Assembly: GCF_001695855.1 (NCBI RefSeq)
Contig: NZ_MBSS01000066.1
Location: 62,001-126,000 of the forward strand
Direction: 5' to 3'
DNA from: Ensifer sp. LC163
GTDB lineage: Bacteria > Pseudomonadota > Alphaproteobacteria > Rhizobiales > Rhizobiaceae
DNA length: 64,000 bases
Positions 1-64,000 of this stretch are shown here, in pieces (position 1 is the stretch's first letter; every line of letters begins with the position of its first letter). The notes under the pieces are model-generated. The model was given only the letters and a program-made list of their open reading frames with translations. It was not told where the DNA came from and ran no database searches. The position numbers were made by a program, and so were the translations under genes.

Positions 1-215
1 GTCGCGTCCGATTGCTGGTTGGCGGGCCTGCGAGGCGCTGCGGGCGCCTCGTACAACTGGTAGGGATCGACGGGATCCGCGTCATGGGGAGGCATATCGC
101 TCAACGCACCGTCCTGCGGATCGTCATAATAATCCGCCTGGTTTGCATCATGCAAAGCTGCCTGAGAGAAGTTTGTCCTGGGAATACGCATGGGTCCTGG
201 AAGAGCTAGAGACAT
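1..215 (-). CDS. 5' part of an unknown protein, cut by the window edge
   Basis: An open frame reads leftward off the window edge for about 71 codons without a stop. The first possible ATG is at 215 and a second, with AGGA a few bases before it, is at 191. The visible N-terminus is rich in Asp, Pro and Ala (for example DYYDDPQDG and DPYQLYEAPAAP) and looks like a disordered leader. It does not resemble the start of RepC, the gene that would normally follow repB. I do not recognise the family. Codon third positions are GC-rich, as expected for a real gene here, but the evidence is limited to one short stretch. Confidence 0.45.
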   Translation of the reverse strand, partial: MSLALPGPMRIPRTNFSQAALHDANQADYYDDPQDGALSDMPPHDADPVDPYQLYEAPAAPRRPANQQSDA

Positions 216-539
216 CGCCGAGGGGCCTGCTAAGCGATAGAAAATGAAGGTTAACAAGTCCCTTCCAAGGGCCGCTTGAAAGACATCGGGCGCCCCGTTC
301 AATCCGGCAAGACAGCCTCTGAAACGGCCGCAATCCCCATCCCGCTCAAGGGCATCGCGCCATTCTGTCGCTGGCGGCACGTGGTCGAAAATATTTCTTC
401 CGGATCGTCATTTTGGGACGGCGGCACAACGACGTGATGCGCTTCGGTCGCAGATACAGGCCACAACGAATCGGGCCGGCGTGACCTCGTCACGCCGGCC
501 CGATAAAGACTGCGACAGGCTTGCGAAAATCGCGAGCAA
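216..539. other. Intergenic region after repB
   Basis: These 324 bases lie between the repB stop and the partial gene. In repABC plasmids this is where the counter-transcribed incompatibility RNA and the repC start would sit. No repC-like frame is present. The only clear structure is the perfect hairpin at 470-504. I see no convincing parS palindrome of the RepB type. Confidence 0.5.
470..504 (-). terminator. Perfect 16-bp hairpin downstream of repB
   Basis: A perfect 16-bp inverted repeat with a 3-nt loop (arm ATCGGGCCGGCGTGAC) starts 36 bases after the repB stop. On the minus strand it is followed by only a short T stretch, so it is either a weak intrinsic terminator for repAB or a stable structure in the leader of the next transcript. 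Confidence 0.6.
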
Positions 540-1604
540 TCAGCTCCGGCGCGCAGCCACGAAAGCCGCGTGATGCTTGGCAAGGCGCTCGATCGCCTCA
601 TCGACAAAGACCGGGCTGACATCGGCCGAGAACTCGATCCGGGCACTCTTTCCGTCTCGCTTCAACTTGGCAAAGGCCCGGCCGTTCTCGTCGGTGAGAA
701 CCTCCGGCTTGGCCGGATCCTGCCTGTCGGTGCGTGACAGGCGCGCAAAGACGAGCTGGAAGCGCCGGTCGCTGTCGGCCTCGAGGAAACGCCTCAGGCC
801 GATCTCTTCCTGCGCCTTCTGTAGCGCTGCCTCGCCCTCGAGCAGGCCGCCGATCGCCATCCAGCGTTCGCGACCAACCTTGGGAGCGGGACCGATCGCG
901 CGGGCGATTGCCAACGGAACGCTTTCGGCGACCTGGATCAGCCGCGACAGTTCGCTCTTCTGGACAGCAAGCGCGTCGCCGATGACCTTGCGATCAAAGC
1001 CGCGCTCGGCCAGGGCCGAGGCAAACAGCGCCCGCTCGATAAACGACAGGTTGCGGCGTTCGGCGTTTTCCTTGCCCTGCGCCAGCACGAGTTCGTCATC
1101 GGTCAAGGACCGGACGATGGCCTTGACCTTGATGCCGAGGCTGCGGACGGCATTCAGCCGGCGGTGGCCATAGGCGGTTTGATAGCGCCCCTGCTTTTCC
1201 GGATGCGGTCGCACCAGGATCGGCGACTGCTGGCCGTTCTCGCGGATGCTATCGCCGAGGGCCAGAAAGTCCGGATCGTCGAGTTCGCCGTCCGTCAGAC
1301 GGTCGCCGACGAAGGAGGCGTCCACCAGATCGGGATCGAGTTCTACGACACGCTCGCCCTGATGCAGCGCCTCGCGCAGCGATCGGGCCTCCTCGGCCTC
1401 CCTGGTGATGCTGCCAAGGGAAAGGCCCATGGCCTTGATGGCGCCCGAGGCAGCCCGTGGCGTATCGGCCGGAGGCGTCGCGGGTGTCAGTGCCGTTACC
1501 TCAGCGGACGTTGCTGCATTCGCTTCGGCCGAAGGCGCGGGTGCTACCGGCGCCACGTTTCCGGAAAAGAGTGCGCGCAGTTCGTTCTTGCGGTTGCCAG
1601 CCAT
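540..1604 (-). CDS. repB: Plasmid partitioning protein RepB (ParB family)
   Basis: The product (354 aa) is the centromere-binding ParB-type protein of repABC-type partition systems. It binds parS sites and works with RepA to segregate the replicon. A disordered Ala/Pro-rich N-terminus (1-55) precedes the ParB/Spo0J nuclease-fold domain: GQQSPILVRP at 124-133, YGHRRL at 145-150 and ENAERRNLSFIE at 179-190. A helix-turn-helix follows around 200-225. The length is typical of RepB. The gene starts 5 bases after the repA stop, so the two are cotranscribed. RepC, the initiator, is not seen downstream within the window. Confidence 0.93.
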   Translation of the reverse strand: MAGNRKNELRALFSGNVAPVAPAPSAEANAATSAEVTALTPATPPADTPRAASGAIKAMGLSLGSITREAEEARSLREALHQGERVVELDPDLVDASFVGDRLTDGELDDPDFLALGDSIRENGQQSPILVRPHPEKQGRYQTAYGHRRLNAVRSLGIKVKAIVRSLTDDELVLAQGKENAERRNLSFIERALFASALAERGFDRKVIGDALAVQKSELSRLIQVAESVPLAIARAIGPAPKVGRERWMAIGGLLEGEAALQKAQEEIGLRRFLEADSDRRFQLVFARLSRTDRQDPAKPEVLTDENGRAFAKLKRDGKSARIEFSADVSPVFVDEAIERLAKHHAAFVAARRS

Positions 1605-1609
1605 GTCTT

Positions 1610-2869
1610 TTAGCGCCCCCAGGCCGCATGAATGAGAGCTTCGATCTCGCCGTTGACGGCATTCAGCGATTCGATCGCGCGGTCGTAGGTGGCGCGGGTG
1701 AAGTTTTCCCGCCCGACCTCGTAAAGCGTCTGCTTGGTGAGACCCGCATCGGAAACCGCGGTCGATTTGACCATCGCCGAGGTCAGGACACGATCTCCGA
1801 ACAGCGAACGCATGAAACCGACGATCTGCGCCTGCGGGCCGTCGTTCGGCTCAAAGCGGGTCACGAGATAGCGCAGGAAGTCGAAATTGAGCTCGCCGCC
1901 CGCTTCGCGCACGACACTGAGCAAGTCCGAGGTCATGTAGAGGAACTGGTTCATCGACGCGACGTCGAGCATCTGCGGATGCACGGTGACGAGCACCGAG
2001 GTCGAGGCGCAAAGCGCCGACAGCGTGAGATAGCCCAGCTGCGGCGGGCAATCGATGACGACGACGTCGTAGTCGTCGGCCACGCTTGCCAGCGCCGACT
2101 GCACCCGCGCGAAGAACAGCGGGCCGGCATCTGAACCGTTGTGGCGGGCGCTGAGCGCCTGCGGCGTCGTATGTTCGAATTCCTGCAGTTCCAGATTGCC
2201 GGGCACCAGGTCGAGCCCGTCAAAATAGGTCGGACGGATGATGTCCTTCAGCGGCCGAGCTTCGGCATCGTAGCGAATGGCGCCATAGAGCGTGTCGTTG
2301 CCGGTGAGGTCCAGTTCCGGCTGGTAGCCGAAAAGCGCCGAAAGCGACGCCTGCGGGTCGAGGTCGACGGCGAGAACCCGGTGGCCGGTCATGGCCAGAT
2401 ATTGCGCGATGTGGACCGACGAGGTGGTCTTGCCGGAGCCGCCCTTGAAGTTGGTGACGGAAATCACCTGCAGGTGCTCGCCGCGCTCGCGGTCGCGCCA
2501 TTTCAGGTAGCTGCGCGCCTTGGCGGCATTGCCCTTGGCAAGCGCCTGCTCGGCCAGGTGGCGGCGCAGCGCGTTGATGTCGGACAGCGAATAGGAACGG
2601 CGCCCGCCGGTGCCGGTATCGGGTTGCGGCCCCTCGCCCGCAAGTGACAGCTGGCGCAGGTAGCCATCGGAAACGCCGATCAGCTTGGCAGCCTCGCCGG
2701 AGGTGAAGCTGCGAAGCGTCTTCATCGCGGTCGGCGGGAACAGCCGCTCGCGCATTGCCTTCAGCTGTTCGGAAAGGGCGCGTGCATCGGCTGCGATGGC
2801 TTCGTCGGCTGGCTGCCGGGCGTGGGAAAGATCCGTCCCGGGTCGCGTCTGTGTTACCGTCATGTCCAT
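1610..2869 (-). CDS. repA: Plasmid partitioning protein RepA (ParA family)
   Basis: The product (419 aa) is the ParA-type ATPase of a RepA-RepB partition pair and usually also represses its own promoter. An N-terminal MerR-like helix-turn-helix (TSGEAAKLIGVSDGYLRQL, about 56-74) precedes the ATPase domain with the deviant Walker A KGGSGKTT at 142-149 and the DLDPQASLS motif near 169. The frame is open further upstream, but AAGGAG lies 10 bases before the ATG at 2869. The ATG at 2878 is only one base from that site, and the one at 2863 is 16 bases away, so 2869 is chosen. The first gene of the repAB operon. Confidence 0.92.
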   Translation of the reverse strand: MDMTVTQTRPGTDLSHARQPADEAIAADARALSEQLKAMRERLFPPTAMKTLRSFTSGEAAKLIGVSDGYLRQLSLAGEGPQPDTGTGGRRSYSLSDINALRRHLAEQALAKGNAAKARSYLKWRDRERGEHLQVISVTNFKGGSGKTTSSVHIAQYLAMTGHRVLAVDLDPQASLSALFGYQPELDLTGNDTLYGAIRYDAEARPLKDIIRPTYFDGLDLVPGNLELQEFEHTTPQALSARHNGSDAGPLFFARVQSALASVADDYDVVVIDCPPQLGYLTLSALCASTSVLVTVHPQMLDVASMNQFLYMTSDLLSVVREAGGELNFDFLRYLVTRFEPNDGPQAQIVGFMRSLFGDRVLTSAMVKSTAVSDAGLTKQTLYEVGRENFTRATYDRAIESLNAVNGEIEALIHAAWGR

Positions 2870-3073
2870 TCCCGCCATACTCCTTGCGTGCCCTCCCGCA
2901 TCATTGACACCGGGAGGCACTAACAGAGATTTAATTGAGATACGCCTAAACAGCATATATTCAGAAAATTCCGTAACAGGGATGCCGCAGACAATGATTC
3001 GCGTCAAGGCGTCGGGCCGATTTCGCACATCCCGGCCGGCATGGTCCTGCGCTATCGCGACCCGGAGGAAACG

Positions 3074-3098
3074 AAAAAGCCGCCGGCCCGAGGGCGGC
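3074..3098 (-). terminator. Intrinsic terminator after the M20 amidohydrolase gene
   Basis: On the minus strand a GCCGCC/GGCGGC stem with a GC-rich loop is followed directly by five T residues. It lies about 40 bases after the M20 stop and separates the peptide operon from the repA promoter region. Confidence 0.75.
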
Positions 3099-3139
3099 GA
3101 CTTCGTCGTGGCAGCGCGTGACGGCAATCGCGCGAATGA

Positions 3140-4579
3140 TCAGAGCTTGGGACCGATATGATCCGGGATCGGGCACTGGTAAGGCTTGCCCTCGGTCTTT
3201 TCACGCCACTCGGCCTTTGCCTGCGCAAGCAATTCCGGATCGAGAATGAGATCGAGGCCCGTCGTTGCCAACGACTTGGCGGCATGGGCGAGGGCCTTGT
3301 GGGCCGCGGGGCTCTTGCCCTGTGCAACCACCTGCCAGGTGTGCGGGGCAGTACCGATCGCCCAGGCGGGCGCCCAGCATTGCGCCGTCGGCGTGACCCA
3401 GCTGACATCGCCGACATCGGTCGAGCCGGCGCGGAAATGCGACTGCCCCTCGAAATCGCGAAGCCCGAGGTGCAGACCGCTCGATCCATCCATCCGGCTG
3501 TTGGAGAACACGTCGCCCTTGATCTGGTAGAGCCGGATGCTGCTGGCGATCGCCTCCGGCGTCATGGTCTGCTGGATCTCGCGGGCAAACTCAAGGTCCG
3601 CCTCGTCAAAGGGAACCGGCCCGAGCGCAACCATGTTCTGGTGGATCGCGGTTTCCAGCGTGATGTTCGGCAACAGATTGGTTGCCGCCCGATCGAAGAC
3701 GACCTCGACCTGCGTCTCCGTCATCATCGCGGCGCCGTTGGCGACCTTGTCGATGCGGGCAGCCAACGCAAGCGCTTCCGGCATTTGCGGGGCGCGGACG
3801 AGATAGAGCGCTTCGGCGCGCGCCTGGACGACATTGGCCGCCTTGCCGCCGGCATCGGTGATCGCATAATGCACGCGACAATCCTGCGGCATGTGCTCGC
3901 GCAGGAAGTTGACGCCGATATTCATCAGTTCCAGCGCATCGAGGGCGCTGCGTCCAAGATGGGCGCCGTTCGAGGCATGTGCGGCGACACCCTTGAAACG
4001 ATAGTAGATTTCGAGGACCGCGAGATTGTTGGTCGAGCGCACGCCATTGAAAGGTGCTGGATGCCAGGTGAGCGCGGTATCGACATCGGCAAAGGCGCCA
4101 GCACGCGCCATGAAGGTCTTGCCCGAGCCACCCTCTTCGCCGGGGCAGCCATAGTAACGGACCGTTCCCGGCAGATTGTTTTCGCGCAGGTAGCGGGCAA
4201 GCGCGACTGCGGCCAGCAGGGAGCCGGTGCCGAGCAGATTGTGGCCGCAGCCGTGTCCGGTGCCTCCGTCCTCAAGCGGTTTTGCCTCGGCAACGCCGGC
4301 GATCTGGCTCAAACCGGCAAGCGCATCGAACTCTCCGAGAAGGGCGATCACCGGACCGCCCTCGCCGGCTTCGCCGGTAAAGGCCGTTTCGATATCGGCC
4401 GTTCCGCGCGCAATACGAAACCCATGTTTCTCCAGCATCGCTACCTGCATTGCCGCCGACTTGTGCTCGCGAAAGCTCAGCTCGGCATAGTCCCAGATCG
4501 CGTCGCTCATCGCAGTGAATTCGGACTTCAGCTCTTCGACGATGTCGGAAAGAGCGGCGACGACGGATGGCTGGGGCAT
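3140..4579 (-). CDS. M20 family amidohydrolase, p-aminobenzoyl-glutamate hydrolase subunit B-like
   Basis: The product (479 aa) is a zinc-dependent M20 amidohydrolase closest in length and layout to AbgB, which with AbgA splits p-aminobenzoyl-glutamate. Metal-site motifs are visible: GHGCGHN at 108-114, the GEEGG pair (Glu148/149), TWHPAP with His173, and a C-terminal APHTWQ histidine. There is no signal peptide, so it acts in the cytoplasm. The frame extends upstream, but AAGAGGAA lies just before the ATG at 4579. It is the last gene of the peptide ABC operon, so the transporter probably imports its substrate, an N-acylated amino acid or peptide-like amide. No AbgA partner is present. Confidence 0.85.
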   Translation of the reverse strand: MPQPSVVAALSDIVEELKSEFTAMSDAIWDYAELSFREHKSAAMQVAMLEKHGFRIARGTADIETAFTGEAGEGGPVIALLGEFDALAGLSQIAGVAEAKPLEDGGTGHGCGHNLLGTGSLLAAVALARYLRENNLPGTVRYYGCPGEEGGSGKTFMARAGAFADVDTALTWHPAPFNGVRSTNNLAVLEIYYRFKGVAAHASNGAHLGRSALDALELMNIGVNFLREHMPQDCRVHYAITDAGGKAANVVQARAEALYLVRAPQMPEALALAARIDKVANGAAMMTETQVEVVFDRAATNLLPNITLETAIHQNMVALGPVPFDEADLEFAREIQQTMTPEAIASSIRLYQIKGDVFSNSRMDGSSGLHLGLRDFEGQSHFRAGSTDVGDVSWVTPTAQCWAPAWAIGTAPHTWQVVAQGKSPAAHKALAHAAKSLATTGLDLILDPELLAQAKAEWREKTEGKPYQCPIPDHIGPKL

Positions 4580-4691
4580 AGGTATTCCTCTTGCGGCGAC
4601 ATGGGAGCCGGCCGCATTGGCATTTCTGTCTTCAGGTGGAGGGTGGCGGCACGGTCGCCGCCACCGGATACGAGTTCTGGCCGAGCTTGAC

Positions 4692-6236
4692 TTAGTCGTC
4701 GAGCGTGACTTCCCAGAGCCGGGTGTTCGACTGCCAGACCGGCTCGCCGTGCAACTTCTTCGTCGCACCCCAGATGTCGACCATGTCGTACATGAAGATC
4801 CCCGGGACTTCCTCGAGCATCAGCTTGTGGAACTCGTCGAAGATCGCCTGGCGCTTTGCCTGATCGGCCTCGACATAGGCCGCCTTCATCAGCTCGACCG
4901 CCTTCGGGTTATCCCACATCAGCGACGCGTTCTTGTCCTTGTTGCCGACGTAGAAGCCGTACATCAGCGCGGGATCGAGACGCGGTGCAACCGACTGCGA
5001 AATCACCTGGTAGTTGCCCGAGCGGCGGCGGTCGACCTGGGTCGCATAGTCGAGCACTTCGATCTGCACATTGAGACCGACCTGCTGCATCATCGCCTGG
5101 GCGACGACCGCGGCCGGGAAGCTCGGCACGTTGCCGCGCTTGTTGGCGATGATGGTGATCGCCTCGCCCTTGTAGCCGGCGTCTGCCAGATCCTTCTTGG
5201 CCTTTTCCAGGTCCATCGGGGTCTTCGTCTTCTGCGCATCCGAGTAGAAGATCGAGTCCGCCGAAACCATCGAGGCATTGGCCTCGCCGGTGCCGTTGGA
5301 GACGGCGGCAACCAGCTGGTCGAGGTCGAGCGCTTCGGCCATGGCGCGGCGTACGGCGACGTTGCTCAACACCTTGTCGCGGGTCTGGAAGTAAAGCAGG
5401 TTCTTGCCGTTGTTGCGCTTGACGATCAACTGCATCGTCTCGCTGTCCTTGAACTCCGAAATCAGGTCGGCAGAAACTTCGGCCGTATCGAGCGCTCCCG
5501 ACAGCAGGCCAGTCTTTACCGTCGACGCGTCGGGGATGACCATGAACTTGATGCCGTCGACCAGTGGCCGCTTGGAGCCGACCATGCCGTCCGGCTTGCC
5601 GTCATTGGCAGGCGAGACATAGGCCTCGTTCTTTTCGAGACGGACATATTCGCCCTTCTTCCATTCGGCCCATTTGAAAGGCCCAGTGCCGATCGGCGCA
5701 ACGAAGGCGCCGTCGGCGCCGACCGAATCCTTGGCGATGATGCCGGTATATCCGCATTCCGGACGCGCCATCAGGCCGAGAAAGACGGCCGACGGCTTTT
5801 CGATCGTCATCGTTACCGTGCTCGGATCGACAGCCGTGACGGCGGATACCTTGATGGTCTTGCTGCCGTCGAAATCGCCGGCGCAGGTCCACTTGGTGTC
5901 GGCGCCCATGTAGCGGTTCCAGTTCCACACGACATCGTCGGCCGTGACCGCATTGCCATTGTGGAACTTTACGTCGCCGCGCAGATTGAATGTATAGGTC
6001 AATCCATCAGGAGACACCTCGAAGCTCTTGGCGACGAGCGGCTTCACCTCGCCGTTCTCGGCGTAGCCGACGAGGCCTTCGACAATGTGAAAGATCACCG
6101 AGTCGGTGTTGCCGTCGCGGTTGACGCCCGGCACGTTGCTGCGGATGTCGGAGCTCTGCGCAACCACCAGGTCACGCGCCTCGGCAAAGCCGACGCCACT
6201 CATCAGGATGGTGCCGGCAAGGAATATGTTTTTCAT
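4692..6236 (-). CDS. Peptide-type ABC transporter substrate-binding protein (SBP family 5)
   Basis: A 514-aa periplasmic binding protein of the DppA/OppA family. Residues 1-20 form a signal peptide (MKNIFLAGTILMSGVGFAEA). The mature protein shows family-5 features such as IVEGLVGYAENGEVKPLVAK and the region FHNGNAVTADDVVWNWNRY. The upstream extension of the frame is rejected because the signal peptide begins at 6236 and GGAGAAG lies upstream. It is encoded between the hydrolase gene and the M20 gene, downstream of its own permease and ATPase genes, which is an unusual late position. The ligand is not defined by sequence; a di/oligopeptide or amide is likely. Confidence 0.88.
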   Translation of the reverse strand: MKNIFLAGTILMSGVGFAEARDLVVAQSSDIRSNVPGVNRDGNTDSVIFHIVEGLVGYAENGEVKPLVAKSFEVSPDGLTYTFNLRGDVKFHNGNAVTADDVVWNWNRYMGADTKWTCAGDFDGSKTIKVSAVTAVDPSTVTMTIEKPSAVFLGLMARPECGYTGIIAKDSVGADGAFVAPIGTGPFKWAEWKKGEYVRLEKNEAYVSPANDGKPDGMVGSKRPLVDGIKFMVIPDASTVKTGLLSGALDTAEVSADLISEFKDSETMQLIVKRNNGKNLLYFQTRDKVLSNVAVRRAMAEALDLDQLVAAVSNGTGEANASMVSADSIFYSDAQKTKTPMDLEKAKKDLADAGYKGEAITIIANKRGNVPSFPAAVVAQAMMQQVGLNVQIEVLDYATQVDRRRSGNYQVISQSVAPRLDPALMYGFYVGNKDKNASLMWDNPKAVELMKAAYVEADQAKRQAIFDEFHKLMLEEVPGIFMYDMVDIWGATKKLHGEPVWQSNTRLWEVTLDD

Positions 6237-6288
6237 TGTTCCACTCTTCTCCAGTTGTTTCTTGTTGGTTTGTTGCGGTTGATTTCGG

Positions 6289-7146
6289 TCAGAACGCGTC
6301 CCAGCAGGCCTGCGACAGCCGACCGATGGTTTCGAGCGCGATGGTGTAGCCGGGCGTGCCATCGGCCATCACCTGCGGCACGCCATCGGTGAAGACGGCG
6401 ATACCGTAGAGCGGCCGACTGTTGCGATAGACGAGCCCGGCGTCCATGCGCCCGCGTTTGCCACGCCCGGATTTGCTTGCAACGACCGTATCGAAAGGCA
6501 GCCGCGAGCGGATGCCGTAGCGCAGCACCTGGTTCTTCAACGTCCGCAGCGCGAAGCGGCAAAGCTCGACCGACGCGCCGAGACGTGCCGCAGCGGCCTC
6601 ATCGTCCTGCGCGGCGAGGATCAGTTCGAGCAGCAATATCTGGTCGCTCGCCGTCGTCGTCGTCACCTCGCCGAGCGAATGGTCCGGCTTCAGGCCGAGC
6701 GGCGGGATCAGAAAGCGATGGTGGGTGCCGGCCATGCCGATCGCCTTGCAGTAGCTGTCGACCTCTTCGAGTGTCAGCCGTTCGAGCACCATCTTGGTGC
6801 AGACATTGTCGCTGAGCACCATCATGCCGACGATGGCGTCGCGCAGCGGGATGACAATGCCCGGCGTCATGTAGCGGAACATGCCGCTCGCGACCTCGTG
6901 CTTCAGCCGCTCCTCGTAGGTGATGGCTGCGTCGAGATCGAGCCGGCCTTCGTGCGCCGCCTTCAGCGCCGCCATCATGATCGAGGTCTTGCGGGTGCTG
7001 GCCGAAGGCGTCTCTTCGTTCTCGCCCCGCCCTATCGTCTCGCCAGTCTCAAGATTGCGGACGAGGAAACGGGTGATGAACGGCTGGGCGTCGGCAATCG
7101 CATGAAGCCGTTCGGCCATTGTCGCGGCTTTCATTGCTACAGTCAT
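6289..7146 (-). CDS. Class A beta-lactamase-like serine hydrolase without signal peptide
   Basis: A 285-aa protein of the PenP/class A beta-lactamase fold. The three active-site elements are present: S50-T-R-K53 (SxxK), S-D-N at 112-114, and K-S-G at 225-227. It starts directly with cytoplasmic-type sequence (MTVAMKAATMAERL) and has no secretion signal, so it is unlikely to be a resistance enzyme. It more probably hydrolyses an imported amide or peptide. Its ATG at 7146 lies immediately after the ATPase stop (TGACATG), with GGAGG inside the end of that gene, so it is translationally coupled to the ABC transporter. The substrate is not known. Confidence 0.8.
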   Translation of the reverse strand: MTVAMKAATMAERLHAIADAQPFITRFLVRNLETGETIGRGENEETPSASTRKTSIMMAALKAAHEGRLDLDAAITYEERLKHEVASGMFRYMTPGIVIPLRDAIVGMMVLSDNVCTKMVLERLTLEEVDSYCKAIGMAGTHHRFLIPPLGLKPDHSLGEVTTTTASDQILLLELILAAQDDEAAAARLGASVELCRFALRTLKNQVLRYGIRSRLPFDTVVASKSGRGKRGRMDAGLVYRNSRPLYGIAVFTDGVPQVMADGTPGYTIALETIGRLSQACWDAF

Positions 7147-7147
7147 G

Positions 7148-8776
7148 TCAGGCCTCCAGCCGCCATTTGAGGGTGACGCCACCCGTCTGATTGAGATCGA
7201 GTGCCGGGATCGCCGACAGCAGCTTGCGCGTATAGGCTTCCTGCGGCTGGTCGAAGATCCTGTCGCGGTCGCCCTGTTCGACGATGCGGCCGTCCTGCAT
7301 GACAATCACCCGGTCGGCGACCTGCTCGACGACGCCGAGGTCATGGCTGATGAACAGGCAGGAAAACCCGTGGCGCTTCTGCAGGTCGGAGAAGAGTTCG
7401 AGCACCTGCGCCCGCACCGTGACGTCGAGCGCAGAGACCGGTTCGTCGGCGATCAGGAATTTCGGACGGCGGGCGATTGCTCGGGCAATGGCGACGCGCT
7501 GACGCTGGCCACCGGAAAGCTCATGCGGATAGCGGCTGGCGAAATCGCCGCCAAGACCGACTTCGTCAAGCGTTTCGAGCGCCCGCTTGCGCTTGGCTGC
7601 ACCATCCAGATCGGGCACCAGCCGCAGCGCCTCTTCGACCAGCGCCTGTATCGTCATGCGCGGATCGAGCGAGGAATAGGGGTCCTGGAAAACCATCTGG
7701 CAATTCAGCCGGTAGTCACGCCAGTCGGCACTGCGCTCGCGCCCCCGGAAGAGGATCTCGCCTTCGCTCTGCTCGACAAGGCCGGCGATCGTGCGGCCAA
7801 GCGTCGTCTTGCCCGAACCGGAGCCGCCGACGAGGGCTACGACCTCGCCGACATGGATGTCGACGGTGACGCCGTGAAGCGCGCGCTTCGGCGCCTGCTT
7901 GCGGAAGAGCCCCTTGCGACCGGGATATTCCACCACGATGTTGCGCGCCGACACCATGGGTGTCCGCGACATGTCGAGCCTGCGCGGTGCCGCGCGAAAC
8001 GGCAGCGAGGACAGGAGCTTGCGGGTGTAGGGATGCTCCGGCGCGCTTAGAATGTCCTCGGTCGTGCCCTGCTCGACAATCATGCCCTTTTCCATGACGA
8101 CGAAGCGATTGGTATAGCGCGCGACCATCGGCAGATCGTGGCTGATCAGGAGAACGGCCGTGCCCTCGGCCTTGGTGAGTTCGACCATCAGTTCCATGAC
8201 GTCGCGCTGCACGACGGCGTCGAGCGCCGTCGTCGGCTCGTCGGCAATCAGCAGGGCCGGTTTCAGCAACATGACGGAGGCGAGCATGATGCGCTGGCGC
8301 ATGCCGCCGGAAAACTCGTGCGGATAGGCGGCTAGCGCCCGCTCCGGCTCGCGCAGGCCGACTCGCTTCAGCATGTCGAGGATGGCGGCCCGACGCTCGT
8401 CGGCGTTCTTCTTCGTATGCAGGATCAGCCCTTCTTCGAGCTGCCTGCCGATGGTCATCGACGGGTTGAGCGAGGTCATCGGCTCCTGGAACACGACGCC
8501 GATCTCGCCGCCGCGCAACTGCCGGATATCGTGATCCCTCATCGCCAGTACATCCCGCCCGCGATAGCTGATCGTGCCGCCGACATTGCGTACCGCCGGG
8601 GGGATCAGGCCGATAATCGCACGCGTCGCGAGCGTCTTGCCGGAGCCGGATTCGCCGACGATGCCGACGATTTCGCCGGGGCCGACGTCGAAGCTGACGT
8701 TCCTCACCACCTGGTTGCCGCTATGGGCGACGGCCAGCGACAGGTCGCGAACGCTGAGTAGGGAACTGCCGGTCAT
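7148..8776 (-). CDS. Peptide ABC transporter ATP-binding protein with two fused ATPase domains (DppD-DppF type)
   Basis: A 542-aa protein joining two nucleotide-binding domains that are separate proteins in DppDF. The first Walker A is GESGSGKT at 41-48; the second, GGSGSGKT, lies near residue 325. Each half has an LSGG/FSGG signature and a Walker B with IADEP, plus the short C-terminal tail typical of oligopeptide ATPases. It energises uptake by the two neighbouring permeases. Its ATG at 8776 overlaps the stop of the upstream permease gene (ATGA). The frame is open further upstream, but that part overlaps the permease and is not used. Confidence 0.92.
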   Translation of the reverse strand: MTGSSLLSVRDLSLAVAHSGNQVVRNVSFDVGPGEIVGIVGESGSGKTLATRAIIGLIPPAVRNVGGTISYRGRDVLAMRDHDIRQLRGGEIGVVFQEPMTSLNPSMTIGRQLEEGLILHTKKNADERRAAILDMLKRVGLREPERALAAYPHEFSGGMRQRIMLASVMLLKPALLIADEPTTALDAVVQRDVMELMVELTKAEGTAVLLISHDLPMVARYTNRFVVMEKGMIVEQGTTEDILSAPEHPYTRKLLSSLPFRAAPRRLDMSRTPMVSARNIVVEYPGRKGLFRKQAPKRALHGVTVDIHVGEVVALVGGSGSGKTTLGRTIAGLVEQSEGEILFRGRERSADWRDYRLNCQMVFQDPYSSLDPRMTIQALVEEALRLVPDLDGAAKRKRALETLDEVGLGGDFASRYPHELSGGQRQRVAIARAIARRPKFLIADEPVSALDVTVRAQVLELFSDLQKRHGFSCLFISHDLGVVEQVADRVIVMQDGRIVEQGDRDRIFDQPQEAYTRKLLSAIPALDLNQTGGVTLKWRLEA

Positions 8777-9591
8777 TTCAGGCCTCGCATGCGGGGGTCG
8801 AGCTTGTCGCGGAGCGCGTCGCCGAGAAGGTTGATGCCGAGCAGCGTCAGCGCGATGCAAAGGCCGGGGAAGAAACCGAGCCAGACGGCCTGCTCGATGA
8901 ACGGGCGACCGGCGGCCAGCATGTTGCCCCAGGTCGGCGCCGGTGGCGGCACGCCGAGGCCGAGAAACGACAGCGCGCTTTCCGACAGGATCGCCCAGCC
9001 GAACATTGAAGTCGCAAGCACCGTAATGGGTGCCAGGCAGTTCGGCAGGATGTGGCGCAGCATGGTGTAAATTTCGCCATTCCCCATGACGCACGACGCC
9101 TCGATGAATTCGCGTTCGCGCAGCGACAGCACGGCGCCGCGCACGACACGCGCCATCGATGGCGTGTAGGCAATGCCAAGCGCGAAGATGATGCCATATT
9201 GGTTGGCCCCGAAGACTGCGAGCAGCCCGAGCGCCAGAAGGATACCAGGGAAGGCGAGCAGCGCGTTGTTGACCGCCATGATGACGCCATCGACCCAGCC
9301 GCGGGCATAGCCGCTGATGAGGCCGATCAGCGTGCCGCAGACGACCGCGAAAGCGACCGTCAGGCAGCCGATCCAGACGCTGGCGCGGGCGCCGATCATC
9401 AGGCGGCTGGCAACGTCGCGTCCGAACTCATCGGTGCCGAGCCAATGCTGCGCGCCGGGCGCTGCGAGACGCGAGGTGAAGCCAAGCGCCATCGGATCGT
9501 AGGGCGTCCAGAACACGCCGATCAGCGCGGTGAGGACGAGCGCCGCGATGAGACCGCCACCGATGACGCCGTTGAAAGTGAGCTTTCTCAT
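8773..9591 (-). CDS. Peptide ABC transporter permease (DppC family)
   Basis: A 272-aa inner-membrane permease with an N-terminal membrane segment (about 9-28), then the periplasmic GTDEFGRDVASRLMIGAR region typical of DppC/OppC, and about five further membrane segments with the cytoplasmic EAA-type loop near MGNGEIYTMLRHILPN. It pairs with the DppB-type permease encoded upstream. The start overlaps the upstream stop by four bases (ATGA), so translation of the operon is coupled. Confidence 0.92.
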   Translation of the reverse strand: MRKLTFNGVIGGGLIAALVLTALIGVFWTPYDPMALGFTSRLAAPGAQHWLGTDEFGRDVASRLMIGARASVWIGCLTVAFAVVCGTLIGLISGYARGWVDGVIMAVNNALLAFPGILLALGLLAVFGANQYGIIFALGIAYTPSMARVVRGAVLSLREREFIEASCVMGNGEIYTMLRHILPNCLAPITVLATSMFGWAILSESALSFLGLGVPPPAPTWGNMLAAGRPFIEQAVWLGFFPGLCIALTLLGINLLGDALRDKLDPRMRGLK

Positions 9592-10532
9592 TCTGCCACC
9601 ACCCGCGGATCGAAGAGAGGATAGAGAAGGTCGACCACGAGGTTGACGACGACATAGGAGAAAGCGACGAGCAGCAGGCAGCCCTGGATCACCGGATAGT
9701 CCCGCTGGAAGATGCTGTCGACCATCAGGCGGCCGAGGCCAGGGATGGTAAAGACCGTCTCAATGACTGCGATGCCACCGAGCAGATTGCCGAGGATCAG
9801 GCCGATCATCGTCCAGGTCGGACCGAACGCGTTCTTGAAAGCATGTTTCCAGAGGACGGCGCTCTCCGACAGCCCCTTGGCCCGCGCATGGGTGATGTAA
9901 TCGAGCCGGAGAACCTCGAGCGTCGAGGCGCGCGCCATGCGGATGATCACGCCCATTTCGTGGATGACCAACGTCATGACGGGCAGAACGAGGTAGAGAA
10001 GGCCCGCCTTCCAGTTTTCCGAGATCGGCACGTAGCCCAACACCGGCAGCCAGCCCAGCTTCAAGCCAAAGGCAAGCAGCAGCAGCAGACCCAGCCAGAA
10101 GGTCGGGATCGACAGAAGCACGGTGGCCGTGCCGACCAGCGCCAGATCCGTCAGGCTGTTCTGCCGCCAGGCGGCGATGACGCCGGCGGGAACGGCGATC
10201 AGGCTCGCGAGGAACACGGCGATGACGACGATCTCGGCGCTCACCATGAAGCGGCTCAGCACCAGGTGAAGAACCGGCTCGTCGGTGACGATCGAGCGGC
10301 CGAAATCGCCGGACAGGATGTTGCCGGCCCAGATGACGAACTGCTCGGGGATGCTGCGATCGAGGCCGAGCACGCTTCGCATTTCGGCGATCTGCTGCGG
10401 CTCGGCCATATCGCCGAGCATCAGCGCAGCCGGATCGCCGGGGATGAGACGGATGAGCGTGAAGACGGCAACCGAGACGATGACGATCGTCGGTATCGCC
10501 ATCACGAGGCGATTGAGTATGAACTTGATCAT
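9588..10532 (-). CDS. Peptide ABC transporter permease (DppB family)
   Basis: A 314-aa inner-membrane permease and the first gene of the operon. It starts with the DppB-type N-terminus MIKFILNRLVMAIPT, followed by LIPGDPAALMLGD, about six membrane segments and the EAA loop region (LDYITHARAKGLSESAVLW). Together with DppC-type and DppDF-type proteins it forms the membrane part of a peptide-class importer. Promoter elements should lie in 10533-10853, where a perfect 8-bp inverted repeat is found. Confidence 0.92.
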   Translation of the reverse strand: MIKFILNRLVMAIPTIVIVSVAVFTLIRLIPGDPAALMLGDMAEPQQIAEMRSVLGLDRSIPEQFVIWAGNILSGDFGRSIVTDEPVLHLVLSRFMVSAEIVVIAVFLASLIAVPAGVIAAWRQNSLTDLALVGTATVLLSIPTFWLGLLLLLAFGLKLGWLPVLGYVPISENWKAGLLYLVLPVMTLVIHEMGVIIRMARASTLEVLRLDYITHARAKGLSESAVLWKHAFKNAFGPTWTMIGLILGNLLGGIAVIETVFTIPGLGRLMVDSIFQRDYPVIQGCLLLVAFSYVVVNLVVDLLYPLFDPRVVAE

Positions 10533-10853
10533 GGGTTCCCCGTACTGAGAACGGCCCGGCGCGACATCGCGATTCGGCCCTCCTGCCGGCTTTTCTTGAC
10601 ACGACTATGATCGAATGGAAAAAACCGCGCAATATTATGAGGAATCGTCATAGCTCTATGACGAAGGCATGACATGCGGTCAGCCGACGGAACCGATCAA
10701 GCATGGCGTCGCATGACGGTAGGGGCCGGTTACACCAAAACGCGACGGGTCTGGATCAAAAGCTCCGGACTGCGAGTGAAGGTGGGCGCCAGCTATCAAG
10801 GAGGATTGCGCCGCGATGCCGCAGCACAAAGGCTGTCCACACTGGACCTTGGG
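10533..10853. other. Leader and promoter region of the peptide operon
   Basis: No gene is supported in these 321 bases. The AT-rich stretch around 10616-10640 and the inverted repeat at 10645-10664 are the only regulatory-looking elements. The open frames crossing it on both strands have poor codon use and no ribosome-binding site. Confidence 0.5.
10645..10664. promoter_or_regulatory. Inverted repeat, candidate operator of the peptide operon
   Basis: TCGTCATA and TATGACGA form a perfect 8-bp inverted repeat around GCTC. It ends 113 bases before the DppB-type start and sits beside an AT-rich stretch, as expected for a repressor or activator site. No dedicated regulator gene is adjacent. Confidence 0.45.
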
Positions 10854-11033
10854 TCACCAGCGAATGTTGAAGCCCATCTTGAGATCGGGAAACAGGTGCC
10901 CGCCGCGCGTGCCGGTGGCGCTGACGGCAGACGCAATACCGACCAGGAACAAGGCGAAGACGATGCCGACAACCACAATTCGAACTGTTGTGCCAGCCGG
11001 TTGGCGCTTCTTCTGCGTTGCCTGCAACATCAT
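10854..11033 (-). CDS. Small single-pass membrane protein (59 aa), unknown
   Basis: A 59-aa frame starts at the double ATG at 11033/11030, with AAGGA about a dozen bases upstream, and ends with TGA at 10854. The product has a charged N-terminus (MMLQATQKKRQPAG), one hydrophobic helix at about 18-38 (VRIVVVGIVFALFLVGIASA), and a short polar tail ending NIRW. The basic residues before the helix predict an N-in orientation, or an uncleaved signal anchor. The overall pattern is that of a genuine membrane microprotein rather than chance. I do not recognise the family. Confidence 0.5.
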   Translation of the reverse strand: MMLQATQKKRQPAGTTVRIVVVGIVFALFLVGIASAVSATGTRGGHLFPDLKMGFNIRW

Positions 11034-11378
11034 CCACGACCGTATCCTTCCGCGTCACCCTCGAGTCCGCCCAGACGAAATCTGTGGTGTCACTGCCCGG
11101 TGAAGCGAAACGCCATAAGCATCGGCGCACTCGCCGGAGCAAATTCCCGCAAGCTTGGTCGCCTTCGCTCGACGCCTGGCTATTCAAAGCGCCTTCGGGA
11201 ATCGTGCTTAAGGTATGACGCAAGGTTCGGCTCAAGCGGAATTTTTAGGCTGATATCGCAGATCGCATCCATTGGACGTATGCCCAAAGGTCGACGCTGC
11301 GAAGAGCCGATGCCTATGTCTGCCACACGCTATGCGCACCTCGACCGTCAACTCCGAAGGGATCGTAGCAGCGGGCGA
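11034..11378. other. Intergenic region, no gene supported
   Basis: These 345 bases hold no supported gene. A plus-strand frame crosses the region and continues antisense through the flavoprotein gene, but it has no start context. A short stretch in it (RYAHLD, around 11322-11345) recalls the C-terminus of tyrosine recombinases; this is too little to call a relic. Confidence 0.4.
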
Positions 11379-12509
11379 TTAAAGCAGATGGAGGCAATCG
11401 GCGAGCTCGCGAGCGGCAGCCCCTCCCGCCCGGTTCGCACCGATGGTGGACGCCGAGGGGCCGTAACCGACGAGATGAATTCTCGGGTCCTTTGCCACCT
11501 GTGTCGCAAGCCGACCGGCCATCAGGATGCCGCCGTCGGCATTGCGCAGCTGCAGCGGTGCCAGATGATCGAGCGCACTTCGAAAGCCGGTGCTCCAGAG
11601 AATGACGTCGACGGCCTGCTCCCGCCCGTCCTGCCAGCGCACGCCGCGCTCGGTGATCTCGGCAAACATCGGCTGGCGATCAAGCGCACCGCGCGCACGG
11701 GCAGCCAGGATCGCCGGCGTCACCGGAATGCCGGTCACGGAGACGACCGAGCCCGGCGGCAGGCCCCGGCGGACGCGGTCCTCGACCATGGCCACGGCGG
11801 CACGTCCGACCTCTGATGTAAACGGCTCTTCGCGGAAGGCAGGTTCCTCACGTGTGACCCATGTCGTCGACGTCACCTGAGATATTTCGTCGAGCAACTG
11901 GATCGCGGAGATGCCGCCGCCGACGACCAGCACGTGCTGCCCCACAAACTGCTCGGCGGTTTGATAATCCTTCGTGTGCAGTTGGCGCCCCTTGAAAAGA
12001 TCCACTCCCGGATAGGGCGGAATGTAGGGGGATTCCCAGGTGCCGGTCGCGTTGATGATGCCACGCGCGGCATAGACGCCGGCGTCCGTCTCGACCCGGA
12101 AACGTTCACCCCTCTCGCACACGACCTTGACGGCAATCGGTCGGCGAACGGGAAGGTCGAATGCCTTCTCGTAGGCGCTGTAATATTGCGGCACCGCAAC
12201 CGCCGCATGGACTTCCCCATTGCTCGTGTCGATTGCGTCCGCAAACTTCATGCCGGGAAGATCGTGGATGCCATTGACGGTGCTCAGCGTCAGCGACGGC
12301 CAGCGGAACTGCCAGGCGCCTCCCGGCTGCGGCGACCGGTCGATAACGACGTATTGCATCTGAGGCGACAGCCCGAGCCGGATCAGGTGGTAGGCCGAAG
12401 ACAAACCCGCCTGCCCGGCACCGATGACGACGATGTCGATCTTGCGGGCCACGCGCGCATGCGTCTCCACCTCGTCGGAGGGGGCAAAGGCGTTCTGTGC
12501 ATCCATCAT
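11379..12509 (-). CDS. Flavin-containing monooxygenase-like NAD(P)/FAD oxidoreductase
   Basis: A 376-aa cytoplasmic flavoprotein of the CzcO/FMO-like family. The FAD-binding GAGQAG lies at 30-35. A second dinucleotide motif, VVGGGISA, near 195 should bind NADPH, and the FMO-type ILWSTGFRS motif is near the C-terminus. The family hydroxylates or oxidises small nucleophiles, or acts as a pyridine nucleotide-disulfide type oxidoreductase; the substrate cannot be read from sequence. No strong ribosome-binding site precedes the ATG at 12509, so the exact start is uncertain. It is encoded downstream of the methionine sulfoxide reductase gene on the same strand. Confidence 0.8.
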   Translation of the reverse strand: MMDAQNAFAPSDEVETHARVARKIDIVVIGAGQAGLSSAYHLIRLGLSPQMQYVVIDRSPQPGGAWQFRWPSLTLSTVNGIHDLPGMKFADAIDTSNGEVHAAVAVPQYYSAYEKAFDLPVRRPIAVKVVCERGERFRVETDAGVYAARGIINATGTWESPYIPPYPGVDLFKGRQLHTKDYQTAEQFVGQHVLVVGGGISAIQLLDEISQVTSTTWVTREEPAFREEPFTSEVGRAAVAMVEDRVRRGLPPGSVVSVTGIPVTPAILAARARGALDRQPMFAEITERGVRWQDGREQAVDVILWSTGFRSALDHLAPLQLRNADGGILMAGRLATQVAKDPRIHLVGYGPSASTIGANRAGGAAARELADCLHLL

Positions 12510-12567
12510 CGTGCGGTCAAAACCGAAAGCCGATCGTTCCCTGTCAGTTCATCCACGGGGCTGGCCT

Positions 12568-13056
12568 TCAGCCAATCGCCGCGGCGAAAATCGCAGCCAG
12601 TTTTTCGATGCCGGCCTGGTCGTCCTGGTCGAAGCGCGCTGGTTCTGGGCTGTCGAGGTCGATGACACCGATCACCCGGCCATGGCGTCGGACAGGAACC
12701 ACGAGCTCGGAGCGGGACGCCGCATCGCAGGCGATATGGCCCGGGAAGGCGTGAACGTCTTCCACGAGGATCGATTGCCCTTCTTTGACGGCCGTGCCGC
12801 AGACGCCGCGGCCGACAGGAATGCGGACGCAGGCAGGCTTGCCCTGAAATGGCCCGAGCACCAGTTCGTCATCGGAATCGAGAAAATAGAAGCCGGCCCA
12901 ATTGAGGTCGGGCATCGTCTGGAACATCAGTGCCGAGGTGTTGGCCGCATTGGCGATCATGTTCGGCTCACCCTGCAGCAAGGATTCGAGTTGCTGCGCC
13001 AATTGCCTGTAGAATTCGGTCTTGTCGCCTGTGTCGATGGCCGCTGGCTGGAACAT
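12568..13056 (-). CDS. msrC: Free methionine-(R)-sulfoxide reductase (GAF domain)
   Basis: A 162-aa GAF-domain enzyme that reduces free methionine-(R)-sulfoxide in the cytosol. Three cysteines, Cys76, Cys86 and Cys110, have the same spacing (10 and 24) as the catalytic cysteines of E. coli YebR/MsrC, which supports function rather than mere fold similarity. The motif GRGVCGTAV and the region DVHAFPGHIACD are characteristic. A purine-rich stretch (GAGAGAGTGAAGAG) precedes the ATG. The gene could help recover methionine under oxidative stress, which fits the sulfur-related genes a few kilobases away, though they are separate transcription units. Confidence 0.92.
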   Translation of the reverse strand: MFQPAAIDTGDKTEFYRQLAQQLESLLQGEPNMIANAANTSALMFQTMPDLNWAGFYFLDSDDELVLGPFQGKPACVRIPVGRGVCGTAVKEGQSILVEDVHAFPGHIACDAASRSELVVPVRRHGRVIGVIDLDSPEPARFDQDDQAGIEKLAAIFAAAIG

Positions 13057-13153
13057 GATCTCTTCACTCTCTCAATGCGTGGACAGGCAATGTAGTGTCA
13101 CGCTCGACATTTTGCCAATTGCGGCGCATCTGCGCCGACGACGAACAAGGCGC

Positions 13154-14056
13154 TCACGGCTGCTGTGAAGCGGCGACTTGCCTTTTGAGACAGTCGATCA
13201 TCGCCTGGGCAGCAATCGACAGCGGTACGCCGGCGGCCGTTGCGACACCGAAATCCTGGGTCAGGTGGGGCGAGAAGCTCCGGATTTCGATCGGCAGATG
13301 CCGGTGCAGGTTGGCGAAAAAGCTGCTGATGATCGCCACGCCGAGATCATGGGCGGCATAGGCGCAGGCCGAGCTGTTGCTGTGCGTTTCGATCTTGACC
13401 TTCTGCGGCACGCCTGCCTTTCGAAAGATCTCGTCGAGCATGACCCGGGTCGGCCGGCGGCGACCGATCAGGATCAGCGGTATACCTCGGAGCTCCCTTG
13501 GGGTGACGTGGTCGAGCGCCGTCAACGGATGGTTCCTTGCCATGACGCAGACGCTGACGCCGCCTGCCACCGGCTGCATTTCGAGGCTGGCGCTCAATTG
13601 ACCCTCGTAGCGCAGGAAACCGAAATCGATGACGCGCTGCTCCACAAGGCGGGCAATCGCAACCGTCGTATCGAAGAAGGTTTCGACACGCACGCCGGGG
13701 AAATCCTTGGCATAGTCGGCCAGCATCGCAGGCGCGAAGTTTTCGGACATACTGTTCGGCAGGCCGATGCGCACGACTTCCGGGCCGACGGCGCCACTGC
13801 GAAGGTCCTGGGCAAGATTGGTAAAGCGATCGATCCCGAGCAAAATGTGTTCGGCATCCTCGGACAGTTTTAGCGCCTCCGGCGTCGGGATCAGCCGGCC
13901 CTTGTCGCGTGCAAACAGCGTCAGCGACAGGTCCTCCTCCAGTTGTTGCAGGAGCCGGCTGACACCGGACTGGCTGAGCCCCATGGTTTTTGCCGCCGCG
14001 ATCGTCGAGCCGGTGGCAAGCAGGGTCCGCAACACTTCCAATTGTCGAAAATTCAT
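13154..14056 (-). CDS. LysR family transcriptional regulator
   Basis: A 300-aa regulator. The N-terminal winged helix-turn-helix (MNFRQLEVLRTLLATGSTIA followed by LSQSGVSRLLQQLEEDL, about 1-60) is followed by the LysR effector-binding domain (about 90-290). The family responds to a small coinducer and often controls a neighbouring operon. Here the candidates are the hypothetical gene upstream at 14257-14643 and the flavoprotein/msrC genes downstream, all on the same strand, so there is no classic divergent target. GGGG precedes the ATG. Confidence 0.92.
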   Translation of the reverse strand: MNFRQLEVLRTLLATGSTIAAAKTMGLSQSGVSRLLQQLEEDLSLTLFARDKGRLIPTPEALKLSEDAEHILLGIDRFTNLAQDLRSGAVGPEVVRIGLPNSMSENFAPAMLADYAKDFPGVRVETFFDTTVAIARLVEQRVIDFGFLRYEGQLSASLEMQPVAGGVSVCVMARNHPLTALDHVTPRELRGIPLILIGRRRPTRVMLDEIFRKAGVPQKVKIETHSNSSACAYAAHDLGVAIISSFFANLHRHLPIEIRSFSPHLTQDFGVATAAGVPLSIAAQAMIDCLKRQVAASQQP

Positions 14057-14256
14057 GCCGACCCCGCATCCATCCCATTACCGTCTTCTCCTTCGTGTTT
14101 ACGAAAAGGCGACGAATCAAGGAAGCCGGATTCGACGGCGGCGCTCGTCTGACGCCGCGGTGACGCGCCAGGGTGCGGATGGCCCGGAAATATTGGGGGC
14201 ATTCGCCGAAGAGCACGCGTGCGCTCTCCGGCTTGTTCAGGCCGCCTTGTCGTCGA

Positions 14257-14643
14257 TCAGGTGTCGACGCGCAGCGATTGGTTGAAGCGCTCGGCAAAGA
14301 CCTCGATCGAGCCGCTGCCATAACGACGCAACTGGCGCTTGGTCAGAACGGACATCACACGCGCCGCCGTCGAGAACGTCATCTCATCGAGCGGACCGTC
14401 GCCACTCCAGGGTTTGCTCAACCGATCGGTGACGATGCCGATCATGTTTGCGGGCATGATATCGGTGCAAGGTTTCATCCAGTCGAAGACGACCCTGACT
14501 GGCAGCAGCTTGCCTTCGAACGAAACCACGGGTTCAGGCATCCCCTCGCCCCAATCATCATAGGCCTCGAGGGCATCTCGAAAGAGATTCTGCAGGATGA
14601 TGGAGGCATGCCCTTCATGAAGAGCGGGCAGCAAATTCGTCAT
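14257..14643 (-). CDS. Hypothetical protein (128 aa)
   Basis: A 128-aa cytoplasmic protein with a strong ribosome-binding site (AAGGAGACACAA before the ATG at 14643), which makes it a real gene. No membrane segment or signal peptide is present. The N-terminal half is acidic and contains the tryptophan-bearing segment DDWGEGMPEP; the C-terminal half is basic (LTKRQLRRYGSG). I do not recognise the family. It stands alone between the LysR gene and the divergently transcribed sulfur genes. Confidence 0.65.
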   Translation of the reverse strand: MTNLLPALHEGHASIILQNLFRDALEAYDDWGEGMPEPVVSFEGKLLPVRVVFDWMKPCTDIMPANMIGIVTDRLSKPWSGDGPLDEMTFSTAARVMSVLTKRQLRRYGSGSIEVFAERFNQSLRVDT

Positions 14644-15036
14644 TTGTGTCTCCTTCAGTGGTTAAGGCCGGGAAACGCGAATGGCCAATACTGTCAGCAT
14701 GTATTTGTCATCGTGCCGTGTGGCCGGTACCTTGACGACCACACAATCGGTGGACTGCAGGCCATGGCGAAATGCAAAAACGTGGCAATGGTTCCAAGCG
14801 ACCGGCGACTTTTTTTGAAGTTTTCGCAAGACGGCCGTTCTGGGTGCAACGGCGATCATGCCCGATCGGCAGCTATTTCGTGCCCCATTCGGCAGTATCA
14901 GCCTCGAAATGGCGAATGTTCGCTAAAGCCTGAGGAACGAAAAACTAATATCCATATATTCCATAGAATATACGATCTTACCTGAAGACGCCAGATAATT
15001 CACAGATATGCGCCACTATCGACATGGAGCAATCAC
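14644..15036. other. Divergent intergenic region before the SfnB-like gene
   Basis: These 393 bases separate the hypothetical gene from the sulfur operon. A 65-codon minus-strand frame at 14662-14859 lacks a ribosome-binding site and is not called. The right end is AT-rich and carries the inverted repeat at 14955-14972, a likely regulatory site for the rightward operon. Confidence 0.5.
14955..14972. promoter_or_regulatory. Inverted repeat before the first SfnB-like gene
   Basis: TATATTC and GAATATA form a perfect 7-bp repeat around CATA, ending 64 bases before the start codon at 15037. A related sequence lies before the second SfnB-like gene at 19391-19407, with the shared core ATTC(C/T)ATAGA. 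This points to a common regulator. Confidence 0.5.
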
Positions 15037-16254
15037 ATGGGGACGATCTCGCAGCTTTCCGAAAAGACAAAGCTCTCGGCACACCGGATCGCAAGTGAGG
15101 AAGAGGCGCTGGAGATCGCCCGGGACCTCGCGGGCGAATTCGCCAAACGATCGAACGAACGGGATACCGACCGGATCCTGCCCTTCGACGAGCTCGACAC
15201 CCTTGCCCAATCAGGGCTGCTGGCGATCACCGTGCCTTCCGACTATGACGGCATCGACGTTTCCAACGCCGTACTGGCGGAAATCACCGCCATCCTGTCT
15301 GAAGCCGATAGCTCGATCGGCCAGATCCCACAGAACCATTTCTATATCCTCGAGGCGCTGCGCACGGACGGCACGGAAGAACAGAAGAAATTCTTCTTCG
15401 GACGGGCTTTGGCCGGCGACCGCTTCGGCAACGCGCTTTCCGAGAAAGACACGAAAACCGTCGGCGACTATGCGACGCGCCTGACGCCGGACGGTCTCGG
15501 ATACCGCCTCAACGGCCGCAAGTTCTATTCGACCGGCGTGCTCTTTGCCGAATGGATCGTCGTGTTCGCGCTCGATCAGGACGAAAAACTCACCATGTCC
15601 TTCGTGCCGCGCGGCGCCGACGGCCTGCAGATCATCGACGATTGGGACGGGTTCGGACAGCGCACCACTGGCAGTGGAACGACGGTACTGCAGAACGTGT
15701 ACGTGACGGCCGACGCGGTCGTGCGCCATCACCGCGGTTTCGAACGCCCGACGACGATCGGCGCGGTCGGTCAGATCATTCATGCCGGCATCGATCTCGG
15801 CATCGCGCGCGCCGCCTTCACTGACACGCTCGATTTCGTGCGCAACCGGGCGCGCCCCTGGATGGATAGCGGCGTCGACCGGGCAGCGGACGACCCGCTG
15901 ACCATCGCGCGCGTCGGACAGCTTGCAATCCGGCTTGAGGCCGCGACCGCCATTGTCGAGCGCGCTGGCAAGAAGGTCGACATCGCCCAGATCAACGGCA
16001 CCGAGGAGAGCGTGGTCGAGGCGACGCTCGCCGTCGCCGCCGCCAAAGTGCTGACGACCGAAATCGCGCTCGAAGCCACCAACACCCTGTTCGAACTCGC
16101 CGGCACATCATCCACCCGCATAGGCCTCAATCTCGACCGGCACTGGCGCAATGCCCGCACGCACACGCTGCATGACCCGGTGCGCTGGAAATACCACGTC
16201 GTCGGCAACTATCACCTGAATGGTGTCGCGCCGCCGAAGAACGGCGCTCTCTGA
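15037..16254 (+). CDS. SfnB-like acyl-CoA dehydrogenase-fold flavoprotein (sulfur acquisition)
   Basis: A 405-aa protein of the acyl-CoA dehydrogenase superfamily, in the branch that includes SfnB and DszC. Members are flavin-dependent monooxygenases or dehydrogenases used to obtain sulfur from sulfones and related organosulfur compounds. The N-terminal helical domain, the middle beta domain (LNGRKFYSTGVLFAEW) and the C-terminal helices ending HWRNARTHTLHDPVRWK are typical. It is followed after 85 bases by an SsuD/DszA-type monooxygenase gene, with which it probably forms an operon. The reduced flavin partner is not encoded nearby. Confidence 0.87.
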   Translation: MGTISQLSEKTKLSAHRIASEEEALEIARDLAGEFAKRSNERDTDRILPFDELDTLAQSGLLAITVPSDYDGIDVSNAVLAEITAILSEADSSIGQIPQNHFYILEALRTDGTEEQKKFFFGRALAGDRFGNALSEKDTKTVGDYATRLTPDGLGYRLNGRKFYSTGVLFAEWIVVFALDQDEKLTMSFVPRGADGLQIIDDWDGFGQRTTGSGTTVLQNVYVTADAVVRHHRGFERPTTIGAVGQIIHAGIDLGIARAAFTDTLDFVRNRARPWMDSGVDRAADDPLTIARVGQLAIRLEAATAIVERAGKKVDIAQINGTEESVVEATLAVAAAKVLTTEIALEATNTLFELAGTSSTRIGLNLDRHWRNARTHTLHDPVRWKYHVVGNYHLNGVAPPKNGAL

Positions 16255-16339
16255 CGCCTTACCCTGATGCCGCCCTTCCCCCGGAGATCGGCACCGATCT
16301 CCGGGGGGCGTGCATGCAGATTTCCATGAGGAGACGGAT

Positions 16340-17737
16340 ATGAGCCGCGAAATCCGGCTGAATGCCTTCGACATGAACTGTGTCGGCCATCAATCTCCAG
16401 GCCTTTGGACGCATCCGCGCGACCAGTCCTGGCGTTACAAGGATCTCGACTACTGGGTGCATCTGGCAACGACGCTCGAACGCGGCAAGTTCGACGGCCT
16501 GTTCATTGCCGATGTGCTCGGCGTCTACGACGTGCTGAACGGCAATGTGGAAGCGGCACTCCGGCATTCCGCGCAGGTTCCGGTCAACGATCCGCTGCAG
16601 CTGGTGCCGACCATGGCGCATGCGACGGAACATCTCGGCTTCGGGCTCACGGCCTCGCTGTCGTTCGAACACCCCTACACCTTTGCGCGACGGATCTCGA
16701 CGCTCGACCACCTGACCAAGGGCCGCGTCGGCTGGAATATCGTCACCTCCTATCTCAACAGCGGTGCGCTCAATATCGGCCAGGCACAGCAGACACGGCA
16801 CGACGATCGCTACGATATCGCGGAAGAATATCTCGAGGTCTGTTACAAGCTCTGGGAAGGCAGCTGGGAAGACGGAGCGGTCGTGCGCGACCGGGCTAGC
16901 GGCCTCTTCACCCATCCCGGCAAGGTGCATCCGATCGACCACCACGGACGGCATTTCACCGTCCCGGGCATCCACCTGAGCGAGCCGTCACCGCAGCGCA
17001 CGCCCGTTCTCTACCAGGCCGGAGCTTCGAGCCGAGGCAAGGATTTTGCCGGCGCCCACGCGGAGTGCGTCTTCGTCGCGGCCCCTTCGAAAACGGTCCT
17101 GAAGCGATACGTGGCTAATGTCCGCGAAGCGGCCGAGCGCGCAGGGCGCGATCCGCGCGACCTCCTCACCTTCAATCTGCAAACCGTGATCCTCGGCGAA
17201 ACCGACGCGGACGCGAAGAAGAAGTTCGACGACTATCGCAAACATGTCTCCTATGAGGGCGCGCTGGCGCTGATCTCCGGATGGACCGGCATCGATTTCG
17301 GCCAGTTCGCACCGGACGAGCCGCTCCGCCATCGCTACACCAATGCGGTCCAGTCGGCGGTCGAAACCTTTACGACCATCGACCCGGACAAGGTCTGGAC
17401 CGTGCGCGAAATGGCCAATTGGGTCGGCATCGGCGGCTTCGGTCCCGTCTTCGTCGGCTCCCCGCAAACGGTCGCCGATCTCCTGCAGGAGTGGGTCGAA
17501 GACACCGATGTCGACGGCTTCAACCTGGCCTATGCCGTCACGCCCGAGACATTCGAGGATGCGGTCGACCTGCTGGTGCCGGAACTGCAGAAGCGCGGCG
17601 TCTACAAGACCGCCTATCGCGAAGGCACGCTGCGCGAAAAGCTGTTCGGCGGCGGTCCACGCTTGGCCGCTCCGCACCCTGGTGCAGGTTACCGGCAGTT
17701 CGCCGAGAAGCCGCAAGCGATCGTTGCGTCCGCATAG
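16340..17737 (+). CDS. LLM class FMN-dependent monooxygenase (NtaA/SnaA/DszA family)
   Basis: A 465-aa bacterial luciferase-like monooxygenase. The family motifs WTHPRDQSWRYKDLDYWV, DHLTKGRVGWNIVTSYLN and QAGASSRGKDFAG are clear. Members use FMNH2 from a separate reductase to oxidise sulfones, polyamino-carboxylates or alkanesulfonates. GAGGAGACGGAT precedes the ATG at 16340, so the in-frame extension to 16310 is not used. With the SfnB-like gene before it, the likely role is oxidative release of sulfur from an organosulfur compound. The exact substrate cannot be told. Confidence 0.88.
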   Translation: MSREIRLNAFDMNCVGHQSPGLWTHPRDQSWRYKDLDYWVHLATTLERGKFDGLFIADVLGVYDVLNGNVEAALRHSAQVPVNDPLQLVPTMAHATEHLGFGLTASLSFEHPYTFARRISTLDHLTKGRVGWNIVTSYLNSGALNIGQAQQTRHDDRYDIAEEYLEVCYKLWEGSWEDGAVVRDRASGLFTHPGKVHPIDHHGRHFTVPGIHLSEPSPQRTPVLYQAGASSRGKDFAGAHAECVFVAAPSKTVLKRYVANVREAAERAGRDPRDLLTFNLQTVILGETDADAKKKFDDYRKHVSYEGALALISGWTGIDFGQFAPDEPLRHRYTNAVQSAVETFTTIDPDKVWTVREMANWVGIGGFGPVFVGSPQTVADLLQEWVEDTDVDGFNLAYAVTPETFEDAVDLLVPELQKRGVYKTAYREGTLREKLFGGGPRLAAPHPGAGYRQFAEKPQAIVASA

Positions 17738-17780
17738 GAACAACCCCCGACGGAAAACCACCCGGAGGTTGGCGGCGACT

Positions 17781-17804
17781 GGATCCTCGGGTCAAGCCCG
17801 AGGA
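17781..17804. repeat. Intergenic palindromic repeat, copy 1
   Basis: The 24-bp sequence GGATCCTCGGGTCAAGCCCG plus AGGA is a near-palindrome built on CCTCGGG...CCCGAGG. It is in the opposite orientation to copy 2, and together they could form a larger hairpin between the convergent sulfur genes. This is a common short repeat of alphaproteobacterial intergenic regions. Confidence 0.75.
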
Positions 17805-17858
17805 CTCGGTCGGGCCCGCGGATGACCAAGCGGACATGACGGCCCAGCCTCTCGTGCC

Positions 17859-17887
17859 GTCATCCTCGGGCTTGACCCGAGGATCCA
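17859..17887. repeat. Intergenic palindromic repeat, copy 2
   Basis: The core CCTCGGGCTTGACCCGAGG is flanked by GTCAT and ATCCA, the full form of the element. It lies in reverse orientation to copies 1 and 3. Confidence 0.78.
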
Positions 17888-17943
17888 CGCGCGGTGCGTC
17901 CGTGGCGAGAAAGGCGATCTGGACCCAAAGGCCCGAGGCGGAT

Positions 17944-17973
17944 GGATGCTCGGGTCAAGCCCGAGCATGACGG
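17944..17973. repeat. Intergenic palindromic repeat, copy 3
   Basis: The core GCTCGGGTCAAGCCCGAGC is followed by ATGACGG. A paired base change (C to G on one arm, G to C on the other) relative to copy 2 keeps the stem intact, which indicates selection or mobility of a folded element. Confidence 0.78.
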
Positions 17974-18127
17974 AGAGAATAGAACAGACGCCGATCAATA
18001 CGACCGCCGGCCGGCCACGGTCAGCCGACCGGACCCTGTCAGCAGGCTGGCCGCCCGGAAAAAGCCGGGCGTTCTCCATCGTGCATTGAGGCTCGGTGGT
18101 TCTTCCACCCGGCCCCGCCCCTCCCAA

Positions 18128-19354
18128 TCAGCTGTAAAGGCTCACAGGCGGGATCCGGCCATTCAACGCAAAATCGCCAACCTCGCGTGCCTTGTAGAAG
18201 ACCGGGTCATGCAGAGTGTGGGTGCGGACATTGCGCCAATAGCGATCGAACCCATAATGCGCGGCCGTGGCGCGCGCGCCCATCAGTTCGAAAACCTTGG
18301 CCGTCACATCGAGCGCCACATGGGTAGCATTGACCTTGGCGGCATAGGCTTCGATCGCGGCTTCCCCGCGCTCGCGCTCCGTGACCGACGGCCCCTTCGA
18401 CAGCGCCGCTTCGACAACGCCCGCCGCCACGTCGGCCAAAGCCACAGACGCCTTCAAGGCGGCCTGCAATTCGCCGACACGTTCGAGAATGTAGGGGTCC
18501 TCGCTGGCTCGCGTGACGCCCGACGTGATCCAGGGTCGCGTGGTGGTCCTGATGTAGTCGAGCGCAGCAGCCAGCGCGCCTTCAGCCGTGCCGAGATAGA
18601 AATTGACGAAGACAAGCTGGATCAGCGGCGTGTTGAACGTCGCCTGCACCGGGGGCGGATCGGACGGGTCGGCAAGGGGCAGGATGAAATCACGCTCGTA
18701 GACGGGAAAGTCGCGAAACTCGACGCTGCCGCTGTCGGACAGGCGCTGGCCGATATTGTCCCAATCGTCATGGGCGACATAACCCGGCCGATCCGTCGGC
18801 ACGACGAAATTGGCGATCCTGCCATTGAGCGTCGCGTTGACGTTGATGCGGTCGGAGACGTGGGCACCAGTCGAAAAGGTCTTGCGACCGTTGAGCACAT
18901 AGTGGCCGCCACGCCGCTCCAGCACCAGCCCGGGGTCGCGCGGGTTGACTGCCGCACCCCAATAGAGCTGCCGCTCGACCGTTTCGGCGCCGAGCACCCA
19001 AGCCTGGTTCGGATCCGCCGCCGCCCAGTAGGCATACTGGCTGTTGACATAGTGGTAGCCGAGCAATTGGCCGATCGAGCTTTCCCCGCGCGATATGATC
19101 CGCACGAGACGCAACCCGTCCACCCAGCTTAAGCCCGAGCCACCGACTTCAGGCGCGTGCAGTGCCGACAGCAGTCCCGCCCGACGCAGCGCTTCGATTT
19201 CGTCGCGTGGCGGCAAGCCGAGGCGATCGAGCTCGGCACCGCGTCGGGCAAGCTCACCCGACAGTTCGGTCGCCTGCGCATACAGATGCTGGCGCTTTTC
19301 TTGCTGTTCGGTATTGGCCGGTTCGGGCTCCCGGAGGAAATGCACGTTGCTCAT
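18128..19354 (-). CDS. SfnB-like acyl-CoA dehydrogenase-fold flavoprotein, second copy
   Basis: A 408-aa paralogue of the 15037-16254 product in the SfnB/DszC branch of the acyl-CoA dehydrogenase superfamily. Shared landmarks are the middle-domain LNGRKTFSTGAHVSD and the C-terminal YWRNVRTHTLHDPVFYK. GAGAGG lies just before the ATG at 19354; the upstream extension of the frame is rejected. It converges on the first sulfur operon and is divergent from nothing; the Rrf2 gene lies upstream in the same direction. It carries a promoter motif related to that of the first copy. Confidence 0.86.
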   Translation of the reverse strand: MSNVHFLREPEPANTEQQEKRQHLYAQATELSGELARRGAELDRLGLPPRDEIEALRRAGLLSALHAPEVGGSGLSWVDGLRLVRIISRGESSIGQLLGYHYVNSQYAYWAAADPNQAWVLGAETVERQLYWGAAVNPRDPGLVLERRGGHYVLNGRKTFSTGAHVSDRINVNATLNGRIANFVVPTDRPGYVAHDDWDNIGQRLSDSGSVEFRDFPVYERDFILPLADPSDPPPVQATFNTPLIQLVFVNFYLGTAEGALAAALDYIRTTTRPWITSGVTRASEDPYILERVGELQAALKASVALADVAAGVVEAALSKGPSVTERERGEAAIEAYAAKVNATHVALDVTAKVFELMGARATAAHYGFDRYWRNVRTHTLHDPVFYKAREVGDFALNGRIPPVSLYS

Positions 19355-19390
19355 TCGCCTCTCTCCATTGGTTGAGGCGAAATAGTGCAT

Positions 19391-19407
19391 TTATTCTATA
19401 GACAATA
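19391..19407. promoter_or_regulatory. Promoter motif shared with the first SfnB-like operon
   Basis: TTATTCTATAGACAATA lies 37-53 bases before the start of the second SfnB-like gene. It matches the site at 14956-14972 at 13 of 17 positions, with the core ATTC(C/T)ATAGA. The position near the -35/-10 region fits a repressor or activator site. Confidence 0.45.
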
Positions 19408-19492
19408 ACAGCAAACGAATTTCAACTCGGAGCCGCAAGCGGGAAAGTCCTACCCGCCCCTGACGCGAAGACGGCCGTCGACCTCCAGAAGG

Positions 19493-19951
19493 TCAGCCGG
19501 CTTCCACGTCTCTCAGCGCCACGATCTCGGTGGCGTTGTCGTTGGCTGCAAACTGTTCGAGCGTCATATTGTCGAGGATCGAGGCCACGGCATCGCGCAC
19601 GTCACTCATCGATTTACGCACGTGACAGTTGACCGGGTCGGAACAGTCGTCACAGGCTTCGAACGCCGTCCGGCTGGCGCAGCGGATCGGGGCCAAGGGT
19701 CCGTCAAGCGTGCGGATGACCTGGCCGATGCGAATATCGGACGCCGGTCTGGAAAGCGAATAGCCACCGCCAGGGCCCTTTTTCGACCGCAGGATCCCGG
19801 CATTGCGAAGCTCGAGCAGGATCGCGTCGAGGAATTTTTTCGGAATATTGTTGCGGGTGGCGATTTCAGTAATGAAGGCGGTTTCGCCAGGCTCCAGTTG
19901 AGCCAGGTCGACAAGGGCCTTCAGCCCATATTTACCCTTCTTGGTCAACAT
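19493..19951 (-). CDS. Rrf2 family transcriptional regulator
   Basis: A 152-aa Rrf2-type regulator. The winged helix-turn-helix (MLTKKGKYGLKALVDLAQ, with NNIPKKFLDAILLELRNAGI as the recognition region) and the wing KKGPGGGYSLSR are typical. Cys91, Cys100, Cys103 and Cys109 form a cluster like the iron-sulfur ligands of IscR, so it may sense Fe-S or sulfur status. The frame extends upstream, but AGGAGA before the ATG at 19951 supports the shorter form. It lies upstream of the second SfnB-like gene and could control both sulfur units through their shared promoter motif; this is an inference. Confidence 0.88.
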   Translation of the reverse strand: MLTKKGKYGLKALVDLAQLEPGETAFITEIATRNNIPKKFLDAILLELRNAGILRSKKGPGGGYSLSRPASDIRIGQVIRTLDGPLAPIRCASRTAFEACDDCSDPVNCHVRKSMSDVRDAVASILDNMTLEQFAANDNATEIVALRDVEAG

Positions 19952-20194
19952 TGCACTTCGCTCTCCTGAACAAGGAAGGCCGCCACAAATCCGTTCCGCA
20001 CCGACGTTGGTATCACCGGAGGCAACGGGTTGTGACGGCCGCACTGTTTCGCTTAGGATGCCATACACCCAAACCGGGCCATTCTCAAGAAATTACGTAA
20101 GTTTCTGCATAGATTTTGTGCATTTTATTGTCGAATTCGAGGCGGCGCAGCAATGATTTGCTCATTTGTGCCGACGCCACGTCATCGCGGAACG

Positions 20195-21238
20195 CTAGAA
20201 AAGCTTGGCGGGGATCCAATCGGCAGTCACGGCATCGCTTGCGCTGAAAGCCGGAACCTTTGCCGCCAGCTCCTCGATCGTCTTCACGCCCGCCTGGCGC
20301 AAAGCCTCTTGTGTCAACAGCGCCGGCTTGACCAGGATCCGTTCCGGCACGTGCTGACCGGCGATCTTGAGCGCAACCGCACGGACCGAGACGGCGCCGA
20401 CGACGGCCGGATTGGTCGCGACGGTCGCTACCCAAGGGCTGCCCTCTTCGACGATCTCCTGGATATCGGCGGTCGAAACATCGGCGGAATAGATCTTCAG
20501 CCTGTCGGTTATGCCCAGATCGGCGGCGGCAAGCTTCACGCCGCGGGCGAACTCGTCATAGGGCGCAAAGACGACTGATATGTCCGGGTTGGCCGTAAAG
20601 GCGGCTTTTGCCTGATCCGCCGTACTGGTTGCCGTGGTGTCGCTGACATTGCCGAAGCGCGCCTTTTCGACCACGCCCGGGTTGTCCGCCCTAAACTTGT
20701 CCCAGACCTTATTGCGGCGGTCGAGCGGCGCGAAACCGGCGACATAGACGTAACCGGCATTGAAGCTTGTGCCATTGTCCTTGACCGCCTGCTCCAGTGC
20801 CAGGCGCGCCAGTTCATGGTCGCTCTGCTCGACCTGCGGCACGGCCGGATTGTTCAGATTGACGTCGAAGGCCACCACCTTCACGCCAGCGTCGACAGCC
20901 TGCTGCACGACATCGCCGAGCGACTCCGGCAGACCGTGGTCGACGACGATGCCGTGAACGCCGAGATTGATCGCCTGCTGGACCTGCTCGCGTTGCTCCG
21001 CGGCATTCTGCTTGCCGGGAAAGACCCTGAGATCAATGCCTAGCGCCTTGGCCTGCGCCTCGGCACCGGCCTGATAGGCCTGGAAGAAATCGCCGGAAGA
21101 AATGTAGGAGATGAGCGCCACCTTTACCCCGCCCTTGTCGAAAGGCGCTGGCGCGCCCTCCAGCCCTGCGGCTGACACACCGCCCGCTAACCCCAAAGTC
21201 ATGAGCGTTATCGCCGCGCGCTTCAAATTGCACCGCAT
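20195..21238 (-). CDS. Sugar-type ABC transporter periplasmic binding protein
   Basis: A 347-aa binding protein of the RbsB-like (Peripla_BP_4) family with a signal peptide (MRCNLKRAAITLMTLGLAGG, cleavage after about residue 23). It shares a distinctive mature N-terminus (GAPAPFDKG) and overall layout with the product of 24126-25169, so the two are paralogues. AGGAGGTCGACA precedes the ATG at 21238. The gene is divergent from the ATPase-permease-binding protein operon that starts at 21591 and has no transporter genes of its own; it probably supplies the same permease with a second ligand or another affinity. Confidence 0.85.
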   Translation of the reverse strand: MRCNLKRAAITLMTLGLAGGVSAAGLEGAPAPFDKGGVKVALISYISSGDFFQAYQAGAEAQAKALGIDLRVFPGKQNAAEQREQVQQAINLGVHGIVVDHGLPESLGDVVQQAVDAGVKVVAFDVNLNNPAVPQVEQSDHELARLALEQAVKDNGTSFNAGYVYVAGFAPLDRRNKVWDKFRADNPGVVEKARFGNVSDTTATSTADQAKAAFTANPDISVVFAPYDEFARGVKLAAADLGITDRLKIYSADVSTADIQEIVEEGSPWVATVATNPAVVGAVSVRAVALKIAGQHVPERILVKPALLTQEALRQAGVKTIEELAAKVPAFSASDAVTADWIPAKLF

Positions 21239-21590
21239 TGTCGACCTCCTGTTGAATCTCAACCTGTGCAGCTGACCATCAGCCGTCGACCGCATTGTAT
21301 AATCTACAATTTTTATGTACAATAAACACATTACAATCCCGCTGCCGTGAGCGGAACGCCTTGCTCACAGCAGCCGGTCTGGCAGCAGAAGTTGTGCTGC
21401 GGTTGGCCCCGCGCGAAACGGCTCTCAACAGCGCCAGGAGGAAAATTCCGATTATTGCGTAAACCTGGGATATTTTTGCGACATATTAGCGCATGTTTGG
21501 GACCAGCTTTCGTTTGTTGCGCTGTTCTTCTCTACTGAAAATGCATACTTTTCTGAGTTATTGCAGCGCAGTGACGAATTGGTTTTAGCA
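21239..21590. other. Divergent control region between two binding-protein units
   Basis: These 352 bases separate the leftward binding-protein gene from the rightward ABC operon. The left end is AT-rich and contains the inverted repeat at 21294-21310 and a further TACAAT at about 21320. I see no gene in it. Confidence 0.5.
21294..21310. promoter_or_regulatory. ATTGTA-N5-TACAAT inverted repeat
   Basis: A perfect 6-bp inverted repeat with a 5-base centre lies 56-72 bases before the leftward binding-protein gene. Another TACAAT follows a helical turn away. This is a plausible operator for that promoter; no regulator is encoded next to it except the Rrf2 gene. Confidence 0.4.
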
Positions 21591-23066
21591 ATGCCCCTCC
21601 TCCGCATCGACGGACTTGCCCACGCTTTCGGGCCGACGAAGGCGCTTGCCGGAGCCTCCCTGGTAATCCGCTCGGGCGAGATCGTCGCGCTCATGGGAGC
21701 GAACGGCGCCGGCAAATCAACCCTGGTCAATGTGCTCGCCGGAACGCTGGCAGCGGATCAGGGAACGATGACGCTGGCCGGGCGGCCCTATGATCCCCGC
21801 TCCCCCGCCGAGGCGACGGAAGCCGGCGTCGTGACCGTCCACCAGTCGACCGAGCGCGTCGGCGCGCCGGGACTGACGGTCGCCGATGCGTTGCTGCTGC
21901 ATGCTTACGCGGATGGCTCGGCACCTTTCTTCCTCAGCCGCTCTAGTGTCCGCCGCAAGGCGGCAGAGATGCTTCGGAATGCCGGCTTCGAGCTGCCGCT
22001 GGACCGAGACTTTGCAGACCTGACCGCGGCAGACAGGCAACTCGTGGCCATTGCGCGCGCCCTGTCGCGCCGGGCGTCGTTGCTGATCCTGGACGAGCCG
22101 ACGGCGAGCATTTCGGGACGAGAGTCCGAGCGGCTTTACGCGATCCTCCGGCGCCTTCGTGACGAGGGTCTGGCGATCCTGTTCATTTCGCACCGCATCG
22201 CCGATCTCAATGCACTTGCCGACCGCGCCGTCGTCATGCGCGGCGGCACCGTCGTTGGAGAATTCGGCCGGCCGATCGACTTCGATCGCGCCGTCGAGAC
22301 GATGATCGGGCGCCCCTTGCGCACGGCCCGCCCGGATGCGCGCTCCTTCCATCGCGCGCCGGTGCTGGAGATGGCCGGTATTCAGCTCGTTGCCGGCAGC
22401 ACCCCGTTCGACCTTGCGCTTCACGCGGGTGAAGTTGTGGCCGTCACCGGCGTGCTGGGTGCGGGCAAGAGCCGGTTGCTGCAGGCGATCTTCGGCACGC
22501 GCACGCCTGCGGCGGGAACGATGCGGCTCGACGGCAGGGCCTACCGTCCGGCGACACCCGCCGACGCGATCAAAGCCGGCATCTTCATGGCCGGCGAAGA
22601 CCGGCACCGCTCGTCGCTGATGCCGTCGGACTGGCCGGGCAGTACGCTGGCGCCGACGATCAGCCTGCCTCATCTGGCGAGGTGGTATCCGCTCGGTTTC
22701 CTTCTGGGTGCGCGCGAAAAGCACGAGGCGCAGCGCGCCATCGATACCCTAGGCATCAAGGCCAGCGGGCCTGAGGCGCCGATAACGTCGCTTTCCGGCG
22801 GCAACCAGCAGAAGGTGATCCTTGGCCGCTGGAACGCCGAGCCGAGCCGCGTGCTTTTGCTCGACGAACCGTTCCAGGGTGTCGACGTCGGCGCTCGCCA
22901 TGACATCATCACCGCGATCCGCGCCAACACCGAGCGTGCCACCCTGATCGCCACTTCGGATCCGGAAGAGGCGCTGGAAGTCGCCGACCGGATTCTCATC
23001 ATCGACCACCACAGTTTGACGCCGGCTCCGCAAGCCGAGCCGGCGGCGCGAGCAATCGAGGCCTGA
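21591..23066 (+). CDS. Sugar-type ABC transporter ATP-binding protein (RbsA-like, two domains)
   Basis: A 491-aa tandem ATPase of the RbsA/MglA/AraG class. The first Walker A is GANGAGKS at 36-43. The second half has the GVLGAGKSRL variant and a clear SLSGGNQQKVILGRW signature. The first half carries a degenerate signature (DLTAADRQLVAIARAL), so, as in this class generally, only one site may be fully catalytic. The ATG at 21591 is chosen over a TTG at 21561; neither has a strong ribosome-binding site. First gene of an operon with a permease and a binding protein. Confidence 0.88.
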   Translation: MPLLRIDGLAHAFGPTKALAGASLVIRSGEIVALMGANGAGKSTLVNVLAGTLAADQGTMTLAGRPYDPRSPAEATEAGVVTVHQSTERVGAPGLTVADALLLHAYADGSAPFFLSRSSVRRKAAEMLRNAGFELPLDRDFADLTAADRQLVAIARALSRRASLLILDEPTASISGRESERLYAILRRLRDEGLAILFISHRIADLNALADRAVVMRGGTVVGEFGRPIDFDRAVETMIGRPLRTARPDARSFHRAPVLEMAGIQLVAGSTPFDLALHAGEVVAVTGVLGAGKSRLLQAIFGTRTPAAGTMRLDGRAYRPATPADAIKAGIFMAGEDRHRSSLMPSDWPGSTLAPTISLPHLARWYPLGFLLGAREKHEAQRAIDTLGIKASGPEAPITSLSGGNQQKVILGRWNAEPSRVLLLDEPFQGVDVGARHDIITAIRANTERATLIATSDPEEALEVADRILIIDHHSLTPAPQAEPAARAIEA

Positions 23067-23070
23067 CCGG

Positions 23071-24093
23071 ATGACCACCCTCAACACCGAAAGCAAAGAC
23101 CCGATCGGAGAACGCGTGAGCGCCGCCATCCGCGCCAGCGCCGTGTTCATCCTGCTTATCGTCATGGTCGCCGGCTTCGCGCTCGCCCAGCCCGCCTACA
23201 TCAACGTCACCAATCTGATGAGCATACTGCAGGCCGTTTCCGTCGTCGCCATTCTGGGCGCCGGTGTCACGGTCACACTTGCCGTCGGTGGCTTCGATCT
23301 CTCCATTGGCGCGGTCGCCGCCTCGAGCGTCATGGCGGCGAGCTACGCGATGATCGTCTGGGGCCTTGGCGTCTACGAGACCGTGCCGCTGGTGTTGCTG
23401 TTTGGAGCACTCGTCGGCCTCGTCAACGCCTTCCTGATCGTGCGCCTGCGTGTGCCCGATCTGCTGGCAACACTGGCGATGATGTTTCTGCTGACCGGCC
23501 TGCAGCTGATCCCGACCGCCGGGCGGTCGATCTCCGCCGGGCTCATCCTGCCCGACGGTTCGACGGCTACAGGCGCTTACGACCCGGCCTTCCTGCTGAT
23601 CGGGCGCTCGAGCTTCTTTGGCATCGTCCCCGCCCCCGTCGTCATCATGGTGCTCGTCGCCATCATCCTGTTCGTGCTGACCGAGCGCACCCGCCTTGGC
23701 CGCCTGCTGTTTGCCACCGGCGGCAACGAACTGGCGACCCGGCTTGCCGGCGCCTCGGTCCCGCGCCTGAAGACGCTTGCCTATGTGCTTTCCGGCACGC
23801 TCGCCTCGCTCGGCGGCATCATCGTCGCTGCCCGTGTCGGCCGTGGCGACGTCTCGTCCGGCGCCTCGTTGCTGATGGATTCGGTCGCCTCCGCTCTGAT
23901 CGGTTTTGCGGTTCTCGGCCTGCGCCGACCGAACGTCTTCGGCACCATCGTCGGCGCGGTCTTCGTCGGCCTTTTGCTCAACGGCCTGACGATGCTCAAC
24001 GCCCCCTATTACACCCAGGACTTCGTCAAGGGCGCCGTGCTCGTCGGAGCGCTGGCGCTCACCTACGGCCTTGGCCGCAGCCAGGCGCGCTGA
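23071..24093 (+). CDS. Sugar-type ABC transporter permease (RbsC-like)
   Basis: A 340-aa inner-membrane permease with about ten membrane segments. The RbsC-family landmarks VTVTLAVGGFDLSIGAVAA and GRLLFATGGNELATRLAG are present. It starts four bases after the ATPase stop, with GAGG inside the end of that gene, so translation is coupled. It forms the channel for the ligand delivered by the downstream binding protein and perhaps by the divergent paralogue. Confidence 0.92.
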   Translation: MTTLNTESKDPIGERVSAAIRASAVFILLIVMVAGFALAQPAYINVTNLMSILQAVSVVAILGAGVTVTLAVGGFDLSIGAVAASSVMAASYAMIVWGLGVYETVPLVLLFGALVGLVNAFLIVRLRVPDLLATLAMMFLLTGLQLIPTAGRSISAGLILPDGSTATGAYDPAFLLIGRSSFFGIVPAPVVIMVLVAIILFVLTERTRLGRLLFATGGNELATRLAGASVPRLKTLAYVLSGTLASLGGIIVAARVGRGDVSSGASLLMDSVASALIGFAVLGLRRPNVFGTIVGAVFVGLLLNGLTMLNAPYYTQDFVKGAVLVGALALTYGLGRSQAR

Positions 24094-24125
24094 CCATCCA
24101 TTCAAACAGAGCGAGGATACTGACC

Positions 24126-25169
24126 ATGAAACACCTGACGCGCACCATTCTCGGCAGCCTTGTTGCCGCTTCGCTGATGGCGGCCCCTGCCTTTTCCGCC
24201 GGCATTGACGGTGCACCTGCCCCGTTCGACAAGGGCGACGTCGACATCGCCGTCGTCAGCTTCCTTGGCGGCGGCGACTGGCTGCAGGCATTCGAGGCCG
24301 GCGTCAAGCGCCAGGCGGATGCGCTTCACGTCAACCTCACCGTCTCGCAGGCGCGCAACGACAACGACACCCAGCGCAGCCTTATCGAGCAGGCGATCAA
24401 TCTCGGTGTCGATGGCATCATCATCAACAATGGTCGCCCGGAGGTCTTGAAGGACGTAGCCCAGAAGGCGCTCGATGCCGGCATCAAGGTCGTCGCCTAT
24501 GACGTCAATCTCGACAATCCGCAGATCCCGCAGATCGAGCAGAGCGACAAGGACATGGCGCGGCTGGTGCTGGAGCAGGCCGTCAAGGACAAGGGCGACG
24601 GCTTCGTCGGCGGCGCCGTCTATGTCGCCGGCTTCGCACCGCTCGACCGTCGCTATGGCGTCTGGAAGGACTTCGTCGCCAAGCACAACCTGACGGAAAA
24701 GGCCACCTGGGGCGTCGTCAACGACACGGTTCCGGCCTCCGTCGCCGACCAGACCAAGGCCGTGCTGACCGCCAACCCGGATATTTCGGTGATCTTCACC
24801 CCCTGGGACGAGTTCGCCAAGGGCGTAAAGCTTGCAATCGACGAACTTGGCGTTGCCGGCAAGGTGAAGATCTACGGCGTCGATATCTCGACGGCCGACA
24901 TCCAGCTGATGAACGAGCCGGATAGCGCCTGGCAGGCGACAGCCGCCACCAACGCCGCCGTTGTCGGCGAAGTCTCGGTGCGCGCCGTTTCGCTTGCGAT
25001 CGCCGGTCAGTTCCCCGGCCAGACGGTTCTGCTGCAGCCGACGCTCGTCACGCGTGACGATCTCGCCAAGGGCGAGATCAAGACGATCGAGGACCTGCAG
25101 GTAAAGTTCCCGGCGTTCCGCAAGAGCGATGCGGCGACCGCCGAGTGGATCCCCGCAGCCACCAATTGA
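24126..25169 (+). CDS. Sugar-type ABC transporter periplasmic binding protein, second paralogue
   Basis: A 347-aa RbsB-like binding protein with a signal peptide (MKHLTRTILGSLVAASLMAA, cleavage after about residue 25). The mature start GIDGAPAPFDKGDVDIA matches the divergent paralogue at 20195-21238 in sequence and length. The ligand is unknown; the family binds monosaccharides and similar polyols, and neighbouring sulfur genes are suggestive only. GAGGATACTGACC precedes the ATG. An intrinsic terminator follows at 25188-25214. Confidence 0.88.
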   Translation: MKHLTRTILGSLVAASLMAAPAFSAGIDGAPAPFDKGDVDIAVVSFLGGGDWLQAFEAGVKRQADALHVNLTVSQARNDNDTQRSLIEQAINLGVDGIIINNGRPEVLKDVAQKALDAGIKVVAYDVNLDNPQIPQIEQSDKDMARLVLEQAVKDKGDGFVGGAVYVAGFAPLDRRYGVWKDFVAKHNLTEKATWGVVNDTVPASVADQTKAVLTANPDISVIFTPWDEFAKGVKLAIDELGVAGKVKIYGVDISTADIQLMNEPDSAWQATAATNAAVVGEVSVRAVSLAIAGQFPGQTVLLQPTLVTRDDLAKGEIKTIEDLQVKFPAFRKSDAATAEWIPAATN

Positions 25170-25187
25170 TCGCTATAGAAATTGAGC

Positions 25188-25214
25188 CGCCGCGCCGATC
25201 CGCGCGGCGTTTTT
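25188..25214 (+). terminator. Intrinsic terminator after the ABC operon
   Basis: An 8-bp stem CGCCGCGC/GCGCGGCG with a 6-base loop is followed by five T residues. It lies 18 bases after the binding-protein stop and 26 bases before the LVIVD gene, so that gene would be reached by partial readthrough or its own promoter. Confidence 0.8.
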
Positions 25215-25239
25215 CTCACGGACTGAGACTGGAAAGACC

Positions 25240-26493
25240 ATGAGCGGCATCGACCTTCCCACGCCCGATTTTGCAAACAACATGAAACTGATCGGCCATT
25301 CGCCGATCGGCGGGCGCGGCGATGGCCTGCAGTTGATGGTGCATCGCGGTTTCGCCTATGTCGCCCACCCGTGGTCGCAGGGCTTTTCGATCGTCGACGT
25401 GCGCGATCCGAAGCGGCCGGGTGCGGTGACCTATGTGCCGGCACCGGCCAATACCTGGAACATCCACCTGCAGACGCATGACGACCTACTGCTGGTCATC
25501 AATGCGCTTGACCTGTTTGCCGATGTCGAGACCTTCGCCGACGAGAAGACCTACTACACCAAATCCGTCGGCGACACCGTCGCCGGCAGCGGCCGCAAGC
25601 GTGCCTGGAGCGCCGGCATGTCGGTCTTCGACATTTCTATTCCGGATCGCCCGCGCAAGATCGGCGAACTGAATATCGAGGGCGTCGGCTTCCATCGCCT
25701 CTGGTATGTCGGCGGCCGCTATGCCTATGCCTCGGCTCTGTTCGACGGCTTCAACGACTACATCTTCGTCACCATCGACATGATCGATCCGACCAGGCCC
25801 GAAATCGTCGGCCGCTGGTGGCTGCCGGGGATGAACAAGGCGGCAGGAGAAGTCTCCACTGCGCCGGACGGCAAGCGCTATGCGCTGCATCACGCGCTTG
25901 TTTCCGGCGACACGGCCTATGCCTGCTGGCGCGACGGCGGCCTGACGCTGCTCGACGTCAAGGACTACGCCAACCCGAAGCTCATTGCCCACCGCAACTG
26001 GTCGCCCCCCTTCGGCGGCGGAACGCACTCGCCCTTGCCGCTGCCCGGTCGCGATCTGCTTGTCGTCGCCGACGAGGCCGTGCTCGATCACGAGGAAGAC
26101 GACCGCAAGCACACCTGGATCTTCGATATCCGCGAACCCTCGAACCCGGTCAGCATCTCGACCTTCCCGATTCCTTCCGAGGCCGACTACGTCGCCAAGG
26201 GCGGGCATTTCGGGCCGCACAACCTGCACGAAAACCGGCCGGGCTCGTTCGTTTCGGAGACACTGATCTTCGCCACCTGGCAGAATGCCGGCATCCGCGC
26301 CTTCGACATCACCGACCCTTACCGCCCGCGCCAGACCGGCGCGCTCGTCCCGGCCGGGCCGATCGAAATGACCGACCGACGCGCCGGGCGACCCCGCGTC
26401 ATCCAGTCGGCCGATGTCTTTGTCGATGCGGCCGGCATCATCTATGCGACCGACTACAATGCCGGGCTCGCAATTATCGAATATGGTGGTTGA
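25240..26493 (+). CDS. LVIVD repeat beta-propeller protein
   Basis: A 417-aa protein made of repeated units of the LVIVD type: each ends in a hydrophobic strand followed by D(V/I)xDPxxPxxVG, for example FSIVDVRDPKRPGAV, MSVFDISIPDRPRKIGEL and IRAFDITDPYRPRQTG. About seven such units predict a beta-propeller. There is no signal peptide, so it is probably cytoplasmic, unlike many LVIVD proteins that are exported. A conserved-looking histidine- and tryptophan-rich stretch (GGHFGPHNLHENRPG) could be a ligand or metal site. Its position after the sugar-type ABC genes suggests an enzyme acting on the imported compound, but no activity can be assigned. It converges with urtE, 8 bases away. Confidence 0.75.
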   Translation: MSGIDLPTPDFANNMKLIGHSPIGGRGDGLQLMVHRGFAYVAHPWSQGFSIVDVRDPKRPGAVTYVPAPANTWNIHLQTHDDLLLVINALDLFADVETFADEKTYYTKSVGDTVAGSGRKRAWSAGMSVFDISIPDRPRKIGELNIEGVGFHRLWYVGGRYAYASALFDGFNDYIFVTIDMIDPTRPEIVGRWWLPGMNKAAGEVSTAPDGKRYALHHALVSGDTAYACWRDGGLTLLDVKDYANPKLIAHRNWSPPFGGGTHSPLPLPGRDLLVVADEAVLDHEEDDRKHTWIFDIREPSNPVSISTFPIPSEADYVAKGGHFGPHNLHENRPGSFVSETLIFATWQNAGIRAFDITDPYRPRQTGALVPAGPIEMTDRRAGRPRVIQSADVFVDAAGIIYATDYNAGLAIIEYGG

Positions 26494-26501
26494 GTCCGAG
26501 A

Positions 26502-27197
26502 TCAGACCGTCAGGTGACGCCTGGCCTCGACTGTGTCCAAAGTCTCCGGCGGCCCCTCATGCACCACGGCGCCGCGGTCCATGATGTAGACATGGTCCGC
26601 GAGCTCGCGGCAGAAATCGAGATACTGCTCGACCAGAAGGATCGCCATGCCCGTCGAATCGCGGAGATAGCGGATCGCCCGACCGATATCCTTGATGATC
26701 GACGGCTGGATCCCCTCGGTCGGTTCGTCGAGCACCAGGATGCGCGGCCGCGTGACGAGCGCCCGGCCGATCGCCAGTTGCTGCTGCTGGCCGCCGGAGA
26801 GATCGCCGCCGCGGCGCCCGAGCATCGAGCGAAGCACGGGGAAAAGATTGAAGACATCTTCCGGTATTGAGCGGTCGCCGCGCTTGACCGGCGCGTAGCC
26901 GGTCTCCAGGTTCTCCTTGACGGTGAGCAGCGGAAAGATCTCGCGGCCCTGTGGCACATAGCCGATACCCTCCTTGGCACGGCGATAGGGCGCCATGCCG
27001 CCGAGCGTCACGCCATTGAAGGTGATTGCCCCGGCACTGACCGGATGCTGCCCGGTGATGGCCCTGAGCAGGCTCGACTTGCCGACGCCGTTGCGGCCAA
27101 GCACGCAGGTGATCTTGCCCATCTCCGCGCCGATCGAGACATTGCGCAGCGCCTGTGCTGCGCCATAGTGGAGATTGACGTTTTCGACGCTCAGCAT
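26502..27197 (-). CDS. urtE: Urea ABC transporter ATP-binding protein UrtE
   Basis: A 231-aa ATPase of the branched-chain amino acid (LivF) class and the UrtE subfamily. Walker A is GRNGVGKS at 34-41, the signature LSGGQQQQLAIGRAL lies near 133, and Walker B is followed by LDEPTEGIQPSI, typical of UrtE. AAGGAAAGG precedes the ATG. It is the last gene of the urtABCDE operon and couples ATP use to urea uptake with UrtD. Confidence 0.95.
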   Translation of the reverse strand: MLSVENVNLHYGAAQALRNVSIGAEMGKITCVLGRNGVGKSSLLRAITGQHPVSAGAITFNGVTLGGMAPYRRAKEGIGYVPQGREIFPLLTVKENLETGYAPVKRGDRSIPEDVFNLFPVLRSMLGRRGGDLSGGQQQQLAIGRALVTRPRILVLDEPTEGIQPSIIKDIGRAIRYLRDSTGMAILLVEQYLDFCRELADHVYIMDRGAVVHEGPPETLDTVEARRHLTV

Positions 27198-27232
27198 GAA
27201 GGCGTCCTTTCCTTAGACTGTTGCGGTCGGCG

Positions 27233-27997
27233 TCAGCGGCCGAGATAGTTTTCGATCACCTTCGCATCACTGCTGACGAAGTCGATCGAGCCTTCGGCAA
27301 GCACCGCCCCTTCGGCCAGACACGTGACCTTGACGCCAAGCTCGCGGATGAAGCCCATGTCGTGTTCGACGACGACGACCGACCGCGTTCTCGCGATCTC
27401 CTTGAGCAGGATCGCCGTTTCGGCCGTCTCCGCGTCGGTCATGCCAGCCACCGGCTCGTCGACCAAAAGCAGCTCCGGTTCCTGCGCGAGCAGCATGCCG
27501 ATCTCCAGCCATTGCTTCTGCCCATGCGACAGGTTGGCGGCAAGATCATCGCGGCGCGCGCTGAGCCGAACGGTCGACAGGATCTCCTCGATCCGCGCCT
27601 TGTCGCCCGCCGTCAGCCGATAGAACAGCGTCGGGAAGACACCGCGGCTGCGATTGAGCGCCAGTTCCAGATTGTCCCAGATGGTGTGGCTTTCAAAGAC
27701 CGTCGGCTTCTGGAACTTGCGGCCGATGCCGAGACTGGCGATTTCGGCTTCGTCGCGCTTGGTGAGGTCAATATCGCCCTTGAAGAAGACCTGCCCTTCG
27801 TCGGGCCGCGTCTTGCCGGTGATGATGTCCATCATCGTGGTCTTGCCGGCGCCGTTCGGGCCGATGATGGCGCGAAGCTCGCCCGGCTCGATCACGAAGG
27901 AGAGCGAATTGAGCGCCTTGAAGCCGTCGAAGGAGACGGAGACGCCATCGAGATAGAGAAGGCTTTTCGGTTTCGTCTGGCTGATGGTCTGGTTCAT
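27233..27997 (-). CDS. urtD: Urea ABC transporter ATP-binding protein UrtD
   Basis: A 254-aa LivG-type ATPase. Walker A is GPNGAGKTT from residue 46, the signature-like NLSHGQKQWLEIGMLL and the VDEPVAGMTDAET Walker B region are typical of UrtD. GGAG eight bases before the ATG overlaps the urtC stop. It pairs with UrtE in the urea importer. Confidence 0.95.
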   Translation of the reverse strand: MNQTISQTKPKSLLYLDGVSVSFDGFKALNSLSFVIEPGELRAIIGPNGAGKTTMMDIITGKTRPDEGQVFFKGDIDLTKRDEAEIASLGIGRKFQKPTVFESHTIWDNLELALNRSRGVFPTLFYRLTAGDKARIEEILSTVRLSARRDDLAANLSHGQKQWLEIGMLLAQEPELLLVDEPVAGMTDAETAETAILLKEIARTRSVVVVEHDMGFIRELGVKVTCLAEGAVLAEGSIDFVSSDAKVIENYLGR

Positions 27998-28002
27998 GGC
28001 AA

Positions 28003-29166
28003 TTACTCCGCCGCCATGGGTTCAGCGACAAGGTTGTCGCGCGCGTTCTCGGCATCGGCCGCCCGGCGGTGAGCCTTGCGGCGGGCGAGATAGGCGCTCG
28101 CCGTGCCAACGACGCCTTTCGGCAGGAACAGCGTGACAAAGACGAACAGTCCGCCGAGCGCAAACAGCCAGAACTCGGGAAACGCCGCGGTGAAAATGCT
28201 CTTGCCGCCATTGACCAGGATTGCCCCGACGATCGGCCCGATCAACGTGCCGCGCCCGCCGACCGCCGTCCAGATGACGACTTCGATGGAATTGCCCGGT
28301 TCGAACTCGCCGGGATTGATGATGCCGACCTGCGGCACGTAAAGCGCGCCGGCGATGCCCGCCATCATCGCCGAGACGGTGAAGGCAAAGAGCTTGATGT
28401 GCTCGACACGGTAGCCGAGAAAACGCGTGCGGCTTTCCGCATCCCGCACCGCGACCAGCACCTTGCCGTATTTCGAGCGAACGATCGCCGTCGTCAGCAC
28501 CAGACATAAGGCGAGCGTCAGCGCGGATGCGGCAAAAAGGGCTGCCCGCGTGCCGTCGGCCTGGATGTTGAAGCCGAGAATGTCCTTGAAGTCGGTCAGG
28601 CCATTATTGCCGCCAAAACCCATGTCGTTGCGGAAGAAGGCAAGCAGCAGCGCATAGGTCATCGCCTGGGTGATGATCGAGAGGTAGACCCCGTTGACCC
28701 GCGAGCGGAAGGCAAACCAGCCGAAGACGAAGGCAAGCAGGCCGGGCACCAGCACCACCATCAGCGCCGCAAACCAGAACATGTCGAAGCCTTGCCAGAA
28801 CCATGGCAACTCCTTCCAATTGAGGAACACCATGAAATCCGGCAGCAACGGATTGCCATAGGAGCCGCGCGCGCCGATCTGGCGCATGAGATACATGCCC
28901 ATGGCATAACCACCGAGCGCGAAGAACGCGGCATGCCCCAGCGAAAGGATGCCGCAGAAACCCCAGACGAGATCGAGCGCCAGCGCCAGCAAGGCATAGG
29001 TCAGGTACTTGCCGAACAGCGAAACCAGAAAGGTCGGCACGTGCAGCGGGTGGTCCGGCGCAGTCAGCAGATTGAGGGCCGGAATGGCGATGGCAAGCCC
29101 CAGCAGGATCGCCACGACGACGACGATGCTGCGATCGAGCGACTTGAGCAGAAACGACGTGATCAT
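28003..29166 (-). CDS. urtC: Urea ABC transporter permease UrtC
   Basis: A 387-aa inner-membrane permease of the LivM class with about ten membrane segments. The UrtC features LVWGFCGILSLGHAAFFALGG and PQVGIINPGEFEPGNSIE are visible. The start overlaps the urtB stop by four bases (ATGA), so the two permease genes are translationally coupled. The C-terminus is a short basic cytoplasmic tail. Confidence 0.95.
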   Translation of the reverse strand: MITSFLLKSLDRSIVVVVAILLGLAIAIPALNLLTAPDHPLHVPTFLVSLFGKYLTYALLALALDLVWGFCGILSLGHAAFFALGGYAMGMYLMRQIGARGSYGNPLLPDFMVFLNWKELPWFWQGFDMFWFAALMVVLVPGLLAFVFGWFAFRSRVNGVYLSIITQAMTYALLLAFFRNDMGFGGNNGLTDFKDILGFNIQADGTRAALFAASALTLALCLVLTTAIVRSKYGKVLVAVRDAESRTRFLGYRVEHIKLFAFTVSAMMAGIAGALYVPQVGIINPGEFEPGNSIEVVIWTAVGGRGTLIGPIVGAILVNGGKSIFTAAFPEFWLFALGGLFVFVTLFLPKGVVGTASAYLARRKAHRRAADAENARDNLVAEPMAAE

Positions 29167-30779
29167 GCTTCCACCGCCCTTCCCTTGAGTGCGAAGAGAC
29201 CGCGCGGCTTCTTCTGGATAAAGAGGATGATCAGCACCAGGACGAGAATCTTACCGAGTACCGCGCCGGCATAGGGCTCGAGGAACTTGTTGAGGATACC
29301 GAGCGAAAACGCGCCGACCAGCGTCCCCCAGAGATTGCCGACGCCGCCGAAGACCACGACCATGAAGCTGTCGATGATGTAGCCCTGGCCGAGATTGGGC
29401 GAGACATTGTCGATCTGCGACAGCGCGACGCCGGCCATGCCGGCGATGCCGGAACCAAGTGCAAAGGTTAGGGCGTCCACCCATGGGGTGCGAATGCCCA
29501 TGGATGACGCCATGTGCCGGTTCTGTGTCACGGCGCGCATCCTGAGGCCCATCGACGTACGTTTCAGCAGGAACAGAAGTGCCGCGAAGACGGCAAGTGC
29601 AAATACGATGATCCAGAGCCGGTTCCAGGTGATCGTCAGACCGCCGAGTTCGAAGGCGCCCGCCATCCAGGAGGGGTTGCCGACCTCGCGATTGGTCGGC
29701 CCGAAGATCGAGCGGACCGATTGCTGCAGGATCAGCGAAATCCCCCAGGTTGCCAGCAAAGTTTCGAGCGGCCGACCATAGAGAAAGCGGATGACGCTGC
29801 GCTCGATGGCAAGGCCGACGATCCCGGTGACGAGAAAGGCGAGCGGCAGGGCGATCGCCAGCGACCAGTCGAACAGCGCCGGATAGGAGCCGCGGATGAC
29901 GTCCTGGACCAGGAATGTCGTATAGGCGCCGAGCATGACCATCTCGCCATGCGCCATGTTGATGATGCCCATGACGCCGAAGGTGATGGCAAGGCCGATG
30001 GCCGCCAGCAGAAGCACCGAGCCGAGCGACAGGCCATACCAGACATTCTGGCCGGCGTTCCAGAATGCCTGCGCCTGCTCGATGCGCTGCAGTGCGGCTT
30101 CGATATCCGGTTTCAGGCTCGCATCCGCCGAAGAAAGTGCGGAGGTCAGCACGCCAAGTGCCTCGCGACCACCGCCTTCCGCCAGCGCCTTGATCGCCGC
30201 GCGCTTATCGTCGTCGGGCCGATCCGAGACCAGAAGCGTGACCGCGCGCGCCTCGTCGAGCGTCTTGCGCACGGCGGCGTCCTTTTCAGCCGCAAGCGCC
30301 GTCTCGATCGCCTCGAGCGCGCCAGCGTTCGGGGTCTGGCGCATGGATTGCGCCGCCTTCAGCCTTGCCTCCGCATCGGCGCTGAAAAGCGTCAGGCCGC
30401 CGAGCGCGCTTCGAACGGCACGCCGGACAGCGTTGTTGACCTTGATTTTCTGCAGCTCGCCTTTCGGCACTTCGCCGATGTCCGCGCCATCAAGCGGATC
30501 GACAAGAACAAGGTTCGTGCCCTTCTCCGTGGTCAGGAACACGCCGCCATCGGCTTTTCGGGCGTAGAGATTGCCTTCGCCGAGCGCTTCGAGAACCGGG
30601 ATGACGCGCGGATCGCCGCTCTTAGCAAGCGCGGCAATGCGATCGTCCAATTCTGCCAGCTTGGCCGTTCCGAGCGCACTGATCAGGGCGCCGAGATCGT
30701 CCGCGGCGCGCAAGCCCGTGACATGGGCCGAAACCAATAGGCACAGGGTGATCAACAGGGTTTGCAGAATGCGGTACAT
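29163..30779 (-). CDS. urtB: Urea ABC transporter permease UrtB
   Basis: A 538-aa LivH-type permease. As usual in UrtB, a signal sequence and a long periplasmic helical-repeat region (about 25-240) precede the membrane domain, which holds ITFGVMGIINMAHGEMVMLG and MGIRTPWVDALTFALGSG. GAGAGGCG precedes the ATG. It is separated from urtA by a 185-base gap with a stable hairpin, which may lower expression of the membrane part relative to the binding protein. Confidence 0.94.
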   Translation of the reverse strand: MYRILQTLLITLCLLVSAHVTGLRAADDLGALISALGTAKLAELDDRIAALAKSGDPRVIPVLEALGEGNLYARKADGGVFLTTEKGTNLVLVDPLDGADIGEVPKGELQKIKVNNAVRRAVRSALGGLTLFSADAEARLKAAQSMRQTPNAGALEAIETALAAEKDAAVRKTLDEARAVTLLVSDRPDDDKRAAIKALAEGGGREALGVLTSALSSADASLKPDIEAALQRIEQAQAFWNAGQNVWYGLSLGSVLLLAAIGLAITFGVMGIINMAHGEMVMLGAYTTFLVQDVIRGSYPALFDWSLAIALPLAFLVTGIVGLAIERSVIRFLYGRPLETLLATWGISLILQQSVRSIFGPTNREVGNPSWMAGAFELGGLTITWNRLWIIVFALAVFAALLFLLKRTSMGLRMRAVTQNRHMASSMGIRTPWVDALTFALGSGIAGMAGVALSQIDNVSPNLGQGYIIDSFMVVVFGGVGNLWGTLVGAFSLGILNKFLEPYAGAVLGKILVLVLIILFIQKKPRGLFALKGRAVEA

Positions 30780-30853
30780 CGCCTCTCGCTCGGTTTCGCT
30801 CGCCCGCGCGAGCGCAAGGCAGGCGCCGCCATCGCGGCATGGAATTTCGAGAT

Positions 30854-30885
30854 CCCTTCGCCCAGCGGGAGCGTTGGGCGAAGGG
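30854..30885 (-). terminator. Hairpin between urtA and urtB
   Basis: CCTTCGCCCAGC pairs with GTTGGGCGAAGG (one G-T pair) around a 6-base loop. No T-run follows, so it is more likely an mRNA-stabilising or attenuating structure that keeps urtA transcript in excess, as often seen after binding-protein genes. Confidence 0.55.
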
Positions 30886-30964
30886 TATGCCTGCCTATGA
30901 TTTCGTCATGCAAAGGGGAGCGAGGCAGCTGCCGCGATCCGGAAACTATCGCTACGTGATGAAA

Positions 30965-32257
30965 TCAGGAGCCCTTGCCGCCGCACTTGCCGGTGGCAAC
31001 GTTGAAGTTGCCGCAGGACATCGGCGCGCGCCAATCGGCGATCAGGTCTTTGGAGTCGGGCAGATAGTCGGACCATTCGTCGCCGACCACGAGGCCGGGC
31101 GTTTCCCAGACCGTCTCGAACTGGCCGTCGTCCTGGATCTCGCCGATCAGCACCGGCTTGGTGATGTGGTGGTTCGGCATCATCGTCGAATAACCGCCGG
31201 AAAGGTTGGGCACCGAGACGCCGATCATGGCGTCAAGCACCGCGTCGGTGTCGGTGGTGCCGGCCTTCTCGACAGCCTTCAGCCACATGTTGAAGCCGAT
31301 GTAATGGGCTTCCATCGGGTCGTTGGTGACGCGCTTGTCGTTCTTGGTATAGGCCTTCCAGGTCTTGATGAACTCGGCATTGGCAGCGGTATCGACCGAC
31401 TGGAAGTAGTTCCAGGCGGCGAGATGGCCGACGAGCGGGGCCGTATCGAGACCAGCGAGTTCCTCTTCGCCGACGGAGAAGGCGACGACGGGGATATCCT
31501 CGGCCTTGACGCCCTGGTTTGCCAGTTCCTTGTAGAACGGCACGTTCGCGTCGCCGTTGATCGTCGAGACGACGGCGGTCTTCTTGCCGGCGGAACCGAA
31601 TTTCTTGATGTCGGACACGATCGTCTGCCAGTCGGAATGGCCGAACGGCGTGTAGTTGATCATGATGTCTTCGGGCTTGACGCCCTTGGAGATGAGATAG
31701 GCCTCGAGGATCTTGTTGGTCGTGCGGGGATAGACGTAGTCGGTGCCGGCCAGCACCCAGCGTTCGACGCTTTCGTTTTCCATCAGATAGTCGACGGCCG
31801 GAACCGCCTGCTGGTTCGGTGCGGCACCGGTGTAGAAGACGTTGCGCTGGCTTTCCTCACCCTCGTATTGAACGGGGTAGAACAGGATCGAATTCAGCTC
31901 CTCGAACACCGGCAGGACGGACTTGCGCGACACCGACGTCCAGCAGCCGAACACGGCCGAAACCTTGTCGACGGAAACGAGTTCGCGTGCCTTTTCGGCA
32001 AAGAGCGGCCAGTCTGACGCCGGGTCGACGACAACCGCTTCAAGCTTTTTGCCGAGCAGGCCGCCCTTCTTGTTCTGCTCGTCGATGAGCATGAGCATGG
32101 CGTCCTTCAAGGTCGTCTCTGAGATCGCCATGGTTCCCGACAGCGAATGCAGAATGCCGACCTTGATCGTGTCGTCGGCCGCAAAGGCGCCGTTGAATGC
32201 CGTTGTCGACAGGACCGTTGCCAGGAAGGCGCCGGTGACGCGTGCCGTGATATTCAT
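30965..32257 (-). CDS. urtA: Urea ABC transporter substrate-binding protein UrtA
   Basis: A 430-aa periplasmic binding protein of the UrtA/AmiC type. It has a signal peptide (MNITARVTGAFLATVLSTTA, cleavage near residue 27), then the family start TIKVGILHSLSGTMAISE and the later GCWTSVSRKSVLPVFE. It delivers urea to UrtBC. The in-frame extension upstream is rejected because the signal peptide begins at 32257. It is the first gene of urtABCDE. Two TACGT sites about 100 bases upstream could be bound by the LuxR-type regulator encoded at 36456-37391. Confidence 0.95.
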   Translation of the reverse strand: MNITARVTGAFLATVLSTTAFNGAFAADDTIKVGILHSLSGTMAISETTLKDAMLMLIDEQNKKGGLLGKKLEAVVVDPASDWPLFAEKARELVSVDKVSAVFGCWTSVSRKSVLPVFEELNSILFYPVQYEGEESQRNVFYTGAAPNQQAVPAVDYLMENESVERWVLAGTDYVYPRTTNKILEAYLISKGVKPEDIMINYTPFGHSDWQTIVSDIKKFGSAGKKTAVVSTINGDANVPFYKELANQGVKAEDIPVVAFSVGEEELAGLDTAPLVGHLAAWNYFQSVDTAANAEFIKTWKAYTKNDKRVTNDPMEAHYIGFNMWLKAVEKAGTTDTDAVLDAMIGVSVPNLSGGYSTMMPNHHITKPVLIGEIQDDGQFETVWETPGLVVGDEWSDYLPDSKDLIADWRAPMSCGNFNVATGKCGGKGS

Positions 32258-32353
32258 CTGATTGAACCCCTCTCGTTCTGGTCGCCGCAACGAGGCCTCG
32301 TTCCTTTTGACCGTTGCTTGAGGGATCATCCGCCAGTCCTGCTGCACTGCACA

Positions 32354-32370
32354 TACGTCATTCTACGTAG
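32354..32370. promoter_or_regulatory. Two TACGT sites one helical turn apart before urtA
   Basis: TACGT at 32354-32358 and the palindrome CTACGTAG at 32363-32370 lie with centres about 10 bp apart, roughly 97-113 bases before the urtA start. Spaced TACGT-like half-sites are the kind of target used by NarL/FixJ-type response regulators, one of which is encoded close by. Confidence 0.4.
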
Positions 32371-32546
32371 GCCGAGGGGGCAAAGTGGAAGCAGCCGCCG
32401 GGAGCGATGCGGGTTTGGCGTCATTGCGCGGAGACGACGAGATCGAAATGCGCCTGCCCGTATGGCCGGAGCATGCGTTTTACGGCTATTGAGAAGCTTC
32501 GACGGCCAGCCGGCCGTGACGAGCAGCTCAACACAGGTGAAAGATC

Positions 32547-32978
32547 ATGAAGGCACGAATCAAATGGGTTGAAGAGCGGACATTCGTCGGCGAATCCGGA
32601 AGCGGTCACAAGATCGTCCTCGGAACGGCCTCCGGTCCTGAGGGGCGTACTCCGGGCCCAAGCCCGATGGAGCTGATGCTGATCGGCGCCGGCGGCTGTT
32701 CGGCCTACGACGTGGTTCATATCCTTGAAAAGGGCCGCGAGCCGGTCGAGGATTGCACCGTGGAGCTCGACGCAGACCGCGCCGAAGAGGACCCCCGGGT
32801 CTTTACCCGCATCCATATGCACTTCGTGGTCAAGGGACGTGGCCTCGCGGAGAAAAAGGTCGAGCGCGCGATCGCCCTGTCCTTGGAAAAATACTGCTCG
32901 GCGTCAGCGATGCTCGCCAAGTCCGCGACGATCACGCATGATTTTGTCGTCGTCGACACGACCGCCGTGAGTGGATGA
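32547..32978 (+). CDS. OsmC family peroxiredoxin-like protein
   Basis: A 143-aa OsmC/YhfA-type protein. The redox cysteines are Cys51 (in GAGGCSAYD) and Cys117 (in LEKYCSASAM), matching the pair used by OsmC/Ohr proteins to reduce organic hydroperoxides. The upstream PGPSPMELML motif is typical of the YhfA subgroup, whose role is less well defined. It is divergent from urtA and precedes the permease-kinase gene. Confidence 0.9.
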   Translation: MKARIKWVEERTFVGESGSGHKIVLGTASGPEGRTPGPSPMELMLIGAGGCSAYDVVHILEKGREPVEDCTVELDADRAEEDPRVFTRIHMHFVVKGRGLAEKKVERAIALSLEKYCSASAMLAKSATITHDFVVVDTTAVSG

Positions 32979-33091
32979 CCCTTTCAAGCTTGCTTTCGCC
33001 TTCTCCGCATTGCATAAATTTCACGCAAAGGATGTCGATGCCGTGAAAATAGGCAGTCGTCTGCCGGCAATGCGAGAGATGACGAGGCAAC

Positions 33092-36000
33092 ATGGCGGCA
33101 CGCCAGCGTATCATTCCCGTTCGACGAGAATACAATCGCTGGGTCGCCGACCAGACGCTTGAAGACTATGCGCTGCGCTTCACGGCCAAGAGTGCGCGGC
33201 GCTTTTCCTCCGGGCGCATTTCGCAGACCGCGATCGGCGCGATCTCGTTCCTGGCGCTGGAGGCGATCGGCGGCGCCATCACCATGTCCTACGGCACGAC
33301 CAACGCCATCGTCGCCATTCTGATCGCCAGCCTGATGATCCTGACGGTCGGCCTGCCGATCAGCCGCTACGCGATCCGCCACGGCGTCGATATCGACCTT
33401 CTGACCCGTGGCGCAAGCTTCGGTTACATCGGCTCGACGCTGACCTCGCTGATCTATGCCAGCTTCACCTTCATCCTCTTTGCGATCGAGGCCTCAATCA
33501 TGTCTGGGGCGCTCGAGCTTGCGCTCGGCATGCCGCTTTGGGTCGGCTACATCGTCAGCGCGGCCGTCGTCATCCCGCTCGTCACCCACGGCGTGCGCCT
33601 CATCAGCAAGTTCCAGTTGATCACCCAGCCCTTCTGGATCGTGCTCAACGTCCTGCCCTTCGTCTTCATCGCCTTTGCCGACTGGGAGAAGGTCGGCATC
33701 TGGCTCGCCTATGCCGGCATCCATCATGCGTCCGGACCGCCGGGCACGCTCGCGCCCTTCGACCTCATCGAGTTCGGGGCCGCCTCCGCGGTGATCTTCG
33801 CGCTGATGGCGCAGATCGGCGAGCAGGTCGACTTCCTGCGCTTTCTGCCGCCGGACGGCCAGCGCAAACTGCATCATCGCATCGCCGTCTTCCTGGCCGG
33901 TTCCGGCTGGGTTCTGGTCGGTGCGCCAAAGCTTTTGGCCGGCTCCTTTCTCGTCGTGCTCGCCCTCTCATCCGGCGTTCCGTCGACGCGGGCCGCGGAC
34001 CCGGCACAGATGTACTACACCGCCTTCGGCTACATGATCCCGTCTGAGACGGCCGCCCTCCTGCTGATGGTCGCTTTCGTCGTCGTCTCGCAGTTGAAGA
34101 TCAACGTCATGAACGCCTATGCCGGGTCGCTCGCCTGGTCCAATTTCTTCTCCCGCCTCACCCACAGCCATCCCGGCCGTGTCGTGTGGCTGGTGTTCAA
34201 TGTGGCTATCGCGCTGCTCTTGATGGAGCTCGGCATCTACCGGCTGCTCGAGGAGACGCTCGGCGTCTTCTCCATCATTGCGATGGCCTGGCTCTGCACC
34301 ATTTCGGCCGATCTCTTCGTCAACAAACCGCTCGGTCTCTCTCCGCCCGGCATCGAGTTCAAGCGCGCCCATCTCTACGATATCAATCCTGTCGGGCTCG
34401 GCGCCATGGCGCTCTCGGCAACGATCGCGCTGACGGCGCATTTCGGCGCCTTCGGCGCCATCGCCGCATCGCTTGCGCCTTACATCGCCCTGATCGTCGC
34501 CTTCATCGCCTCGCCGCTGATCGCCTGGGCGACCGGCGGCAAATATTATCTCGCCCGCAAGCCGAGAAAGAGCTGGGCGAGAGAGAGCGAGATCACCTGC
34601 TCGATCTGCGAGCATCCCTTCGAGCCGGAGGACATGGCCTGGTGTCCCGCCTATGCCGCACCGATCTGCTCGCTCTGTTGCTCGCTCGACAGCCGCTGCC
34701 ACGACATGTGCAAGCCGAAGGCGCGGTTCAATGCGCAGGTGGCAACGGTCGCGCACGCCCTTTTGCCTGAAACGGTGACCGCCAAGCTGGCGACGCGGCT
34801 CGGTCGTTACGCCATTTCGGCTGTGCTCTCGATCGCAGGCATAGGTCTGATCCTGGCGATGATCGCACACCAGACAGGCAACGCCTCGCCGGAAACCGCT
34901 GTAGTCGTCGAGCGAACGATTGCCGTCGTCTTCTTTGTCTTTGCCGTGCTTGCCGGCATCGTCTGCTGGTTCTATGTGCTTGCTCACGACAGCCGCGTGG
35001 TCGCCGAGGAAGAATCATCGCGACAGAACACGCTGCTCCTGAAGGAAATCGCCGCGCACAAGAAGACCGATGCGGCCCTGCAGCAGGCAAAAGAGACTGC
35101 CGAGGCGGCCAATCGCGCCAAAAGCCGCTATGTCGTCGGCCTCAGCCATGAGCTGCGGACGCCGCTCAACGCGGTGCTGGGTTACGCGCAGGTGCTCGAG
35201 CGCGACGAAACGATCCCGCCGGCGCGACAGGGCGCGATCAAGGTGATCAGGCGCAGCGCCGACCACCTCTCCGGCCTCATCGACGGGCTTCTCGATATTT
35301 CCAAGATCGAGGCCGGCAAGCTGCAGGTCTATTCCAACGAGATCAACATTCACGACTTCCTCGATCAGGTCGTCGAGATGTTCCGCCCGCAGGCGCAAGC
35401 GAAAGGCATCGCCTTCGAACATCGGCGTGCTGCCGCCTTGCCGCGCTACGTCAAGACCGACGAAAAACGGCTGCGCCAGATCCTCGTCAATCTGCTGTCC
35501 AATGCGCTGAAGTTCACCGAACGCGGCGAGATCCGCTTCGACATCGACTATCGCAGCCAGGTCGCGACGTTCACGATCAGTGACAGCGGCCGCGGCATCG
35601 CCGAGAAGGACCTGCCGCGCATCTTCGATCCGTTCCAGCGCGGCGAAGCGGAGCACCTCGGCAGCATGCCGGGCTTGGGCCTCGGATTGACCATCACCCG
35701 TTTGCTGACCCAGACGCTTGGTGGCGAAATATCCGTGACCAGCGAGCCGAACAAGGGCACGACCTTCAAGGTCCGGCTGATGCTTTCCGCCGTCGATCGG
35801 CCGGCGCCGCTGGTGGCGGTGCGCCGGATCACATCCTATCTCGGCCCGCGGCGCACGATCATGGTCGTCGACGACAACGCCGACCACCGCGACCTGATGC
35901 GCGAAATTCTCACACCCATGGACTTCACCGTGCTTGCAGCCGAAAGCGGCAAGCAATGCCTTGCGATGGTTGAGGCGCTGGCGCCGGACATCTTCCTGGT

Positions 36001-36478
36001 CGACATCTCCATGCCTGATATGAACGGTTGGGAACTCGTCGACAGACTGCGCAGAGGCGGGCAGACGGCGCCGATCATCATGCTTTCCGCCAATATCGGC
36101 GACGGCTCGACCACCGGCGCCCTTGTCGGTCACAACGATACGCTCGCCAAACCCTTCGGTGTCGGCCAACTCGCCGACAAGCTCGCCGTTCAGCTCGGCC
36201 TCACCTTTGTCCATGAGGGCGACGCGTTCGAGGAACCGAGGGCTGTAAAGGCGGGTGCCATGACGTTGCCCGGTCAGCACCATGTCGAGGAGTTGATCCG
36301 GCTCGGCGAGATCGGCTACGTCAGAGGCATCGAGGCCAAGCTGAGGGAAATCGCCCTGGAACCGGAACATCAGCTCTTCGTCGATGCAGCCCGCGCCTAT
36401 GTCCAGGCCTTCGACCTCTCGGGCTACGATGCCTTCCTGAGGGAAAAAGCGGAGAATGGAGCCGTCACCCGTGGTTGA
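33092..36478 (+). CDS. Hybrid sensor histidine kinase with an N-terminal NCS1-type permease domain
   Basis: A 1128-aa membrane kinase. Residues about 45-490 resemble an NCS1 nucleobase/allantoin permease with about 12 membrane segments (early YALRFTAKSARRFS, then GTTNAIVAILIASLMI). A cluster of eight cysteines follows (503, 506, 518, 526, 529, 530, 536, 540), likely a zinc or redox knuckle. Two more membrane segments (about 572-592 and 610-632) and a coiled coil lead to the kinase: His686 in SHELRTPLN, an N-box near 800, and GLGLGL near 862. A receiver domain with Asp971 follows, then a 90-residue tail. GAGG lies four bases before the ATG. Its stop lies inside the start of the LuxR-type regulator gene. 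Its place beside urtABCDE suggests sensing of urea or a purine breakdown product; this is inference. Confidence 0.88.
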   Translation: MAARQRIIPVRREYNRWVADQTLEDYALRFTAKSARRFSSGRISQTAIGAISFLALEAIGGAITMSYGTTNAIVAILIASLMILTVGLPISRYAIRHGVDIDLLTRGASFGYIGSTLTSLIYASFTFILFAIEASIMSGALELALGMPLWVGYIVSAAVVIPLVTHGVRLISKFQLITQPFWIVLNVLPFVFIAFADWEKVGIWLAYAGIHHASGPPGTLAPFDLIEFGAASAVIFALMAQIGEQVDFLRFLPPDGQRKLHHRIAVFLAGSGWVLVGAPKLLAGSFLVVLALSSGVPSTRAADPAQMYYTAFGYMIPSETAALLLMVAFVVVSQLKINVMNAYAGSLAWSNFFSRLTHSHPGRVVWLVFNVAIALLLMELGIYRLLEETLGVFSIIAMAWLCTISADLFVNKPLGLSPPGIEFKRAHLYDINPVGLGAMALSATIALTAHFGAFGAIAASLAPYIALIVAFIASPLIAWATGGKYYLARKPRKSWARESEITCSICEHPFEPEDMAWCPAYAAPICSLCCSLDSRCHDMCKPKARFNAQVATVAHALLPETVTAKLATRLGRYAISAVLSIAGIGLILAMIAHQTGNASPETAVVVERTIAVVFFVFAVLAGIVCWFYVLAHDSRVVAEEESSRQNTLLLKEIAAHKKTDAALQQAKETAEAANRAKSRYVVGLSHELRTPLNAVLGYAQVLERDETIPPARQGAIKVIRRSADHLSGLIDGLLDISKIEAGKLQVYSNEINIHDFLDQVVEMFRPQAQAKGIAFEHRRAAALPRYVKTDEKRLRQILVNLLSNALKFTERGEIRFDIDYRSQVATFTISDSGRGIAEKDLPRIFDPFQRGEAEHLGSMPGLGLGLTITRLLTQTLGGEISVTSEPNKGTTFKVRLMLSAVDRPAPLVAVRRITSYLGPRRTIMVVDDNADHRDLMREILTPMDFTVLAAESGKQCLAMVEALAPDIFLVDISMPDMNGWELVDRLRRGGQTAPIIMLSANIGDGSTTGALVGHNDTLAKPFGVGQLADKLAVQLGLTFVHEGDAFEEPRAVKAGAMTLPGQHHVEELIRLGEIGYVRGIEAKLREIALEPEHQLFVDAARAYVQAFDLSGYDAFLREKAENGAVTRG

Positions 36479-37391
36479 GACTTACGCTCGTCGCGACATC
36501 GTGCTGCTGGTGGACGATTCTCCCGAAGCGCTCGGTTTTCTGACCGAAGCGCTGGAGCAGTCGGGCTTCTCCGTGCTGATCGCCACTTCGGGCCATGCCG
36601 CCCTATCGATTGCCGAGCGGATCACGCCCGACGTCATTCTGCTGGACGCGGTCATGCCCGGCATGGACGGGTTCGAAACCTGCCTGAGACTGAAGGCCAA
36701 CGCATCCGTCGGCCAAACGCCGGTGCTGTTCATGACCGGGCTGACGGAGACCGAGCATGTGGTTCATGCACTCGAGGCCGGTGGCGTCGACTACCTGACA
36801 AAGCCGATCAACATCGATGAGCTGAGGGCTCGCATCCGCGTTCACCTCTCCAACGCCCGCTCGGCGCAAAGCGCGCGCGTCGCGCTCGATGCCGCCGGGC
36901 GCCATCTGCTCGCCGTGCGCTCGGATGGCGGTGTTCGCTGGTCGACACCGCAGGCAGCTCGCCTCGTCAACGCCGCAACCGGCAGCGACGAGGGCCTCGC
37001 GACGATCGCACACCGTATCGCCGCCTGGCTGGAGAAGACCGGAGCCGGCGGCAAGCGGGAGAATAGTTTTACTCTGGAAGAACCCGGGCAATCCGGACTG
37101 CAGATCTCGTTTCTCGGCGCGATCGGCGCCAACGAGTATCTCTTCCGCCTGACGGCCGAAAGCCGACGGAGCGACGACGAGATGCTGCGGCAGCATTTCG
37201 CGCTGACCCAACGCGAATCCGAAGTGCTGCTCTGGATCGCCAAGGGGAAATCCAACCGCGATATCGGCGAGATCCTCGGCTTGAGTTCGCGCACCGTCAC
37301 CAAGCATCTCGAACAGATCTATGTGAAGCTCGGCGTCGAAAACCGCGCCTCGGCCGCGGTCAAGGCGACACAGGTCCTGCACGGGATTTAG
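36456..37391 (+). CDS. LuxR-type response regulator, partner of the permease-fused kinase
   Basis: A 311-aa regulator with an N-terminal receiver domain (VLLVDDSPEA; phospho-acceptor Asp64 in LLDAVMPGMDG; TKPINIDEL) and a C-terminal LuxR/FixJ helix-turn-helix (FALTQRESEVLLWIAKGKSN at about 248-267, then IGEILGLSSRTVTKHLEQIY). A 100-residue middle region (about 130-230) is unassigned and may be a degenerate sensor domain. The gene overlaps the kinase gene by 23 bases, so the proteins are made together. It probably controls urtABCDE, whose promoter carries spaced TACGT sites. Confidence 0.92.
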   Translation: MEPSPVVETYARRDIVLLVDDSPEALGFLTEALEQSGFSVLIATSGHAALSIAERITPDVILLDAVMPGMDGFETCLRLKANASVGQTPVLFMTGLTETEHVVHALEAGGVDYLTKPINIDELRARIRVHLSNARSAQSARVALDAAGRHLLAVRSDGGVRWSTPQAARLVNAATGSDEGLATIAHRIAAWLEKTGAGGKRENSFTLEEPGQSGLQISFLGAIGANEYLFRLTAESRRSDDEMLRQHFALTQRESEVLLWIAKGKSNRDIGEILGLSSRTVTKHLEQIYVKLGVENRASAAVKATQVLHGI

Positions 37392-37547
37392 CCGGCGACA
37401 ACCCCTTGCCGCTTCCGGGAAGAAGCAGGCGGCGGCGATGCCACGCGCGCCGCCCATGCTTTCGGGCCCCCGTTGTGCTGGCCGTTTCCGCGTCCGCCTG
37501 GCGCGCGAGAAGGGCGGTTAAGGCGCCTGAAAAGCCGGAGAGCGATC

Positions 37548-37573
37548 GGGATCACCTTGCCGCTGGTGATCCC
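37548..37573 (+). terminator. Terminator-like hairpin after the response regulator
   Basis: GGGATCACC and GGTGATCCC form a perfect 9-bp stem with an 8-base loop, followed by GGCCTTTCC. It lies in the 229-base gap between the regulator and the small secreted protein gene. Confidence 0.55.
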
Positions 37574-37620
37574 GGCCTTTCCTGGTGTACCATCGCGGGC
37601 TCTGAACGGAGGGTTGCGAC

Positions 37621-38121
37621 ATGCTGCGATGGCTAGTGCTTGCCGCCGCGACGACATCACTCGCCGGCGGCGCGCGAGCGGATGAAGGCGCGTTCCTGAA
37701 ATCGCTTCAAGGCAGTTGGACGGGCGAAGGAACAGTCAGGATCCGCGCCCACATGTCGCCGATCAACGTCTCCTGCAACTTCGATTCTCAGTCCGAAGGG
37801 CTGGCGCTGTCGATGGAAGGCGTGTGCCGCGGCTTGATCCTGATTTCACGCTCCATCGATGCCAAGCTCCGGTTCAGCGGGTCGAAATACAGCGGATCCT
37901 ACCTCGGGCCACGGGGAGGACGGGCGGGCCTGAGCGGTAAGCGCCGCGGCAACGCCATCAACCTCACTATTCGTTGGGCAAAGGAAGTCAACGGTGACCG
38001 CAGCGCCAACCTGACGCTGCAGAAGGTGGGGGTGAACGGGATGCGGCTGACCACGGTCGACGTCGATCCGGCATCCGGCGACAAGGTCGTCACCAGCGAG
38101 ATCAACCTGCACCGCAAGTGA
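37621..38121 (+). CDS. Small exported protein, unknown function
   Basis: A 166-aa protein with a signal peptide (MLRWLVLAAATTSLAGGARA, cleavage after about residue 20). The mature part has a lone SLQGSWTGEGTVRIR segment, two cysteines (in VSCNFD and GVCRGL) that may form a disulfide, and a beta-rich pattern, which recalls small calycin-like periplasmic domains. I do not recognise the family with certainty. GGAGGGTTGCGAC precedes the ATG, so the gene is real. It converges with the SDR gene. Confidence 0.72.
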   Translation: MLRWLVLAAATTSLAGGARADEGAFLKSLQGSWTGEGTVRIRAHMSPINVSCNFDSQSEGLALSMEGVCRGLILISRSIDAKLRFSGSKYSGSYLGPRGGRAGLSGKRRGNAINLTIRWAKEVNGDRSANLTLQKVGVNGMRLTTVDVDPASGDKVVTSEINLHRK

Positions 38122-38166
38122 CGCGGTCGTACGCATTGCTATTGAGGCAGAGCCGCGTGGCCTGGC

Positions 38167-38943
38167 TTAGGGATGATGCAGGACGCTCAGCCCACCGTCG
38201 ACGGTCAGGCACGTGGCGTTGATGAAGGTGCATTCGTCGGACACCAGGAAGAGCGCGGCGCGGGCGATTTCATCAGCTGTTGCGATCCGTCCGCCGGGAT
38301 GCAGCTTCATCGTTTCCGCCTCGGCGGCGACCGGGTCCGGAAAGCTGTTCCAGTATTCGACGGCCTTCTGCGTCAGAACGTAACCCGGGGCAAGCGCGTT
38401 CACCCGGATCCCTCTGGAGGCATATTCGATCCCGAGCGACTTGGTCATGCCGAGAAGCGCATGCTTCGCCACCGGATAGGGAAATGTATGCGGGATGATC
38501 GTGAAGGCGTGCGTCGAGGCAATGTTGAGGATGACGCCGCCGCCCTCCTCGATCATGCCGGGCAGGATGGCGCGGCTGCAGTTCCACGCACCCTTGAGAT
38601 TGACGTCGAAGCAGCGCTGCCAGTCCGCATCGCTCAAGGCCAGCGGTTCTGCAAAGACGTTGATACCGGCATTGTTGACGAGCGCGTTCGGCCTGCCGAT
38701 GGTGTTTTCGGCCTGGCGGATGGCGCCGGCGATTGCATCGACATCGGTAATATCGGCCGTCGTCGATGCAAGCGTGCCGCCTTCAGCTCTGAGCCTTGCC
38801 GTCTCCCTATCGAGCAGAGGCCCGTCGCGATCGATCAGAAAGAGGCTCGCCCCCTCCTTCAGGAACGCCTCGGCCATGGCGAGACCGATGCCCTGGGCTG
38901 CCCCGGTGATGACGATGCGCTTTCCAGCTAGCCGCTTGCTCAT
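38167..38943 (-). CDS. SDR family dehydrogenase, probably sugar 1-dehydrogenase
   Basis: A 258-aa classical short-chain dehydrogenase. The cofactor motif TGAAQGIG lies at 13-20, with catalytic Ser143, Tyr156 and Lys160 (YPVAK). GGGAGG lies before the ATG at 38943; the longer frame overlaps the dehydratase gene and is rejected. It follows the galactonate dehydratase gene in the same operon, so oxidation of D-galactose or L-arabinose to the lactone is the likely step. A role later in the pathway, or on another sugar acid, is not excluded. Confidence 0.85.
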   Translation of the reverse strand: MSKRLAGKRIVITGAAQGIGLAMAEAFLKEGASLFLIDRDGPLLDRETARLRAEGGTLASTTADITDVDAIAGAIRQAENTIGRPNALVNNAGINVFAEPLALSDADWQRCFDVNLKGAWNCSRAILPGMIEEGGGVILNIASTHAFTIIPHTFPYPVAKHALLGMTKSLGIEYASRGIRVNALAPGYVLTQKAVEYWNSFPDPVAAEAETMKLHPGGRIATADEIARAALFLVSDECTFINATCLTVDGGLSVLHHP

Positions 38944-38981
38944 ATTTTCCGCCTCCCTCAGCCGATGATCCCGCGCAGCCG

Positions 38982-40130
38982 TCACCACTCGGCGACGCTG
39001 CCGTCCTCATGGCGCCAGATCGGATTGCGCCAGCGGTGACCCTCTTTGGCGCGCTCGATGACATAGGCCTCGTCGACCTCGACGCCGAGGCCGGGCCCTT
39101 GCGGGATCGAGACAAAGCCGTCCTCATAGTGGAAGACGTCCTTGTTGGAGACGTAGTCGAGAATGTCGTTGGCCTCGTTGTAGTGAATGCCGAGGCTCTG
39201 CTCCTGGATGAAGGCGTTGTAGCTGACGGCGTCGATCTGCAGGCAGGCGGCAAGCGCGATCGGGCCGAGCGGGCAATGCGGCGCCAGCGCCACGTCATAG
39301 GCCTCGGCCATGGCGGCGATCTTGCGGCATTCGGTGATGCCGCCGGCATGGGAAAGATCCGGCTGGATGATGTCGACATAGCCGTCCGCAAGCACCGACT
39401 TGAAATCCCAGCGGGAATAGAGGCGCTCACCAAGCGCGATCGGCGTCGAGCAATGGTTGGCGATTTCCTTCAGCGCCTCGCGGTTTTCCGAAAGCACCGG
39501 CTCCTCGATGAACATCAGCTTGAACTGCTCGAGCTCCTTGGCCAGCACCTTGGCCATCGGCCGGTGGACCCGGCCGTGGAAGTCGACGCCGATACCGATG
39601 TTCGGGCCGATCGCATCGCGGATGGTACCGATGGTCTCCACCGCCTTGTCGATCTTCTCGTTGGTGTCGACGATCTGCAGTTCCTCGCAGCCGTTGAGCT
39701 TGATCGCCTTGAAACCGCGCGCCACAACGTCCTTGGCGTTGCGGGCGACGTCGCTCGGGCGGTCGCCGCCGATCCAGGAATACACCTTGATCTTGTCGCG
39801 GCACTGTCCGCCAAGCAGGGAGTGTACGGGCTGGCCCAGCGCCTTGCCCTTGATGTCCCAAAGCGCTTGGTCGATGCCGGCAAGCGCGCTCATGTGAATG
39901 GCGCCGCCGCGGTAGAAACCGCCGCGGTACATCACGTTCCAGTGGTCCTCGATCAGGAACGGATCCTTGCCGACGAGGTAGTCGGAAAGCTCGTGCACTG
40001 CCGCCTCGACCGTCAGCGCCCGTCCTTCGACGACAGGCTCACCCCAGCCGACGATGCCTTCGTCGGTCTCCACCTTGAGAAACAGCCAGCGCGGCGGGAC
40101 GATATAGGTCGTGAGCTTGGTGATCTTCAT
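38982..40130 (-). CDS. dgoD: D-galactonate dehydratase
   Basis: A 382-aa enolase-superfamily enzyme, equal in length to E. coli DgoD and with the same N-terminus pattern (MKITKLTTY...[14 protein letters not shown]). It removes water from D-galactonate to give 2-keto-3-deoxygalactonate. Metal ligands and catalytic bases are recognisable: [21 protein letters not shown] and the late [10 protein letters not shown] histidine. The open frame begins 14 codons earlier, but DgoD homology starts at 40130. Neither start has a strong ribosome-binding site. It lies between its GntR regulator gene and the SDR gene, all on the minus strand. Confidence 0.9.
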
Positions 40131-40201
40131 GGGTTGATGTCCAGTTCGGTGGGGATGAGTTGTCGCGATCAACCGTGGCAGGCGGATCGCGATCGGGAAC
40201 G

Positions 40202-40963
40202 TTAGAAAGCGGATTTCACGGGGCGATGTTGCTGGACCGCCGTCGCCAGGTCGCGTGCGGCGAGATTCAGCATACGCGTCGAGCAGTCGCGCGCGGCCGC
40301 CTTGTCGCGCATGCGCAGTGCCTCGACCAGTTCACGATGGATGTCGATAGCCTCGTCGCGCCGCTCGGCGGCTTCGTTGGAGGCATGCAGCGAAAACTTG
40401 AGCGCCGCCTGGATGATACCGACGAGCTGCAGGAAAACCTGGTTATGGCTGGCCTTGAGCAGGCAGGTGTGGAAGGCAACGTCGGCATCGGTGAAGCCGG
40501 CAATATCGCGCTCGCCGTCACGCATTGCCTGCCAGGCCCGCTCGAGATCGGCGATTTCCTGGACGGTCGCACGCTCGGCGGCGAATTCGGCCGCAACCGG
40601 CTCGATCGCCCGGCGCGCTTCCAGGATGCAGTTCAACAGGTCGAATTCGAAGATGCGTTCGCCGATCCACTCGAGCACCTGCGCATCGAGGATGTTCCAC
40701 TCATCCTTGCCGCAAACGATAGTGCCGACACGCGAACGGCCACGCACCATGCCCTTCGATTCGAGGATCTTCAGCGATTCCCGGATAACCGTCCGGCTGA
40801 CGCCGTAACGCTCGCAGAGATCGTTTTCCCGCGGCAGATAGGAGCCGACCGGAAAGATATCGGCGCAGATGTCGGAGGCGATGGTCCGCGTCACGTTCTT
40901 CTGGACACGCGGCCGGCGTTGCACTTGCTCCTCTGCCGCGCCCTGCGGCTCCTGTCCTTCCAT
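40202..40963 (-). CDS. GntR/FadR family transcriptional regulator (DgoR-like)
   Basis: A 253-aa regulator. The N-terminal winged helix ([20 protein letters not shown], about 42-61) is followed by an all-helical FCD effector domain. In E. coli a related protein, DgoR, represses galactonate genes and is released by galactonate, so a similar role is likely here. GGAG lies six bases before the ATG at 40963; an ATG at 40969 and a GTG at 40975 are alternatives. The divergent region toward the transporter genes carries ATCATCATA/TATGATGAT half-sites, a good candidate operator. Confidence 0.88.
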
Positions 40964-41075
40964 CTGCATCTCCACCCATCCCTTCAGTTCCGCCGACGCC
41001 TTTACCCCATATCACCTTCCCTCGCGACAGGGATCAGGGAGGCGCTTCGGCAATGGTTATACATCACTATCTCAA

Positions 41076-41121
41076 TCATCATACAATGGCAATTGACGGA
41101 TATGATGATTCATCATACACA
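41076..41121 (+). promoter_or_regulatory. Promoter and GntR-type operator before the AraFGH operon
   Basis: TATGATGATTCATCATA (41101-41117) is a perfect palindrome, and a further half-site ATCATCATA (41076-41084) faces it. TTGACG (41093-41098) sits 17 bases before TACACA (41116-41121), so the palindrome fills the -35/-10 spacer. A repressor bound here would block polymerase. The GntR regulator at 40202-40963 is divergent and the obvious candidate. Confidence 0.65.
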
Positions 41122-41162
41122 AATGAGAACTGCAGGAGGCAGTTTCACCAGGGAGAGAAATC

Positions 41163-42146
41163 ATGCGCTTCTTCAAGGCCGCCATCTTGGCTGGCACCGT
41201 CGCCGTATTCGCCGCAACGTCCGCCTTCGCCGCCGACGTCAAGATCGGCTTCATCGTCAAGCAGCCCGAGGAACCGTGGTTCCAGGATGAATGGAAGTTC
41301 GCCGACGTCGCCGCCAAGGAAAAGGGCTTCACGCTGGTCAAGATCGGCGCGGAAGATGGCGAGAAAGTTCAATCGGCGATCGACAATCTCGGCGCACAGG
41401 GCGCGCAGGGCTTCATCATCTGCACGCCTGATGTCAAGCTCGGCCCGGGCATCATCGCCAAGGCAGCCGCCAACGACCTCAAGCTGATGACCGTCGACGA
41501 CCGCCTCGTCAACGCCGATGGCAGCCCGATCGAAGACGTGCCGCATATGGGCATTTCCGCCACCAAGATCGGCGAAGCCGTCGGTCAGTCGATCGTCGAC
41601 GAGATCAAGAAGCGTGGTTGGGACATGAAGGACGTCGGCGCGATCCGCGTTTCCTACGACCAGCTGCCGACCGCCGTCGACCGCGTCGAAGGCGCGCTCT
41701 CGGTCTTGAAGGCAAACGGCTTCGCGGAAGCCAACATCTTCGACGCACCGCAGGCAAAAACCGATACGGAAGCAGCCCTCAACGCCTCGACCGTCGTTCT
41801 CAACAAGAATGCCGGCATCAAGAAGTGGGTCGCCGTCGGCCTCAATGACGAAGCGGTCCTCGGCGCCGTGCGCGCCACCGAAAGCGTCGGCATTGCCGCC
41901 GACAGCATGATCAGCGTCGGCATCGGCGGTGCGGACTCGGCCATCAACGAGTTCAAGAAGCCCGCCGCAACCGGCTTCTTCGGTACCGTGATCATCTCGC
42001 CGAAGCGCCACGGCTATGAGACCGCGCTCAACATGTATGAGTGGGTAGCCAACGCCAAGGAGCCGGAAAAGCTGACGCTGACCGCCGGCCAGGTTGCCCT
42101 GCGTGATACCTACGAGGCGGTTCGCAAGGACCTCGGCATCGAATAA
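41163..42146 (+). CDS. araF: L-arabinose/galactose-type ABC transporter binding protein AraF
   Basis: A 327-aa periplasmic protein of the AraF family with a signal peptide (cleavage after the SAFA at about 20-23). The mature start DVKIGFIVKQPEEPWFQDEW and the ligand-site region VGLNDEAVLGAVRATE are typical. AraF binds L-arabinose and also D-galactose and D-fucose, which fits the galactonate genes next door. GGGAGAGAAATC precedes the ATG. A GC-rich hairpin at 42169-42193 separates it from the ATPase gene. Confidence 0.9.
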   Translation: MRFFKAAILAGTVAVFAATSAFAADVKIGFIVKQPEEPWFQDEWKFADVAAKEKGFTLVKIGAEDGEKVQSAIDNLGAQGAQGFIICTPDVKLGPGIIAKAAANDLKLMTVDDRLVNADGSPIEDVPHMGISATKIGEAVGQSIVDEIKKRGWDMKDVGAIRVSYDQLPTAVDRVEGALSVLKANGFAEANIFDAPQAKTDTEAALNASTVVLNKNAGIKKWVAVGLNDEAVLGAVRATESVGIAADSMISVGIGGADSAINEFKKPAATGFFGTVIISPKRHGYETALNMYEWVANAKEPEKLTLTAGQVALRDTYEAVRKDLGIE

Positions 42147-42168
42147 TCGTCGTCATCGATGACTTTGA

Positions 42169-42193
42169 GCCCGGCGGTTTATCATCGCCGGGC
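42169..42193 (+). terminator. Hairpin between araF and araG
   Basis: GCCCGGCG and CGCCGGGC form a perfect 8-bp stem around a 9-base loop. No T-run follows, so it is probably an attenuator or 3'-end stabiliser that raises binding-protein mRNA over the ATPase and permease. Confidence 0.55.
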
Positions 42194-42216
42194 GCCCCAT
42201 TCCCGGAGCGCCGCAG

Positions 42217-43743
42217 ATGCAAGACTTCCTTGAATTCCGATCCATCTCCAAGGGCTACCCCGGCGTCCAGGCACTGTCGAACGTCTCGTTCTCGGTCAGA
42301 AAAGGCGCCGTCCACGGGCTGATGGGCGAGAACGGCGCCGGCAAGTCGACGCTGATCCGCGTCCTCTCCGGCGACCAGTCCGCAGACACCGGCGAAATCC
42401 TGATCGACGGCGAGCAGCAGCACTACCGTTCGGTGCGCGACGCCTTCCACGCCGGCGTCATCGTCATCCACCAAGAATTGCAGCTCGTCCCGGAACTGAC
42501 GGTCGCGGAAAACCTCTGGCTCGGGCGCTTTCCGGGCAAAGCCGGCGTCATCGATCGCCAGCAGCTGACCGGCGTCGTTTCCCGGAAGTTGGCCGAGATC
42601 GGCATCGAGGTCGATCCGGCCGCGAAGGTCGCCTCGCTTTCGATCGGCGAACGGCAGATGGTCGAAATCGCCAAGGCGGTCATGCTCGATGCGCGCGTTA
42701 TCGCGCTTGACGAGCCGACATCGTCGCTATCCTCCAGGGAAAGCGAGATCCTCTTCGCCCTCATCGACCGCCTGCGCGCCAACGGCACGGTCATTCTCTA
42801 TGTCTCCCATCGCCTCGACGAGATCTTCCGCCTCTGCGACAGCCTGACGGTGCTGCGCGACGGAAAGCTCGCCTCCCATCATCCCGACATCTCGAAGGTG
42901 ACGCGCGACCAGATCATCTCGGAAATGGTCGGCCGCGAGATCGCCAACATCTGGGGCTGGCGCGAGCGCAGCCTTGGCGAAGAGCGGCTGCGTGTCGAAG
43001 GTATTTCGGGACCGAAACTCCGCCACCCCTTGAGCTTTTCCGTCAGGCGCGGCGAGATCCTTGGCTTCTTCGGCCTGATCGGCGCCGGCCGCAGCGAAAT
43101 GGCCCGCCTCGTCTATGGCGCCGACGCCCGCGACAAGGGCACGGTGTCGGTCGACGGCGTCGCCATTGAGGCCGACAGCCCACCCCATTCGATCCGCTCC
43201 GGCATCGTGCTCTGCCCGGAGGACCGCAAGTTCGACGGCATCGTCCAGGGACGCTCGATCGAAGAGAACATGACAATCTCCTCGCGACGCCATTTCTCGC
43301 CCTTCGGCATCATCAACCCGAAGAAGGAAGGCGCACTTGCCGACAAGTTCATCGCCAAACTTCGCGTGCGCACGCCATCGCGCCGCCAGGACATCATCAA
43401 TCTGTCGGGCGGCAACCAGCAAAAGGTCATCCTCGGCCGCTGGCTGTCCGAAGAGGGCGTCAAGGTGCTTGTTATCGACGAGCCGACGCGCGGCATCGAT
43501 GTCGGCGCCAAATCGGAAATCTACGAAATCCTCTACGAACTGGCCGCAGACGGCATGGCGATCGTGGTGATCTCCAGCGAACTGCCCGAAGTCATGGGCG
43601 TCGCCGACCGCATCGTGGTGATGTGCGAGGGTCGCGTCGCCGCCGACATTCCAAGGGTGGAATTCGACGAGCGGCGCATTCTCGCTGCCGCGCTGCCGGA
43701 CGTTCAAAACAGCAACACTCTTCCTCACGCACAGGTACGGTGA
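42217..43743 (+). CDS. araG: L-arabinose/galactose-type ABC transporter ATP-binding protein AraG
   Basis: A 508-aa tandem ATPase. The first half has GENGAGKS at 37-44 and the signature SLSIGERQMVEIAKAV; the second has the IGAGRSE variant and NLSGGNQQKVILGRWL. This asymmetry is normal for the AraG/MglA class. CCGGAG lies before the ATG. The stop codon overlaps the permease start (TGATG). Confidence 0.92.
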   Translation: MQDFLEFRSISKGYPGVQALSNVSFSVRKGAVHGLMGENGAGKSTLIRVLSGDQSADTGEILIDGEQQHYRSVRDAFHAGVIVIHQELQLVPELTVAENLWLGRFPGKAGVIDRQQLTGVVSRKLAEIGIEVDPAAKVASLSIGERQMVEIAKAVMLDARVIALDEPTSSLSSRESEILFALIDRLRANGTVILYVSHRLDEIFRLCDSLTVLRDGKLASHHPDISKVTRDQIISEMVGREIANIWGWRERSLGEERLRVEGISGPKLRHPLSFSVRRGEILGFFGLIGAGRSEMARLVYGADARDKGTVSVDGVAIEADSPPHSIRSGIVLCPEDRKFDGIVQGRSIEENMTISSRRHFSPFGIINPKKEGALADKFIAKLRVRTPSRRQDIINLSGGNQQKVILGRWLSEEGVKVLVIDEPTRGIDVGAKSEIYEILYELAADGMAIVVISSELPEVMGVADRIVVMCEGRVAADIPRVEFDERRILAAALPDVQNSNTLPHAQVR

Positions 43744-44696
43744 TGATGACCTCCTTGAAAAAACTCCTTCTCGGCGAACAGGGCCTCGTCGTCATCTTCG
43801 CGCTGGCCTTTCTTGTCGTGTCGCTCACCGTCCCCAACTTCCTGACCGAGCGCAACATGCTGGGCCTGCTGCAGTCGGTGGTCACCATCGGCATCGTCGC
43901 CTGCACCATGATGTTCTGCCTCGCCTCGCGCGACTTCGACCTTTCGGTCGGCTCGACGGTTGCCTTTTCCGGCATGGTCGCCGTCATGGCATCGAATGCG
44001 ACCGGCTCGATCCTGCTCGGCCTCGTCACCGCCCTGGTGTGCGGCGGTCTCGTCGGAACGGTCAACGGCGTCGTCATTGCCCGTTTCCGCATCAACGCGC
44101 TGATCACCACGCTTGCCACAATGCAAATCGTGCGCGGCCTGGCGCTGATCGCATCGGACGGCCGCGCCGTCGGCATCAACGATCCGAGCTTCTACCAGCT
44201 GGCGCTTTCGCGCTTCCTCGGCATCCCGACGCCGATCTGGGTCATGGCGCTGTTCTTCGTCGCCTTCGGCTTCCTGTTGAACCGCACGGTCTTCGGCAAG
44301 AACACGCTGGCGATCGGCGGTAATCCGGAGGCGTCGCGCCTTGCCGGCGTCGACGTTGCGCGCATGCGCATCTGGATTTTTGCGCTGCAGGGTCTCGTCT
44401 GCGCCGTTGCCGGCGTGCTGCTGGCATCGCGCATCACTTCGGGCCAACCAAACGCGGCGACCGGCCTCGAGCTTTCGGTGATCTCCGCCTGCGTGCTGGG
44501 CGGCGTGTCGCTTGCCGGCGGACGGGCGGCCATGACCGGCGTGATCGTCGGCGTGCTGATCATGGGCATTGCCGAGAATGTCATGAACCTGCTCAACATC
44601 CAGGCCTTCTACCAGTATGTCGTGCGCGGCCTGATCCTGCTGCTTGCCGTGCTGCTCGACAACCTGCGCTCGTCCGCGGTCGGTCGCCGGGCGTAG
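43743..44696 (+). CDS. araH: L-arabinose/galactose-type ABC transporter permease AraH
   Basis: A 317-aa permease with about ten membrane segments. FCLASRDFDLSVGSTVAFSG and FGKNTLAIGGNPEASRLAGV are typical of AraH/RbsC. Two adjacent ATGs (43743 and 43746) are possible; the first overlaps the AraG stop. It forms the sugar channel with AraG. Confidence 0.92.
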   Translation: MMTSLKKLLLGEQGLVVIFALAFLVVSLTVPNFLTERNMLGLLQSVVTIGIVACTMMFCLASRDFDLSVGSTVAFSGMVAVMASNATGSILLGLVTALVCGGLVGTVNGVVIARFRINALITTLATMQIVRGLALIASDGRAVGINDPSFYQLALSRFLGIPTPIWVMALFFVAFGFLLNRTVFGKNTLAIGGNPEASRLAGVDVARMRIWIFALQGLVCAVAGVLLASRITSGQPNAATGLELSVISACVLGGVSLAGGRAAMTGVIVGVLIMGIAENVMNLLNIQAFYQYVVRGLILLLAVLLDNLRSSAVGRRA

Positions 44697-44703
44697 CTGC
44701 GCC

Positions 44704-45621
44704 ATGTCTGCGGACGTTCTGCAGCTTGGCAATGGGGAGCTTTCGATCGAATTGAGCCGCTTCGGCGGCTCGATCCTGTCGGGCTCCTATCGCGGCGTGC
44801 CGATCTTCCAACCCAGGTCGGCAGGCGGTCTTGCCTCGCAACACCACGGTGCCGAGGCAAGCTTTCCGCTCGTTCCCTTCGGCAACCGGCTAGAGGGCAA
44901 CAGCTTCAGCATCGCCTGCAATCGCTTCGTCCTCACCGCCAACTCAAGCGACCCCTGTTATCTGCATGGCGACGGCTGGCTGGCGACATGGGAGGCGGTC
45001 TCGCACAGCGAAACCGAAGCATGCCTGCGCTATGTGCACGAGGCAGCGGCGCCAAACCCCTATGCCTATGAGGCCGTTCAGCATTTCAGGATTGTCGGCG
45101 AGCGCCTCTCCGTCACGCTCTCCGTCACCAACAGATCGCGCCACGCTTTGCCCATGGGCCTCGGTCACCACCCCTTCTTCCCGAAAACCGCCGGCACACG
45201 GCTGATCGCGAAGGCCGATCGCTTCTGGACGGAGAGAGCAGGTCACCTGCCCGACCAGCCCGGGCCGATACCGGATGCTCTTGACTTCGAAATGGGCAAT
45301 CCCATCGCGCCACGATGGTTGAACAATGCCTATGAGGACTGGGACGGCAAGGCCATCATCAAGTGGCCGGAACACGACCTCTGCCTGGAGATCGAAGCGC
45401 GGGCGCCCTTCCGTCACTTCATGCTCTATTCGCCTGCGGACGCAGACTTCTTTTGCTTTGAGCCGATGACGCACCTGCCGAACGGCCATCACCTTCCGGG
45501 TTTTGGTGGCCTTTCAATCCTTGAGCATGACCAAAGCCTTGTCGGCACAATCACCTTTACCCCGCACCCGATCCCGCCCACGGAACGCGTAGAACCAGAA
45601 CGGGCCGAGCGCCGAAGTTAA
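44704..45621 (+). CDS. Aldose 1-epimerase family protein (galactose mutarotase-like)
   Basis: A 305-aa protein of the GalM/YihR fold. The motif HHPFFPKT holds the conserved histidine, and ELSRFGGSILSG and FLLYSP-like MLYSPADADFFCFEP are typical. It probably interconverts the alpha and beta anomers of the imported sugar to supply the dehydrogenase. It starts seven bases after araH and ends the operon before a strong bidirectional terminator. Confidence 0.85.
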   Translation: MSADVLQLGNGELSIELSRFGGSILSGSYRGVPIFQPRSAGGLASQHHGAEASFPLVPFGNRLEGNSFSIACNRFVLTANSSDPCYLHGDGWLATWEAVSHSETEACLRYVHEAAAPNPYAYEAVQHFRIVGERLSVTLSVTNRSRHALPMGLGHHPFFPKTAGTRLIAKADRFWTERAGHLPDQPGPIPDALDFEMGNPIAPRWLNNAYEDWDGKAIIKWPEHDLCLEIEARAPFRHFMLYSPADADFFCFEPMTHLPNGHHLPGFGGLSILEHDQSLVGTITFTPHPIPPTERVEPERAERRS

Positions 45622-45634
45622 GCCGCCAGTTCAA

Positions 45635-45680
45635 ACAATGAAGCGCCGCGCGTCCTATCTGACGCGCGGCGCTTCATTGT
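45635..45680. terminator. Strong bidirectional terminator hairpin
   Basis: A perfect 20-bp stem (arm ACAATGAAGCGCCGCGCGTC) with a 6-base loop sits between the epimerase gene and the convergent glutathione transferase gene. The base of the stem is AT-rich on both sides, so it can act in both directions. Confidence 0.8.
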
Positions 45681-45700
45681 ATCTCACACCGATTTCGTGC

Positions 45701-46312
45701 CTAAGCCGCAGCGAGCGACGACGCATCGAACTCTGCCGCCCACTGGACCGATGGCCGTGCGGCGCAGCGTCCGATCCAGGCCTTGACGGCAGGCACATCG
45801 GGCGCTGCTTCCGGAAACCACGCAAATGGCGAATAGAGCAGCAGGTCGGCGGCCGAGAACTGGTCGCCCATCAGATAGGGGCTTGCCGTGAGCGCCGTTT
45901 CCAGCTGGCGCGCCATCTCGGCGGATCCGCGGAACGTGGACTGCAGATAGGGATGCGAGAGCCCGGCCGCCTCGACGATCAGCACCGGCTCGACGACACC
46001 GGCATACCAGGCGAGCCAGCTCAGATAACGGCCGCGCTTGGGGTCGCCGGGAAGCGGCGCCAGGTTCTTGGCCGGGAAAAGATCGGTCAGATACTGGATG
46101 ATGGCAATGCTTTCCCAGATGACGACGCCATCGTGCACGAGAAGCGGCACCTTGCCTTCCGGGTGCGGGTTTTTTGGGTCCTTGGCGCCGCTGCCGTCGC
46201 CGCGGGTGATGTCGACGATTACGATGTTCACCTCGTCGAGCGCATCCAGTTCGCGGAGCAAGGTGATAATGCGCGACGAGCGGGAGCGCGGGGCGTGATA
46301 GAGCGTCAACAT
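45701..46312 (-). CDS. Glutathione S-transferase family protein
   Basis: A 203-aa GST. The thioredoxin-like N-terminal domain has HAPRSRSSRI and the cis-proline/glutathione-site region GKVPLLVHDGVVIWESIAII; the all-helical C-terminal domain contains MGDQFSAADLLLYSPF with the N-capping box. It transfers glutathione to an electrophile or acts as a thiol reductase; the substrate is not known. It is divergent from a WYL-type regulator that probably controls it. Confidence 0.92.
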   Translation of the reverse strand: MLTLYHAPRSRSSRIITLLRELDALDEVNIVIVDITRGDGSGAKDPKNPHPEGKVPLLVHDGVVIWESIAIIQYLTDLFPAKNLAPLPGDPKRGRYLSWLAWYAGVVEPVLIVEAAGLSHPYLQSTFRGSAEMARQLETALTASPYLMGDQFSAADLLLYSPFAWFPEAAPDVPAVKAWIGRCAARPSVQWAAEFDASSLAAA

Positions 46313-46388
46313 TGAAGGGTCCTCGATTGCGGTTTCTGTCTGCGCTCTTTATAAACCGACCGAACTGCCAATTTCCGTCAGTAGGCTC

Positions 46389-47105
46389 ATGGCGCGCAGC
46401 GATCGTTTGTTTCGTCTTCTCCAGGCACTTCGCAGCCTGCCGCCGCCGGTGACTGCCGCGCGGCTGGCAGAGGAAACCGGCGTGTCGCTACGCTCGCTCT
46501 ACCGCGACATCGACAGCCTGCGCACGGCCGGCGCCGTCATCGACGGCGAGCGCGGCTTCGGTTATCGCCTGACCGAGGATATCGCCCTTCCGCCCCAGAC
46601 CTTCACGCGCCTTGAAATCGAAGCCCTCGTGCTGGGTCTGGCCGAAGTTCGCCACATGGGCGAACCCGAGCTTGCGCGGGCCGCCGACTCGGTGCTTTCG
46701 AAGATAACCGCGACCCTGCCCGATCGGTTGCAGCAGCAGACGATCCATGCCGTCTCGCAGGTTCACCGTTTCGAGCAGAGGTCCGCGCCCGATATCGATG
46801 TCGGGCTGCTTCGCGAGGCCTGCTGGCAGGAACGGGCAATCGTCATCGACTATGTCGACGCCGAGCGCCGCCACAGCGAAAGGCGTGTCCTGCCGCTTGG
46901 GATCGTCTATCTCGAGCATGTCCTGGTGCTGCTCGGCTGGTGTTGTCTCCGTCAGGACTTCCGCAAGTTCCGCATCGACCGCATCGCCGACATGAAGCCG
47001 ACCGGCGAAAGCTTCCGTCCGCGCCGTGTGGCGATGCTGCGCGAATTCATTGCCCGCATGAACGCGGGCTCAACGGACACGGCGCCGGCCCACCTCAAGG
47101 GTTAG
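46389..47105 (+). CDS. YafY-type transcriptional regulator (HTH_11 and WYL domains)
   Basis: A 238-aa regulator. The N-terminal helix-turn-helix (ARLAEETGVSLRSLYRDIDS, about 24-43) is followed by a WYL domain; its namesake motif is altered to GWCCLRQDFRKFRIDRI. WYL domains bind nucleic acids or small ligands. The 76-base gap to the divergent GST gene suggests shared control. The frame is clean and the length normal for the family. Confidence 0.9.
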   Translation: MARSDRLFRLLQALRSLPPPVTAARLAEETGVSLRSLYRDIDSLRTAGAVIDGERGFGYRLTEDIALPPQTFTRLEIEALVLGLAEVRHMGEPELARAADSVLSKITATLPDRLQQQTIHAVSQVHRFEQRSAPDIDVGLLREACWQERAIVIDYVDAERRHSERRVLPLGIVYLEHVLVLLGWCCLRQDFRKFRIDRIADMKPTGESFRPRRVAMLREFIARMNAGSTDTAPAHLKG

Positions 47106-47144
47106 AACGGCGCCGCAGGTGCCGCTAACGCGGCAGAAAGGCGT

Positions 47145-47996
47145 TCAGAAGTCCGGCGCCACGCCGAAGACGAACTCCACCTGCTCGCCCGACATGTTGT
47201 AATACTGATGATCGGTGCCGGCCGGAATGTAGAAACCGTCCCGCGGATTGAGCTCGAACCAGGCCTGACCTTCCGCATCCGGGACATGGATGTTCAGCGT
47301 TCCGGAAACGACGTAGAGGCATTCGTCGCCCTTGTGGCGTTCGACGCCGGTGCGCTTGCCGGCCAGCAGCGTCGTCTTGCCAACGGTCAACTGGTCGGTG
47401 GCGCAGTAGAGGCCGGTAAAGGCGCCTTGTGTCGCCTGATCCAGGCTCCACAGCAGGTCGGCATCGCGCATCGGATGGATCGTACGTCCATCGCGTTGCG
47501 CCTGCGCCTCCATCGGCCAGCGTCCGATAAATTCGCTCTGGCTGTAGCGTGACTGCGCAAGCTCGAGATAGGGCTTGGTGCGGGCATAGGGACCGGACGT
47601 GCCCTTTGCCGGCGGCGGGGCAAAAAACTCGAGCACACGGACCTGCTCGTTGCCGAGGTTGAAGCCGTGATGCCAGGTATCCTTGCGGAAGAACAACGCC
47701 TCGCCCTTCTGCGCGATGCAGAATTCCCCGGTTTCCGGGTTGGCGAGGCCGAGCGTGCCGCTCAGCACATAGAGCACTTCATCGGCGCCGAAGATCGTAC
47801 GGAAGGCGTCGGTATGCTTGAAGCAGCCGCCGGGCTGCATGCCGAAGACGATCTGATGGATGCTGTCGGTGGATGCGTAGATCCAATCGTCGACGAGGCC
47901 GGCATTCTCCTCCCCCCAGAGGTGCCGGGTGACATCAGCATAGGGGATATGGCTGGCGCGGTCGAATACGGGGCGCGGTGAAGGCTTGTAGCCCAT
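47145..47996 (-). CDS. Double-cupin domain protein
   Basis: A 283-aa protein with two cupin barrels. The first has FKHTDAFRTIFGADEVLYVLSG and DTWHHGF; the second has ERHKGDECLYVVSGTL and a later PAGTDHQYYN. Both keep metal-binding histidines. The class includes sugar isomerases, dioxygenases and storage-type proteins, so the reaction cannot be given. AAGGAGTTACCG precedes the ATG at 47996. It lies 35 bases after the TetR stop and is probably the last gene of the sugar operon. Confidence 0.85.
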   Translation of the reverse strand: MGYKPSPRPVFDRASHIPYADVTRHLWGEENAGLVDDWIYASTDSIHQIVFGMQPGGCFKHTDAFRTIFGADEVLYVLSGTLGLANPETGEFCIAQKGEALFFRKDTWHHGFNLGNEQVRVLEFFAPPPAKGTSGPYARTKPYLELAQSRYSQSEFIGRWPMEAQAQRDGRTIHPMRDADLLWSLDQATQGAFTGLYCATDQLTVGKTTLLAGKRTGVERHKGDECLYVVSGTLNIHVPDAEGQAWFELNPRDGFYIPAGTDHQYYNMSGEQVEFVFGVAPDF

Positions 47997-48031
47997 CGGT
48001 AACTCCTTGGCTGCGGGCACGCGGTTGCGCG

Positions 48032-48598
48032 CTATTTTGTGGTTGATGGCGCGCGCGTCCGCTCGATCAGGCGGGCAGTGACCTTGCGCTTCATGTCTGG
48101 GTCGAGATGCATGACGTTGAAGACCTCCGCCATCCACAGGCCTTCGACGGCAAGGCGGATGATCGTGGCGTCAACCGGATCGAGGCCGTCGCCTTCGACC
48201 GCCGCCTGGCAACGGATGTTCTGCTGGCGCACGATCTCCAGCAGATCAGGAAAGTTGGAAAGCGCCGCCGTGATGCTGGCGCCGAGACGGTCATATTGCT
48301 CGCCCGTGCTTGCGGCCTCCCCCAATGTCGCGCCGACATAGGCCCTTGTGTACCGGCCGTGCGGATCCTCGTCTTCCTTCTCGATGCCGGCAAGACCGGT
48401 CTCGAAGCGGTAGACGAACCGTTCGACCATGGCGCGCACCAGGGCGTCCTTGCTGGCGAAATGATAGAGGATGCCGCCCTTGCTCAGGCCCGTCTGCTCC
48501 GCGACCTCGTCGAAGGTCAGCGAGGAAACGCCCTTGCCCACCACGATCGCCTCGGCGGCAGTCAAAATACGGTCCCGTGCGCTTTCACGTTTTGCCAT
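48032..48598 (-). CDS. TetR family transcriptional regulator
   Basis: A 188-aa TetR-type regulator. The helix-turn-helix (LTFDEVAEQTGLSKGGILYH at 27-46) is clear, and the ligand domain resembles the TetR_C_37/YcnC-like group (ALSNFPDLLEIVRQQNI). The frame is open far upstream, but that part overlaps the oxidoreductase gene in another frame. No strong ribosome-binding site is seen before the ATG at 48598. A perfect 16-bp palindrome before the first gene of the operon (56644-56659) is the probable target. Confidence 0.88.
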   Translation of the reverse strand: MAKRESARDRILTAAEAIVVGKGVSSLTFDEVAEQTGLSKGGILYHFASKDALVRAMVERFVYRFETGLAGIEKEDEDPHGRYTRAYVGATLGEAASTGEQYDRLGASITAALSNFPDLLEIVRQQNIRCQAAVEGDGLDPVDATIIRLAVEGLWMAEVFNVMHLDPDMKRKVTARLIERTRAPSTTK

Positions 48599-48633
48599 GT
48601 CGGTACAATCCAGTGTTGAAAAAATCAGCGCAG

Positions 48634-49719
48634 CTATATCTGTGAACTCTCCCGCAGGCGATCGACGATCTCGGCCATCAGCGCCAGATCGTTGCGTGAA
48701 TCGTCGAGCGTGGTTTTCGGCTGCGTGCCTTTGACCAGATGATCGTGGAAGGCACGCAGTTCGAGCGCGAAGGGATCGGTATAGTCTGGACCGAAGACCC
48801 GCGTCTCCGTCTCGGTGTCGGTCGAATCGATGACCTCCAGCGAGGTTGGCAGGTTGCGGATATAGGGCGTGTCGTAGCTGACCCGCAGTTGGCGCCGGTC
48901 GGACAGGATTTCGATGCGGGCGTCGAAGCGAGCAACGTTGTCGATCAACGCCTCGTAGATTGCGGTGAAATGGCCATAGTCGAAAAGCGCGACAATGGAT
49001 TCGCCGTTGGCCTTGTGGTGGGCGGCGATCACCCGCTTCGGCAGGCCGATCAGTTCGCGCATCGCCGAAAGGCTGTGCGACGACAGCCCAGTCAGAACCT
49101 GGTAGGCGCGCATCAGATCGGCAGGCGCATCGTGACCAACCACCTGCTTGAGAAGCGCCGCGGTCTGCGCGCGGGAATCGGCGAGGAATGCGGCATCGAG
49201 ATCGGTCGGGTAGAAGATGTTGCGGGTCTGCTTGATGAAGAACGGGCCCTCGCAGATGATGTCGCGCACGCGGACGTAGCGGACCGCTTCCTGCTCCGGC
49301 ATCATCGCCTTGGCCCTGAGGAAGCTCGGCGAATAGCGGCGCATATAGGCGACGAACAACAGGCGGTCGGTGGCCCTGGCAAGCGGCGCGACCGCGTCGA
49401 TCTCGCCAAGGGTAAGGCAGGCCGGCTTCTCCAGGAAGACATGTTTGCCCGCTTTCAGCGCCAGTTCGAGATAGAAACTGTGCGTCTGGTCCGGGGTGAG
49501 GATGAACACGGCATCGATATCGGGTGCGGCAACCAGCGCTTCGGCCGTTTCGAACGGCCTTGCGCCGGGATAGCGCGCCGAACAATAGGCCGTCAGGCTT
49601 GGCGACACGTCATAGACGCCGACGATTTCAAACAGGTTCCGGTGATCCGCCAGGATCGGTAGATGCATGAGCTGGCTGACTTCGCCAAGCCCGATCAAAC
49701 CAACGCGAACGACACGCAT
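48634..49719 (-). CDS. Gfo/Idh/MocA family oxidoreductase
   Basis: A 361-aa NAD(P)-dependent sugar oxidoreductase. The Rossmann start VGLIGLGEVSQLMHLPIL and the EKPACLTLGE motif near 98, which carries the catalytic lysine, are typical. Members oxidise inositols, amino sugars or the C3 hydroxyl of glycosides. GGAAAGG precedes the ATG at 49719. In this operon it is a candidate for a 3-keto-sugar forming step, working with the IolE/YcjR-like protein; this is inference. Confidence 0.88.
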   Translation of the reverse strand: MRVVRVGLIGLGEVSQLMHLPILADHRNLFEIVGVYDVSPSLTAYCSARYPGARPFETAEALVAAPDIDAVFILTPDQTHSFYLELALKAGKHVFLEKPACLTLGEIDAVAPLARATDRLLFVAYMRRYSPSFLRAKAMMPEQEAVRYVRVRDIICEGPFFIKQTRNIFYPTDLDAAFLADSRAQTAALLKQVVGHDAPADLMRAYQVLTGLSSHSLSAMRELIGLPKRVIAAHHKANGESIVALFDYGHFTAIYEALIDNVARFDARIEILSDRRQLRVSYDTPYIRNLPTSLEVIDSTDTETETRVFGPDYTDPFALELRAFHDHLVKGTQPKTTLDDSRNDLALMAEIVDRLRESSQI

Positions 49720-49755
49720 GAAAGCAACCTTTCCGCCTCTGGGTGAGGCAACAAT

Positions 49756-50595
49756 TCAACCCTTGACCGCACCGGCTGTCAGGCCGGAGACGATATGTTT
49801 CTGGAAGATGAGAGCGAGGATGACCAATGGAACGGTGACGATCGTCGACGCCGCCATGATCGCGCCATAGGGGAATTCATAGCGGCTGGAGCCCGAGATC
49901 AGCGCGATCGCCACCGGCACCGTGCGGTTCTCGTCCGTCAGGATGAAGGTCAGCGCGAACATGAACTCGTTCCACGAGGCGATGAAGGCAAGCAGGCCCG
50001 TCGAGATCAGTGCCGGCCCCATCATCGGCAGGAAGATGCAGCGCACAATCCGCAAAGGCGAGCAGCCATCCATGATCGCCGCCTCCTCGATCTGCTTCGG
50101 CAGATCGCGCATGAAGGTGGTCAGAACCCAGATGTTGAAAGGCAGCGTGAAGATCATGTAGGCGAAGATCAGCGAGCCGACGGTGTTGTAGAGCCCGAGC
50201 CAGCGGATCATCTCGAACAGGCCGGACAAAAGCGCGATCTGCGGAAACATCGAGACCGCGAGCACCAGAAGCATGATCGGCGAACGACCGCGAAAGTCGA
50301 TCCGGCCGAGCGCATAGGCAGCGGCGATCGCCAGCACGAGCGAAAGGGCCACGACCGAGAAGGCGACGATCAGCGAATTCAAGAGGCTGCGCAGGAAAAC
50401 GCCGTCCGACAGGATGGCCGCGTAGTTGTTGAATTTCAGGTCCGGGAAGAACGTCACGTCGAAGATCGCCTGGCCCGACTTCAGCGACGACGCGATCATC
50501 CAGTAGAACGGAAACAGCGTATAGAGCGCGACGATGCCGAAGAGGCTGTAGATCGCGACCTGATGCAGGCGTTTGCGGGTGTTGCTTCGGACCAT
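49756..50595 (-). CDS. Carbohydrate ABC transporter permease (MalG family)
   Basis: A 279-aa permease with six membrane segments and the EAA loop EEAAIMDGCSPLRIVRCIFLP. GGGAG precedes the ATG at 50595, which follows the upstream stop by one base (TGACATG); the longer frame is rejected. With the MalF-type partner it imports the operon's sugar. Confidence 0.92.
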   Translation of the reverse strand: MVRSNTRKRLHQVAIYSLFGIVALYTLFPFYWMIASSLKSGQAIFDVTFFPDLKFNNYAAILSDGVFLRSLLNSLIVAFSVVALSLVLAIAAAYALGRIDFRGRSPIMLLVLAVSMFPQIALLSGLFEMIRWLGLYNTVGSLIFAYMIFTLPFNIWVLTTFMRDLPKQIEEAAIMDGCSPLRIVRCIFLPMMGPALISTGLLAFIASWNEFMFALTFILTDENRTVPVAIALISGSSRYEFPYGAIMAASTIVTVPLVILALIFQKHIVSGLTAGAVKG

Positions 50596-50596
50596 G

Positions 50597-51511
50597 TCAA
50601 ACTCCCAAAAGGCGGCGATTGAGACGGAAGACGGTGACATAGATCGCGGTAACGACGGCGATCATCAGGAAGACGGCGGTACTGGCGGCGGAGCCCACGC
50701 CCATGTCCTGGAAGTTGACGAGGACCTCGCGGGCATAAATCGACACCGTCTTGGTGTCGTCGCTGTTGGACGACAGCACGAAGCTCAAATCGAACATGCG
50801 CAGCGCATCGAGCAGGCGGAAGAGCACGGCAACCGCAATGCTCGGCGCCAGCAGCGGCAGCGTCAGCGAGGTGAACTGCTTCCACGCCGGCACGCCGTCG
50901 ATTGCCGCGACCTCGTAGATGCCGCGCGGCAGCATCTGCAGCCCCGCCAGGATCAGCAGCACCATGAAGGGCGTGGTGATCCAGACATCGACCGCGATGA
51001 TCACCGGCATGACCAGGGAGGCATTGGCGGTCCAGGCGATGCCACTGTCGATGAAACCTGCCATTTTCAGCACGTGGTTCACGATGCCGAACTGGTCGTG
51101 CAGCATCCACTGCCACATGCGGGCGCTGACCACGACCGGGATCGACCAGGGGATGAGAATGATCGCCCGCATGGCGCCGCGCCCGGCGATGTGGGAATTG
51201 AGGAGAAGCGCGATCGTCAGCCCGAGAACGGTCTCGATCGACACCGAAATGACGGTGAAATACAGCGTGTTGCGAACCGATTGCCACCACAGCGGATCTT
51301 CGAACAGCGCCCGATAATTGTCGAAGCCGATGTAACTGTAGAAGTCCGGCTCCGTTAGCAGCGCGTCGGTGAAGGAAAAGACGAAGGTGCGCCCGAGCGG
51401 CCAGAGGGCAACGGCCGTCAACACCAACAGGCTCGGCGCCAGGAACCACCAGGCGGTGCGGGCGCGGGCTTGACGCAAGCCGAGAGATTTCATCAAGACA
51501 CCTGACACCAT
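50597..51511 (-). CDS. Carbohydrate ABC transporter permease (MalF family)
   Basis: A 304-aa permease with six to seven membrane segments. The N-terminus holds ARTAWWFLAPSLLVL and the EAA loop is YEVAAIDGVPAWKQFTSLTL. GGAGG nine bases before the ATG at 51511 lies in the end of the ATPase gene, so translation is coupled. An ATG at 51493 is an alternative. Confidence 0.92.
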   Translation of the reverse strand: MVSGVLMKSLGLRQARARTAWWFLAPSLLVLTAVALWPLGRTFVFSFTDALLTEPDFYSYIGFDNYRALFEDPLWWQSVRNTLYFTVISVSIETVLGLTIALLLNSHIAGRGAMRAIILIPWSIPVVVSARMWQWMLHDQFGIVNHVLKMAGFIDSGIAWTANASLVMPVIIAVDVWITTPFMVLLILAGLQMLPRGIYEVAAIDGVPAWKQFTSLTLPLLAPSIAVAVLFRLLDALRMFDLSFVLSSNSDDTKTVSIYAREVLVNFQDMGVGSAASTAVFLMIAVVTAIYVTVFRLNRRLLGV

Positions 51512-51515
51512 TGTC

Positions 51516-52589
51516 TCAGGCCTCCGCCGCACGAAGCGCCAACTCGTCGGCGCCGAACAGGTGCGCCTTTGACCGCATCCAGCCGACGGTGATGTCGGCA
51601 TTCGGCCGGAGATCCGGCTTGCCCTGCACCTTCATCACCAGCATCTGGCCATCGCCGACGCGCGCATGGACCAGCGCCTCGCCGCCGAGCGGCTCGACGA
51701 GCAGCACCTGTGCCGGGATCTGTACCTCGCCACCGCCAAGGATCAGATCCTCAGGCCGCAGGCCGATGCTGATCTCGCCGTCATAGTCGATACGGTCGAG
51801 CGTATGGGTGACGCCCATGACCTCCAGGCGGCTCGCGCCTGTGTCGCGGCGCAGCGTGCCCGGCAGAAAGTTCATGCGCGGTGCGCCGATGAAGCTGGCG
51901 ACGAATTTGCTTGCCGGCCGTTCGTAGAGCTCCATCGGCGTCCCGACCTGGGCAATCCGGCCGTCCTTCAGGACGACGATGCGATCGGCGAGCGTCATTG
52001 CCTCCAGCTGGTCGTGGGTGACGTAGACGGTGGTTGCCTTGAGCTCGCGATGGATACGGGCAATCTCCACCCGCATCTCCATGCGCAGATCCGCATCGAG
52101 GTTGGAGAGCGGCTCGTCGAAGAGAAAGAGCTTTTGCGAGCGCACCAGCGCGCGGCCGATGGCGACCCGCTGCTGCTGTCCGCCGGAGAGCTGGGCGGGC
52201 CGGCGGTGCAGCAGATGTTCGATCTTGAGGAAGCGCGCCACCTTGCTCACCCGCTCCTTGATTTCGCCTGCCGCAAGCCGCGCCGTCTCCAGCGCGAAGC
52301 CGAGATTGCGCTCGACGCTCATGTGCGGATAGAGCGCGTAGGACTGGAACACCATGGCGATGCCGCGCTCTGCCGGCGGCGTTTCGTTCATGCGCTTGCC
52401 GCCGATCTGCAGTTCGCCGTCGGAGATTTCCTCGAGCCCGGCAATCATCCGCAGAAGCGTCGACTTGCCGCAGCCCGAAGGGCCGACGAACACCACGAAC
52501 TCGCCTTCGCCAACCCTCAGGTTGACTTTGTCGATCACGGTCAGCGCACCGAAACGCTTGACGACATCGGTTAGGTCAATTCCGCTCAT
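51516..52589 (-). CDS. Carbohydrate ABC transporter ATP-binding protein (UgpC/MsmX type)
   Basis: A 357-aa ATPase. Walker A is GPSGCGKST from residue 36, the signature LSGGQQQRVAIGRALVRSQ is near 135, and a C-terminal TOBE-like regulatory domain begins near 240. It powers the MalF/MalG-type permeases. The start overlaps the kinase stop by four bases (ATGA). Confidence 0.93.
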   Translation of the reverse strand: MSGIDLTDVVKRFGALTVIDKVNLRVGEGEFVVFVGPSGCGKSTLLRMIAGLEEISDGELQIGGKRMNETPPAERGIAMVFQSYALYPHMSVERNLGFALETARLAAGEIKERVSKVARFLKIEHLLHRRPAQLSGGQQQRVAIGRALVRSQKLFLFDEPLSNLDADLRMEMRVEIARIHRELKATTVYVTHDQLEAMTLADRIVVLKDGRIAQVGTPMELYERPASKFVASFIGAPRMNFLPGTLRRDTGASRLEVMGVTHTLDRIDYDGEISIGLRPEDLILGGGEVQIPAQVLLVEPLGGEALVHARVGDGQMLVMKVQGKPDLRPNADITVGWMRSKAHLFGADELALRAAEA

Positions 52590-53512
52590 ATGCGCACCGC
52601 CTGTTTGCGAGCCATGTTTGCAAGCGCCGCCACGCCGACCGCACAGGCCGTGTCGCCGAGAACGCTTCTGATGATGGGAAGATCCCGGGCGCCGTCGGCC
52701 CAGATGAATGGCCGCGCCAGGCTAGCAAGCCGCGCATTGACTGACGGGTCGCTGCCGATGCCGCCGCCGAGAATGAGGATTGCCGGGTCGAGCGTATTGA
52801 CGAGCTGCCCGAGATAGGAGGCAAGCGACAAAAGCGCGTCACCGACCATCTTGGCCGCTTTCGGATCGCGCGCTTCCGCTTCGAAAAGCTGCAGCGCGGT
52901 CGTGCCGGGGCGGTCGAGGAGCTTGCCATAACGCTCGCCGAGCGCCTTGCCGCTGGCGAAAAGCTCGAGATTGTGGCGCACCGGCTGGTCCTGATCTTCG
53001 CCGGCAAACGCCACGATGTCGCTGCCGGAAAAATGGATGGCGAAGCCGCGGGCGCCGGCATAGGGCGTGCCGCCGACCACCAGCGAATGCGACAGGCCGG
53101 TCGAAATCGTCACATAGACGAAGGGGTCCGCATCGACGCCGGCACCGATCCAGCCTTCGGCGAAAGCCGCGGCACGGACATCGCTGTCGATATGGACAGC
53201 GCCGAAACGGCTGAGATGCTGGCGATAGTCGAGATCGCGCCAATCGAAATTCCAGGCCGATGCCGGTTCGCCGGCACCGGTGACCAGTTCAGGCAGGCAA
53301 AGGCCGAGGCCTGCGGTCTCAAGCTCGCGCGCCTGGCCTTCGGCTTCCATGGCCTCGGCAAGCACGCCGACCAATTCGAGCACCGCTTGCCCGCCAGCCT
53401 GGCAGGGCGTCGCCTCCGTGCGTTCGGTGACGACGGCACCATCGGCCAGGCGCACAAGGCAGGCCTTGGTCTTCGTTCCGCCGACATCGATGCCGATCGC
53501 GTGCTGGCTCAC
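52586..53512 (-). CDS. ROK-like sugar kinase
   Basis: A 308-aa kinase of the actin-like/ROK class. The phosphate motif DVGGTKTKACLV begins at residue 9, and ILILGGGIGSDPSV closes the fold. The zinc-binding CxCGxxGCxE motif typical of ROK glucokinases and NagK is absent, so the substrate is probably not plain glucose. A GTG at 53512 with AGGAG seven bases before it is preferred; an ATG at 53527 is possible. It probably phosphorylates the imported sugar or an amino sugar derived from it. Confidence 0.82.
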   Translation of the reverse strand: MSQHAIGIDVGGTKTKACLVRLADGAVVTERTEATPCQAGGQAVLELVGVLAEAMEAEGQARELETAGLGLCLPELVTGAGEPASAWNFDWRDLDYRQHLSRFGAVHIDSDVRAAAFAEGWIGAGVDADPFVYVTISTGLSHSLVVGGTPYAGARGFAIHFSGSDIVAFAGEDQDQPVRHNLELFASGKALGERYGKLLDRPGTTALQLFEAEARDPKAAKMVGDALLSLASYLGQLVNTLDPAILILGGGIGSDPSVNARLASLARPFIWADGARDLPIIRSVLGDTACAVGVAALANMARKQAVRI

Positions 53513-53523
53513 AGGCGCACTCC

Positions 53524-54309
53524 TCATCGACCGGCAGCCGCCGCATCGACGTGCAATTCGGCGGCCCGGCATTCGGATACGATCGTTGCCGGCCATGTGG
53601 CGTCGTAGGCCGTGGCAGCGAGCATGCGTTCGCAGGCATGGCGCTTGCCCTCGCCCCAGGCAATCATCGCCACGGATTTCGACAGCTCCACGATCGAGCC
53701 GATGCCGATGGTCACGCCGTGCGAGGGCACCTCGTCGATGCCGCGAAAGTCGGGAAAGGTCGCAAGATTGTCGCGCCGGGTCTGCTCGGCAAGCGCCACC
53801 ACCCGCGTCCGGCTGTCACGCGCCGAACCCGGCGGATTGAACGCGATGTGACCGTCGCCGGCACCGGATGCGAGCAGAAAAAGATCGATGCCGCCGATAG
53901 CGGCAATGCGGGCATCGTAGTCGCCGGGATTGCTTGGGTCCGGCATCCAGAAGTTTGCGGGAGGCACGCGAAACGCCTGAGGAAGCGCGGCGTTCAACCG
54001 CCCGACGATCTCGCGCTCGCCGAACCCGCGGCAGGAGAAATGCGCCGACGAGGGTGGCGGCGTCAGGCCGTTGTTGGCATCGGTCTGCAGGTATTCGTCC
54101 ATCATCACGATGACCAGCCGCGAGCAATCGACGGGCTCGACCGCAAGCCGTCGGCCGATCGCCTCATAAACCGGCATGGGACTGCGCCCGCCCGGGCAAC
54201 CGAGCACATAAGCGCGGCCCTCCGAGCCCCGCGTCCGGATGCCATCGATGATCCGGCCAGCGAGGTGCTCGCCGATCGACAGCGGCGTATCGTGGATTTC
54301 GACCTTCAT
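53524..54309 (-). CDS. NagB-like glucosamine-6-phosphate deaminase family protein
   Basis: A 261-aa protein of the NagB/6-phosphogluconolactonase fold. The phosphate loop GCPGGRSPMPVYEAIG, the catalytic-acid region VIVMMDEYLQ and ASGAGDGHIAFNPPGS match NagB. The Asp and His of the GDGH segment are kept, but the glutamate that follows in NagB (FNEP; Glu148 in E. coli) is replaced by proline (Pro159). The enzyme may therefore act on a modified amino-sugar phosphate or on another sugar-phosphate isomerisation. It starts four bases inside the TIM-barrel gene, so it is translationally coupled. Confidence 0.84.
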   Translation of the reverse strand: MKVEIHDTPLSIGEHLAGRIIDGIRTRGSEGRAYVLGCPGGRSPMPVYEAIGRRLAVEPVDCSRLVIVMMDEYLQTDANNGLTPPPSSAHFSCRGFGEREIVGRLNAALPQAFRVPPANFWMPDPSNPGDYDARIAAIGGIDLFLLASGAGDGHIAFNPPGSARDSRTRVVALAEQTRRDNLATFPDFRGIDEVPSHGVTIGIGSIVELSKSVAMIAWGEGKRHACERMLAATAYDATWPATIVSECRAAELHVDAAAAGR

Positions 54310-55181
54310 GCTCTTGCCCGCTCAGCGAGAAGCTCGGAAACGAAGCGGAAGTTCCGTTCCGCGATGGTTTCCGGCGCGTCGGGATGGCCGCGCGCCAAAT
54401 CCTGCTCGACCACGAGCGGGCCGTCGTAGCCGGTCGCCAGCAATTCGGCGACGAAAGCGGCAATGTCGACGACGCCGCGATCGAGGTCGGTCATGATACC
54501 CTCTTCGAAGGCGCGATCGCTGTGAATGCCTTCAGCCAGAACCCGTTCGCGGTAGGCACCGTCGACGTTCTTCAGGTGGATTGCGTTGATCCGATCCCGG
54601 TGACGCTTGAAGAAGGCGGTCGGATCGGCCTTCCAATAGGCGTGATGACCGGTGTCGAGGCAAAGGCCGACAAGGCCCGGCTCCGTCTCGGCAAGCAGGC
54701 GCTCGATCTGCGGCTCAAGCTCGACACATGTTCCGACATGCGGGTGAAAGCTGAACTCCAGCCCGTGCGAGCGGGCGATACGCGCGGCACCCATGGTCTG
54801 CTCGACGACGGAGCGCCAGCCCGTCTCATCGACCACCCCCATCTTGTCCTTCGGATAGAACTCGGACTCGTCCATCAGGATGAAATGCGTCGCGCCGATT
54901 TCAGACAACAGCCGGCAGATCGCCTGCGTCTTTTCCTCAAGAACCGGCCAGGAGGCGGGATCGGCGAGCGTGTGGACATGGGCGGCCGCGACGACCGACA
55001 GGCCGCGACTGCCAAGCTCGGACGAAAGCACCGCGGGATCGGTGGTAAAGAAACCGTATGGCCCGAGTTCGGTGTGCCGGTATCCGGCCGCCTTGATGCG
55101 GTCGAGATAATCGGTCCAGCTGATGTCGTTGCCCTCGGGCCAGTAAACGCCCCAGCAGCACGGTGCTATCGCAATGTTCAC
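54306..55181 (-). CDS. Sugar phosphate isomerase/epimerase-like TIM barrel (IolE/YcjR type)
   Basis: A 291-aa xylose-isomerase-like TIM barrel. Probable metal ligands lie in FILMDESEFYPKD, LCLDTGHHAYW, NAIHLKNVDG and LVVEQDLARG. Relatives include inosose dehydratase IolE and the 3-keto-sugar epimerase YcjR. A GTG at 55181 is used as start: homology begins with NIAIAPCCWGVYWPEG and GAGG lies nine bases upstream. The open frame continues upstream into the repeat at 55199-55310 and is not coding there. Confidence 0.85.
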   Translation of the reverse strand: MNIAIAPCCWGVYWPEGNDISWTDYLDRIKAAGYRHTELGPYGFFTTDPAVLSSELGSRGLSVVAAAHVHTLADPASWPVLEEKTQAICRLLSEIGATHFILMDESEFYPKDKMGVVDETGWRSVVEQTMGAARIARSHGLEFSFHPHVGTCVELEPQIERLLAETEPGLVGLCLDTGHHAYWKADPTAFFKRHRDRINAIHLKNVDGAYRERVLAEGIHSDRAFEEGIMTDLDRGVVDIAAFVAELLATGYDGPLVVEQDLARGHPDAPETIAERNFRFVSELLAERARA

Positions 55182-55198
55182 GGGTGATGTCCTCGATC

Positions 55199-55310
55199 TC
55201 CAGAGCATTTTCAGGAAAAGTGCGAAGCGGTTTTCCGTCAGGAAATGCGTAAAAAACAATGAGCTAGAGCGTTTCTTCGACTTCATTTAAACCGGAAACG
55301 CTCTAGAAGA
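55199..55310. repeat. Rhizobial intergenic mosaic-type repeat
   Basis: The left part (AGAGCATTTTCAGGAAAAGTG onward to AAATGCG) and the right hairpin (CTAGAGCGTTTC at 55264-55275 pairing with GAAACGCTCTAG at 55295-55306) form the typical two-hairpin element that recurs between genes in Rhizobium and Sinorhizobium. It sits between the binding-protein gene and the rest of the operon, where it may lower distal expression. Confidence 0.75.
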
Positions 55311-55320
55311 TGGGCGGGGC

Positions 55321-56589
55321 TTACCAGCCCCGCGCCTTCAGACGTTCCAGGTCGCTCGCGACCTTGGCCAGGGCATCGCCCGCACTTTCCTTGCCGCTCA
55401 GCACATTGTGCACGCCATTGAAGATCCGCTGGGACACACGGTTGTAGGACGCGCCGGTCACCTGCGATGGACGCGAGGCGCTTTCGGCATAGGCCTTCTC
55501 GGCAAATTGCAGCGATGGGTTGGCGGCCAGAATGTCCTTGTCTTCGTAGAGCGCCTTCAGCGTCGGGCTATAGGCCTGAAGCGCGCGGCGCTTCTGTTCC
55601 TTGGCGCCGGTCAGGTAGCGGACCAGGCTGACGGCCGCGTCGACGTCGTCGGCATATTTGGACACGCCGAGAAGGCCCGCCCCATAACATCCGCTCGACT
55701 TCCCGCCCTCGGCCCCGACCGGCAACGCCATGACGCCGATCTTGCCGCGGAGCGACGATCCGTCGGCCTGCGTCGTGCCCCAGACGTAGCTCCAATTGCG
55801 ATGGAAGACCGAGTTGCCGGCCTCGAAGACGCCGCGCGAGCCTTCCTCGTCGTAGTTCAACACGCCTTCCGGGCTGATGCCACCGATCCAGGACCGGGCA
55901 AGATCGAGCGCTTCAGCGGCCTTCGGATTGTTGGCGGTGATCTCGCCCTCCGGCGAGATGAAGGTTCCGCCGCCGAAGGATGACACCCATTCGAGCGCGT
56001 CGCAGGTCAGGCCCTCATAGGCCCGCCCCTGCCAGACATAGCCCCACATATCGGGGCTGCCCGATGCCCGCTCCTTGTCCTGGATGAACTTCGCCGTCTC
56101 CGTGAGTTCCTGCCAGGTCTTCGGCTCGGCCCTGCCGTGCTTCTCCAGAAGATCCTTGCGATAGAACATCAGGCCGGCATCGACGAACCACGGCATGGCC
56201 AGCAGCTGGCCGTTGATGGTCGCGTCGGCAAGCGACGATTCAAAGTGGCTGGAAACCTCGTCGGCCGGCACCTTCTGCCGGAGATCGACGAGGTGCGAAG
56301 CGAGCGTGCCGACCCAGATATTGTCGAGGGTCAGGACATCGACGTCGCCGGATTTTCCGGCGAGCAGCTGCTGGTAGAGCGGCAGCGCCTCACCCCAGTT
56401 GGCCGGCATCTTGTTGATCTTGACGGTATTGCCGGTCTCTTTGGCCCAGGCCTCGGAGGCCGACTGGCAGAGTTCAAGCTCGGCGCCGGCCGAGCTGCAG
56501 AAAATCGACACTTCGGCCGCAGCCGCCGGAAATGCGGCAAACGCCGCGGTGGCCAAGGCGGCCGCCTTCACGCACTTCGTCCAATGCAT
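55321..56589 (-). CDS. Carbohydrate ABC transporter substrate-binding protein (SBP family 1)
   Basis: A 422-aa periplasmic binding protein with a signal peptide (cleavage after PAAAA at about residues 21-25). The mature part has the family-1 pattern: EVSIFCSSAGAELELCQ, QQLLAGKSGDVDVLTLDNIW and MPWFVDAGLMFYRKDLL. It is the first gene of the operon and binds the sugar imported by the MalFG/UgpC-type permease. A palindrome and AT-rich promoter region lie just upstream. Confidence 0.9.
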   Translation of the reverse strand: MHWTKCVKAAALATAAFAAFPAAAAEVSIFCSSAGAELELCQSASEAWAKETGNTVKINKMPANWGEALPLYQQLLAGKSGDVDVLTLDNIWVGTLASHLVDLRQKVPADEVSSHFESSLADATINGQLLAMPWFVDAGLMFYRKDLLEKHGRAEPKTWQELTETAKFIQDKERASGSPDMWGYVWQGRAYEGLTCDALEWVSSFGGGTFISPEGEITANNPKAAEALDLARSWIGGISPEGVLNYDEEGSRGVFEAGNSVFHRNWSYVWGTTQADGSSLRGKIGVMALPVGAEGGKSSGCYGAGLLGVSKYADDVDAAVSLVRYLTGAKEQKRRALQAYSPTLKALYEDKDILAANPSLQFAEKAYAESASRPSQVTGASYNRVSQRIFNGVHNVLSGKESAGDALAKVASDLERLKARGW

Positions 56590-56643
56590 TCTCGTCTCCT
56601 CCCCAGAAAACGTTTTGCCTCGATCAGCGATGACAAATTACTA

Positions 56644-56659
56644 TACCGTCCAGACGGTA
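56644..56659. promoter_or_regulatory. TetR-type palindromic operator before the sugar operon
   Basis: TACCGTCCAGACGGTA is a perfect 7-bp inverted repeat around CA, 55-70 bases before the binding-protein start. Two of the next three flanking positions also pair. Size and form fit a TetR-family dimer site, and a TetR gene (48032-48598) lies in the same operon. Confidence 0.65.
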
Positions 56660-56733
56660 CAGTAAAGTGGGGTAAACGAGAAAATCACAACATCCTCGAC
56701 AAGCCGGCAACAGGCCACCGGCCTATTTGACTT

Positions 56734-56834
56734 ACAGCGCCGCGCGTCTATTTAGACGCGCAAAGGTCGCTGTAACACTTTGAGTTGCTGCATAATTTTG
56801 TCCTTAAATCGATTCCGATTTAAGGAATTATGCA
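56734..56834. repeat. Rhizobial intergenic repeat with two hairpins
   Basis: The first hairpin has GCGCGTCT/AGACGCGC (56742-56761) inside ACAGCG/CGCTGT. The second has TGCATAATT/AATTATGCA (56789-56834) enclosing CCTTAAATCG/CGATTTAAGG, a 19-bp stem with a 4-base bulge. I recall nearly identical elements in many Rhizobiaceae intergenic regions. It separates the sugar operon promoter from the dctA terminator. Confidence 0.7.
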
Positions 56835-56864
56835 GTAGGGCGGCAACGCCACGAGGCGAATCCC

Positions 56865-56907
56865 CAAAAAGAAAAAGGCGTGGCCCACCGGAAGGTGAAC
56901 CACGCCT
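56865..56907 (-). terminator. Intrinsic terminator of dctA
   Basis: On the minus strand AGGCGTGG and CCACGCCT pair around an inner stem and are followed by a T-rich run (TTTTCTTTTT). It lies about 40 bases after the dctA stop. Confidence 0.88.
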
Positions 56908-56945
56908 TGCCGCACCAAGATGCGGTCTTGCCCTGGGAGGCAGCT

Positions 56946-58271
56946 CTATTCGGCCGGCTGAAGGCCCTGAACCGAGCTTTCCGGCAGCACCCGGCCGCCA
57001 AGGGTCGTGGCGAGTTGGGTCTCGTCCAGTTCGCCTTCCCACTTTGCCACGACGATGGTCGCGACGGCATTGCCGACAAAGTTGGTCAGCGCCCGGCATT
57101 CCGACATGAAACGGTCGATACCGAGGATCAGCGCCATGCCGGCGACCGGTACGGCCGGAACGACCGATAGCGTGGCGGCGAGCGTGATGAAGCCGGCGCC
57201 CGTGATACCGGCCGCACCCTTGGAACTCAGCATCGCCACCAGTAGCAGCAACACCTGGTCGCCGAGCGACAACGGAATGTCGGTCGCCTGTGCGATGAAG
57301 AGAGCCGCGAGCGTCATGTAGATGTTGGTGCCGTCGAGGTTGAAGGAATAACCGGTCGGGATGACCAGTCCGACGACCGAGCGCTTGCAGCCGGCCTTCT
57401 CCATCTTGCTCATCAGGCCCGGAAGCGCAGCTTCCGAGGAGGACGTGCCGAGAACCAAGAGCAGCTCTTCCTTGATGTAGCGGATGAGAGCGACGATCGA
57501 GAAGCCGTTGTAGCGGGCGACGGCGCCGAGCACGACGAAGACGAAGAGCAGCGAGGTGACGTAGAAGGTGCCGATCAGCATGGCGAGGTTGGCGATCGAT
57601 CCGACGCCATACTTGCCGATGGTGAAGGCCATGGCGCCGAAGGCGCCGATCGGCGCGGCCTTCATCAGGATCGCGACCAGCTTGAAGATCGGCAGTGTCA
57701 GCGCGTGCAGGAAGTCGACGACAGGCTCCGCCTTCTTGCCGACCATGGCAAGTGCCAGACCAAACAGGACGGAGATGAACAGCACCTGCAGGATGTCACC
57801 CTCGGCGAATGCACCGACGAGCGTGGTCGGGATGATGTTCATGAGGAAGCCGGTGATCGACTGCTCATGCGCCTTTTCGCTGTAGGAGGTGACCGCCTTG
57901 ACGTCGAGTGAGGCGGGATCGATGTGCATGCCGGCGCCCGGCTGCACCACATTGGCCACGATCAGGCCGATGATGAGCGCAAGCGTCGAGAAGGTCAGGA
58001 AGTAGATCATCGCCTTGCCGGCGACCCGCCCGACCTTGGCAAGGTCGGTCATGCCGGCGATGCCGGTGGCAACGGTCAGGAAGATGACCGGAGCAATGAT
58101 CATCTTCACGAGCCGGATGAAGGCATCGCCGAGCGGCTTCAGCTGCGTGCCGATTTCCGGATAGAAATGTCCGAGCAGGATGCCCGCGGCGATCGCCGCC
58201 AGAACCTGGACATAGAGATGACGATAGAAAGGTGTCTTGCCGCGCGGTTCCGCGGATTGGTCGATAATCAT
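56946..58271 (-). CDS. dctA: C4-dicarboxylate transport protein DctA
   Basis: A 441-aa inner-membrane symporter for succinate, fumarate and malate, the same length as S. meliloti DctA. The start ATG at 58271 has GGAGG before it, and the N-terminal segment [20 protein letters not shown] is typical. Signature segments such as [20 protein letters not shown] and [20 protein letters not shown] are clear. In symbiotic rhizobia it feeds nitrogen fixation. It is transcribed from a sigma-54 promoter and controlled by the divergent DctBD. Confidence 0.97.
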
Positions 58272-58365
58272 GATATCCTCCACTCGGCCCAGTCCGGCGT
58301 CATGCCGGGCCTCCCGGGCCATATTTCCGAAGCGCGACAGCTCGGGCTGTCATGAGGATGTCATT

Positions 58366-58382
58366 TGCAATAGGCGTGCCAG
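58366..58382 (-). promoter_or_regulatory. Sigma-54 promoter of dctA
   Basis: On the minus strand CTGGCACGCCTATTGCA matches the -24/-12 consensus TGGCACGN4TTGC exactly. It lies 95-111 bases before the dctA start codon. This type of promoter needs a DctD-like activator. Confidence 0.95.
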
Positions 58383-58406
58383 ATCGCAGCACGGCTCATC
58401 AGGCTA

Positions 58407-58474
58407 TTGAAATATCAGCACATTTCAAGAGAACCCGGGTCGGGCACACAAATATTTGAGCGGATATCCGCACA
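58407..58474. promoter_or_regulatory. Candidate DctD upstream activator sites
   Basis: Two inverted repeats lie upstream of the sigma-54 promoter: TTGAAAT-N8-ATTTCAA (58407-58428) and the near-palindrome TGAGCGGATATCCGCACA (58457-58474). The second is 75-110 bases from the promoter, as expected for an activator of the NtrC class. A third repeat, GGCGGAAT-N8-ATTCCGCC, spans the dctB start (58492-58515). Confidence 0.55.
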
Positions 58475-58500
58475 GGTCGTCTGGAAATCTGGGCGGAATA

Positions 58501-60369
58501 ATGCACAATTCCGCCATGTCCATGCCCGCCCCTACCCCCTTCGATCCAGCGGATCTTGACCGGCAGATGCGCCGCGCCTGGCTGATTTTTGCCGCGGTCG
58601 CATTGGGGCTGTTGGTAGCGGGGCTCTTTGTCGCCGGCGAATATGGGCGAAACAAGGCGCTCGAATCCGTCGATATCCAAAGCCGCATTGATGCCAATCT
58701 CAAGGCTTCGCTGCTGAAGGCGGCGCTGGAGCGACAGCGCGCGCTGCCCCTGGTGCTGGCCGACGACGTCGAGGTGAAAGCCGCGCTCGAGCGAGGTGGC
58801 GACCAGCCGTTGCAGCGGCTCAATCAAAAGCTCGAGGCGCTGGCCACCAATACGGATGCGGCGGTGATCTACGCGATCGGCCTCGACGGCCTGGCGGTCG
58901 CGGCCAGCAACTGGCGCGAGCCGACTAGCTTCGTCGGCAATGACTACGCCTTCCGCGAATATTTCCGGATGGCGATGCGCGACGGCAAGGCGGAGCATTT
59001 CGCCATGGGCACCGTCAGCAAGCGGCCGGGCCTCTACATATCAAGACGTGTCGACGGTCCTGACGGCCCCATCGGTGTCGTGGTCGCAAAACTCGAATTC
59101 GACGGTGTCGAGGCCGATTGGCTTGCCTCCGGCAAGCCGGTCTATGTCACCGACCGGCGCGGCATCGTGCTGATCACCAGTTTCCCGTCCTGGCGCTTCA
59201 TGACGACCCGCAACATCCCCGGAGACCGCCTCGCCGCCATCCGCGACAGCCTGCAGTTCGGCGATGCTTCGCTGCTGCCGCTGCCGTTCCGCGGTATCGA
59301 ACCGATGAGCGATGGGTCGAGCGTGCTGACAGCACTTCTGCCCGGCAGCAGCGAGAAGCAATACCTCAGGGTCGAGACCATGGTTCCCTCGACCAGTTGG
59401 CGGCTGGAGCAATTGGCCCCGCTGGATGCCGCCCTTGGTGCCGCGAGCCGTGAGGCACGGCTGCTGGCGCTCACCGTTCTCGTTCCGCTGCTGGCGCTTG
59501 CCGCATTCCTCCTTCGCCGGCGCCAGGCGCTGACGCTGGTCGCGGCGAACGAGCGCGCCGCGCGCGACGAACTGGAGCGACGCGTCACCGAGCGCACGCA
59601 CGACCTGAGCCTGGCGCGCGATCACCTCGAAACCGAAATCGCCGACCACCGGCGCACCGGCGAAAGGCTTCAGGCGGTGCAGCAGGAACTGGTCCAGGCC
59701 AACCGGCTGGCGATCCTTGGCCAGGTGGCAGCCGGCGTCGCCCACGAGATCAACCAGCCGGTCGCGACCATCCGCGCCTATGCCGACAATGCGCGCACCT
59801 TCCTCGATCGCGGCCAGCAGGAGACAGCGGTCGAAAACCTCGAAAGCATCGCCGCGCTGACCGAGCGGGTCGGCACCATCACCGACGAGCTGCGCAGTTT
59901 TGCGCGCAAGGGACGATTCGTCGCCGAACCGACGTCCGTGCCGGAGGTGATCGAAGGCGCACGAATGCTGCTGCGCAGCCGCTTTGCTGGCCGAATGGAC
60001 GCGATCGTCATCGATCTGCCGGAGAACGGGCTCAGCGTGCTCGGCAACCGTATCCGGCTTGAACAGGTGCTGATCAATCTGCTGCAGAATGCCCTGGAAG
60101 CCCTCGGCGACCGGGCAGACGCGGAGATCCGCGTGCGGTGCGAGATCGGCGCCTCCGACACTGTTTTCCTTGTTGTCGCCGACAATGGCCCGGGCATCCG
60201 GCCCGATATCCTCGAGGATCTGTTCACCCCGTTCAACACGTCCAAGGATGAGGGCCTCGGTCTCGGCCTTGCCATCTCCAAGGAAATCGTCGTCGACTAT
60301 GGCGGCGACATCGAGGTCAAGACCGGCCCCGACGGTACCGTCTTCACCGTTCGCTTGAAGAGGGCCTGA
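58501..60369 (+). CDS. dctB: C4-dicarboxylate sensor histidine kinase DctB
   Basis: A 622-aa membrane kinase. A first membrane segment (about 25-45), a periplasmic double-PAS sensing domain, a second membrane segment (about 325) and a coiled coil lead to the kinase: His415 in [10 protein letters not shown], then [10 protein letters not shown] and [13 protein letters not shown]. It senses C4-dicarboxylates, with DctA as co-regulator in the known system. The ATG at 58501, with GGCGGA before it, gives the usual DctB length. dctD follows after three bases. Confidence 0.95.
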
Positions 60370-60372
60370 GCG

Positions 60373-61737
60373 ATGCAACAATCCGTATGCCTCGTCGACG
60401 ACGACAGCGAGCTCAGGAAGGCGATGAAGCAGACGCTGGAGCTTGCCGGCCTCACCGTCTCCGCCTTTCCCGGCGCGGCGGAAGCGCTCATACTCCTCGG
60501 CCCGGGCTTCGACGGCATCGTCATCAGCGATATCCGCATGCCGGGGATCGATGGCCTGACACTCTTTCGCCGCATCGCCGATTTCGACCCCGACCTGCCG
60601 GTCATTCTGGTGACCGGGCACGGCGATATTCCGATGGCCGTTCAGGCCATGCAGGACGGCGTCTACGACTTCATTCCGAAACCTTTTGCCGCCGACCGTC
60701 TTGTGCAGAGCGCGCGCCGCGCCCTGGAAAAGCGCCGGCTGGTGATGGAAAACCGTGCCCTGAAGCGTGCAGCGGAAGTCGCCGGCGAAAGCCTGCCGCT
60801 GATTGGCCAGACGCCGGTCATGGAACGGCTGCGCCAGACCTTGCAGCATATCGCCGACACCGACGTGGATGTGCTCGTTGCCGGCGAAACCGGCAGCGGC
60901 AAGGAGGTGGTGGCGACGCTGCTGCACAATTGGAGCCGGCGCCGCGACGGCAACTTCGTGGCGCTCAACTGCGGCGCACTGCCGGAAACGGTGATCGAAA
61001 GCGAGCTTTTCGGCCACGAGCAGGGCGCCTTTACCGGCGCCTTGAAGAAGCGCATCGGCCGTATCGAGCATGCAAGTGGCGGCACGCTTTTCCTCGATGA
61101 AATCGAAGCGATGCCGCCGGCAACGCAGGTCAAGATGCTGCGTGTTCTCGAAGCCCGCGAAATCACGCCGCTCGGCACCAATGTCGTGCGACCGGTGGAT
61201 ATCCGCGTGATCGCCGCCGCCAAGATCGACCTTGGTGACCCGGCCCAGCGGGGCGACTTTCGCGAGGATCTCTATTTCCGGCTGAACGTCGTCACCCTGT
61301 CGATCCCGCCGCTGCGCGAACGCCGGGACGACATCCCGCTTCTCTTTTCGCATTTCCTGACGCGCGCGGGCGAGCGGTTCAAGCGCGACGTGCCGACGGT
61401 TTCGCCCGCGGTGCACCACTATCTGATGTCCCATTCCTGGCCCGGCAATGTGCGCGAACTCTCGCATTTCGCCGAGCGCGTCGCCCTTGGCGTCGAAGGG
61501 GCGCTCGGACAGCCGACCGCCGCCGCTGCGCCAACCGGTGCCGCCCTGCCCGAACGGCTCGAGCGCTACGAGGCAGAAATTCTGAAAGAAGCGCTGCGGG
61601 CGCAGCGCGGCGACGTCAAGGCGACGATCGAGGCGCTGGGCATTCCGCGCAAGACCTTCTACGACAAGCTGCAGCGGCACGGCATCAACCGGGCGGATTA
61701 TGCCGATCGCCCGTCAGTCGAAAAGCCGGGCCGCTAG
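60373..61737 (+). CDS. dctD: C4-dicarboxylate response regulator DctD (NtrC family)
   Basis: A 454-aa activator. The receiver domain has phospho-acceptor Asp53 ([11 protein letters not shown]); the AAA+ domain has GETGSGKE at 171-178 and GAFTGA at 218-223, the sigma-54 contact loop; a Fis-type helix-turn-helix ([19 protein letters not shown]) ends the protein. It activates dctA from the sigma-54 promoter in the divergent region when phosphorylated by DctB. Confidence 0.96.
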
Positions 61738-61818
61738 TAAGCGATCAACAGGCCTGACACGCGACCTTCGGATTAGCGCTTGACTGCGCATCCGGATCGA
61801 TGGCTATCTCTAGGCATT

Positions 61819-63862
<2,044 letters not shown>

Positions 63863-63867
63863 AGACC

Positions 63868-63903
63868 ACGCCAGAAGGGGCGGCAAACCGCCCCTTCTGG
63901 CGT
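63868..63903 (+). terminator. Hairpin terminator after thiC
   Basis: ACGCCAGAAGGGGCGG and CCGCCCCTTCTGGCGT form a perfect 16-bp stem with a 4-base loop, five bases after the stop. The T-run after it is weak, but the stem is very stable. Confidence 0.75.
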
Positions 63904-63944
63904 AGGATTTCGGCTCTGTATTAACTGAAGGCCCCCCTCTCCCT

Positions 63945-63975
63945 CCGTCATGCTCGGGCTTGACCCGAGCATCCA
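63945..63975. repeat. Intergenic palindromic repeat, copy 4
   Basis: The core GCTCGGGCTTGACCCGAGC with flanks CCGTCAT and ATCCA is the same element as the copies at 17781-17973, here after thiC at the window end. Confidence 0.78.
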
Positions 63976-64000
63976 CGTCTGGGGCCGCAACTTTTCGACA

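Follow-up and report, generated by a model that had tools for sequence, protein, structure and literature searches.

In soil, in the sea and in animals, urea is a major source of nitrogen, and the locus described here raises the question of what a transporter-like sensor kinase encoded close to a urea transporter detects, and what it controls. The window (a 64,000-nt stretch of DNA from Ensifer sp. LC163, to whose whole length all coordinates refer) encodes a hybrid histidine kinase, a LuxR-type regulator and a Urt urea ABC transporter, all five subunits of which (UrtA-E) score above their NCBIfam cut-offs (Table 1); urtA is taken from the ATG at 32257, and its longest ORF starts at 32347. An earlier note on this DNA had proposed that the kinase carries a whole NCS1-type permease, overlaps the regulator gene, and senses a purine breakdown product or urea to set urea uptake. 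The overlap is real (23 nt), and scans, alignments and hydropathy agree with the domain make-up that the note had described: permease, eight cysteines, two further segments, and kinase and receiver domains. The urt genes do lie nearby, with the refinements that they are on the opposite strand and that an OsmC-family gene stands between urtA and the kinase. We propose that the pair is probably a dedicated control system for urea (in relatives for urea, formamide or acetamide), in which a permease-derived receptor activates urt.

Table 1. Features of the kinase-regulator-urt locus, in window coordinates.
Feature	Position	Strand	Detail	Basis
urtE	26502..27197	-	334.3 bits, cut-off 285.8	TIGR03410
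urtD	27233..27997	-	379.7 bits, cut-off 304.1	TIGR03411
urtC	28003..29166	-	452.1 bits, cut-off 296.2	TIGR03408
urtB	29163..30779	-	438.5 bits, cut-off 250.3	TIGR03409
urtA, urea ABC transporter binding protein	30965..32257	-	570.6 bits, cut-off 492.75	TIGR03407
-10-like hexamer GATGAT	32325..32330	-	24-29 nt downstream of operator edge	
Predicted operator TACGTCATTCTACGTA	32354..32369	.	one mismatch from TACGTC-N4-GACGTA; 96 nt upstream of urtA ATG	
OsmC-family gene	32547..32978		143 aa	
Hybrid histidine kinase with NCS1-type permease domain	33092..36478	+	1128 aa	ORF, domain scan, hhalign
NCS1-permease-derived domain	33155..34540	+	residues about 22-483; 12 hydrophobic segments	hhalign, hydropathy
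Cys8 cluster	34598..34711	+	residues 503-540 (C503 C506 C518 C526 C529 C530 C536 C540)	
Two further hydrophobic segments	34808..34984	+	residues 573-591 and 613-631	hydropathy
HisKA	35120..35317	+	residues 677-742; phospho-acceptor His686	domain scan
HATPase_c	35456..35785	+	residues 789-898	domain scan
Receiver domain	35858..36184	+	residues 923-1031; Asp971	domain scan
LuxR/NarL-type response regulator	36456..37391	+	311 aa	ORF, domain scan

Because Pfam gives no permease match, either for the window's kinase even at E 10 or for 44 aligned kinase rows at E 1 (its own NCS1 model included), the NCS1 claim needed other tests. In hhalign comparisons, NCS1 profiles reach Prob 97-98%: the Mhp1-led profile aligns with kinase residues 24-483 over 394 columns (Prob 98.0%, E 2.4e-13), the CodB-led profile is homologous over 311 columns, and the SSS (13 proteins), AA_permease_2 (APC) and NCS2 profiles stay at Prob 0.1%. 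The NCBIfam model 'cytosine permease' matches 14 of the 44 rows (best 5.8e-9; the window's own row is not matched), and hydropathy averaged over these rows gives 12 hydrophobic segments within residues 47-478. Searches of the PDB with the kinase N-terminus returned only chance matches to G-protein constructs (phmmer) and two zinc-finger or Cys-rich matches at E 3.5 and 4.7 (profile search), and the structure predicted for residues 1-640, from a shallow alignment of 23 near-identical rows, has a pLDDT of 42. Judged by profile comparison, the N-terminal domain is a divergent NCS1 permease homologue, and the NCS1-type permease of about 12 membrane segments seen in the earlier note is borne out by hhalign, the NCBIfam matches and hydropathy.

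Between this domain and the kinase core lie the Cys8 module and a two-helix hairpin. The eight cysteines are invariant, in 44/44 aligned rows and 91/91 of a larger set, and no Pfam family rises above its cut-off in residues 477-673. The predicted structure of module and hairpin (42 rows) has a pLDDT of 69, about 52-66 in the cysteine part, and a pTM of 0.38; a Foldseek search of the PDB with the Cys-module model gives a best match at E 0.68, and LIM and PHD fingers come up weakly amid noise. Topology drawn from hydropathy would place Cys8 on the cytoplasmic side, and we infer that it forms a metal site there. Downstream, His686 is present in 91/91 kinases, and Asp971 is Asp in 89 and a gap in two. 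The regulator is of the NarL/FixJ (LuxR) type, with a receiver (residues 16-128) whose phospho-acceptor Asp64 is found in 155/155 sequences, and a GerE HTH (about residues 250-306) with a mean identity of 81%.

What the pair controls is suggested by its neighbours, which we counted by tblastn because a greedy ORF caller lost some kinases. Linkage is far above chance. Among 80 Rhizobiaceae kinase loci (the near set), 75 have urt genes, four more have them at 9.9-12.7 kb, and the last (L017) is a 7-kb contig; on pSymB of Sinorhizobium meliloti 1021, kinase, regulator, urtABCDE and the palindromic site described below are all present, the match to the kinase beginning at 1622168 and the site lying at 1620465. 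Among 80 distant loci (the far set), 75 lie near genes that serve the uptake or hydrolysis of urea, formamide or acetamide: 25 beside urtA of the window's kind, 41 beside a UrtA-like transporter together with formamidase genes, 7 beside urease genes with no urtA in the stretch examined (three of them have urtC-E) and 2 beside formamidase only. The two transporter kinds were split by similarity, and one binding protein of the far set (L145) also passes the NCBIfam UrtA cut-off. Five far loci (L136-L138, L142 and L187, the last with a stretch of 4.8 kb) show no amide gene across the stretch examined. The regulator gene accompanies the kinase in 77/80 far loci; of the three others (L183, L201, L184), L201 ends inside the kinase and L184 has an opposite-strand match of 28% identity that was not counted. 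The genome survey suggested in the earlier note thus finds the kinase-regulator-urt linkage conserved in relatives. On the kinase tree, the urt label needs at least six gains or losses by well-supported branches when L003 and L008, with urt beyond 10 kb, are taken as urt-linked. In four genomes the kinase is present twice, and the two copies adjoin different systems. Two recurrent 'genes' were dropped, x149 as an antisense shadow of amiE and x147 for overlapping ureF on the other strand.

A shared DNA site accompanies this linkage. The palindrome core TACG-N8-CGTA lies before urtA in 75/75 near-set loci, and 1.84 Mb contain five further exact copies, of which L008's own urtA site is one. In the far set it lies between kinase and transporter in 45/59 loci, and 49 sites fall in 24 kb, against 20 in all the remaining sequence of the 1.53 Mb; it also precedes a separately placed fmdA in six loci, and in four (L175, L180, L196, L198) it stands at urtA or immediately ahead of it, with the kinase 3-10 kb away. 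The 14 far loci without an exact copy between kinase and transporter comprise four with a one-mismatch form (L156, L158, L173, L176), three with the palindrome before fmdA (L152, L159, L160) and seven with none (L139, L144, L145, L161, L205-L207). Urease-type far loci have no exact site (0/7) in the stretch examined, which in three leaves the urtA promoter outside. In a random control, the site appears in 26 of 1600 350-nt stretches, which may themselves fall on a real site; the counts of exact sites given above take the place of this control. The urtA promoters of kinase-lacking genomes have the palindrome in 0/18 cases (G663, which has both kinase and site, is left out), against 75/75 beside the kinase (Fisher p 1e-19, with rows that are not independent). 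We infer that the regulator binds TACGTC-N4-GACGTA, and the pair very probably controls urt through this site. Counted downstream from the edge of the site, positions 25 (A) and 29 (T), which lie in a -10-like element, are invariant in 76/76 near-set urtA promoters; far-set promoters show a weaker element, offset by one (A 29/40, T 29/40). The fixed spacing of the element from the palindrome suggests activation, which we consider probable as the direction of control, rather than repression.

The 6.5-Mb genome of the strain itself has three places within one mismatch of the palindrome, one of which is urtA's. Another (C45), close to gyrB and a GNAT gene, shows no obvious connection with urea and could be a chance match; its 16-mer is also found in two related genomes.

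What the kinase senses is best approached through the pocket of the permease-like domain. In CodB, W108 and F204, like their Mhp1 equivalents, form an aromatic pair that sandwiches the nucleobase or hydantoin (available text of PMC9379551). The kinases differ in having no clear counterpart of this sandwich (Trp in TM3, Phe/Trp in TM6): across 91 kinases, TM3 position 129 is Leu or Phe and never Trp, and in TM6, where the loose alignment is uncertain by a few residues, an invariant Leu238 lies near the second aromatic position. The Mhp1 equivalents are W117 and W220; the residue letters at the Mhp1 positions named here agree with the aligned Mhp1 sequence. Beyond their NCS1 homology, the kinases keep the position of Mhp1 Asn318 as N341, but Gln121 is replaced by an invariant Glu133. 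The Na2-site hydroxyls in TM8 are absent, with Mhp1 Ser312/Thr313 aligned to Lys336/Ile337, of which Lys336 is invariant; the CodB-led alignment, shifted by two residues, puts Gln334/Leu335 there instead. E133, Q241, K336, N338, N341 and other pocket residues are as invariant in the 91 kinases as Cys8. Position 129 is the only pocket position that differs between urea-type- and formamide-type-linked kinases, being Leu in 31/37 urt-linked and Phe in 40/41 amide-linked kinases, a split confounded with ancestry; because an identical invariant pocket stands beside both kinds of system, ligand specificity is left unexplained. The NCS1 domain likely binds urea or a short amide as its ligand.

Relatives of this domain also occur free-standing. 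Seven of nine annotated loci place them beside urease, formamidase or aliphatic amidase genes (two of the loci counted encode the same protein), and in the other two no amide gene lies close by. At 16 of 18 membrane positions checked, these relatives match the window's kinase, in keeping with a shared origin of the domain. With just 26% identity, a 'cytosine permease' that Pantoea carries next to a nitrilase-type gene was left out of these relatives. We give roughly even chances to a broader proposal: that an NCS1-fold clade specific for urea and short-chain amides, not nucleobases, comprises free-standing permeases and, across Pseudomonadota, kinase-fused direct receptors, that in these receptors an invariant lysine replaces the sodium ion, and that the receptors, keeping one conserved operator, have switched again and again among operons for urea, formamide and acetamide.

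Domain anatomy, pocket invariance, gene linkage, co-occurrence of palindrome and kinase, and the -10 spacing together provide computed support for a urea control system, which may work as follows. The ancestor of the N-terminal domain would be an NCS1-fold permease that carried small amides; the domain would now act as a receptor that shifts between conformations when its ancestral substrate pocket holds urea or a short amide. The Cys8 module, on the cytoplasmic side, and the two-helix hairpin would relay this shift to the kinase, and a His686-Asp971 phosphorelay, direct transfer, or both would phosphorylate Asp64 of the regulator. Bound to its palindrome, about 45 bp before the urtA transcription start, the regulator would then activate the urea transporter operon.

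Other readings of the same locus differ mainly in what they assign to the permease-like domain. Compatible with our main reading is a true transceptor, whose permease-like domain still transports its ligand while the kinase reads transport or occupancy, an arrangement that has been discussed for CbrA. The domain is identical to the nine free-standing relatives at 16 of 18 membrane positions checked, and CbrA transports histidine with a Lys side chain in its Na2 site (available text of PMC13022988), a site in which Mhp1 Ser312 aligns with the invariant Lys336 of the kinase; yet Glu57, one of the two positions that differ, is the same in all 91 kinases but Phe or Gln in each of the nine free-standing forms, and the urea ABC transporter encoded alongside makes transport by the kinase unnecessary, so that we regard retained transport as rather unlikely. 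If the domain were instead a mere anchor, the pair could sense nitrogen status, redox state or zinc through the kinase core or through Cys8, whose invariance and probable cytoplasmic position would suit such a role. This we think improbable: the pocket residues are equally invariant, the neighbouring genes are specific for small amides, and cysteines 506, 526 and 529 are kept in six of the nine kinase-less permeases (jointly lost in the other three), a retention that fits a structural metal site.

The frequent linkage to a binding-protein-dependent transporter could also mean that the kinase binds no ligand and senses flux through UrtABCDE or FmdDEF, but four far loci (L147, L177, L185, L186) have urease neighbours and no urt gene within the stretch examined, and the conserved ligand-site-like residues would go unexplained; we rate this reading as quite improbable. 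Least probable, in our estimate, is a purine breakdown product (allantoin, uric acid or hydantoin) as the ligand. NCS1 relatives do carry such compounds, and some free-standing homologues are labelled 'allantoin permease' or cytosine permease in records, though we take the allantoin labels as automatic naming. Purine or hydantoin sensing is unlikely because the aromatic substrate sandwich is missing; moreover, the free-standing kin lie in urease, formamidase and amidase loci, the kinase's own neighbours are urea, formamide and acetamide genes, and no purine-degradation enzyme is named among the 10 recurrent neighbour proteins scanned, a subset of the clusters. Thus the earlier interpretation holds for an NCS1-derived sensor and a two-component pair tied to urea uptake, by conserved linkage and a predicted operator found before urtA where the kinase is present and in none of 18 kinase-lacking genomes, and is not supported for the purine ligand.

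The preferred reading, a urea or amide receptor derived from a permease, has parallels in known systems. CrbS/CrbR (MxtR/ErdR), CbrA/CbrB and RpuS/RpuR (SLC5-STAC) likewise fuse a permease-type sensor to a kinase, in CrbS a hybrid one, and CrbS and RpuS, like our kinase, have a LuxR-type partner regulator. CrbR, too, has an inverted repeat as its DNA site (ACTU), which spans -52 to -36 relative to the start site (available text of PMC5715377). Here, however, the permease is NCS1-type, not SLC5 (as the SSS comparison indicates), Cys8 and the hairpin appear to stand in place of STAC and PAS, and the targets are urea and amide genes with their own palindrome. The ammonium transporter-histidine kinase Ks-Amt5 of Kuenenia stuttgartiensis similarly recruits a nitrogen-source transporter domain as sensor (available text of PMC5764959), but has an Amt fold and responds to ammonium, and Pfam scans find no Amt family match in our kinase. 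The linked target operons are UrtABCDE and FmdDEF-type amide transporter clusters; for the second transporter kind, beside formamidase and amidase genes, formamide or acetamide has been proposed as substrate (available text of PMC3098086). The accessible parts of the literature on Urt/FmdDEF clusters do not mention a linked sensor pair or the DNA site, and the literature matches listed, which mostly do not cover subscription journals, contain no description of an NCS1-fused kinase, of this pair, or of a dedicated urea-sensing two-component system. We propose that the kinase is a variant of the transporter-fused kinases, with NCS1 as a third kind of permease used as a kinase sensor, beside SLC5 and Amt. 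It also points to a class of substrates new for NCS1-fold permeases, and would assign a role to genes now labelled only as 'ATP-binding protein', 'response regulator' or ArcB-like in plasmid records.

The kinase and LuxR-type regulator genes have the two-gene layout described in an earlier note, and the overlap measures 23 nt. The neighboring transporter genes pass NCBIfam cut-offs as urtABCDE, and the note's placement of the kinase beside them holds with a refinement: urt runs in the opposite orientation, and an OsmC-family gene intervenes. That gene is found by tblastn in only 5 of 80 loci of close relatives (the near set, kept from 498 relatives in GTDB genomes). The longest urtA reading frame starts at 32347, yet the ATG at 32257 is favored by what we read as a signal-peptide-like start and by a spacing that stays constant among relatives.

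Features of the kinase-urt region, in window coordinates
Feature	Position	Remarks
Predicted operator TACGTCATTCTACGTA	32354-32369	96 nt upstream of urtA ATG
OsmC-family gene	32547-32978	between urtA and kinase
Hybrid histidine kinase	33092-36478	HisKA, HATPase, receiver by Pfam
LuxR-type regulator	36456-37391	receiver and GerE HTH by Pfam

The linkage survey that the note proposed bears out its association with urea uptake and broadens it to amides. In the near set, the regulator lies immediately 3' of the kinase in 80/80 loci and urt is nearby in 75/80; four of the other five have urtA, with the palindromic site described below, 9.9-12.7 kb away, and the fifth locus lies on a 7-kb contig. A model of the N-terminal region matches 20 of 289 genomes drawn from the class, 53 of 398 from the phylum and 30 of 150 from the order, in draws that overlap and include the own genome. 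From these matches come 80 distant loci (the far set; 15 matching genomes, mostly of the same family or genus, were omitted), in which the regulator is present in 77 and at least one urea or amide system lies nearby in 75. Their neighbors, each named from a single representative scanned with NCBIfam and Pfam, include urtA of the window's kind (25 loci), a second UrtA-like kind (41), the formamidase gene fmdA (42), fmdB (35), aliphatic amidase (14) and urease alpha (11). The second kind is defined by closer similarity to a protein of locus L145 that itself scores above the NCBIfam UrtA cut-off; we take it to be an amide transporter because fmdA adjoins it, as argued for such a cluster in PMC3098086. 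Mapped onto the kinase tree, linkage to urt changes at least six times by well-supported branches, so it was gained or lost repeatedly. Four genomes (G428, G492, G513, G636) carry two kinase copies beside different systems. Two long-branch variants of ~880 aa (L183, L184), adjoining formamidase genes, have neither a receiver domain nor a partner regulator.

A palindrome very probably connects the pair to these genes. TACG-N8-CGTA lies between kinase and divergent transporter in 29/41 amide-type and 16/18 urt loci (top dyad in five shuffles, 4-7), and the longer TACGTC-N4-GACGTA in 10/41 and 15/18 (1-2 in shuffles). All 75 near loci containing urtA have the shorter form upstream of it. In most the distance to the start codon is 86-99 nt; the exceptions (112 nt in one, 151-156 nt in three) perhaps reflect misplaced starts. 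Five other exact copies occur in the 1.84 Mb near set, one being the urtA site of L008. The site tracks target genes rather than the kinase. It precedes separately transcribed fmdA in L152, L159, L160, L162, L163 and L164, and in L175, L180, L196 and L198 it coincides with urtA or lies shortly upstream of that gene, 3-10 kb from the kinase. A search with urtA covered 36 genomes and gave a close homolog (75-88% identity) in 19. Eighteen of these lack the kinase, having given no match in the genome draws above, and in none of them does the site occur within 400 nt, the best candidate carrying three mismatches; the sole kinase-bearing genome has it exactly. Over 154 relatives the regulator's HTH averages 81% identity, the receiver 75% and the middle part 49%; a shared site would predict such a conserved HTH.

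Three places in the own genome fall within one mismatch of the palindrome. Besides the urtA site, a further one-mismatch site with a GNAT acetyltransferase gene and gyrB close by (L315 7854-7869; own-genome contig C45:269853) is identical in two related Ensifer genomes. In three same-genus genomes with no amide genes nearby (L136-L138), TACG-N8-CGTA lies 109-153 nt upstream of the kinase, which suggests self-regulation.

In 76/76 near promoters, the window included, a -10-like element, in which an A and a T never vary, starts 24 nt after the site; it is weaker in the far set. This element places the site's center near -45, the position reported for the ACTU motif of CrbR in the CrbS/CrbR system (PMC5715377), which makes activation likelier than repression.

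The note's NCS1-type domain of about 12 segments is supported by profile comparison. The N-terminal half has no Pfam match, either for the window protein at E 10 or for 44 aligned rows (window plus 43 homologs, 47-85% identity) at E 1, and the NCBIfam CodB model matches 14 of these rows, the best at 5.8e-9. The profile of the aligned rows matches an NCS1 profile built from 16 proteins at 97.0% (E 1.2e-10), and one led by Mhp1 at 98.0% (E 2.4e-13, 394 columns), versus 0.1% each for SSS (13 proteins), AA_permease_2 (17) and NCS2 (18). The predicted NCS1-type fold rests on sequence profiles. Hydropathy gives 12 + 2 hydrophobic segments, a count that would place the eight-cysteine cluster and kinase in the cytoplasm.

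A purine breakdown product, the note's first candidate ligand, finds little support in the predicted pocket. In profile alignment Mhp1 W117 corresponds to L129 (Leu or Phe across the kinase family), Q121 to E133, N318 to N341, and Na2 residues S312 and T313 to K336 and I337. With CodB in the lead, the alignment gives a consistent TM3 (Q105 pairs with T126, W108 with L129) but is offset by two residues in TM8, which leaves each individual TM8 pairing tentative. The aromatic pair described as conserved throughout NCS1 in the CodB paper (PMC9379551) has no clear counterpart here, and a small polar molecule would fit better than a nucleobase. A set of 91 kinases (the window's own, 11 from the near set and 79 from the 80 far loci) shows no variation at E133, Q241, E244, Q245, D247, R250, Q334, K336, N338, N341 or Y343; K336 recalls the Lys reported in the Na2 site of CbrA (PMC13022988).

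Permease-domain homologs without a kinase, found in plasmid records, are 40-48% identical to the window protein (nine aligned). Of the membrane positions compared, all nine share D100, D102, R106, T126, E133, L238, Q241, E244, Q245, D247, R250, Q334, K336, N338, N341 and Y343 with the window protein, and differ from it at positions 129 (Phe) and 57 (Phe or Gln). Ten such loci were inspected among the matches listed. A urease operon adjoins the permease in Acinetobacter johnsonii and A. ursingii (the same protein) and in a Klebsiella pneumoniae record carrying chromosomal genes. In Moraxella osloensis and Tsukamurella the neighbor is formamidase, in Arthrobacter U41 it is aliphatic amidase, and in Methylovirgula formamidase, the kinase-regulator pair and amidase all adjoin it. 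Amide genes were not found beside it in Streptomyces angustmyceticus or Arthrobacter NicSoilB11, and in an unannotated A. baumannii record it diverges from a kinase-regulator pair with TACG-N8-CGTA in between. From these neighbors and shared residues, the nearest kinase-free kin appear to be permeases for urea, formamide or acetamide. At E 1e-40 the 398-genome sample yielded only frames of 894-1365 aa, so free-standing forms are uncommon in that draw. Permeases labeled 'cytosine' or 'allantoin' beside urease and formamidase genes (L391 5956-7563, L357 5663-7270, L358 9914-11557) are probably urea/amide permeases with wrong-looking labels.

C503 is Cys in all nine aligned free-standing permeases; Cys 506, 526 and 529 are kept in six and jointly lost in three, and only Methylovirgula's has all eight. 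This joint loss fits one four-Cys metal site, with a second perhaps completed in the kinases; zinc would be our guess for the metal. The AlphaFold model of this region is of modest quality. In three urease-linked loci (L147, L185, L186) the kinase has an additional stretch between permease domain and cluster.

Permease-domain relatives occur in 342 Klebsiella plasmid records, at least two of them free-standing. The one examined in detail, a pKPN3-type plasmid (L359, NZ_KY271405.1), carries a whole system: the kinase, a regulator with 43% identity, the site as TACGTCATTTAACGTA, a Urt-like transporter and formamidase. A 2026 preprint (PMC13060141) discusses this transporter-formamidase cluster; the terms 'histidine kinase' and 'two-component' are absent from its main text. 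An earlier description of the kinase-regulator pair was not found in the literature searched.

The kinase resembles the transporter-fused kinases CrbS, CbrA, RpuS and Ks-Amt5 in mode of work, but is not of SLC5/STAC or Amt descent. Computation shows the linkage to urt and amide genes, the palindrome, and that this site occurs together with the kinase; ligand, sign of control and signal path we infer. The pair is most likely a control system for urea and short amides whose receptor derives from a permease.
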